Shown one piece after another: positions 1-34,208 of a DNA stretch of 34,208 nt (position 1 is its first letter; every line of letters starts with the position of its first letter). The notes under the pieces are model-generated. The model did not search any database, was not told where the DNA came from, and saw only the letters and a list, made by a program, of their open reading frames with translations. The translations under genes and the position numbers were made by a program. Location of the stretch: NCBI GenBank assembly GCA_021325435.1, contig JAJPHE010000154.1, positions 1-34,208 on the forward strand, written 5' to 3'. The stretch comes from Actinomycetota bacterium. Lineage in GTDB: Bacteria > Actinomycetota > Acidimicrobiia > Acidimicrobiales > JAJPHE01.

Positions 1-1
1 C

Positions 2-1642
2 CCCGAGGACGACCCCCGCAACGCCGCCACCATCGCCGACAACGTGGGCGACAACGTGGGCGACTGCGCCGGCATGGCCGCCGACCTGTTCGAGTCCTAC
101 GCGGTGATGATGGTGGCCTCGCTCATCCTCGGCTACGCCGCCTTCCGCTCGCTGGGCTTCGCCGACACCGCCAAGGGGCTCATCTACCCGCTCGCCGTGG
201 CCGGCTTCGGCATCCTCGCCTCGATCGTGGGCATCTTCAGCGTGCGGGGGCGCGACGCCGACCGCACCGCCATGACCCCCATCAACCGGGGCTACCGGCT
301 GGCCGGGCTGCTCACCCTCGTCGCCGCCTTCCTCGTGGCCCACTTCTACGTGCACGAGCTGAAGGTGTTCTGGGCCGTCCTGGTGGGCGTCGGGCTCGGC
401 CAGGTGGCCAGCCTCATCACCGAGTACTTCACCTCCACCGAGACCTCGCCGGTGCGCGAGATCGCCGACTCGGCCCGCACCGGGCCGGCGACGACCGTGC
501 TGTCGGGCATCTCCGCCGGGCTCGAGTCGAGCGTGTGGGCCATCGTCGCCATCGCCATCTCCATCGGGGTGGCCATCGCCCTCGGCAGCGGCAACATCGA
601 GCTGACCCTCTACCTGGTTGCCCTCATCGGCATCGGGCTCCTCTCCACCACCGGGATGGTCGTGTCGGAGGACTCCTTCGGGCCGGTGGCCGACAACGCC
701 GCCGGCGTGGCCGAGATGGCCGGCGAGTTCGGCGGCGAGGCCGAGCGCGTCATGGTGAGCCTCGACGCGGTGGGCAACACGACCAAGGCCATCACCAAGG
801 GCGTGGCCATCGCCTCGGCCGTCATCGCCACCGTGGCCCTGTTCGCCAGCTTCATCGAGACCATCGCCAACCAGCTCAACCTCGGCACCGGCGGGGCCGT
901 GTTCGACAACCTCGCCACCCAGATCAACGTGGCCAACCCCAAGACGTTCGTAGGCCTGCTCATCGGCGGGTCGATCGCCTTCCTGTTCTCGGGGCTCGCC
1001 ATCCGGGCGGTGGGGCGCTCCGCCGGCACCGTCGTAGAGGAGGTGCGCCGCCAGTTCCGCGAGCACCCGGGGATCATGGATCGCACCGAGCGCCCCGAGT
1101 ACGGACGGGTCATCGCCATCTGCACCGCCGCCGCCCAGCGCGAGCTGGTGACCCCGGCTCTGCTGGCCGTGCTGTCGCCGGTCATCATCGGCTTCGGCAT
1201 CAACTACTTCGCCCTGGGCGCCTTCCTCGCCGCCGCCATCCTCACCGGCCAGCTGATGGCCAACTTCCTGTCCAACTCGGGCGGGGCGTGGGACAACGCC
1301 AAGAAGTTCATCGAGGACGGGCATGTGGGCGGCAAGGGCTCCGAGGCCCACAAGGCGGCCGTCATCGGCGACACCGTCGGCGACCCCTTCAAGGACACCG
1401 CCGGCCCCGCCCTCAACCCGCTGATCAAGGTCATGAACCTGGTGGCCCTGCTGATCCTGCCCGAGGTCATCAAGCTCCACCACAACACCGCCGCCCGCTA
1501 CGGGATCGCCGGCGGCTGCCTGGTGATCCTGCTGGCCGCCATCGCCTTCTCCAAGCGGGCCACCGGCACCATGGGCGACGACGTGGCCTCCGCCGAGACC
1601 GTCGGGGGGGTGTCGCCCGCCGAGGTCGTCGGGCATCACTGA
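2..1642 (+). CDS. hppA: Membrane-bound proton-pumping pyrophosphatase (3' part; 5' end outside window)
   Basis: Integral membrane enzyme that couples hydrolysis of inorganic pyrophosphate to proton export. The open frame runs in from the window edge and 546 residues are visible. The substrate-site motif [16 protein letters not shown] lies at the very start of the visible part, and [18 protein letters not shown] lies near the C-terminus. Many long hydrophobic segments (for example [15 protein letters not shown] and [16 protein letters not shown]) fit the multi-helix family. The motif [10 protein letters not shown] has lysine where potassium-dependent members have alanine, so this should be the potassium-independent proton-pumping type; that is inference from the family rule. 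The true start lies upstream, and the first visible GTG at 44 is internal. It is followed by a strong hairpin and then topA. Confidence 0.95.
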
Positions 1643-1698
1643 TTGACAGGGGGGCGGCGAGGGGCTGTTTGACAGCCGCCCCGCCGTCTGCCAACCCT
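1643..1698 (+). promoter_or_regulatory. Possible topA promoter region with two TTGACA hexamers
   Basis: Perfect TTGACA hexamers occur at 1643-1648 and 1669-1674, 26 bases apart, just upstream of topA. The only -10 candidate at suitable spacing from the second is a weak CAACCCT near 1692-1698, leaving a very short leader to the ATG at 1710. The second hexamer lies in the loop and arm of the hairpin described separately. A plausible but weak promoter. Confidence 0.3.
1651..1682 (+). terminator. GC-rich hairpin between hppA and topA
   Basis: GGGGCGGC (1651-1658) is exactly complementary to GCCGCCCC (1675-1682). Nested inside is GGCTGT (1663-1668), loop TTG, ACAGCC (1672-1677). The two stems compete for some of the same bases. 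There is no U tract, so this is a terminator or attenuator candidate rather than a textbook intrinsic terminator. Confidence 0.4.
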
Positions 1699-1709
1699 GG
1701 CTGCCCGAG

Positions 1710-4427
1710 ATGCCCAAACCTCTCGTCATCGTCGAGTCGCCGGCCAAGGCCAAGACCATCGCCGGCTATCTGGGCCGCGACTACGTCGTGGAGTCCTCCA
1801 TCGGCCACATCCGCGACCTGCCCCGCAACGCGGCCGACATCCCGCCCGCCTACAAGGGCGAGGCGTGGGCCCGGCTGGGGGTCGACGTCGACAACGACTT
1901 CAAGCCCCTCTACGTGGTGGCCAGGGAGAAGAAGGCCCAGGTCTCCAAGCTGAAGGCGCTGCTCAAGGACGCCGACGAGCTGTATCTCGCCACCGACGAG
2001 GACCGCGAGGGCGAATCCATCGCCTGGCACCTGCTCGAGGTGCTCAACCCTCGGATACCGGTGCGGCGCATGGTGTTCCACGAGATCACCCGGTCGGCCA
2101 TCGAGCAGGCCGTGCGCGACTGGCGCGAGCTCGACCGCCGCCTGGTCGACGCCCAGGAGGCCCGCCGCATCCTCGACCGCCTCTACGGCTACGAGGTGTC
2201 GCCGGTGCTCTGGAAGAAGGTGATGCCCCGCCTGTCGGCCGGGCGGGTCCAGAGCGTGGCCACCCGCATGCTGGTCGAGCGCGAGCGGGCCCGCATCCGC
2301 TTCAACTCCGCCACCTGGTGGGACATCGAGGCCACCTTCGAGGCGCCCACGGCCACGCCCTCCGGTGGGCGCACTTTCGCCGCCACCCTCGTGGCCCTCG
2401 ACGGCCGGCGCCTCGCCACCGGGCGCGACTTCGACGAGTCCGGCCAGGTGCGCCAGGCCTCCGACGTGGTCCTGCTCGACGAGCCCGGCGCCGCCGACCT
2501 GGCGTCCCGCCTGGCCGGGTCCGACTTCGCCGTCACCTCGGTGGAGGAGCGCCCCTTCCGGCGGTCGCCCTACGCCCCGTTCATCACCTCGACCCTGCAG
2601 CAGGAGGCCGGGCGCAAGCTCCGGTTCAGCTCGCAGCGGACCATGCAGGTGGCTCAGCGCCTCTACGAGAACGGCTACATCACCTACATGCGCACCGACT
2701 CGACCACCCTGTCGGAGTCGGCCCTGTCCGCCGCCCGCGACCAGGTGCGCCGGCTGTACGGCGACGAGTACCTGCCGCCGGCGCCCCGCACCTACGAGAA
2801 GAAGGTGAAGAACGCCCAGGAGGCCCACGAGGCCATCCGCCCCGCCGGCGACACCTTCCGCACGCCCGAGCAGCTGGCCGGGGAGCTGCACGGGGACGAG
2901 GCCCGCCTCTACGAGCTGGTCTGGAAGCGAACGGTCGCCAGCCAGATGACCGACGCCCGGGGCACCAGCGCCCAGGTCCGCATCACCGGGCGGGCGGCGG
3001 CGGCTGCCGACGGGCGCGCCGAGGAGGCGACCTTCGCCGCCAGCGGCAAGGTCATCACCTTCCCCGGCTTCCTGCGGGCCTACGTCGAGGGCTCCGACGA
3101 CCCCGAGGCCGAGCTGGAGGACCGCGAGGTCCACCTGCCCCCGCTGGCCGAAGGCGACGGGGTGGCGGTGGCCGAGGTCGAGGGCCGGCCCGGGCTCGAG
3201 CCCCGCACCCACGCCACCCAGCCTCCGGCCCGCTACACCGAGGCGTCGCTGGTGAAGGCGCTGGAGGAGATGGGCGTGGGCCGCCCGTCGACGTACGCGT
3301 CGATCATCGGCACCATCCAGGAGCGGGGCTACGTCTGGAAGAAGGGCACCGCCCTGGTGCCGGCTTACCTCGCCTTCGCCGTGGTCGGGCTGCTCGAGAG
3401 CCATTTCGCCGACCTGGTCGACTACGGCTTCACCGCCGCCATGGAGGACGACCTCGACGGCATCGCCGCCGGCCAGGAAGAGGTGGTCCCGTGGCTGCGC
3501 CGCTTCTACTTCGGCAACGGCCGGCCCGGGCTGCGCACCGTCGTCTCCGAGCACCTCGACCGGATCGACGCCCGCGAGGTCAACTCCATCCCCGTCGGCA
3601 CCGACTCGGACGGCCACCCCATCGTGGTGCGCGTCGGCCGTTACGGGCCGTATCTCCAGCGGGGGGAGGACCGGGCCCCGGTGCCCGAGGACCTGGCCCC
3701 CGACGAGCTCACCGTCGAGCGGGCCGAGGAGCTGCTGGCCGCCCCCAGCTCGGATCGAACCCTCGGAACCGACCCCGACACCGGCCTGCCCGTCCTGGTC
3801 AAGGCCGGACGGTTCGGCCCCTACGTGCAGCTGGGCGAGCCCGAGCCCGGCTCGAAGCACAAGCCGGCCACTGCCTCGCTGTTCAAGACCATGTCCCCCG
3901 AGACCGTCACCCTCGACGACGCCCGGCGGCTGCTGTCGCTGCCCCGCACCGTGGGCACCGCCGACGGCGAGGAGATCGTCGCCCTCAACGGGCGGTACGG
4001 CCCCTACCTCAAGAAGGGGGCGGACACCCGGTCGCTCGGCAGCGAGGAGGAGATCTTCACCGTCTCCCTCGAGGAGGCGGTGGCCCTGTTCGCCCAGCCC
4101 AAAGCCCGCCGGGGGCGGGCGGCGGCCGCCGCGCCGCTGCGCGAGCTCGGCCCCGACCCCCAGACCGGCGAGCCCATGGTGGTGAAGAGCGGGCGGTTCG
4201 GCCCCTACGTCACCGACGGGACCACCAACGCCTCGCTGCGCAAGGGGGACGACCCCGACTCGGTCACCCCCGAGCGGGCCGCCGAGCTGCTCGCCGAGCG
4301 GAGGGCGGCCGGCCCGGCCAAGCCCCGGCGGGCCGCCAAGAAGGCGGGGGCCAAGAAGGCAGCGGCCAAGAAGACGGCCGCCAAGAAGACGACCGCCAAG
4401 AAGGCCGCGGCGAAGAAGAAGGCCTAG
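1710..4427 (+). CDS. topA: DNA topoisomerase I (type IA)
   Basis: Relaxes negatively supercoiled DNA through a 5'-phosphotyrosine intermediate. 905 residues. The N-terminus MPKPLVIVESPAKAKTI begins the Toprim domain, whose acidic motif is TDEDREGESIAWHL (about residues 93-106). The active-site tyrosine is in YITYMRTDST (about residues 325-334). The C-terminal part has at least four copies of a G-R-[YF]-G-P-Y repeat and no tetracysteine zinc fingers, followed by a lysine/alanine tail rich in AAKK from about residue 875. This architecture is typical of actinobacterial TopA, where the basic tail is thought to aid DNA binding and processivity. The ATG is chosen because it directly precedes the conserved N-terminus. 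The stop overlaps the tmk start by one base. Confidence 0.97.
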   Translation: MPKPLVIVESPAKAKTIAGYLGRDYVVESSIGHIRDLPRNAADIPPAYKGEAWARLGVDVDNDFKPLYVVAREKKAQVSKLKALLKDADELYLATDEDREGESIAWHLLEVLNPRIPVRRMVFHEITRSAIEQAVRDWRELDRRLVDAQEARRILDRLYGYEVSPVLWKKVMPRLSAGRVQSVATRMLVERERARIRFNSATWWDIEATFEAPTATPSGGRTFAATLVALDGRRLATGRDFDESGQVRQASDVVLLDEPGAADLASRLAGSDFAVTSVEERPFRRSPYAPFITSTLQQEAGRKLRFSSQRTMQVAQRLYENGYITYMRTDSTTLSESALSAARDQVRRLYGDEYLPPAPRTYEKKVKNAQEAHEAIRPAGDTFRTPEQLAGELHGDEARLYELVWKRTVASQMTDARGTSAQVRITGRAAAAADGRAEEATFAASGKVITFPGFLRAYVEGSDDPEAELEDREVHLPPLAEGDGVAVAEVEGRPGLEPRTHATQPPARYTEASLVKALEEMGVGRPSTYASIIGTIQERGYVWKKGTALVPAYLAFAVVGLLESHFADLVDYGFTAAMEDDLDGIAAGQEEVVPWLRRFYFGNGRPGLRTVVSEHLDRIDAREVNSIPVGTDSDGHPIVVRVGRYGPYLQRGEDRAPVPEDLAPDELTVERAEELLAAPSSDRTLGTDPDTGLPVLVKAGRFGPYVQLGEPEPGSKHKPATASLFKTMSPETVTLDDARRLLSLPRTVGTADGEEIVALNGRYGPYLKKGADTRSLGSEEEIFTVSLEEAVALFAQPKARRGRAAAAAPLRELGPDPQTGEPMVVKSGRFGPYVTDGTTNASLRKGDDPDSVTPERAAELLAERRAAGPAKPRRAAKKAGAKKAAAKKTAAKKTTAKKAAAKKKA

Positions 4428-5077
4428 TGGCGGGGCGGCTCATCGCGTTCGAGGGTGGGGAGGCCTGCGGCAAGTCCACCCAGGCCGCCCGGCTGGCCCA
4501 GCGCCTGGGGGCGGTGCTCACCCGCGAGCCGGGGGGCACGGCCCTGGGGGAAGCGGTGCGCGACCTCGTCCTGCACGGCCCGTCCGACGGGTTCGACGCC
4601 CGGGCCGAGTCCCTCCTGATGCTGGCCGCCCGGGCCCAGCACGTGAGCGAGGTGGTGGCCCCGGCCCTGGGCTCGGGACGAGACGTGGTCACCGACCGGT
4701 TCAGCCACTCGACCCTCGCGTACCAGGGCTACGGACGGGGCCTCGACCTCGACGAGCTCACCCGCCTCTGCTCGTGGGCCGCCCAGGGCATCTGGCCCGA
4801 CGTCGTCATCCTGCTCGACGTGCCGGCCGAGTTGGCCTGGGAGCGGGTGGGGCGGGCCACCGACCGGCTCGAGGCCGCCGGAGCCGGGTTCCACCTCCGG
4901 GTGGCGGAGGGCTTCGCCGCCATGGCCGCCGCCGCCCCGGCCGGCTGGCTGGTGGTCGACGGCACCGGAACGGTCGAGGAGGTGGCCGACCGGGTGGGCG
5001 CCTCCTTCGACCGCTGGGCGACGCGGTCGGGGGGCGGGCAGCCCCAAGTCGCCGGGCCCGCCTCGGCCCGCCGTTGA
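4427..5077 (+). CDS. tmk: Thymidylate kinase
   Basis: Phosphorylates dTMP to dTDP with ATP, an essential step of dTTP synthesis. 216 residues, a normal length. The P-loop FEGGEACGKSTQ is at residues 8-19, the DR-containing motif VTDRFSHSTLAYQG near residue 89, and the C-terminal FHLRVAEGF segment follows the LID region. The GTG start shares its first base with the topA stop (TAGTG), and the stop overlaps the holB start, so topA, tmk and holB are tightly coupled. The start directly precedes the first beta strand (AGRLIAFEGG); no longer frame makes sense because upstream sequence is the shadow of topA. Confidence 0.95.
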   Translation: MAGRLIAFEGGEACGKSTQAARLAQRLGAVLTREPGGTALGEAVRDLVLHGPSDGFDARAESLLMLAARAQHVSEVVAPALGSGRDVVTDRFSHSTLAYQGYGRGLDLDELTRLCSWAAQGIWPDVVILLDVPAELAWERVGRATDRLEAAGAGFHLRVAEGFAAMAAAAPAGWLVVDGTGTVEEVADRVGASFDRWATRSGGGQPQVAGPASARR

Positions 5078-6144
5078 GAGCGCCGCTCGCCCCCCCGCCC
5101 GTCTTCGACGCGGTGGTGGGCCAGCCCCGGGCGGTCGAGGCGTTGGCGGCGGCCGCCTCGGCGCCGGTGCACGCCTACCTGCTGGTCGGGCCGGCCGGCT
5201 CGGGCAAGCGCGAGGCCGCCGTGGCCTTCGCCGCCGCCCTCCTGTGCGCCGAGGGCGGCTGCGGCGCCTGCGAGCACTGCCGGCGGGCGCTGGGGCGCTC
5301 CCATCCCGACCTGGTGATGGTGGAGCGCACCGGGGCGTCGATCTCCGTCGACGAGGCCCGCGACATCATTCGGGTCGCCTCGCGCACCCCCGTCGAGGCC
5401 GACCGCAAGGTGCTGGTGCTCACCGACTTCCATCTGGTGAGCAAGGCGGGCCCCGCCCTCCTAAAGACCATCGAGGAGCCGCCGGCGACGACGGTGTTCG
5501 TGGTCCTGGCCGAGAGCGTCCCGCCCGAGCTGGTGACCATCGCCAGCCGCTGCGTGCGGGTCGACTTCTCGCCCCTGTCCTCGGAGGCGCTCGAGGCAGT
5601 GCTGGCCGCCGAGGGGGTGGACGCCTCCACCGCCCGTTCGGTGGCGGCCGCCGCCGGCGGCCGGCTCGACCGGGCCCGTCTCCTCGTCTCCGACGAGGGC
5701 TTCGCCGCCCGGAGGGAGGCGTGGCGGTCGGTGCCGTCCCGACTCGACGGGACCGGCGCCACCATCGTCGTCCTGGCCGACGAGCTGCTGGCCGGCTGTG
5801 ACGCCGCCGTCGAGCCCCTGGCCCGGGCCCAGAAGCAGGAGGCGACCCGCGCCGCCGAGGAGGCCAAGGCCCGGGGTGAGCGGTTCTCCTCCAAGGAGAT
5901 GGAAGACCGTCACCGCCGCCAGCAGCGACGGGTGCGCACCGACGAGCTGCGGGCCGGGCTGGCCGCCCTGGTCGATGCCTACCGCCCGCGGATGGCCGGC
6001 GCCGCCGACGCCCGCGACGTCCGGGCGGCGGTGGAAGCCATCGGCGCCGTCGAAGACGCCGGCCGGGCGCTCATCCGCAACCCCAACGAGACGCTGCTGC
6101 TGCAGGCGCTGTTGGTGCGGTTGGACGGCCTGGGCCGCCGGTAG
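5074..6144 (+). CDS. holB: DNA polymerase III delta' subunit (clamp-loader ATPase)
   Basis: Subunit of the clamp loader that places the sliding clamp on primed DNA. 356 residues from a TTG start. It has the P-loop GPAGSGKR (residues 39-46), a cysteine cluster (GGCGACEHCRR) matching the zinc module of DnaX/delta' proteins, the LLKTIEEPP motif, and the conserved SRC motif in IASRCVRVDF. The C-terminal half is charged and less conserved (EEAKARGERFSSKEMEDR), as is common in actinobacterial delta'. The TTG is part of the overlap TTGA with the tmk stop, favouring coupled translation; a GTG pair near 5113 is a less likely alternative. The stop TAG forms part of a -10-like hexamer for the following tRNA gene. 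Confidence 0.9.
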   Translation: MRAPLAPPPVFDAVVGQPRAVEALAAAASAPVHAYLLVGPAGSGKREAAVAFAAALLCAEGGCGACEHCRRALGRSHPDLVMVERTGASISVDEARDIIRVASRTPVEADRKVLVLTDFHLVSKAGPALLKTIEEPPATTVFVVLAESVPPELVTIASRCVRVDFSPLSSEALEAVLAAEGVDASTARSVAAAAGGRLDRARLLVSDEGFAARREAWRSVPSRLDGTGATIVVLADELLAGCDAAVEPLARAQKQEATRAAEEAKARGERFSSKEMEDRHRRQQRRVRTDELRAGLAALVDAYRPRMAGAADARDVRAAVEAIGAVEDAGRALIRNPNETLLLQALLVRLDGLGRR

Positions 6145-6147
6145 GAT
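6142..6147 (+). promoter_or_regulatory. -10-like element TAGGAT for tRNA-Thr
   Basis: TAGGAT lies 10 bases before the first base of the mature tRNA, so a transcript would start a few bases upstream of it. The TAG is also the holB stop codon. No clear -35 was seen. Confidence 0.45.
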
Positions 6148-6157
6148 CGCTGCTTCC

Positions 6158-6230
6158 GCCCGAGTAGCTCAGACGGCAGAGCAACGCACTCGTAATGCGT
6201 AGGTCAGGGGTTCGATTCCCCTCTCGGGCT
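6158..6230 (+). tRNA. tRNA-Thr (anticodon CGT)
   Basis: A complete cloverleaf can be folded by hand. The acceptor stem is GCCCGAG (6158-6164) with CTCGGGC (6223-6229). The D stem is GCTC (6167-6170) with GAGC (6179-6182). The anticodon stem is ACGCA (6184-6188) with TGCGT (6196-6200), and the loop CTCGTAA holds anticodon CGT at 6191-6193, reading ACG threonine codons. The T stem is AGGGG (6206-6210) with CCCCT (6218-6222), loop TTCGATT. The discriminator is T6230 and CCA is not encoded. It sits alone between holB and sigR. Confidence 0.97.
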
Positions 6231-6280
6231 CTGGACTCGGAGACTCTGGTCACACCGGGGTGGATGTCGCGACCCCCGGC

Positions 6281-6288
6281 TATAAGGT
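6281..6288 (+). promoter_or_regulatory. TATAAGGT: -10-like element or SD overlap at sigR
   Basis: TATAAGGT precedes the sigR ATG (6294) by 5 bases. It can be read as a -10 (TATAAG or TAAGGT) giving a leaderless or nearly leaderless mRNA, or its AAGGTGG portion as a ribosome binding site. The sequence alone does not decide. No clear SigR-type GGAAT/GTT promoter was found upstream. Confidence 0.35.
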
Positions 6289-6293
6289 GGCCC

Positions 6294-6854
6294 ATGGCCG
6301 ATCAGGCGACGTTCGTCGAGCAGGCGATGGAGCACATGCCCTCCCTGTACGCCGCCGCCCTGCGCATGACCCGCAACCCGGCCGACGCCGAGGACCTGGT
6401 GCAGGAGACCTACCTCAAGGCCTACCGCGCCTTCGGCTCCTACCAGGAGGGGACCAACCTCAAGGCCTGGCTGTACAAGATCCTGACCAACACCTTCATC
6501 AACAGCTACCGGGCCAAGAAGCGCCGCCCGGAGATGTCCGACGTCGAAGACGTCGAGGACCTCTACCTGTTCCGCCGGCTGGGCGGCCTCGAGGCGGCCC
6601 AGGCCGGTCGCAGCGCCGAGGAGGAGGTCCTCGACCTGTTCACCGACGACCAGGTCAAGGCGGCTCTCGAGTCCCTGCCGGAGCAGTTCCGGATGGCCGT
6701 CCTTTTGGCCGACGTCGAGGGTTTCTCCTACAAGGAGATCGCCGACATCATGGAGGTGCCGATCGGCACGGTCATGAGCCGGCTGCACCGTGGAAGAAGG
6801 GCGCTACAAAAAGCGTTGGTCGAGTACGGTCGAGAGCGGGGCCTGGTCGGCTGA
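6294..6854 (+). CDS. sigR: ECF sigma factor SigR/SigH (thiol-oxidative stress)
   Basis: Alternative sigma factor expected to direct RNA polymerase to disulfide-stress genes. 186 residues. Region 2 is seen as [20 protein letters not shown] (about residues 23-42) with the [19 protein letters not shown] segment following. Region 4 is the helix-turn-helix around [19 protein letters not shown] (about residues 143-161) ending in SRLHRGRR. The family call rests on this pattern plus the next gene, a zinc-binding anti-sigma of the RsrA type. In Streptomyces and Mycobacterium this pair senses loss of reduced mycothiol/thioredoxin. The ATG at 6294 begins the conserved N-terminus; upstream extension would run through the tRNA gene. 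Confidence 0.93.
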
Positions 6855-6893
6855 GAGCCGCCGGGCCCGGAGGGTGGAAGTGACGAGCGAGCA

Positions 6894-7205
6894 ATGAGCG
6901 TCCCGGGCGACGACTGCGGCGAGGCTATCCACCGCCTCTACCACTTCCTGGACGGTGAGCTGACCGAGGACCGGCGGGTGGAGATCCAGCGCCACCTCGA
7001 CGACTGCGGGCCCTGCCTCGAGGCGTTCGACTTCGAGGCCGAGCTGCGGATCACCATCGCCCACAAGTGCCGCGAGGAGGTCCCCGAAAGCCTCCGGCTG
7101 CGGGTGGCCGCCGCCATCCACCACGAGATGCAGTTGAGCGCCGGCCCCGGGGGGCCGGCCCCGGCCGGTCCCGGCCTCGACGGCGGTCCCCAGACCGGCT
7201 CGTGA
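6894..7205 (+). CDS. rsrA: Zinc-binding redox-sensing anti-sigma factor, RsrA type
   Basis: Predicted to bind and silence the preceding sigma factor in the reduced state and release it when its zinc-site cysteines are oxidised. 103 residues. The zinc ligands of the family are visible: Cys8, and His34, Cys38, Cys41 within QRHLDDCGPC; Cys59 occurs in IAHKCREEVP. The spacing equals that of Streptomyces RsrA (C11, H37, C41, C44, C62) shifted by three residues. The C-terminal about 25 residues are Gly/Pro rich and probably disordered. The stop overlaps the next start (GTGA), so the DUF2342 gene is probably co-translated. Confidence 0.93.
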   Translation: MSVPGDDCGEAIHRLYHFLDGELTEDRRVEIQRHLDDCGPCLEAFDFEAELRITIAHKCREEVPESLRLRVAAAIHHEMQLSAGPGGPAPAGPGLDGGPQTGS

Positions 7206-8275
7206 CCGAGCCGGTCAACTGGGAGCTGGCCGCCCGGGTCGCCTCCCGGGTCGCCGGCAGCGAGCCGTTCGCCCGCTCCTACCACTACGCCGCCCTGCAG
7301 GCCGACTTCGACGAGGCGACGGCCCGGGCCGAGCTGATGGTGGCCGAGTCCACCGGCCTGGCCTCGCTGGCCGGGCCGGCCCGGGCCCGGGTGGCCGACC
7401 GCCCCCAGTGGGTGCGGGCCAACGTCGAATCCTTCCGGCGGCTGCTGTCGCCGCTCACCCGCAAGATCGCCGAGCGGCCCATGGCGGCGCCCGTCGCCGC
7501 GGTGGGGCGCAACATCGCCGGGCTGCAGGTGGGAACCCTGCTCGGGTGGATGTCGACCCGGGTGCTCGGCCAGTACGACCTGCTCCTGGTGGAGGACGAG
7601 CGCCCCGAGGACCAGGACGTCGTCTACTACGTGGGCCCGAACGTCATCTCGCTGGAGAAGCGCTACGCCTTCCCGCCCGCCCAGTTCCGGCTGTGGCTGG
7701 CCCTCCACGAGGTGACCCACCGGGCCCAGTTCACCGGCATCCCCTGGATGCGCGACTACTTCGTCGGGCTGGTGAACCAGACCATGTCCGGGGTCGACCC
7801 CGACCCCCGACGGCTGGTCGAGGGGCTGCGCCGCACGGTCGAGGAGGTCCGGGCCGGGCGCAACCCCCTGGCCGACGGGGGGCTGCTCGCCATCCTCGCC
7901 GGCGACGAGCAGGTGGCCGTGCTGCGCAAGGTGCAGGCCCTCATGAGCCTGCTGGAGGGGCACGGCGACGTCACCATGGACCGGGCGGCGTCCGGGCTCA
8001 TCCCCGAGGCGGAGCGCTTCGCCCGGGTGCTGCGTCAACGCCGCCAGCAGCACAACGCCGCCGCCCGCGCCCTGCAGCAGCTGCTCGGCATCGAAGCCAA
8101 GCTGCGCCAATACGAGATGGGCGAGCGTTTCATCGCCGCCGTCGAGGCGGCCGCCGGCCCCGACGCCCTCCAGTCCGCGTGGAAGGGGCCGGACTACCTG
8201 CCGACCATGGACGAGATCCGCGATCCGGCCCGCTGGGTGGCCCGGGTCGACGGTCCTTCGGCCGCCGCCGTCTAG
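7202..8275 (+). CDS. DUF2342 zincin-like protein, F420-biosynthesis-associated group
   Basis: 357 residues. It belongs to the actinobacterial family annotated as a zinc-dependent metalloprotease or 'coenzyme F420 biosynthesis-associated' protein (DUF2342); its biochemical role is unproven. The zincin motif HEVTH is at residues 169-173 (LHEVTHRAQF), preceded by VVYYVGPNVISLEKRYAFPP. A second conserved stretch is DYFVGLVNQTMSGVDPDP. No signal peptide is evident, so it is probably cytoplasmic. The GTG start lies in a GTGA overlap with rsrA. Location behind a redox sigma/anti-sigma pair might mean co-expression under thiol stress, but that is inference from context only. Confidence 0.88.
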   Translation: MTEPVNWELAARVASRVAGSEPFARSYHYAALQADFDEATARAELMVAESTGLASLAGPARARVADRPQWVRANVESFRRLLSPLTRKIAERPMAAPVAAVGRNIAGLQVGTLLGWMSTRVLGQYDLLLVEDERPEDQDVVYYVGPNVISLEKRYAFPPAQFRLWLALHEVTHRAQFTGIPWMRDYFVGLVNQTMSGVDPDPRRLVEGLRRTVEEVRAGRNPLADGGLLAILAGDEQVAVLRKVQALMSLLEGHGDVTMDRAASGLIPEAERFARVLRQRRQQHNAAARALQQLLGIEAKLRQYEMGERFIAAVEAAAGPDALQSAWKGPDYLPTMDEIRDPARWVARVDGPSAAAV

Positions 8276-8303
8276 CCCGGCACCCCGCCGCCGCCGCCTT
8301 CGA

Positions 8304-8309
8304 TAGCCT
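8304..8309 (+). promoter_or_regulatory. -10-like TAGCCT before response regulator
   Basis: TAGCCT is followed by 10 bases and the ATG at 8320. A transcript starting 6-7 bases after the hexamer would have a leader of only 3-4 bases. No Shine-Dalgarno sequence is visible before this ATG. Confidence 0.4.
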
Positions 8310-8319
8310 GGCTGTCCGA

Positions 8320-9090
8320 ATGGCCCGGGTCCTGGTGGTTGACGACGAACCCGACATCGCCAAGCTCGTCCGCATCACGCTGGAGATGGACGGGCACGAG
8401 GTGACCGTCGCCAGCGACGGCCAGTCGGCGCTCGATCTGGTTGACGAGAACGCCTACGACGCCGTGCTGCTCGACCTCACGATGCCGGGCATGGACGGCT
8501 TCGACGTGCTCACCGCCCTCAAGTCCGACCCCGAGCCCTCCACCGCGTCGATCCCCGTCATCCTCCTCACCGCCCGCTCCGACCAGATGGACCGGATCCG
8601 GGGGGGCATCGAGGGGGCCGCCTTCTACCTGACCAAGCCGTTCTCGGGGTCGGACCTGCGGGCCCACCTCGGCCGCGCCCTCCAGGACGGAGCCGAGCCC
8701 GAGCTGCGCCGGGCCGCCCAGCGGGCCGCCCTCGAGCAGCTGGCTCGCATCGAGCGGGCCGAGCTCCAAGGCGGTGAGGACGTCCTCGAGGGCCAGGCCC
8801 GCCCCCGCCTGACCCGCCTCGACCACCCGCCGGAGCCTCGCCGGACCGCGCCCGGGCCGGCCCAGATCGACGCCGAAGCGGTGGCGTCGCTGTCCGACAA
8901 GCAGCGCGAGCTGCTCCGGGTGGTGCGCCAGACCCCGACCGTGCAACAGGCCGCCGCCGAGCTGGGGGTCAGCCGCTCGAACGTCTACGCCAGCCTCCGG
9001 CGCATCGCCCGGCGCCTCTCGGTGCCGAGCGTCCCCGAGCTGGTCAGCGTGGCCCGCCAGGGTGCGGTCCCCGGCCTCGCCGAGTCCTGA
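8320..9090 (+). CDS. Orphan response regulator with C-terminal helix-turn-helix
   Basis: 256 residues. An N-terminal receiver domain (1 to about 120) has the acidic pair Asp8/Asp9 in VVDDEP, the phospho-acceptor Asp52 in VLLDLTMPGMDGF, the Ser/Thr switch in ILLTARSD and the lysine in YLTKPFSGSDL. A charged linker rich in Arg, Pro and Glu follows. The C-terminus (about 195-250) holds a helix-turn-helix-like segment, VQQAAAELGVSRSNVYASLR, consistent with DNA binding; it resembles LuxR/sigma-region-4 folds but the family is not certain. No histidine kinase lies in the window. Its 3' end overlaps the chosen tilS start by 29 bases. Confidence 0.88.
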   Translation: MARVLVVDDEPDIAKLVRITLEMDGHEVTVASDGQSALDLVDENAYDAVLLDLTMPGMDGFDVLTALKSDPEPSTASIPVILLTARSDQMDRIRGGIEGAAFYLTKPFSGSDLRAHLGRALQDGAEPELRRAAQRAALEQLARIERAELQGGEDVLEGQARPRLTRLDHPPEPRRTAPGPAQIDAEAVASLSDKQRELLRVVRQTPTVQQAAAELGVSRSNVYASLRRIARRLSVPSVPELVSVARQGAVPGLAES

Positions 9091-10006
9091 ACCCGGCCAG
9101 CCGGCGGCGGAGCCGTCGGCCAGGGTCGTCCCGCGGCGCAGCGAGCTGTTGGCCCGCTGCGCCTTCCCGCCGGCGGGCACCGAGCTGACCTGCGCGGTGT
9201 CGGGAGGCGCCGACTCGATGGCGCTGATGATCCTCGCCGTGGAGGCCGGTTGCCGGGTGACCGCCGTCCACGTCGACCACGGGCTGCGGGCCGGCTCGTC
9301 CGCAGAGGCGGGTCTGGTGGCCGACGCCGCCGGCCGGTTCGGCGCCGCCTTCCGGTCCGAGCGGGTGGCGGTGGCCCCCGGCCCCAACCTCGAGGCCCGG
9401 GCCCGGGCCGCCCGTCGGCAGGTGCTGCCCCCCGACGCCGCCACCGGCCACACCGCCGACGACCAGGCCGAGACCATCCTGCTCAACCTGGTGCGAGGGG
9501 CGGGGCTCGACGGGCTCGCCGGCATCCGCCCCGGCCCCCGCCACCCCATCCTCGCCCTGCGCCGGGTCGAGACCCGCCAGCTGTGCGCCGAGCTCGGCGT
9601 GGCCATCGTCGAGGACCCCAGCAACGACGATCCGAGCCACCGGCGCAACCGGATCCGCCACCAGCTGCTGCCGCTGCTCGACGAGATCGCCGAGCGCGAC
9701 GTGGCCGCCGTTGTCGCCCGCCAGGCCGCCCTCCTCGCCGACGACGCCGACCTGCTCGACGCCCTCGCCGCCTCCATCGACCCGACGTCGGTCGCCGAGC
9801 TGGCGGCGGCGCCGGCGCCCCTCGCCCGCCGGGCCCTGCGCAGTTGGCTGCGCCAGGCCGACCCCGAAGGCGAGGCCCACCCCCCGACGCTCACCACCCT
9901 CGAGCGGGTGCTGGCCGTGGCCCGCCACGAGGCCCGTTCGGCCCAGATCGGCGGGGGGATCTCCGTCCACCGCCGAGCCGGACGGCTGCGCATCGAGCGC
10001 GGTTAG
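9062..10006 (+). CDS. tilS: tRNA(Ile)-lysidine synthetase
   Basis: Modifies C34 of tRNA-Ile(CAU) to lysidine with ATP and lysine, so that it reads AUA. 314 residues. The ATP pyrophosphatase PP-loop SGGADS is at residues 47-52, followed by VHVDHGLR and GHTADDQAETILLNLVRG. The NRIRHQLLPLL motif is also present. The C-terminal domain is short, as in other actinobacteria. The GTG at 9062 gives about 46 residues before the PP-loop and overlaps the regulator gene by 29 bases; a TTG at 9149 is an alternative with a short N-terminus. tilS followed by hpt is a classic bacterial arrangement. Confidence 0.92.
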   Translation: MRSPASPSPEPGQPAAEPSARVVPRRSELLARCAFPPAGTELTCAVSGGADSMALMILAVEAGCRVTAVHVDHGLRAGSSAEAGLVADAAGRFGAAFRSERVAVAPGPNLEARARAARRQVLPPDAATGHTADDQAETILLNLVRGAGLDGLAGIRPGPRHPILALRRVETRQLCAELGVAIVEDPSNDDPSHRRNRIRHQLLPLLDEIAERDVAAVVARQAALLADDADLLDALAASIDPTSVAELAAAPAPLARRALRSWLRQADPEGEAHPPTLTTLERVLAVARHEARSAQIGGGISVHRRAGRLRIERG

Positions 10007-10009
10007 CCT
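10004..10009 (+). promoter_or_regulatory. -10-like TAGCCT, leaderless promoter for hpt
   Basis: TAGCCT is followed by 7 bases and the hpt ATG (10017), so transcription would begin at or next to the start codon. Its TAG is the tilS stop codon. No ribosome binding site is seen before hpt. Confidence 0.5.
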
Positions 10010-10016
10010 GCGCCCG

Positions 10017-10589
10017 ATGACGGCGCCGGAACGGCCCGCGCTGGACACCTACCGCGACGACCCGCTCCTCGGCGACGTGGTGGTGTCCCACGACGCCCTC
10101 GAGGCGCGGGTGGGGGAGCTCGGCGAGCAGATCGCCGCCGACTACCGCGACCGCCCCCCGCTCATGGTCGGCGTGCTCAAAGGGGCGTTCATGTTCATGG
10201 CCGACCTGTCGCGCGCCGTCGGGCTCCCCGTCGAATGCGACTTCATGGCCGTCTCCTCCTACGGCAGCGCCACCAAGACCTCCGGGGTGGTCCGCATCGT
10301 GAAGGACCTCGACGCCGATCTGACCGGCCGCCACGTGCTCCTCGTCGAAGACATCGTCGACTCGGGGCTGACCCTTTCCTACGTGCGGCGCAACCTGGTG
10401 GCCCGCAACCCGGCCAGCCTCGAGGTGTGCGCCCTGTTGGTGAAGGAGGGGCTGCAGCGAGCCGATCCGGACCTGCGCTACGTCGGGTTCCGCATCCCGC
10501 CGGTGTTCGTGGTCGGCTACGGCCTCGACGTCGCCGAGCGCTACCGCAACCTCCCGGAGATCCGCGTCTACGAGGGCCCGGTCGGGTAA
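10017..10589 (+). CDS. hpt: Hypoxanthine(-guanine) phosphoribosyltransferase
   Basis: Salvages hypoxanthine/guanine to IMP/GMP using PRPP. 190 residues, a typical size. The PRPP-binding signature [18 protein letters not shown] is near residue 110, with the upstream [15 protein letters not shown] loop and the C-terminal [20 protein letters not shown] segment that closes over the base. The ATG at 10017 is the first start after the tilS stop and fits the leaderless arrangement. In many actinobacteria ftsH comes next; here folE follows after 8 bases. Confidence 0.95.
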
Positions 10590-10597
10590 GGGCCGGG

Positions 10598-11167
10598 GTG
10601 GGAGTGGATGTCGCCCGCGTCGAGCGGGCGGTGCGCGAGATCCTCGCCGCCGTGGGGGAGGACCCCGACCGCGACGGGCTGGCCCGCACGCCGGCGCGGG
10701 TGGCGGCCATGTACGCCGAGGTGTTCTCCGGGCTGGCCGAGGACCCCGCCGACCACCTGGCCGTCACCTTCGAGCTGGATCACGACGAGATGGTCATGAT
10801 CCGCGACATCCCCTTCTACAGCGTGTGCGAGCACCACCTGGTGCCGTTCATCGGCAAGGCCCACGTCGCCTACATCCCGAACGACGACGGCCGCATCACC
10901 GGGCTGTCCAAGCTGGCCCGGCTGGTCGAGGGGTTCTCCCGCCGGCCCCAGGTCCAGGAGCGGCTGACCACCCAGATCGCCGACGCCCTCGTCGAACGGC
11001 TCGAGCCCCGGGGCGTGCTCGTCGTCATCGAGGCCGAGCACCTCTGCATGTCCATGCGGGGGGTGCGCAAGCCCGGCACCGTCACGGTGACGTCCCAGGT
11101 CAGGGGGCTCTTTCGTACCAATCCGGCCACCCGGGCCGAGGCGGTCCAGTTCATCCACGGTCACTGA
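10598..11167 (+). CDS. folE: GTP cyclohydrolase I (type IA)
   Basis: First enzyme of folate synthesis: GTP to 7,8-dihydroneopterin triphosphate plus formate. 189 residues from GTG 10598; a second GTG at 10604 is nearly as good and better spaced from a G-rich SD-like run. The zinc and catalytic residues are in [12 protein letters not shown] (Cys77, His79, His80) and in [11 protein letters not shown] (second zinc cysteine). [16 protein letters not shown] is the usual N-terminal motif and the protein ends at the family's conserved C-terminus. It opens the folate part of the cluster (folE, folP, phosphatase-like gene, folB, folK). Confidence 0.96.
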
Positions 11168-11185
11168 CCGGCCAGTGGCCACCGG

Positions 11186-11191
11186 TACTCT
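11186..11191 (+). promoter_or_regulatory. -10-like TACTCT, leaderless promoter for folP
   Basis: TACTCT lies exactly 7 bases before the ATG at 11199. A weak -35 match CTGACC occurs at 11164-11169 with a 16-base spacer. This favours 11199 over the upstream GTG at 11175 as the folP start. Confidence 0.5.
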
Positions 11192-11198
11192 GGCCCTC

Positions 11199-11975
11199 AT
11201 GCGGCCCCTCGTCATGGGCGTGCTGAACGTCACCCCCGACTCGTTCTCCGACGGCGGGGAGTGGTTCGAAGCCGACGCCGCCGTGGCCCGGGGACTGGAG
11301 ATGGCCGAAGAGGGTGCCGACGTGGTCGACGTCGGGGGCGAGTCGAGCCGGCCCGGGGCCGACCCCGTCCCCCAGGAGGAGGAGCTGCGCCGGGTCGTGC
11401 CGGTCGTGGCCGCCCTCGCCCCCCGGGTGCGGGTGTCGATCGACACGGTGAAGCCGGCCGTGGCCCGGGCCGCCGTCGAGGCCGGCGCCACTCTCATCAA
11501 CGACATATCCGGCACCCTGGCCTCGGTGGCCGCCCAGGCCGGGGTCGGCTGGGTGGCCATGCACATGCGAGGGGACCCGAAGACCATGCAGTCCCTCGCC
11601 GCCTACGACGACGTGGTGGGCGAGGTGTGCGCCCGCCTGGCCGAGCTGGTCGCCGGGGCCGAGGCCGCCGGCATCGAGGAGGTCTGGGTCGACCCGGGCC
11701 TGGGCTTCGCCAAGACCGCCGCCCACAACCTGGCCCTCCTCGCCTCCCTCGACCGGTTGGCCGCCCTGGGGCGGCCGGTGCTGGTGGGCGCGAGCCGCAA
11801 GAGCTTCCTCGGCCCGCTGTCCGCCCGCGCCGGTGAGGACCCCGCCCCGGTCGACGACCGGGCCGAGGCGTCCCTGGCCGCGGCGGTGTGGGCCATGGAC
11901 CGGGGGGCGGCCATGGTGCGGGTCCACGACGTGGCCGCCACCCTGCAGGCCGCCGCCCTGGTGGGGGAGGGCTGA
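11199..11975 (+). CDS. folP: Dihydropteroate synthase
   Basis: Condenses 6-hydroxymethyl-dihydropterin pyrophosphate with p-aminobenzoate; the sulfonamide target. 258 residues from ATG 11199. Signatures in order: MGVLNVTPDSFSDGG (residues 6-20), VDVGGESSRPGA, VSIDTVKP, LINDISGT, VDPGLGFAKT and VLVGASRKSF. The protein begins MRPLVMGVLNV, the usual distance from the first loop; the GTG at 11175 would add eight residues upstream of a -10-like hexamer. A purine-rich GGGGGAGG near its end serves the next gene. Confidence 0.96.
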   Translation: MRPLVMGVLNVTPDSFSDGGEWFEADAAVARGLEMAEEGADVVDVGGESSRPGADPVPQEEELRRVVPVVAALAPRVRVSIDTVKPAVARAAVEAGATLINDISGTLASVAAQAGVGWVAMHMRGDPKTMQSLAAYDDVVGEVCARLAELVAGAEAAGIEEVWVDPGLGFAKTAAHNLALLASLDRLAALGRPVLVGASRKSFLGPLSARAGEDPAPVDDRAEASLAAAVWAMDRGAAMVRVHDVAATLQAAALVGEG

Positions 11976-11976
11976 G

Positions 11977-12477
11977 GTGCCGATGAAGGGACGGTGGGCG
12001 GCGGGCATCCCGCCCCGCAACTTCACCTGGATCCTGGCCGACCAGCTGGCGGTCAGCGAGCGCCCCGGCGGCTACGCCCGCAACCACCGCAAGGTCCGCC
12101 GCCAGGAGGAGATCATCTGGCTGCGCGAGCAGGGCTTCACCCGCATCGTGTCGCTGCTGCACTCCCCCCACAACCTCCACGCCTACGAGGAGGAGGGGAT
12201 CAACTGGTCGCACATGCCGGTGGCGACCAGCGGCGACGTGACCGAGGAGCTCACCGACCTCTTCCGCAGCGTCGACGCCTGGCTGGCCGCCGGCGAGCGG
12301 CTGCTGGTCCACCAAGAGGAGCTCGGGGACCGGGTCATGGGCGTGATGGCCGGCTACCTGCTGTGGACCCGCCGGCTGGAGGACCCGCCCCAGGCGGTGA
12401 CGGTCATCGAGCGCATGCTGAAGCGGCACATGGGGCCGTCCGGGCGCGAGCTGCTGACCATGGTGAAGCCCGCCTGA
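11977..12477 (+). CDS. Tyrosine/dual-specificity phosphatase-like protein without the catalytic cysteine
   Basis: 166 residues from GTG 11977 (GGGGGAGG at 11963-11970 is well spaced); ATG 11983 is the alternative. The layout resembles small PTP/DSP folds: a strand with GFTRIVSLLHSP, then INWSHMPVATSGDVTEELTD, then a P-loop-like segment LLVHQEELGDRVMGVMAGYLL. The family signature is His-Cys-x5-Arg; here it reads His112-Gln113-x5-Arg119, so the nucleophile is Gln (codon CAA, 12313-12315) while the His, the Arg and the helix after it remain. By known mechanism it should not act as a cysteine phosphatase. It lies one base after folP and 30 before folB, so it is probably made with the folate enzymes. 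A phosphate/pterin-binding or regulatory role is a guess; the fold call itself is by eye. Confidence 0.65.
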   Translation: MPMKGRWAAGIPPRNFTWILADQLAVSERPGGYARNHRKVRRQEEIIWLREQGFTRIVSLLHSPHNLHAYEEEGINWSHMPVATSGDVTEELTDLFRSVDAWLAAGERLLVHQEELGDRVMGVMAGYLLWTRRLEDPPQAVTVIERMLKRHMGPSGRELLTMVKPA

Positions 12478-12507
12478 GGGCGGGCGGTCCGCTGGGGGTG
12501 ATAGTTG

Positions 12508-12867
12508 GTGGCCGACTCGATTCAGGTGCGGGGGCTGCGGGTGATGGGCACCCACGGGGTGTTGCCCGAGGAGCGCCAGCGGGCCCAGCCCTTCGAGGTC
12601 GACCTCGACCTGCAGGTGGACGTCACCCGGGCCGGCGCCACCGACGACCTCGACGACACGGTCGACTACGGGGCGGTGATCGAGCTGGTCGACCGGCTGG
12701 TCTCCACCGAGAGCTGCCGCCTGCTCGAGACCCTCGCCCAGCGCATCGCCGACGCCGTCTTGTCCGAGCCGACCGTGGCCGCCGTCACCGTGGCCGTGCG
12801 CAAGCTGCACCCCCCGGTCGCCGCCGACGTCACCTCGGTAGGGGTGAGCATCACCCGCTCCCGTTGA
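12508..12867 (+). CDS. folB: Dihydroneopterin aldolase
   Basis: Cleaves 7,8-dihydroneopterin to 6-hydroxymethyl-dihydropterin and glycolaldehyde. 119 residues, typical. Features: IQVRGLRVMGTHGVLPEER with the active-site Glu, TVDYGAVIELVDRL, LLETLAQRIADAVL and the C-terminal VAVRKLHPPVA with the catalytic Lys. GTG 12508 is preceded by GGGGGTG at 12494-12500 (7-base spacing); TTG at 12505 is in frame directly before it. folK follows after 7 bases. Confidence 0.94.
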   Translation: MADSIQVRGLRVMGTHGVLPEERQRAQPFEVDLDLQVDVTRAGATDDLDDTVDYGAVIELVDRLVSTESCRLLETLAQRIADAVLSEPTVAAVTVAVRKLHPPVAADVTSVGVSITRSR

Positions 12868-12874
12868 CGTCCCG

Positions 12875-13348
12875 GTGAGGGCCTTCCTCGGCCTCGGCTC
12901 CAACCTGGGGGACCGCTGGGCCCACCTGCGTTCGGCGGTGGAGGCGCTGCGAGCCGCCGCCGCCGTCACCTCGGTGCGGGTGTCCCCCGTCTACGAGACG
13001 GACCCGGTCGGCGGCCCCGAGGGGCAGGGCCCCTACCTGAACGCGGTGGCCGAGCTGACCACGACCCTCGACCCCAGGGCCCTTCTCGACCTGGCCCACG
13101 CCCTCGAGGAGGCGGCCGGCCGGGTGCGGGCCGAGCGCTGGGGCCCCCGCACCCTCGACGTCGACGTCCTGCTGCTCGGCGACGCCGGGGAGATCGCCGT
13201 CGACGAGGCGGACCTGGTGGTGCCCCACCCCCGGATGTGGGAGCGCCGCTTCGTCGTCGCCCCCCTCTCCGACCTGGCCCCCGAGCTGGTTCGGGACGGG
13301 TCGGAGGCCCGGCTGGAAGGAAAAGTCCGCCGGGTGGGTAATCTGTAA
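12875..13348 (+). CDS. folK: 2-amino-4-hydroxy-6-hydroxymethyldihydropteridine diphosphokinase (HPPK)
   Basis: Pyrophosphorylates 6-hydroxymethyl-dihydropterin with ATP to make the FolP substrate. 157 residues. Signatures: [16 protein letters not shown] at the N-terminus, [21 protein letters not shown], the HPPK motif [16 protein letters not shown] (about residues 88-103) and [20 protein letters not shown]. The GTG start lies immediately before the conserved N-terminus. It ends the folate block; a small gap with a possible promoter leads into panC. Confidence 0.96.
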
Positions 13349-13395
13349 GGCACGAACGGCACCCCGGACGGGGGCTGGAACGTGCAGGAGAGACA
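13339..13395 (+). promoter_or_regulatory. Possible promoter, leader and ribosome binding site of panC
   Basis: TAATCT at 13339-13344, inside the last codons of folK, is a reasonable -10; transcription would start near 13351 and give a leader of about 45 bases. AGGAG at 13386-13390 is the clearest Shine-Dalgarno in this part of the cluster and sits 5 bases before TTG 13396, which decides the panC start. No good -35 was found. Confidence 0.4.
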
Positions 13396-14304
13396 TTGGA
13401 GCTGGTGACCTCCGTCGCCGATTTCTCGGCGGCGCTCGACGCCCACCGGGCCGCGGGCCGGTCGGTGGGCCTGGTGCCCACCATGGGCGCCCTCCACGAC
13501 GGCCACGCCTCGCTGATCCGGCGCGCCGGCGCCGACTGCGACGTGGTGGCGGTGACGATCTTCGTCAACCCCCTGCAGTTCGGGCCGGCCGAGGACTTCG
13601 ACGCCTACCCCCGCACCCTCGATGCGGACCTGGCCGTAGCCGGCGCCGCCGGCGCCTCGATCGTGTGCGCCCCGTCGGTCGCCGAGATGTACCCCGCCCC
13701 GGTGCTGACCACGGTCCACGTCGCCGGGCTCACCGACACCCTCGAAGGGGCCAGCCGCCCCTCCCACTTCGACGGGGTGGCCACTGTCGTGGCCAAGCTG
13801 TTCTCCATGGCCGGGCGGTGCCGGGCCTACTTCGGGGAGAAGGACTACCAGCAGCTCGCCGTGGTGCGCCGCATGTCCGCCGACCTGTCCATGCCGGTCG
13901 AGGTGATCGGCTGCCCGACCGTGCGCGAGCCCGACGGGCTGGCCCTGTCGAGCCGCAACGCCTACCTCTCGGCCGACGAGCGGGCCGCCGCCCCCACCCT
14001 CCACGCCGCCCTGCGGGCCGGAGCGGCCGCCGTCGAGGCCGGCGAGACCGACCCCGCCGCGGTGCGGGCCGCCATGGGCGCGGTGGTGGCGACCGAGCCC
14101 CGCTTGCGCCTCGACTACGCCGAGGCGGTCGACGCCGCCACCCTCGCCGTGCCCGCCCGCCTGGCCGGCGAGGTCCGGCTGCTCATCGCCGCCCGCCTCG
14201 GCGCCACCCGCCTCATCGACAACCTCGGAGTCACCGTCCCCACCTCGCCGACCCACGGCGCGACCGAACCCAGAAAGGCAGGCCACGCATGCGCCGGCGC
14301 ATGA
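13396..14304 (+). CDS. panC: Pantothenate synthetase
   Basis: Joins pantoate and beta-alanine with ATP via pantoyl-adenylate. 302 residues. [18 protein letters not shown] (about residues 27-44) carries the HIGH-like motif, followed by [37 protein letters not shown] and the KMSKS-equivalent [11 protein letters not shown]. The TTG start is supported by a strong upstream AGGAG. About 15 C-terminal residues ([13 protein letters not shown] region) are unconserved and overlap the panD start by 16 bases, coupling synthesis of the beta-alanine producer to its user. Confidence 0.95.
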
Positions 14305-14669
14305 TGAAGTCCAAGATCCACCGGGCGACCGTCACCGACGCCAACCTGAACTACGTCGGGTCGATCACCCTCGACACCCGTCTCATGGAGGCGGCCGACA
14401 TCCTCGAGTGGGAGCAGGTCGCCGTCCTCGACATCGACAACGGCAACCGGTTCGAGACCTACGTGATACCCGGCGGCCCGGGCGAGGTCTGCCTCAACGG
14501 GGCCGCCGCCCGCCTCGTCCACCCCGGCGACAAGGTGATCGTCATCACCTACGCCGACTACGAGGCGGCCGAGCTGGCCGGCTTCGAGCCGCGGGTCGTG
14601 CACGTCGACTCCTCCAACCGCATCGTCGACGAGCCCCACGGGGCCGAGGTGCGCCGGCTGGGCGCGTAG
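14289..14669 (+). CDS. panD: Aspartate 1-decarboxylase (pyruvoyl enzyme precursor)
   Basis: Makes beta-alanine from aspartate for pantothenate synthesis. 126 residues. The proenzyme self-cleaves between Gly24 and Ser25 in NYVGSIT, and the new Ser becomes the pyruvoyl group. Starting at ATG 14289 places the pair at exactly residues 24/25, as in the E. coli enzyme, which supports this start over ATG 14301. Other signatures are [24 protein letters not shown] and [17 protein letters not shown]. The stop TAG is part of a -10-like element for nadB. Confidence 0.96.
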
Positions 14670-14672
14670 CCT
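14667..14672 (+). promoter_or_regulatory. -10-like TAGCCT, leaderless promoter for nadB
   Basis: TAGCCT is followed by 7 bases and GTG 14680. The TAG is the panD stop codon, exactly as at tilS/hpt. There is no ribosome binding site before nadB. Confidence 0.5.
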
Positions 14673-14679
14673 CCCCGGC

Positions 14680-16299
14680 GTGAGCGCCGCCGGCACCGAC
14701 GCCTCCCCGCTCGACGTCCTCGTCCTCGGCAGCGGAGTGGCCGGCCTGTCCGCCGCCGTGCGGGCCGCCGGGGTGGAGGGGCTGTCGGCGGGAGTGCTCA
14801 CCAAGGCCGACCTGGCCCAGTCGGCCACCCGCTGGGCCCAGGGGGGAATCGCCGCCGTCCTCGGCGGGGACGAGGACTCGACCGACCTCCACCTGGCCGA
14901 CACCCTCGGCGCCGGCGCCGGCCTGTGCGACACCGACGCCGTGCGGGTGCTGGTCGACGAGGGGCCGGCCCGGGTCAACGACCTCATCGCCATGGGGGCG
15001 GTGTTCGACCGCTACCCCGAAGGGGGACTGGCCCGGGCCCGCGAGGGCGGCCACTCCATGGCCCGCATCCTCCACGCCGGCGGGGCCGCCACCGGCGCCG
15101 AGATCGAACGGGCCCTCGTCGAGGCGGTGCGCCAGACGGCGGCGGCCATCTGGGAGGGATGGTTCGCCCTCGACCTCGTCGTCGAGGACGGCCGGTGCGT
15201 GGGCGTCACCGTCCTCGACCCCGCCGGTCGGGTGAGCGAGATCCGCGCCACCCACCTGGTGCTGGCCACCGGCGGGGCCGGCCAGATGTTCGCCGTCACC
15301 ACCAACCCGACCCAGGCGACGGGCGACGCCGTGGCCATGGCCCTGCGGGCCGGGGCGGCGGTCGCCGACGTCGAGTTCATGCAGTTCCACCCCACGGCCC
15401 TCCACCACCCGGCCATGCCCCGCCCGCTCCTCTCCGAGGCGCTGCGGGGTCACGGGGCGCTGCTGCGCGACGCCGACGGCGAGCGCTTCGTCGACGAGCT
15501 GCTACCCCGCGACGTGGTCGCCCGGGCCATGACGGCCCGCATGCTCGACCAGGGCGTCGACCACCTGTGGCTCGACGCCACCGGGCTGGAGCGCTTCGAC
15601 GAGCGGTTCCCCACCATCGCCGCCTCGGTCCGCCAGGTGGGGCTGGACCCGGCCGCCGACTGGCTCCCCATCGCCCCGGCCGCCCACTACCTGTCCGGTG
15701 GTGTGGTGACCGACCTGTGCGGGGCGTCGAGCATCCCCGGGCTGTGGGCGTGCGGCGAGGCGGCCTGCACCGGCGTGCACGGGGCCAACCGGCTGGCCTC
15801 CAACTCGCTGCTCGAGGGGATGGTCTTCGCCCCCCGGGTGGTCGAGGCCATCCTCGCCGGCACCGACGCCCCCCAACCGACCGGCGCCATGCGGGCGGTG
15901 CTGGACGGCTCCGCCGGCCCCGACGTGATCGGAGGCCGCCCTCTGGCCCTCGAGCTGCCGGGCGGCGCCGGCGGCGGCGCCGACGACGTCGGCGGGCCGG
16001 CCAACCCGGCCAAGGAGCGTGACCGTCTCCAGCGGGCCATGACCCACGGCGCCGGGGTGCTGCGCTCGTCCGAGTCGCTCGCCGCCACTGCCGAGGTGGT
16101 CGCCGGCGTCCTGTCCGACCTCTCCGATCGGCCGCCCACGCCCGAGGTGGCCGAGCTGCGCAACGTGGCCACCGCGGCGTGGGCGCTGCTGCGGGCCGCC
16201 GCCGCCCGCACCGAGAGCCGGGGGGCCCACACCCGCACCGACCACCCTGACACCCGGCCGGAGTGGCGGTGCCGGCTCGTGTTCGGCGGTGCCCGGTGA
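14680..16299 (+). CDS. nadB: L-aspartate oxidase
   Basis: FAD enzyme oxidising aspartate to iminoaspartate, the first step of de novo NAD synthesis. 539 residues. FAD-binding VLVLGSGVAGLSAAVRAA is near the N-terminus, SATRWAQGGIAAVLGGDEDS follows, then LHAGGAATGAEI, the active-site EFMQFHPTALHH, LLSEALRGHGALL and the C-terminal GANRLASNSLLEGMVF. These distinguish it from succinate dehydrogenase flavoprotein. It overlaps nadC by four bases. nadA (quinolinate synthase), a frequent partner in actinobacterial operons, is not in the window. Confidence 0.95.
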   Translation: MSAAGTDASPLDVLVLGSGVAGLSAAVRAAGVEGLSAGVLTKADLAQSATRWAQGGIAAVLGGDEDSTDLHLADTLGAGAGLCDTDAVRVLVDEGPARVNDLIAMGAVFDRYPEGGLARAREGGHSMARILHAGGAATGAEIERALVEAVRQTAAAIWEGWFALDLVVEDGRCVGVTVLDPAGRVSEIRATHLVLATGGAGQMFAVTTNPTQATGDAVAMALRAGAAVADVEFMQFHPTALHHPAMPRPLLSEALRGHGALLRDADGERFVDELLPRDVVARAMTARMLDQGVDHLWLDATGLERFDERFPTIAASVRQVGLDPAADWLPIAPAAHYLSGGVVTDLCGASSIPGLWACGEAACTGVHGANRLASNSLLEGMVFAPRVVEAILAGTDAPQPTGAMRAVLDGSAGPDVIGGRPLALELPGGAGGGADDVGGPANPAKERDRLQRAMTHGAGVLRSSESLAATAEVVAGVLSDLSDRPPTPEVAELRNVATAAWALLRAAAARTESRGAHTRTDHPDTRPEWRCRLVFGGAR

Positions 16300-17177
16300 C
16301 CGACCGGCGCGACGATCTCCACCCGCCGGCGGCGGCGGTGACCCAGGTGGTGGCGGCCGCCCTGGCCGAGGACCTCCTGCCGATGGGAGACGTGACCGCC
16401 GCCCTGGTGCCGTCGGGACGCCGGGCGAGTGCCCACTTCGTGGCCCGGGCCGGCGGTGTCCTCGCCGGCACCAGCGCCGCCACCGAGGCCTACGCCCAGC
16501 TCGACCCCGAGGTCGCCGTTGAGTGGCACGCTGACGACGGCGACGGCGTCACCCCCGGCCAGCGGGTCGGCACCGTGTCAGGACCGCTGCGGTCGGTCCT
16601 GACCGGCGAGCGCACCGCACTCAACCTGCTCTGTCATCTCTCGGGGGTGGCCACCGCCACCCGGGCCTACGTCGACGCCCTGGCCGCCGGCAACGCCGGC
16701 TGTCGGCTGCGCGACACCCGCAAGACCACCCCGGGGTTGCGGGCGTTGGAGAAGGCAGCGGTGCGGGCCGGAGGCGGCGTGAACCACCGGGCCAACCTGT
16801 CCGAGTCGATACTGGTCAAGGACAACCATCTCGGCGGGCTGACCATCGCCGAGGCCGTCGGGCGGGCCCGGCGCCGCTGGCCCGGACGCCACGTCGAGGT
16901 CGAGTGCGACGACGTCGACCAGGTGAAGGAGGCCCTGGCTGCCGCGGCTGACATGGTGATGCTCGACAACATGACCCCCGAACAGGTGGCCGAATGCGTC
17001 GAGCTGGTCCGCTCGGCCGCCCCCGGCGTCCCCGTCGAGGTGTCCGGCGGGGTCACCCTCGCCACCGCCGGCGCCTACGCCCTCGCCGGCGCCGACTTCG
17101 TCTCCGTGGGGGCCGTCACCCACTCGGCGCCCATCCTCGACATCGGCCTCGACATCGCCCCCGACGGAGCGGGCTGA
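16296..17177 (+). CDS. nadC: Nicotinate-nucleotide pyrophosphorylase (carboxylating)
   Basis: Converts quinolinate and PRPP to nicotinate mononucleotide with loss of CO2. 293 residues. Signature residues: LAEDLLPMGDVTAALVP at the N-terminus, the RDTRKTTPGLRALEKAAV motif (about residues 138-155), GGGVNHRANLSESILVKDNHL and the C-terminal VSGGVTLATAGAYALAG barrel strand. The GTG start lies in a GTGA overlap with nadB, so the pair is coupled. Confidence 0.96.
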   Translation: MTDRRDDLHPPAAAVTQVVAAALAEDLLPMGDVTAALVPSGRRASAHFVARAGGVLAGTSAATEAYAQLDPEVAVEWHADDGDGVTPGQRVGTVSGPLRSVLTGERTALNLLCHLSGVATATRAYVDALAAGNAGCRLRDTRKTTPGLRALEKAAVRAGGGVNHRANLSESILVKDNHLGGLTIAEAVGRARRRWPGRHVEVECDDVDQVKEALAAAADMVMLDNMTPEQVAECVELVRSAAPGVPVEVSGGVTLATAGAYALAGADFVSVGAVTHSAPILDIGLDIAPDGAG

Positions 17178-17180
17178 GCG

Positions 17181-18038
17181 GTGCTGCTCACCATCGACGT
17201 CGGCAACACCCAGACGGTGATCGGCATGTACCAGTCCGACGCCGCCCCCCCGCCCGATGGGGGCCGCTCCGGTCCGGCCCAGGCCGGCCGCCAGGGGAGG
17301 GGGGCGGGAGGACGGGGCGCCGAGACCGACCTGCTCCACCACTGGCGGCTGGCCACCGTGGCCGAGCGCACCCCCGACGAGCACGCTCTTCTCGTGGCCG
17401 AGCTGCTCGACCTCGACGGCCACCGGGCCGAGGAGGTCGTCACCGGCATCGCCGTGTCGTCCGTCGTGCCCCGCGTCACCGCCGCCCTGCGCGAGATGAT
17501 CGTCCGGCGCTACGACGTGTTCTCGGTGGTGGTGGAGCCCGGGGTCCGCACCGGCATGCCGATCCTCTACGACAACCCGAAAGAGGTCGGCGCCGACCGC
17601 ATCGCCAACGCGGTGGCGGCCATCGACCTGTACGGCGGCCCCTGCATCGTCGTGGACTTCGGCACCGCCACCACCCTCGATGCCGTGTCGCCCAAGGGCG
17701 AGTACCTCGGGGGGGCGATCATCCCCGGCATCGAGATCAGCCTCGACGCCCTCTTCGAGCGGGCCGCCGCCCTGCGCCGGGTCGAGCTGGTCGAGCCCCG
17801 CCACGTGATCGGGCGCAGCACGGTGGAGTCGATCCAGTCGGGCGCCATCTACGGATACGTGGCCCAGGTCGACGGCTTGTGCCGGCGCATGGCGGCCGAG
17901 GTCGACCCCGCCGCGACCGTAGTGTGCACCGGCGGGCTCGGCTCGTTCATCGCCCGGTTGTGCGAGACCATCCAGTACGTCGAGCCCTGGCTCACCCTCC
18001 ACGGCTTGCGCCTCGTCTACGAACGGAACCTGCCGTGA
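17181..18038 (+). CDS. coaX: Type III pantothenate kinase with an N-terminal insertion
   Basis: Phosphorylates pantothenate, the first step to CoA. 285 residues against about 255-260 usually. It has the phosphate-binding LTIDVGNTQTVIGMY, the YDNPKEVGADRIANAVA motif and VVDFGTATTLDAVSPKGEYL. Between the second strand (ending near Tyr17) and HHWRLAT (from residue 53) there is an extra Gly/Pro/Arg-rich stretch of roughly 28 residues, probably a disordered surface loop; the frame is open through it and all core motifs are intact. GTG start 3 bases after the nadC stop. It links the pantothenate genes to CoA. Confidence 0.93.
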   Translation: MLLTIDVGNTQTVIGMYQSDAAPPPDGGRSGPAQAGRQGRGAGGRGAETDLLHHWRLATVAERTPDEHALLVAELLDLDGHRAEEVVTGIAVSSVVPRVTAALREMIVRRYDVFSVVVEPGVRTGMPILYDNPKEVGADRIANAVAAIDLYGGPCIVVDFGTATTLDAVSPKGEYLGGAIIPGIEISLDALFERAAALRRVELVEPRHVIGRSTVESIQSGAIYGYVAQVDGLCRRMAAEVDPAATVVCTGGLGSFIARLCETIQYVEPWLTLHGLRLVYERNLP

Positions 18039-19438
18039 CCGAAACCCCCTACCGCTTCGACCGCTCCCACCAAGCCGCCGCCCTCCACCACCAGTTCGAC
18101 GGCATCGACGCCGGCGCCGAGACGGGTGAGGTGGTGTCGGTCGCCGGTCGGGTCATGCTCCACCGCCATCAGGGCAAGCTCGACTTCGCCGAGCTGCGCG
18201 ACTCGTCCGGCTCCATCCAGCTGTTCGCCGGCGCCAACCACACCACCGACTTCGACGGCTTCACCCGGCTCAGCCTGGGCGACTGGGTGGGGGCCACCGG
18301 CGAGGTGATGAAGACCCGCCGGGGCGAGCTGTCGGTGCGGGTGTCCGAGTGGGTGCTGCTGGCCGAGGCCCGCCACGGCTTCGGCGACAAGTGGCGCGGC
18401 GTCACCGACGTCGACACCCGTTACCGCCAGCGCGAGGTCGACCTGTGGGCCAACGAGTCGTCGCGACGGGTGTTCGCCCTCCGGTCCCGCATGGTGAGCC
18501 TCATCCGCCGCCAGCTGGAGGAGCGGGGCTTCGTCGAGGTGGAGGGGCCCACGCTGCAGCTGGTGCCGAGCGGCGGCCACGCCCTTCCGTTCCGCACCCA
18601 CCACAACGCCTTGGACCTCGACCTGTTCCTGCGCATCGCCCTCGAGCTGCCCCTCAAGCGGCTGGTGATCGGCGGCTTCGAGAGGGTGTTCGAGATCGGC
18701 CGGGTGTTCCGCAACGAGGGCATCTCGCCCCGCCACAACCCGGAGTTCACCATGCTCGAGCTGTACGAGGCCTACGCCGACTACACCGACATGATGGAGC
18801 TGACCGAGAGCCTCGTCTCCGAGACGGCGGCCGCCTTGCTCGGCACCACCTCCATCACCTACCAGGGGCGGGCGCTCGACCTCGGCCGGCCGTGGCGGCG
18901 GGCGACGCTCACCGAGCTGGTGGCCGAGACCGCCGGCCTCGAGGTCGACCTGGACATGGGCGTCGACAAGCTGCGGGAGGTCGCCTCCGCCGCCGGCGTC
19001 CCCGTCGAGCCCCAATGGGGCCCGGGCAAGGTCCTGCTCGAGATCTACGAGAAGACCACCGAGCACCAGCTGTGGGGCCCGGTCTTCGTGTGCGACTACC
19101 CCCAGGAGGTCTCGCCCCTGGCCCGGTCCCACCGCAGCCGGCCGGGATACGTCGAGCGGTTCGAGGCGATCGTCGCCGGGCGGGAGCTGGCCAACGCCTT
19201 CTCGGAGCTCAACGACCCCGACGAGCAGCGGGCCCGCTTCGAGGAGCAGGTCCGCGAGCGGGCCGCCGGGGACGCCGAGGCCATGCCCCTCGACGCGGAC
19301 TACCTGCGGGCCATGGAGCAGGGGCTGCCCCCGACCGGCGGTCTCGGGGTGGGCATCGACCGGCTGGCCATGCTCCTCGCCGACGTGGCCAACATCCGCG
19401 ACGTCATCCTCTTCCCGACCCTGCGCCCCGAAGCCTGA
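18035..19438 (+). CDS. lysS: Lysyl-tRNA synthetase, class II
   Basis: Charges tRNA-Lys. 467 residues, slightly short because the N-terminal extension is reduced. An OB-fold anticodon domain (VSVAGRVMLHRHQGKLDFAE, about residues 34-53) precedes the class II core: TLQLVPSGGHALPFRTHHN, then motif 2 in VFEIGRVFRNEGISPRHNPE with EFTMLELYEAYADY, and motif 3 GLGVGIDRLAMLLADVANIR (about residues 437-456). GGHALPF replaces the more common GGAxARPF. GTG start in a GTGA overlap with coaX. In Mycobacterium lsr2 and clpC1 follow; here clpC lies 1.3 kb on and no lsr2 intervenes. Confidence 0.93.
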   Translation: MTETPYRFDRSHQAAALHHQFDGIDAGAETGEVVSVAGRVMLHRHQGKLDFAELRDSSGSIQLFAGANHTTDFDGFTRLSLGDWVGATGEVMKTRRGELSVRVSEWVLLAEARHGFGDKWRGVTDVDTRYRQREVDLWANESSRRVFALRSRMVSLIRRQLEERGFVEVEGPTLQLVPSGGHALPFRTHHNALDLDLFLRIALELPLKRLVIGGFERVFEIGRVFRNEGISPRHNPEFTMLELYEAYADYTDMMELTESLVSETAAALLGTTSITYQGRALDLGRPWRRATLTELVAETAGLEVDLDMGVDKLREVASAAGVPVEPQWGPGKVLLEIYEKTTEHQLWGPVFVCDYPQEVSPLARSHRSRPGYVERFEAIVAGRELANAFSELNDPDEQRARFEEQVRERAAGDAEAMPLDADYLRAMEQGLPPTGGLGVGIDRLAMLLADVANIRDVILFPTLRPEA

Positions 19439-19619
19439 GTCGGCGTCAACTCCGGTTGGCGAGCGGGGACCGGCGACCACCAGCAAAAAATGCTGTCGCA
19501 AAATGCACCGAACGCCGGTGTCACACACCGTCGTTTGCCAACAAACGTTGGCAGAGAAAAACGACGAACAACCCCGAGAGCGGACCGGGCCGGCCCCCGG
19601 GGGGCGCCGGGGCGAGCGG
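19439..19619. other. Non-coding AT-richer spacer between convergent lysS and polyprenyl synthase
   Basis: 181 bases with much lower GC than the surroundings and runs of A, including AAAAAA near 19485 and AAAAA near 19557. It holds a compound inverted repeat described separately and a smaller one, CAGCA-AAAAA-TGCTG, near 19481-19495. No convincing ORF was seen. It probably terminates transcription from both sides. Confidence 0.6.
19529..19566. terminator. Nested inverted repeat, probable bidirectional terminator
   Basis: Outer arms CGTCGTTT (19529-19536) and AAACGACG (19559-19566) pair over 8 bp. The inner hairpin is GCCAAC (19537-19542), loop AAAC, GTTGGC (19547-19552). A 6-base bulge AGAGAA sits on one side. 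On the reverse strand it is followed downstream by a T6 run, fitting a terminator for the polyprenyl synthase gene; it also lies just after lysS. Confidence 0.55.
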
Positions 19620-20609
19620 TCAGACCGCCGGCAGGTCGTCGATGACCAGGTGGCCGAGTCGGCCCAGGGCCTGACCGACGGTCGGGGCCAGCCCGTCCAC
19701 GGCCGAGGCGGCCTGGTCGGCGTAGTCGCGGGCCAGCTCGAGGCAGCCGCCGATGGCCCCGGAGGACCGCACGATGGCCCGGGCCTTGTCGCGCTCGGGC
19801 GGGTCGAGAGGACCCCCGAGGAGGGGCCGGAGCTCGGCGCCGGAGTCCTCGTCGGCCAGGGTGCGGATGACCGGCAGGGTGTAGACGCCGGCGACCATGT
19901 CGAGACCGGCCGGCTTTCCCAGCATCTGGTCGGTGCCCACCACGTCGAGGACGTCGTCGCAGATCTGGAACACCATCCCGAAGGCGTGCCCGTAGGAGGT
20001 GAGGGCCTCGAGCTGGTCGCGGTCCAGGCCGGCGGTCAGCGCCCCGATGCGGCAGGCGGCCGACATCAGCGAGGCGGTCTTGCCGGCGATGGCCGCCAGG
20101 TAGGAGGTCTCCGACCGGTTGACGTCGTAGGCGGCCTGGATCTCGAGGGTCTGGCCCTGGCACAGCTTGGCGATGGTGGCGGCCAGCAGGCCGGCCACCT
20201 CGGTGCCGAGGCCGGCGGCGATCTCCGAGGCCCGGGCCAGCAGGAAGTCCCCGGCCAGGATGGCGATCAGGTTGCCCCATTTGGCGTTGACCGTCTCCAC
20301 CCCCCGGCGGGTGGCGGCCTCGTCGATGACGTCGTCGTGGCACAACGACCCGACGTGGACCAGCTCGACGGAGACCCCCCCGAGGAGCACCTCGTCGGGG
20401 GCGACGGGCCCGTCGGCCGATCCGGCCCCTGCCGCGGCCAGGGTCAGGGCGGGCCGGAGCCGCTTGCCGCCGGCGTCCACCAGGTGGCGGGCGACCTGAG
20501 TCAGGAACGGATCTTCGGTGCTCACGGCCTCCGTGAGGCGCCGCTCGAGGCTGGATAGTTCGTCCTCGAGGCGGGGAAGGTCCAGGAGGTGAGCCACGTT
20601 CACTGCCAC
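19620..20609 (-). CDS. Trans-polyprenyl diphosphate synthase
   Basis: Elongates allylic diphosphates with isopentenyl diphosphate to make the side chain of menaquinone or a related lipid. 329 residues. It has GGKRLRPALTLAA, the first aspartate-rich motif HVGSLCHDDVIDEAATRRG (about residues 85-103) and the second, FQICDDVLDVVG, plus GKTASLMSAACRIG. Chain length cannot be read reliably. GTG 20609 gives the longest frame; GTG 20603 is possible because TATGTT (20617-20612, reverse) lies 8 bases before it. It is the only reverse-strand gene in the first 26 kb and sits where lsr2 is often found. Confidence 0.92.
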   Translation of the reverse strand: MAVNVAHLLDLPRLEDELSSLERRLTEAVSTEDPFLTQVARHLVDAGGKRLRPALTLAAAGAGSADGPVAPDEVLLGGVSVELVHVGSLCHDDVIDEAATRRGVETVNAKWGNLIAILAGDFLLARASEIAAGLGTEVAGLLAATIAKLCQGQTLEIQAAYDVNRSETSYLAAIAGKTASLMSAACRIGALTAGLDRDQLEALTSYGHAFGMVFQICDDVLDVVGTDQMLGKPAGLDMVAGVYTLPVIRTLADEDSGAELRPLLGGPLDPPERDKARAIVRSSGAIGGCLELARDYADQAASAVDGLAPTVGQALGRLGHLVIDDLPAV

Positions 20610-20708
20610 GGAACATAGGCGACCCTCCCGGGGTTGAGAAAACCCCTGGGGCTACGGTGGTCCCCAGGTCTCATGGAGGGGGGGTGCCGTTCCGACACTC
20701 CCCCTGAG

Positions 20709-20745
20709 TAGAATTGTCAGCGAGCCACCTAGGCCCGCCAGGAGG
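20709..20745 (+). promoter_or_regulatory. clpC promoter -10 and ribosome binding site
   Basis: TAGAAT at 20709-20714 is a good -10; start of transcription near 20721 would give a leader of about 30 bases. AGGAGG at 20740-20745, four bases before TTG 20750, fixes the clpC start. No strong -35 was identified, and no clear HspR, HrcA or CtsR operator was seen. Confidence 0.5.
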
Positions 20746-20749
20746 CATC

Positions 20750-23230
20750 TTGTTCGAACGCTTCACCGACCGAGCCCGTAGGGTCCTCGTGCTGGCGCAG
20801 GAGGAAGCTCGGCTCCTCAACCACAACTTCATCGGGACCGAGCACATCCTCCTCGGGTTGATCCACGAGGGAGAGGGCGTCGCGGCCAAGGCGCTCGAGT
20901 CGCTGGGGATCTCGCTGGAGGCGGTCCGCGAGAAGGTGGAGGAGACCATCGGGCCGGCCGGGTCGGCGACGACGGGCTCGCCCCCGTTCACCCCCCGGGC
21001 CAAGAAGGTCCTCGAGCTTTCCCTGCGCGAGGCGCTGCAGCTCGGCCACAACTACATCGGCACCGAGCACATGCTGCTCGGGCTGGTGCGCGAGGGCGAG
21101 GGCGTGGCCGCCCAGGTCCTCGTCAACCTGGGCGCCGACCTGTCCCGGGTCCGCCAGCAGGTCATCCAGCTCCTGTCCGGCTACGGCAACAAGGAGGCGG
21201 CCGCCGCCGGCGGCCCGGCCAGCCAGGAGGTCCCCTCCGGCTCGCCCGTGCTCGACCAGTTCGGGCGCAACCTCACCAGCCTGGCCCGCGAGAAGAAGCT
21301 CGACCCGGTCATCGGGCGCGAGCGCGAGATCGAGCGGGTGATGCAGGTTCTCTCCCGCCGGACCAAGAACAACCCGGTCCTCATCGGCGAGCCCGGCGTC
21401 GGCAAGACGGCCATCGTCGAGGGACTGTCGCAGAAGATCGTGGCCGACGACGTCCCCGAGACGCTCAAGGGCAAGCAGCTCTACACCCTCGATCTCGGCG
21501 CCCTGGTCGCCGGCAGCCGCTACCGGGGTGACTTCGAGGAGCGCCTCAAGAAGGTGCTGAAGGAAATCCGCACCCGCGGCGACATCATCCTTTTCATTGA
21601 CGAGCTGCACACGCTGGTCGGCGCCGGCGCAGCCGAGGGGGCCATCGACGCCGCCTCGATCCTCAAGCCCATGCTGGCCCGGGGCGAGCTGCAGACCATC
21701 GGCGCCACCACCCTCGAGGAGTACCGCAAGCACCTCGAGAAGGACGCCGCCCTCGAGCGGCGCTTCCAGCCGATCAAGGTGGACGAGCCCTCGCTCACCC
21801 ACACCATCGACATCCTGAAGGGGCTGCGCGACCGCTACGAGTCGCACCACTCGGTGACCATCACCGACCAGGCTCTGGTGGCGGCGGCCAACCTGGCCGA
21901 CCGCTACATCTCCGACCGCTTCCTGCCCGACAAGGCCATCGACCTCATCGACGAGGCCGGGTCGCGGCTGCGTATCCGGCGCATGTCGACGCCTCCCGAC
22001 TACAAGAAGCTCGAGGACGACATCAGCCGCATCCGGCGCGAGAAGGAAGCGGCCATCGAGAAGCAGGCCTTCGACCAGGCCAAGAAGCTGGCCGATCAGG
22101 AGAAGGAGAAGCTCGAGGCCAAGACGGCGATGGAGGCCGAGTGGCGCTCCGAGGGCGTGGACCTGTTCGACGTGGTCGACGAAGAGGTCATCGCCGAGGT
22201 CCTGGCCAACTGGACGGGCATCCCCGTCTACAAGCTGACTGAGGAGGAGACGGCCAAGCTGCTGCGCATGGAGGACGAGCTGCACCGGCGGGTCATCGGC
22301 CAGCAGGACGCCATCGCCGCCCTGTCGCGGGCCATCCGGCGGACCCGGGCCGGCCTCAAGGACCCGAAGCGGCCCAGCGGATCGTTCATCTTCCTGGGCC
22401 CCACCGGCGTGGGCAAGACCGAGCTGGCCAAGACGCTCGCCGAGTTCCTGTTCGGCGACGAGAGCGCCCTCATCCAGCTCGACATGTCCGAGTACATGGA
22501 GAAGCACACCGTCAGCCGGCTGGTCGGCTCGCCTCCGGGCTACGTCGGCTACGAGGAGGGCGGCCAGCTAACCGAGGCGGTGCGGCGCAAGCCGTTCTCC
22601 GTCGTGCTGTTCGACGAGGTCGAAAAGGCCCACCCGGACGTGTTCAACGCCCTGCTGCAGATCCTGGAGGACGGCCGCCTGACCGACTCCCAGGGCCGCT
22701 CGGTGGACTTCAAGAACACGGTGCTGATCATGACGTCGAACCTCGGCACCGCCGATCTGCGCAAGGCGTCGGTCGGCTTCGCCAAGACGACCTCGGCGGT
22801 GACCTACGAGAAGATGAAGGAGAAGGTGCACGAGGCCCTGAAGCAGCACTTCCGGCCCGAGTTCCTGAACCGCATCGACGAGGTCATCGTGTTCCACGAG
22901 CTGTCCCGCGAGGAGGTCACCGAGATCGTCGACCTGATGATCCGGCGGGTCTCCGAGCAGCTCGAGGGGCAGGGCCTCGGCTTCGAGATGACCCCGGCCG
23001 CCAAGGCCCTCCTGGCCGAGAAGGGCTACGACCCCACCCTCGGCGCCCGACCCTTGCGTCGGGCCATCCAGCAGATGGTCGAGGACCCGCTGTCGGAGCG
23101 GATCCTGTGGAAGGAGTTCAACGTCGGCGAGACGATCATCGTCGACGCCGAGGGAGACCAGATCGTCTTCCGCTCCATCGAGGGCATCGAGCCCCCGCCG
23201 GTGGAGATGGCCGGCACCTCCTCCGAGTAG
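20750..23230 (+). CDS. clpC: ATP-dependent Clp protease ATPase subunit ClpC
   Basis: Hsp100 unfoldase that feeds substrates to ClpP. 826 residues. N-terminal Clp repeats begin [19 protein letters not shown] and include two GTEHxLLGL motifs. The first AAA+ domain has Walker A GEPGVGKT (about residues 213-220), the second GPTGVGKT (about 550-557). Between them lies a UVR-like coiled segment (about 417-455), characteristic of ClpC rather than ClpB, followed by WTGIPVYKL. The GYVGYEEGG pore loop and the C-terminal [13 protein letters not shown] are present. TTG 20750 is chosen because family members begin [10 protein letters not shown] and AGGAGG precedes it; upstream in-frame starts lie before this RBS. 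Confidence 0.97.
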
Positions 23231-23241
23231 CCCGCCCTCGC

Positions 23242-23610
23242 GTGTACGGGCGGGTGCTGGTCGGCACGGACGGGTCGGACACGGCCCGGCGCGCCGTCGA
23301 GCGGGCGGTGGAGGTGGCGGAGGCCACCGGCTCGTCGGTGACGATCGTCAGCGTGGGCGACCCTGACCGGGCCCTGGCGGTGGCCCAGGCCGAGGCCGAG
23401 CGCCACTCCGACGCCGGGGTGGACATCGCCGCCCGGGCCTGCCAGGGCGATCCCGCCGCCGCCCTGGTGGAGGCGGCCGAGGCCGAAGGGGCCGGGCTCC
23501 TGGTGGTGGGCAGCCGGGGCATGACCGGCCCGGCCCGGCTGCTCGGGTCGGTCCCCAACAAGGTGAGCCACCACGCCCCCTGCCACCTGCTGATCGTCCA
23601 CACCACCTGA
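23242..23610 (+). CDS. Short universal stress protein (UspA family)
   Basis: 122 residues against about 140 or more usually. It starts VYGRVLVGTDGSDTARRAVE, the standard first strand, and ends with the ATP-binding signature LLVVGSRGMTGPARLLGSVP plus CHLLIVHTT. The region between strand 2 and the DIAARACQGDP segment is shorter than usual, with no long loop after IVSVGDP. The GTG start lies 11 bases after the clpC stop, so it is probably co-transcribed with clpC. Predicted small nucleotide-binding stress protein; partner unknown. Confidence 0.85.
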   Translation: MYGRVLVGTDGSDTARRAVERAVEVAEATGSSVTIVSVGDPDRALAVAQAEAERHSDAGVDIAARACQGDPAAALVEAAEAEGAGLLVVGSRGMTGPARLLGSVPNKVSHHAPCHLLIVHTT

Positions 23611-23652
23611 CCGGCGGGCGCCGCCATCCGCGGGGGTGTCGCAGCCCCTCCT

Positions 23653-23658
23653 TACCAT
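23653..23658 (+). promoter_or_regulatory. -10-like TACCAT, leaderless promoter for radA
   Basis: TACCAT is followed by 6 bases and the radA ATG (23665), with no ribosome binding site in between. It fits the same pattern as hpt, folP, nadB, disA and the Crp-family gene. Confidence 0.45.
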
Positions 23659-23664
23659 CGGGCC

Positions 23665-25074
23665 ATGCCCCGCCTGCGCACCGTCCACCGCTGCCACGAG
23701 TGCGGGTCCGCCCAGCCCCGCTGGTCGGGGCGCTGCGGGGCGTGCGGGGCGTGGAACTCGCTGATCGAAGAGGTGGAGGCCACGCCGGCGGCGGCGTCCT
23801 CCCGGCCGGCGGGGCTGCGGTCCGAGTCGGCCGGGCCGGCGGTGCCGATCACCAGCGTCGAGGGCCACGACGACCGCCCCCTGCCGACCGGGCTGGACGA
23901 GCTCGACCGGGTCCTCGCCGGCGGCCTGGTGCCCGGCTCGGCCACCCTCCTCGGCGGCGAGCCGGGGATCGGCAAGTCGACCCTGGTGCTCCAGGCCCTG
24001 GCCAACCTGACGGCGGCCGGTCACCGCTGCCTCCTGGTCGCCGCCGAGGAGTCCAAGGCCCAGGTGCGCATGCGGGCCGAGCGGCTGGGGGCGGTGGGCG
24101 ACTCGCTGTGGCTGGTGGCGGCCACCTCCCTCGCCGACGTCACCGCCGCGGTCACCGAGCTAGAGCCGAGCGTGTGCGTGGTCGACTCGATCCAGGCCCT
24201 CTACGACCCGGCGCTGGAGTCGGCCCCCGGGTCGGTGGCCCAGGTGCGGGCCTGCGCCCACGAGCTGGTCGGGCTGGCCAAGGGGCGGGGCACCTCGATG
24301 GTGATGATCGGCCACGTCACCAAGGAGGGGGCCCTGGCCGGGCCCCGGGTGCTCGAGCACCTGGTCGACACCGTTCTTTCCTTCGAAGGCGACCGCCACC
24401 ACGCCCTGCGCCTCCTCCGGGCGGTCAAGCACCGGTTCGGGCCGGTGGGGGAGCTGGGCCTGTTCGAGATGACCGGGGCCGGGCTGGCGCCGGTGGCCGA
24501 CCCGAGCGGCATGCTCCTCGCCGACCGCCGCTTCGGGGTGCCGGGCTGCGTGGTGCTGCCGGCCATGGAGGGCAGCCGCCCCCTCTTGGTCGAGCTGCAG
24601 TCGCTGGCCACCTCGACCTCCCTGCAGATGCCCCGCCGGTCGGCCCAGGGCCTCGACGGCGGCCGCCTGTCGCTGATGATCGCCGTCCTCCAGCGCCGGG
24701 CCGGCCTGGCCCTCGGCACCTACGACGTGTACGCCTCGGTGGTGGGCGGGGTGCGGGTGACCGAGCCGGCGGCCGACCTGGCCCTCGTCCTGTCGCTGGC
24801 GTCGGTGGTGCGCGACCAGGTCGTCCATCCCGACCTGGTGGTGTTCGGGGAGGTCGGCCTGGGCGGCGAGGTCCGCCAGGTGGTCCACACCCCGAGGCGG
24901 CTGGCCGAGGCGTTCCGGCTCGGGTTCCGCCGGGCCATCGTGGCCGGCTCGTCGGCCGACGGGCCCGAGGGGATGTCGGTCTACCGGGTGGCGAGCGTCG
25001 GCCAGGCCATCGAGACGATGGGCCGGCTCCGTCCGGGGTTGAGGGCGCTGCCCGGGCCGGGCGGGCCGACCTGA
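23665..25074 (+). CDS. radA: DNA repair protein RadA (Sms)
   Basis: RecA-like ATPase that helps process recombination intermediates by branch migration. 469 residues. N-terminal zinc finger with Cys10, Cys13, Cys24, Cys27 (CHECG, CGAC). Walker A GGEPGIGKST at about residues 97-106. The RadA-specific KNRFG motif appears as KHRFG at about 255-259. The C-terminal Lon-protease-like domain begins near GSRPLLVELQSL. It is followed by disA, a common actinobacterial and firmicute arrangement linking repair to c-di-AMP synthesis. Confidence 0.96.
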   Translation: MPRLRTVHRCHECGSAQPRWSGRCGACGAWNSLIEEVEATPAAASSRPAGLRSESAGPAVPITSVEGHDDRPLPTGLDELDRVLAGGLVPGSATLLGGEPGIGKSTLVLQALANLTAAGHRCLLVAAEESKAQVRMRAERLGAVGDSLWLVAATSLADVTAAVTELEPSVCVVDSIQALYDPALESAPGSVAQVRACAHELVGLAKGRGTSMVMIGHVTKEGALAGPRVLEHLVDTVLSFEGDRHHALRLLRAVKHRFGPVGELGLFEMTGAGLAPVADPSGMLLADRRFGVPGCVVLPAMEGSRPLLVELQSLATSTSLQMPRRSAQGLDGGRLSLMIAVLQRRAGLALGTYDVYASVVGGVRVTEPAADLALVLSLASVVRDQVVHPDLVVFGEVGLGGEVRQVVHTPRRLAEAFRLGFRRAIVAGSSADGPEGMSVYRVASVGQAIETMGRLRPGLRALPGPGGPT

Positions 25075-25091
25075 GCGAGCCGACCCGCCGG

Positions 25092-25097
25092 TAGCAT
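25092..25097 (+). promoter_or_regulatory. -10-like TAGCAT, leaderless promoter for disA
   Basis: TAGCAT is followed by exactly 7 bases and GTG 25105. The hexamer overlaps the ATG at 25096, so transcripts from it could not use that ATG. Confidence 0.5.
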
Positions 25098-25104
25098 GCG
25101 GGTC

Positions 25105-26178
25105 GTGCCGTCCCGCAGGAGCCTGGCGATGACGGAGGCTCTCGGGGCGGTCGCGCCCGGCACCCCGCTGCGCGAGGGTCTCGACCGGATCCTGCAGGCC
25201 GGCAAGGGCGCCCTCATCGTGGTGGGCGACCATCCCGACGTGCTGTCGATCTGCTCGGGCGGGTTCCTCCTCGACGCCGAGTTCAGCCCCCAGCGGCTGT
25301 CGGAGCTGGCCAAGATGGACGGGGCGATCATCCTGGCCGCCGACGCCAGCCGCATCGCCCGCTCCAACGTCCACCTGGTCCCCGACCCGAGCGTGCCCAC
25401 GACCGAGACGGGCACCCGCCACCGCACCGCCGAGCGGGTGGCCCGGTCGCTCGACGTTCCGGTCATCTCCGTGTCGGAGACCATGACCGTCATCGCCGTC
25501 TACCGGAACAACGAGAAGCACCCGCTGGAGCCCATCCCGAGGCTGATCGACCGGGCCAACCAGGCCCTCCAGACCCTCGAGCGCTACAAGAACCGCCTAG
25601 ATGTGGTGTCGGCCGCCCTGTCGGCCCTCGAGGTGGAGGACCTGGTGACGGTGCGCGACGTGGTCACCATGCTGCAGCGTTCGGAGATGGTCCGCCGCAT
25701 CGCCGAGGAGGTCCAGGACTACATCGTCGAGCTGGGAACGGACGGCCGGCTGGTCCTGCTCCAGCTGGAGGAGCTGATGGGCGGGGTGGAGGACGACCGC
25801 CACCTGGTGGTGCAGGACTACCTGCGCGAGGAGGCCGCCTGGCGGATCGACCAGGCCGTCGAGCTTTTGGCCACCCTGTCCACCGAGGACCTCCTCGACC
25901 TGAAGACGGTGGCCTGGGTGCTGCGCATCCCGACCGACGTCGGCGGGCTCGACGCCGGCCTGCAGCCCCGGGGCTTCCGTCTCCTGTCGCGCATCCCCCG
26001 GCTGCCCGACGCCGTCATCGGCCGGGTGGTGAACCACTTCGGCGACCTGCAGAAGATCATGCGGGCCTCGGTCGACGAGCTCGACGACGTCGAGGGGGTG
26101 GGCTCGGGCCGGGCCCGGGCCATCAAGGAGGGCCTGTCGCGCCTGGCCGAGACCAGCATCCTCGACCGCTACTCATGA
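25105..26178 (+). CDS. disA: DNA integrity scanning protein DisA (diadenylate cyclase)
   Basis: Makes cyclic di-AMP from two ATP and scans DNA for recombination intermediates. 357 residues from GTG 25105; ATG 25096 would add three. The cyclase DAC domain contains KGALIVVGDH, the DGA motif in LAKMDGAIILA and GTRHRTAERVA, followed by VPVISVSETM. A helical linker leads to the C-terminal DNA-binding helix-hairpin-helix, VDELDDVEGVGSGRARAIKE. The stop overlaps the next start (ATGA). Confidence 0.95.
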   Translation: MPSRRSLAMTEALGAVAPGTPLREGLDRILQAGKGALIVVGDHPDVLSICSGGFLLDAEFSPQRLSELAKMDGAIILAADASRIARSNVHLVPDPSVPTTETGTRHRTAERVARSLDVPVISVSETMTVIAVYRNNEKHPLEPIPRLIDRANQALQTLERYKNRLDVVSAALSALEVEDLVTVRDVVTMLQRSEMVRRIAEEVQDYIVELGTDGRLVLLQLEELMGGVEDDRHLVVQDYLREEAAWRIDQAVELLATLSTEDLLDLKTVAWVLRIPTDVGGLDAGLQPRGFRLLSRIPRLPDAVIGRVVNHFGDLQKIMRASVDELDDVEGVGSGRARAIKEGLSRLAETSILDRYS

Positions 26179-26840
26179 GGACCGAGCTGCCCTCCGGCAC
26201 CCCCGTCGAGCTGGCCCGGCCGGCGGGCGAGGCGGCCGGCGGCCTGGTGGTCGCCCCCGACATCGGCGGGCTGCGGCCGCTGTTCGACGACCTGTGCGCC
26301 CGCCTGGCCGAGGAGAACCGCTGGGTCGTCGCCGCCCCCGAGCCCTTCGCCGGCCAGGCCGACATGCCCGTCGATCAGCGCCTGGCCGCCGCCGGCGGGT
26401 TGGACGACGCCCGGGTGCTGGGCGACCTGCGGGCCGCCGCCGACCTCACCGGGGTCGAGCGGGTCGGCATCGTCGGGTTCTGCATGGGGGGCATGTACGC
26501 CCTGAAGGCGTCGGGCACCGGACGGTTCGCCGCCGCCGTGGCCTTCTACGGGATGATCCGGGTCCCCGAGCAGTGGAGGGGGCCGGCCCAGGGCGAGCCG
26601 CTGGAGGCGCTGGGCCGCCCCGGTCGTTGTCCCGTGCTCGCCATCATCGGCGGCCACGACCACTGGACCCCGCCCGGGGACGTGGACGCCCTCCGCCAGG
26701 TGCCGGGGGTGGAGGTGGTCGTCTACCCCGACGCCGAGCACGGCTTCGCCCACGACGCCAGCCGTCCCTCCCACCGGCCCGACGACGCCGCCGACGCCTG
26801 GGGCCGGGCGGTGGCCTTCCTGGGCGGAGCGCTGGGTTAG
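26175..26840 (+). CDS. Dienelactone hydrolase-family protein
   Basis: 221 residues, alpha/beta-hydrolase fold. The nucleophile elbow is GFCMGG with cysteine as in true dienelactone hydrolases; the Asp (IIGGHDHWTPP) and the His (DAEHGFAHD) complete the triad. The N-terminal GGLVVAPDIGGLRP matches the family. Substrate unknown; there is no aromatic-degradation gene nearby, so a role in chlorocatechol breakdown should not be assumed. ATG start in an ATGA overlap with disA, so it is probably co-expressed with radA-disA. It is convergent with the Crp-family gene; the two frames overlap by four bases. Confidence 0.88.
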   Translation: MRTELPSGTPVELARPAGEAAGGLVVAPDIGGLRPLFDDLCARLAEENRWVVAAPEPFAGQADMPVDQRLAAAGGLDDARVLGDLRAAADLTGVERVGIVGFCMGGMYALKASGTGRFAAAVAFYGMIRVPEQWRGPAQGEPLEALGRPGRCPVLAIIGGHDHWTPPGDVDALRQVPGVEVVVYPDAEHGFAHDASRPSHRPDDAADAWGRAVAFLGGALG

Positions 26841-27496
26841 GTGGCCCGCTGGGCCAGCTTGCCCCGGTCGAGGACCCGGTAGCGGCGCTCCTCCTGGGCC
26901 AGCCAGCCCAGCCGGACGAAGGTGGCGATGGCCTTGTTCACCCGCTCGCGTGAGGCGCCCACGATGCCGGCCAGCTCCTCCTGGGTCACCGGCAGGACGA
27001 AGTCGTCGGCGTCGCCGGCCAGCTCGAGGAGCCGCTTGGCCGTCCGGCCGGTGACGTCGAGGAACATGGAGTCGGCCAGGGCCTCGTTGGTTGTGCGTAG
27101 CCGCCGGGCCAGCAGGGACACGACCATCCACAGCGCCTCGGGGCGGGCCTCGAGGGCCCGGCGCACCGGGCCGTAGGGGACGGCCAGCACCTCGGACGGT
27201 TCGAGGGCCCGGGCCTCGGCCGACCGGCCCCCGCCGTCGAGGAGCGGCATCTCGCCGAACACGTCCTCCTCCTCCATGAGGGCCACGACCGAGGAGTGGC
27301 CGTCACCGGAGCGGCGGGCGATGGCGACCCGCCCCGAGCACACCACGTACAGGGCGTCGGCCACGTCCCCCTCGGCGAAGAGCAGGTCCCCCCGCGACAA
27401 CCCGACCAGGTGGGCCTCGGCCGCCAGATCGTCGAGGGCGTCGTCGCCGAGGCCGGACAGAAGCTCGGTGGCGGCCAGCACGGCGCGAATGTCCAC
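26837..27496 (-). CDS. Crp/Fnr-family transcription regulator
   Basis: 219 residues from GTG 27496. The N-terminal cyclic-nucleotide-binding-like barrel includes GDLLFAEGDVADALYVVCSG, VFGEMPLLDGGGRSAEARAL (phosphate-binding-cassette region) and a dimerisation helix RPEALWMVVSLLARRLRTTN. The C-terminal winged helix is VTQEELAGIVGASRERVNKA. It resembles the actinobacterial Crp/GlxR group; ligand not provable here. The longer frame to 27556 would add 20 unconserved residues. TACTCT (27509-27504, reverse) sits 7 bases before GTG 27496, supporting the shorter start. Divergent from carD. Confidence 0.9.
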   Translation of the reverse strand: MDIRAVLAATELLSGLGDDALDDLAAEAHLVGLSRGDLLFAEGDVADALYVVCSGRVAIARRSGDGHSSVVALMEEEDVFGEMPLLDGGGRSAEARALEPSEVLAVPYGPVRRALEARPEALWMVVSLLARRLRTTNEALADSMFLDVTGRTAKRLLELAGDADDFVLPVTQEELAGIVGASRERVNKAIATFVRLGWLAQEERRYRVLDRGKLAQRAT

Positions 27497-27503
27497 GCCG
27501 GCG

Positions 27504-27509
27504 AGAGTA
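27504..27509 (-). promoter_or_regulatory. -10-like TACTCT, leaderless promoter for Crp-family gene
   Basis: Read on the reverse strand, TACTCT is followed by 7 bases and the GTG at 27496, the same hexamer and spacing as before folP. This decides the start of the regulator gene. Confidence 0.5.
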
Positions 27510-27597
27510 GCCAGACGACACCGGGCTGAGTTGTGGGAAGACCTCATCTCTGGCACCCTGGATAGGCCCCCACCTGCATAAATCCCCCGGGAGAGGT
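27510..27597 (+). promoter_or_regulatory. carD upstream region and ribosome binding site
   Basis: The intergenic region shared with the divergent Crp-family gene. GGGAGAGG at 27589-27596 is an SD close to ATG 27598. TAGGCC near 27563 and an AT-rich TGCATAAAT near 27576-27584 are -10 candidates, but neither has a convincing -35. No clear Crp-type palindrome was found by eye. Confidence 0.35.
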
Positions 27598-28077
27598 ATG
27601 TCTTTCGACGTCGGTGACAAGGTCGTCTACCCCCATCACGGCGCCGCGGTGATCGAGCGACGCGAGCAGCGTGAGGTGTTCGGGGAGAAGCGTGAATACC
27701 TGGTACTTCGCCTGGCCTACGGGGACCTGACCCTGATGGTGCCGACCGACAACACCGACGAGGTGGGCCTGCGCGAGGTGATCAACGACGAGGAGGTCGA
27801 GGAGGTGTTCGCCGTCCTTCGCAAGAAGGAGGCGCGCATGCCGACCAACTGGTCGCGTCGGTACAAGAACCACGTGGAGAAGCTGAAGTCGGGCGACATC
27901 TACCAGGTGGCCGAGGTCGTCCGGAACCTCTCCATCCGCGACAAGGACAAGGGCCTGTCCGCCGGCGAGAAGCGGATGCTCACCCGTGCCCGCCAGATCC
28001 TCGTGTCCGAGCTGACCTTCGCCATCGGCGTCGACGAGGCCGAGGCCGAGAAGAAGCTCAACGAGGCGCTGCCGTAG
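27598..28077 (+). CDS. carD: CarD-like RNA polymerase-binding transcription factor
   Basis: Binds the RNA polymerase beta subunit and stabilises open complexes, notably at rRNA promoters. 159 residues. The N-terminal RNAP-interaction (Tudor-like) domain is FDVGDKVVYPHHGAAVIERR; the C-terminal helical DNA-binding domain includes MPTNWSRRYKNHVEKLKSGD and LSAGEKRMLTRARQILVSEL. Length and motifs match mycobacterial CarD. carD-ispD-ispF order is conserved in actinobacteria. Confidence 0.97.
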   Translation: MSFDVGDKVVYPHHGAAVIERREQREVFGEKREYLVLRLAYGDLTLMVPTDNTDEVGLREVINDEEVEEVFAVLRKKEARMPTNWSRRYKNHVEKLKSGDIYQVAEVVRNLSIRDKDKGLSAGEKRMLTRARQILVSELTFAIGVDEAEAEKKLNEALP

Positions 28078-28097
28078 CTGCGGGCGTCTGGGCCCTC

Positions 28098-28715
28098 GTG
28101 CTGGCGGCGGGTGGGGGGAGCCGGTTCGGGGGACCCAAGCAGTTCGAGCCCCTCGCCGGCCGCCGGGTGGTCGACTGGTCGCTCGACGCCGCCCGCTCGG
28201 TCGCCGACCATGTCGTGCTGGTCCTGCCCGCCGGGCGCGCCGAGGGTGACTGGCCCGGCGCCGACGACGTCGTCCCCGGGGGGGCGACCCGCTCGGACTC
28301 CGCCCGGGCCGGGCTGGCCGTCGTCGACGCCGACGCCGAGGTGGTGGTCATCCACGACGCCGCCCGGCCCCTCGCCCGACCCGAGCTGTTCGCCGCGGTG
28401 GTGAGCGCCCTGGGCCGGGGGGCCGACGGGGCCCTGCCCGGCGTGGCCGTCCCCGACACGGTGAAGGAGGTGGCGGGCGACCGGGTGGTGGCGACCCTCG
28501 ACCGGGCCCACCTGGTGCTGGTGCAGACCCCCCAGGCCTTCCGGGCCGACTGGCTGCGGCGGGCCCACGCCGCCGGCGGCCAGGCGACCGACGACGCCGC
28601 CCTGGTGGAGGCGGCCGGCGGCCGGGTGGTGGTGGTCGAGGGCGACCCCCGCAACGTGAAGATCACCCATCCCGACGACCTCGTGGTGGCCGAGGCCCTG
28701 CTGGGGCGGCGGTGA
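28098..28715 (+). CDS. ispD: 2-C-methyl-D-erythritol 4-phosphate cytidylyltransferase
   Basis: MEP isoprenoid pathway: MEP plus CTP to CDP-ME. At least 205 residues. The nucleotide-binding LAAGGGSRFGGPKQFEPLAG is at the N-terminus, followed by VIHDAARPLARPELF and VQTPQAFRADWLRRAH. GTG 28098 is the first normal start codon, but the preceding in-frame codons (GVWAL) read like the beginning of the family's first beta strand, so translation may begin earlier at an unusual codon. The stop overlaps the ispF start. Confidence 0.92.
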   Translation: MLAAGGGSRFGGPKQFEPLAGRRVVDWSLDAARSVADHVVLVLPAGRAEGDWPGADDVVPGGATRSDSARAGLAVVDADAEVVVIHDAARPLARPELFAAVVSALGRGADGALPGVAVPDTVKEVAGDRVVATLDRAHLVLVQTPQAFRADWLRRAHAAGGQATDDAALVEAAGGRVVVVEGDPRNVKITHPDDLVVAEALLGRR

Positions 28716-29188
28716 GCCACCGGGTCGGGCTGGGCTTCGACGCCCACCGCTTCTCCCACGAGCCCGGCCGCCGCCTGGTGCTGGGCGGCGTGGAGATCGC
28801 CGACGGGCCTGGGCTGGCCGGCCACAGCGACGCCGACGTGGTCGCCCACGCCGTGGCCGACGCCCTGCTGGGGGCGGCCGGCCTGGGCGACCTGGGCACC
28901 CTGTTCCCCGACAGCGACCCGTCCTTCGCCGGGGCCGACAGCGTGGAGCTGCTCGAGCGGGTAGTCGCCATGGTCGTGCGGGCCGGATGGCGGGCGGTGA
29001 ACGTGGACTGCGCCGTCGCCCTCGAACAGCCCCGTCTCGCCCCGCACAAGCCGGCCATGGAGGAACGCCTGTCCGGGGTGGTCGGATCCCCGGTGACGGT
29101 GCGAGCGAAGAGCCCCGAAGGCCTCGGCGCCCTGGGCCGGGGCGAGGGTGCGGCCTGCTGGGCGGTGGCCCTGCTCGAGAGCCAGTGA
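28712..29188 (+). CDS. ispF: 2-C-methyl-D-erythritol 2,4-cyclodiphosphate synthase
   Basis: MEP pathway: CDP-ME 2-phosphate to the cyclodiphosphate. 158 residues. Metal-binding residues are in VGLGFDAHRFS and GLAGHSDADVVAHAVADALLG; LGDLGTLFPDSDP and the C-terminal RAKSPEGLGALGRGEG follow. GTG start in a GTGA overlap with ispD, and its stop overlaps the rlmB start in the same way. Together with the nearby polyprenyl synthase this points to isoprenoid quinone and lipid synthesis. Confidence 0.96.
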   Translation: MSHRVGLGFDAHRFSHEPGRRLVLGGVEIADGPGLAGHSDADVVAHAVADALLGAAGLGDLGTLFPDSDPSFAGADSVELLERVVAMVVRAGWRAVNVDCAVALEQPRLAPHKPAMEERLSGVVGSPVTVRAKSPEGLGALGRGEGAACWAVALLESQ

Positions 29189-30015
29189 GGGGTCGACCGC
29201 CCCGCCGGCCCCCGCCGTCCCGGGCCCGCCTCGACCCCGCCCGGCGCCGGGCCGCGCCCCGGGGCCTGGGCGGGGAGCAGGTCGAGGGCCGCCGGGCGGT
29301 GGAGGAGCTGCTCAGCGCGGGCCGGCGCCGGGTGCGCGACGTCTGGGTGGCCGAGGGGGCCGAACCGTCGCCCGTGCTCGAGCGGATCATCGCCTCCGCC
29401 ACCCGCCGGCGGGTGCCGGTGCGCTGGACCCCCCGGGGCCGGCTGGAGGCCGAGGCCCGCACCGAGTCCCACCAGGGGGTCCTCGCCCACGCCGACCCGC
29501 TGCCCGAGGCCGACCTCGAGGAGCTGGTCCACCGGCCGAGGGGCGGGGCCGTCCCCTTCCTGGTCGTGCTGGAAGGCGTGACCGACCCGGGCAACCTGGG
29601 CGCCGTCCTGCGCAGCGCCGAGTTCGCCGGGGCGACCGGGGTGGTCCTGGCCCGCCACCGGGCCGTCCACGTCACCCCCACGGTCGCCAAGGCCGCCGCC
29701 GGCGCCGTCGAGCACCTGCCGATCGCCCTGGTGGCGGGCATCCCGACCGCCCTCGCCGCCCTCGGGCGCCTCGGGGTCTGGTCGGTCGGCCTGGACGCCG
29801 ACGGGCCGGCGTCGGTCTTCGACCTGGAGCTCGCCGACCGACCCATCGCCCTGGTCATGGGGGCGGAGGACCGGGGGTTGTCGCGCCTGGCCCGTCAGCG
29901 CTGCGACGTGGTGGCCGCCATCCCCCGGCGGGGGAGCCTGGAGTCGCTCAACGTGGCCGCCGCCGCCGCCGTGGCCTGTTTCGAGGTGGCCCGGAGGCGC
30001 CAGGCCCCTAACTAG
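29185..30015 (+). CDS. rlmB: TrmH/SpoU-family 23S rRNA (guanosine-2'-O) methyltransferase
   Basis: SAM-dependent 2'-O-methyltransferase with a trefoil knot. 276 residues. A very basic, probably disordered N-terminus (RGRPPRRPPPSRARLDPARRR) precedes the substrate-binding domain starting EQVEGRRAVEELL. The SPOUT domain has VLEGVTDPGNLGAVLRSAEF (motif 1), ALVMGAEDRGLSRLARQRCD (motif 2) and IPRRGSLESLNVAAAAAV (motif 3). The GTG start is in a GTGA overlap with ispF. cysS, often between ispF and this gene in actinobacteria, is absent. The exact target G2251 is the family assumption. Confidence 0.9.
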   Translation: MRGRPPRRPPPSRARLDPARRRAAPRGLGGEQVEGRRAVEELLSAGRRRVRDVWVAEGAEPSPVLERIIASATRRRVPVRWTPRGRLEAEARTESHQGVLAHADPLPEADLEELVHRPRGGAVPFLVVLEGVTDPGNLGAVLRSAEFAGATGVVLARHRAVHVTPTVAKAAAGAVEHLPIALVAGIPTALAALGRLGVWSVGLDADGPASVFDLELADRPIALVMGAEDRGLSRLARQRCDVVAAIPRRGSLESLNVAAAAAVACFEVARRRQAPN

Positions 30016-30079
30016 TCACGAACTAGGCAGGAACTGGTTGAGCTACGGGGCTGGCCCTCTCCTTTCCTGCTCGGGCTCG

Positions 30080-30120
30080 CAAAAATTTTGTCCGAATCTT
30101 CCGGATCCGTAGGATTTTTG
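30080..30120 (+). terminator. AT-rich region with small palindromes, possible rlmB terminator
   Basis: CAAAAA (30080-30085) is complementary to TTTTTG (30115-30120), and between them are the perfect palindrome CGGATCCG (30102-30109) and short AATC/GATT arms. A T5 run ends the structure. Stem pairing is imperfect, so this is only a candidate terminator for the carD-ispD-ispF-rlmB transcript. The rest of 30016-30155 shows nothing coding. Confidence 0.35.
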
Positions 30121-30155
30121 GCCCGTGGTGGGTGGTTGGGGACCCCTTGTGACCG

Positions 30156-30185
30156 TTGACACGCACCCAGTGGCGTGGCTATAGA
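30156..30185 (+). promoter_or_regulatory. Strong sigma-A-type promoter of the SigH-like gene
   Basis: TTGACA at 30156-30161, an 18-base spacer, then TATAGA at 30180-30185. This is the best canonical promoter in the window. The start of transcription should lie near 30192, giving a leader of about 100 bases before ATG 30295, unlike the leaderless genes elsewhere. Confidence 0.75.
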
Positions 30186-30187
30186 TA

Positions 30188-30207
30188 CCTAGTCCTTACG
30201 GGCTAGG
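30188..30207 (+). promoter_or_regulatory. Inverted repeat over the SigH-like gene's transcription start
   Basis: CCTAGTCC (30188-30195), loop TTAC, GGGCTAGG (30200-30207): 8 pairs including one T-G. Because it begins right after the -10 and covers the expected start site, it may be an operator for a repressor or, if transcription begins at 30188, a 5' RNA hairpin. Confidence 0.45.
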
Positions 30208-30294
30208 ACCCCCAAACCTCCGGCCCGCAGGCGACGAGCGCAGCACCAGGTCACACAGAAACCACCATCACACCAGACCAGGAGCACTCCCCCA

Positions 30295-30969
30295 ATGGCC
30301 CAGAACGCCCTCACCGCCCTGCAGGACCTGGCCGACGAGGACCTCGTCGAGCGTTTCCAGGCCGGAGACGCCGACGCCCTCAACGTGCTCCTCGAGCGCT
30401 ACCGCCGCTTCGCCCGGGCCAAGGCTCGTGGCTACTTCCTCGTGGGCGCCGACGCCGACGACGTCGAGCAGGAGGGTCTGATCGGCCTGTACAAGGCGGC
30501 CCGCGACTACCGGCCCGAGCGCGAGTCCTCCTTCCGGTCCTTCGCCGAGCTGTGCGTGACCCGTCAGGTCATCACCGCCATCAAGACCGCCACCCGCCAG
30601 AAGCACCAGCCGCTCAACCAGTACCTGTCGATCTCGGGCTCCCGGCCCAGCGAGGACGGCGGCGAGCGCAACGCCGACGACGTGCTCGAGGGCCGCCACT
30701 GCGCCCCCGACCCGGCCGAGGAGGTCGTGGCCAACGAGCGCATGAACCGCATGCGCCAGTCGATGGCCGAGATGCTCTCCGGCCTCGAGGTCGAGGTGCT
30801 CCGCCTCTACGTGGAGGGCCGCTCCTACCAGGAGATCGGCTCCCACCTGCAGCGCCACGTCAAGTCGATCGACAACGCCCTGCAGCGCATCAAGCGGAAG
30901 TTGGACCAGCACATGGCGACCGAGGCGGCCGAGGACCTGGCCGACCAGGAGATGGCCCTGGCCGGGTAG
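30295..30969 (+). CDS. SigH-like sigma-70 family factor
   Basis: 224 residues. Region 2 is clear: DADDVEQEGLIGLYKAARDY, then the very conserved SSFRSFAELCVTRQVITAI and KTATRQKHQPLN. Region 4 is YVEGRSYQEIGSHLQRHVKS with IDNALQRIKRKL. This pattern matches the SigH (sporulation/stationary-phase) group known from Bacillus rather than ECF factors, and no anti-sigma gene is next to it. An acidic C-terminal tail (EAAEDLADQEMALAG) follows. GGAG at 30281-30284 is 10 bases before the ATG. It has its own canonical promoter and long leader. Function in this organism is unknown; growth-phase or general-stress control is a guess. Confidence 0.9.
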   Translation: MAQNALTALQDLADEDLVERFQAGDADALNVLLERYRRFARAKARGYFLVGADADDVEQEGLIGLYKAARDYRPERESSFRSFAELCVTRQVITAIKTATRQKHQPLNQYLSISGSRPSEDGGERNADDVLEGRHCAPDPAEEVVANERMNRMRQSMAEMLSGLEVEVLRLYVEGRSYQEIGSHLQRHVKSIDNALQRIKRKLDQHMATEAAEDLADQEMALAG

Positions 30970-31004
30970 CGCCGCTACGGCCCCGGCCGGACGCCACGTT
31001 CGCC

Positions 31005-31934
31005 CTGGTAGAGGGGTTCTGCGCCCGCTACGCCAACCCCAAGACCCGGGCCGACCAGGCTCGCTGCCTCTGGCAGTTGCTGGGCGACCTGGCGCCGGCC
31101 GAGCTGCGGGACGCCGACATCCTCGACTGGGCCCGGGGCCGCGACCGGACCTTCGCCAACAACTCGATCCGGCGCCGGCTGGCCCTGGCCAGGACGTTCC
31201 TGCGGTGGTGCGACCGGCGGGGGGTCGGGCCGGGCCTGGACCTCGAGGAGGAGTTCGCCGTGATGCGCCGGAGCTACCCGGCCACCTACGGCAAGGTCCA
31301 GGACGCCCACCCGGCCCGTTGGCTGAGCGCCGATGAGGCCGCCCGGCTGGTGGCCACCTGCTCGGACGGCACATGCCAGGGCGAGCGCGACGAGCTGGCC
31401 ATCCGCCTCGGGCTCCTCGGCCTGCGAGTGGCCGAGCTGTGCTCCCTCACCTGGGCCAACGTCCTTGCCGACCGGACGCTGGCCTGGACCGGCAAGGGCC
31501 GCAAGCCCCGGCGGGTGAGGATCGGGCTCGGCCTGGCCGCCCGCCTGGAGGCCTGGCACGATGCCTACGAAGCCGGGCTCGGCCGGCCGGTGGCCGGGTC
31601 GGACCCGGTCATCTGCGCCATCCGTACAGCCAACCAGCACACCGCAGCCCGGCAGGTGGCTTGGAGCGCAACCATCACGCACTACGCGTACCGGCGGCTC
31701 CTGGCGCGCCGGGCCGACGCCGCGGGGCTCGGCCACGTCGCCCCTCACGATCTGCGGCGCACCGCCGCCAACCTGCTGAACACGGCCCGGTCGGCCGACG
31801 GCGGGCACCTGTTCGACGTGGGCGACATCCAGAAGGTCCTCGGCCACGCCCAGATCGGGACGACCCAGCGCTACCTCAACGCCCTGGACACCGACGCCAT
31901 CGATCGCGCCGCCCCGGTACTCGACCTCGCATAG
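31005..31934 (+). CDS. Tyrosine recombinase/integrase without a clear start codon
   Basis: Site-specific DNA recombinase. Counting from 31005, the catalytic set is complete: Arg141 in LLGLRVAELC, the Lys-containing hairpin WTGKGRKPRR, His248 and Arg251 in PHDLRRTAAN, His281 in VLGHAQIG and the nucleophile Tyr290 in TQRYLNA. An N-terminal core-binding domain is recognisable from about ATFALVEGFCARYAN to TFLRWCDRRG. No ATG, GTG or TTG lies in frame between the sigma-gene stop and TTG 31077, which is inside this domain. CTG 31005 is used here as a placeholder; ACG 30996, TTG 31077 or loss of the 5' end are the alternatives. It begins the accessory region. Confidence 0.8.
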   Translation: MVEGFCARYANPKTRADQARCLWQLLGDLAPAELRDADILDWARGRDRTFANNSIRRRLALARTFLRWCDRRGVGPGLDLEEEFAVMRRSYPATYGKVQDAHPARWLSADEAARLVATCSDGTCQGERDELAIRLGLLGLRVAELCSLTWANVLADRTLAWTGKGRKPRRVRIGLGLAARLEAWHDAYEAGLGRPVAGSDPVICAIRTANQHTAARQVAWSATITHYAYRRLLARRADAAGLGHVAPHDLRRTAANLLNTARSADGGHLFDVGDIQKVLGHAQIGTTQRYLNALDTDAIDRAAPVLDLA

Positions 31935-31996
31935 GCCCTCCCCACGACTCCGCAGCCATCCTTCGACACGCTCAGACCGCATTCCCGGGGTGCCGA

Positions 31997-32030
31997 CGGC
32001 GGCCTTGCCGGCTGCGCCTCCCGGCCGCCG
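31997..32030. terminator. Inverted repeat between convergent integrase and rep genes
   Basis: CGGCGGCC (31997-32004) and GGCCGCCG (32023-32030) form a perfect 8-bp stem with an 18-base loop. It lies between two convergent genes and lacks a T tract. The rest of 31935-32059 shows no ORF. Confidence 0.35.
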
Positions 32031-32059
32031 CACCCGCATGCGCCCGCGCTGTCAGGTGG

Positions 32060-33232
32060 TCACGAAGCGAGCGGGCCAGCCTGCCGGTCCGCCCGAGCCG
32101 CTTTCCGTGCCGCGGCCGTCTCAGACCAGCACAGCAGCCGGGCCGCCTGCTCGGGGCCGAGCCCGAACGCGGTGATGCCGTCCCCCCAGTGCCGCAGGAT
32201 CATCCCGGTCTTCGGCCGGAGGGTGCGGCTAGCCCCGTAGCTGTCGACGTAGAGCTTCCAGCCCACCCATCTCGACAGCCGCCGCTCGAGCTCCTCGGCA
32301 ACCGCTCGGTCGACCTCCACCTCCTCGACGACCGGGTTGAACCCGACCTTGCGGCCCCACCGCCCGAAGTACTGGCCGACCCCGACGAAGCCCTCCGGCG
32401 GGCACTTCTGCCGCCATTTCGAAGCTTCGCGGGCCAGGTAGGCCGCGACCCTCGTGCGGTCTGCGGCCACGGCCACCTCGTCGGACCAGAACATCACCGC
32501 CACGTCCACCCCGCGGGCGTGATGGTTCTTCACCACCCCGGAGGTGCCGACGATCTCCGCCCACGCTGTGCGGATCCACATGGCGAACTCCCCGCCGTAG
32601 CGGGTGCCGATCGGACGAAGCACGGCCCGGCCCTGGTACCGGCCCAACGCCCGCTCGAACCGGTGCCGCATCAGAGTGCGCTCACGGAGACCTTCGAACT
32701 CGTCGTCGGAGAGCTGGCTGGGCAGGCCGATGTAGAGGTGCATGTGGGGTCGGCCGGATTGCTGGAACTCCTTGGCCCACACGCCAACCAGCGGCTCGCC
32801 CCACCGGCGCACCCATCGCCGTTCGAACGCCCGCCGGTGGGCCTCCATCGCCCGGCCGTCCGGCACCCACTGCTTCCAGTCGCCCGGATAGGTGAGCGAC
32901 ACCATCGCCGGCCGGGGTCCCAATAGCTCCCACGGCAGGGACATGAACAGCCGGCGCATGTTGTTCCGGCTGCGACGGCTCTGACCCCGGTCGCCCCGGC
33001 CGGCCGCCGGGCCACCGTCTTCCTCGGCGGACGGCCCGGCGGGGGAGTCCACGCCGTCGGGGTCCGTCTCCGACAGCCCGAGTTCGGGGTCCAACGGCTG
33101 CAGGGGGCGGGCGCTGCCCCGGCCCTTGGGACGGCCGGAGTGCCGGACCAGCTGGACGTAGCCCCGGCTGACGACCAGGCCGAACCGGTCCTGGGCCCAG
33201 GGCTTCCGGTGGAGCGGCTTGTAGAATTGCAC
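32060..33232 (-). CDS. HUH replication initiator (rolling-circle Rep-like)
   Basis: 390 residues. It matches Rep-like proteins of actinobacterial plasmids and integrated elements: motif 1 MVSLTYPGDW (residues 110-119), the metal-binding HUH motif as His163-Met164-His165 in GRPHMHLYIGL, and a motif 3 candidate VAAYLAREASKW with Tyr265 as presumed nucleophile and Lys272 near it, followed by GQYFGRWGRKVGF. In many relatives motif 3 reads YLAK; here it is YLAR. Residues 35-90 are a low-complexity linker. The GTG start at 33232 is the upstream limit of the frame. It probably nicks an element-encoded origin; no origin was recognised. Divergent from the toxin-antitoxin pair. Confidence 0.8.
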   Translation of the reverse strand: MQFYKPLHRKPWAQDRFGLVVSRGYVQLVRHSGRPKGRGSARPLQPLDPELGLSETDPDGVDSPAGPSAEEDGGPAAGRGDRGQSRRSRNNMRRLFMSLPWELLGPRPAMVSLTYPGDWKQWVPDGRAMEAHRRAFERRWVRRWGEPLVGVWAKEFQQSGRPHMHLYIGLPSQLSDDEFEGLRERTLMRHRFERALGRYQGRAVLRPIGTRYGGEFAMWIRTAWAEIVGTSGVVKNHHARGVDVAVMFWSDEVAVAADRTRVAAYLAREASKWRQKCPPEGFVGVGQYFGRWGRKVGFNPVVEEVEVDRAVAEELERRLSRWVGWKLYVDSYGASRTLRPKTGMILRHWGDGITAFGLGPEQAARLLCWSETAAARKAARADRQAGPLAS

Positions 33233-33276
33233 GAATGTGATTTATCGGTCGCCTGTGACAGTCATCTGGATCTGGC

Positions 33277-33320
33277 TTGCTCTCTCCAGACTTGGCCGTA
33301 CAATGGACGTACAGAGGAGG
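33277..33320 (+). promoter_or_regulatory. Toxin-antitoxin promoter with GTAC-N7-GTAC repeat and strong RBS
   Basis: TTGCTC (33277-33282), 16 bases, then TACAAT (33299-33304) form a promoter. GTAC occurs at 33298-33301 and 33309-33312, one helical turn apart, overlapping the -10 and start site; as GTAC is self-complementary the pair is both a direct and an inverted repeat and suits a ribbon-helix-helix autorepressor. AGAGGAGG at 33313-33320 is the RBS for ATG 33329. Confidence 0.55.
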
Positions 33321-33328
33321 CGCTAGCC

Positions 33329-33610
33329 ATGGAGATCGCATCCAGGAGGCGGAACCGAAGGCTGGAGCTGCGCACGACGGCCGAGGAGCGCGAGCTGCTT
33401 GACCGTGCAGTGGCGGCCACCGGCACCGACATGACCGACTTCGTGGTAACGCACGCCTCCGACGCAGCCCGCCGGGTGCTGGCCGACCGCGACCGCTTCG
33501 AACTCGATCCCGAAGCCGCACGCGCCTGGGAGGCGATAAATGCTCGCCCGGCGCGGGACCTCCCCGGCCTCCGGCGCCTGATCGAGCGGCCCTCACCATT
33601 TAGCGAGTGA
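33329..33610 (+). CDS. DUF1778 (TacA-like) antitoxin, ribbon-helix-helix
   Basis: 93 residues. The N-terminal ribbon RRLELRTTAEERELLDRAVA and TDMTDFVVTHASDAARRVL form the DNA-binding dimer typical of DUF1778; the C-terminal FELDPEAARAWEAINARPAR and LRRLIERPSPF is the toxin-neutralising arm of this family. ATG 33329 is set by AGAGGAGG eight bases upstream; the frame extends further back but that part is unconserved. It overlaps the toxin by GTGA. Predicted to repress its own operon and block the acetyltransferase. Confidence 0.92.
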   Translation: MEIASRRRNRRLELRTTAEERELLDRAVAATGTDMTDFVVTHASDAARRVLADRDRFELDPEAARAWEAINARPARDLPGLRRLIERPSPFSE

Positions 33611-34128
33611 AGCGCCCCGGCTACCGGCTGCCGGAGCCACTCGACGACCAACAGCGACTTGAGGGCTTCGTCTGCCGATCCTCCGAACAGACTGAGTGGC
33701 TACGGCGACATGCCCGCCAGTCGGCTGCGGCGGGGACGACGAGGGTGTTCGTCGTTACCAAACACGGAAGCGGCGACGTCGTCGCCTACTACGCCTGGTG
33801 CATGGCGCAGCTGGCCCTATCGGCAGCGCCGGACCGCCTGCGCAAGGGTGCTGGCCGATATCCCCAGCCGGTCGCACTCCTGGCCCGACTAGGTGTCCAT
33901 GTCGACCATGAGGGCCGGGGCCTTGGCGCAGGGCTCCTCCAAGACGTGTTTGCCCGGTTGGCTGAGCTGTCCGAGGACATCGGATGCCGCGGCCTTCTCG
34001 TACATGCCGAATCCGCTGAGGCCCGTGATTTCTATCTGCATCTCGTCCCCGAGTTCGAGCCCAGCCCGACCGATGACCTTCACCTGGTGCTCCTCATGAA
34101 GGACATACGTCGGACACTGCGCGGCTGA
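33607..34128 (+). CDS. GNAT-family acetyltransferase toxin (TacT-like)
   Basis: 173 residues. By analogy with TacT/AtaT-type toxins it would acetylate the amino group of charged aminoacyl-tRNA and stop translation. The acetyl-CoA pyrophosphate loop follows the family rule R/Q-x-x-G-x-G/A as RGLGAG (residues 104-109) after LLARLGVHVDHEG. GCRGLLVHAESAEARDFYLH contains the conserved Tyr, and FEPSPTDDLHLVLLMKDI is the usual C-terminus. All conserved parts are present, so it is probably functional. GTG start overlaps the antitoxin stop. Which tRNA is targeted cannot be told from sequence. Confidence 0.9.
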   Translation: MKRPGYRLPEPLDDQQRLEGFVCRSSEQTEWLRRHARQSAAAGTTRVFVVTKHGSGDVVAYYAWCMAQLALSAAPDRLRKGAGRYPQPVALLARLGVHVDHEGRGLGAGLLQDVFARLAELSEDIGCRGLLVHAESAEARDFYLHLVPEFEPSPTDDLHLVLLMKDIRRTLRG

Positions 34129-34208
34129 CGGAGCGGTGACCGGTCCTGAGCGATCTGATCGGACACTTAGGATATTCTGGGCTCGCCCCGGGACGCGAGG
34201 TACCGGCA
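34129..34208. other. Window end, non-coding, possible -10 of a gene beyond
   Basis: 80 bases with no ORF. TAGGATATTCT near 34168-34178 is locally AT-rich and could be a -10 for a gene outside the window; no -35 is convincing. No direct repeat resembling an attachment site was seen. Confidence 0.25.

Follow-up and report, generated by a model that had tools for sequence, protein, structure and literature searches.

The gene between folP and folB in this stretch of DNA, here called X, is best read as encoding a class-wide, normally single-copy pseudophosphatase that is not dedicated to folate synthesis. Its place among the fol genes is best explained as the reflection of a frozen tilS-hpt-fol-pan cluster and not of a folate reaction, and X probably does another job because it is kept where the folate genes have been lost.

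Location and start of gene X

The window (the whole stretch of 34,208 nucleotides that was analysed) contains an open reading frame at 11977-12477 on the forward strand, which translates to 166 amino acids free of internal stops. The ATG at 11983 is a likelier start than the GTG at 11977, which would add two residues, because the orthologues begin there: their N-termini read M/V-[KR]-G-[KR]-W-A, with the same Met/Val as that of the ATG. X is accordingly placed at 11983..12477 (+; 164 aa), and its residues are numbered from this ATG, so that H112, Q113 and R119 of the preliminary description become H110, Q111 and R117.

X starts a few bases from the stop codon of folP (dihydropteroate synthase; 11175..11975, +; TIGR01496, E = 1.1e-86), and a gap of 27 bp separates its end from folB (dihydroneopterin aldolase; 12505..12867, +; TIGR00525, E = 3.9e-34), which is followed by folK (12875..13348, +; TIGR01498, E = 4.1e-41). 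Further upstream are folE (10622..11167, +; TIGR00063), for which 10622 is the beginning of the family match and not an assigned start codon, and tilS (9062..10006, +; TIGR02432, E = 1.7e-33), the neighbour of X in lineages without fol genes. NCBIfam cut-offs were exceeded in the window by tilS, hpt, folE, folP, folB, folK and panC, and the placement of X between folP and folB given in the preliminary description, with folE and folP upstream and folB and folK downstream, is upheld. On another contig the source genome carries a second dihydropteroate synthase-like gene above the family cut-off (G000:C157:1445-2203, -).

Predicted fold

No curated Pfam model covers the X of the window; PF22785 (Tc-R-P) alone matches, at 13.9 bits against a cut-off of 27, and a single-sequence search found no matching NCBIfam model. 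Searched over 57 members of the X family, PF00782 (DSPc) gave a best E-value of 0.0042 and no score above its curated cut-off. A profile of the 57 orthologues matched the DSP-family structure PDB 25xa with E = 1.4e-10, and an AF2 model of X built with 81 sequences had a mean pLDDT of 90.6 and a pTM of 0.87. The top Foldseek match of this model was human DUSP23/VHZ (E = 2.3e-8), which VIA-align also ranked first (Z 18.3, rmsd 2.2, 144 residues). We regard a PTP/DSP fold for X as secure at the level of prediction, and the comparison with DSP folds bears out the PTP/DSP likeness that had been proposed from the reading frame.

DUSP23/VHZ and small DSPs from bacteria and archaea (PDB 2img, 4erc, 25xa and Tk-PTP 5z59) have the fold of X over nearly the whole chain, and 25xa and X have a common N-terminal W...LA.S..PGG pattern. 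All these DSPs carry the catalytic Cys loop, whereas in X neither the Cys nor the P-loop Gly nor the general acid is left; the conserved basic stretch of X is in turn absent from 25xa. No active DSP paralogue was found in the source genome with PF00782, an insensitive model that misses X as well.

Loss of the catalytic residues

The former phosphate loop of X (12310..12333, +; codons 110-117) reads HQEELGDR in place of HCX5R, and a CAA codon for Gln111 stands where the catalytic Cys is expected. The preliminary description, which had reported Gln for Cys in an HCX5R-like signature (H112-Q113-EELGD-R119 in its numbering), was therefore correct for this frame. Column counts were made over 136 distinct Acidimicrobiales rows of X. 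At position 111, the nucleophile site, these rows hold Q (77), G (19), A (9), R (9), H (8), E (4), a few other residues and a single Cys, so that the catalytic Cys is absent in 135 of 136; the one Cys-bearing row reads HCEEVSDK and is without the CX5R Arg. Because the loss is family-wide, Q111 cannot be put down to a recent mutation or to a sequencing error. The HCX5R signature with its catalytic Cys, the mark of an active Cys-based PTP/DSP, was not found in any of the 136 rows.

The P-loop Gly position, 114, is Gly in none of the 136 rows and is hydrophobic in all but one, and the general-acid Asp, which lies in the PLPDF stretch of 25xa, falls, in the sequence alignment, on a column of the X profile that is poorly conserved. 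The active-site Cys is the nucleophile in PTP chemistry. Catalysis by X through the Cys route is excluded by this established chemistry, in agreement with the earlier claim that normal catalysis should be impossible.

It had also been stated that the His and Arg of the signature remain, and across the family this proved true of the His only. H110 is invariant across the 136 rows; the CX5R Arg (R117) is present in 115 of them, is replaced by Thr or Ala in the other orders sampled and by Trp in distant homologues. Position 112 is Asp or Glu in 134 of 136 rows and position 116 in 135 of 136, and this acid pair recurs outside the order, both in the further orders that were sampled and in three aligned rows of distant homologues. 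The former phosphate loop of X is thus acidic (H-x-[DE]-x3-[DE]) and is now negatively charged, and for this reason a pterin phosphate would be unlikely to bind in the former pocket. With a PTP/DSP fold, its catalytic residues lost and its sequence conserved, the X family is a pseudophosphatase by sequence and model criteria.

A conserved N-terminal motif

Conservation in X has shifted from the active site to an N-terminal motif. There are 27 columns with at least 95% identity, and 20 of them fall in residues 5-50, with three in residues 52-106, one in the pseudo P-loop and three in residues 119-160. The core of the motif, E26-R27-P28-G29-G30-x4-H35-R36-x2-R39-R40-x-E42-E43-x2-W46 (12058..12120, +; codons 26-46; column counts over the 136 rows), is where the family is conserved most strongly and is a putative binding loop; it is absent from the preliminary description. 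The motif region contains a six-residue stretch that is missing in 25xa, and the mean pLDDT of the AF2 model is only 61 over residues 31-40. A loop that is conserved yet modelled with low confidence has the look expected of a binding loop that is ordered by its ligand. One orthologue (L157:6392-7828, the same gene as L037) has an in-frame extension, a long tail rich in Lys and Ala such as nucleic-acid-binding proteins often carry.

Relation to described pseudophosphatases

STYX and MK-STYX are DSP-type proteins without the catalytic Cys that have been described as regulators, and their activity returns when the Cys is restored (PMC8269279). By description X resembles them as a Cys-less DSP-type protein, but they are eukaryotic, and they are reactivated by the Cys alone whereas X is altered at several further active-site positions. 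PTPRU has an inactive PTP-type domain that still binds partners (PMC7320164); this human receptor domain still has its Cys and owes its inactivity to a rearrangement, whereas in X the Cys is lost. These three proteins are precedents for non-catalytic PTP/DSP proteins, all of them eukaryotic. The main text of a 2021 review of pseudophosphatases has no words starting with "bacteri" or "prokaryot" (PMC8269279), and our literature search for bacterial pseudophosphatases gave nothing specific. Pseudophosphatases have been described mainly in eukaryotes, and X is a bacterial one, present in 93% of the genomes sampled from its order; its signature of invariant residues offers direct targets for mutation.

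Distribution of X and a sister family

The survey covered 200 genomes of the order Acidimicrobiales that were at least 95% complete, together with partial samples of the class and phylum; family numbers such as f7 and f33 were assigned within the analysis. X was found in 186 of the 200 near-complete genomes (93%). One genome has two equally scoring copies of X on one contig (G534:C50:33153-33635, -, and 34736-35218, +) and folK doubled likewise in opposite orientation, which is probably an assembly artefact. That X might be a mobile gene was considered and rejected, as there was no plasmid match and a single weak, partial phage match (E = 6e-3).

Six of the genomes sampled elsewhere in the phylum, all from a single family of another class, also carry a homologue of X (hhalign against X, E = 5.1e-21). 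The aligned rows of this sister family have the N-terminal motif of X as well as D at 112 and E at 116; they differ in having HCD and no CX5R Arg, so that both the motif and the acid pair occur in forms with and without the Cys. In the one sister-family locus that was read, the neighbours, judged by eye, are glycosyltransferase- or polysaccharide-like and give no hint of the function of X.

Linkage to the folate genes and its dissociation

The order folP-X-folB was present in 77 of 80 loci from named genomes. Two of the remaining three are cut by a contig end, and the third (L105) is a true exception in which X is followed by folK with no folE, folP or folB nearby. In an initial set of 57 loci the order was present in 46; the loci without it came from family f7 and from the genome of L019/L105. 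Linkage of X to the fol genes is therefore strong. However, a longer string, tilS-hpt-folE-folP-X-folB-folK-panC-panD-nadB, was commonly retained in the 80 named loci, and linkage to the fol genes is weak evidence of a folate role because the order of the tilS, hpt, pan and nadB neighbours is conserved too. Mycobacteria have a similar gene string, in which X is not known to occur, and the cluster is therefore probably older than X.

Across the same 200 genomes, folK was found in 189 and folE in 173, and the presence of X did not track that of the folate pathway. X was present in all 11 folK-less genomes and in all 27 folE-less genomes, seven of the latter being identified by their absence from the list of folE positives, and both folE and folK were present in all 14 genomes without X. 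Thirteen of these 14 make up family f33; the fourteenth, G510, has a contig that ends inside folB, and X may merely be missing from its assembly. In G034 (f33) and in G051, folP is followed directly by folB with no X between them, and fol genes are thus kept without X in family f33 and in G051. Several of the X-less f33 genomes have a divergent folE (as at L168:6513-6956, -), which in G034 falls below the family cut-off and in seven others has E-values of about 1e-48 to 1e-35, against about 1e-70 elsewhere.

Nine genomes from four families keep X while both folE and folK are gone: G126, G178, G200, G565 and G574 in f7, G529 in f18, G536 in f125, and G549 and G573 in f35. None of the nine has folE2 or a DHPS above the cut-off, G126 having a weak match inside a frame of 1351 aa. 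Among them, G565 consists of one contig only and is rated 99% complete. Seven of the nine loci were read, all but those of G549 and G573, and in each X follows tilS or tilS-hpt. X is under purifying selection in the folate-less genomes: NG86 dN/dS was about 0.10-0.18 where computable in pairs among G126, G178, G200 and G574, with synonymous sites near saturation in several pairs, and X was better conserved than tilS in the same pairs. Decay of an unneeded gene is ruled out by these values. Many of the genomes are metagenome assemblies and single gene absences are therefore weak evidence; what carries the argument is that the families agree, together with the one single-contig genome. A literature search on folate auxotrophy in Acidimicrobiia found nothing specific.

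Possible functions of X

The preliminary description had suggested that X might bind a phosphorylated pterin or act as a scaffold or regulator. As a component of the folate pathway X would bind or process dihydroneopterin triphosphate or monophosphate, or act as a scaffold for FolP, FolB and FolK. The gap that it would fill is real, as the gene for the DHNTP pyrophosphatase is missing in most bacterial genomes, and the known folate hydrolases FolQ (Nudix) and FolQ2 (HDIG) are located in folate gene clusters as X is (PMC1971073). FolQ and FolQ2 belong to other hydrolase superfamilies (PMC1971073), however, and X is kept in genomes that lack the folate pathway. An enzyme or scaffold that served folate synthesis specifically would be expected to vanish with its pathway; X persists in four families without it and is lacking in f33 genomes that have folE and folK, and we therefore consider a folate component improbable despite the folP-X-folB order, and X a poor candidate for the missing FolQ step. 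This near-perfect operon linkage failed to predict the function of X because a frozen cluster mimics functional linkage, as the pathway-losing lineages revealed, and it is a caution for similar cases.

On balance we lean towards X being a catalytically dead DSP-fold protein that has been retained as a binding module. With its invariant basic loop near the N-terminus (R27, H35, R36, R39 and R40) it would grip a partner, which may be a protein, an RNA or another phosphorylated ligand. This loop would sit beside the old active site, a closeness of the two loops taken from the general DSP fold, and the acidic former P-loop (H110, D/E112 and D/E116) may hold the basic loop or the ligand. Two observations speak against this reading: the CX5R Arg in 115 of 136 rows suggests that some anion binding is possible, and most genomes hold X in the fol cluster, where it may have a second, folate-linked role. 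A bolder proposal, which we put forward tentatively, is that X founds a family in which a phosphatase fold was remodelled to give a new ligand site, composed of the acidic former P-loop and the invariant basic loop, with an undescribed and near-universal housekeeping function in Acidimicrobiia and a sister family in another class.

It is unlikely, though deserving of some weight, that X is an enzyme of a new, Cys-independent chemistry that uses His110, Asp/Glu112 and Asp/Glu116 together with the basic loop. The invariance of the His, the near-invariance of the two acids and the recurrence of the acid pair beyond the order are consistent with such an enzyme; no known relative works in this way, however, a structural or binding role would account for the acids equally well, and the neighbourhood suggests no substrate. 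More doubtful than any of these is that X is a partner of TilS, or of another protein that modifies RNA, and binds RNA through the basic loop. In several families the folate-less lineages have X directly after tilS or tilS-hpt, and the long Lys-rich tail of the L037/L157 orthologue would suit such a partner, but that tail comes from one genome, staying in place after the deletion of neighbours requires no functional link, and the family without X keeps tilS (L168).

Family f7 has two further peculiarities. In loci L151-L155, L160, L162 and L164, tilS-X is immediately preceded by genes for a sigma factor and its putative anti-sigma factor. Several f7 genomes have a short, divergent DHPS-like frame, below the cut-off, beside folB-folK on the opposite strand (G008:C1:2325390-2326019, G147:C6:50431-51057 and G305:C1:1227945-1228571).
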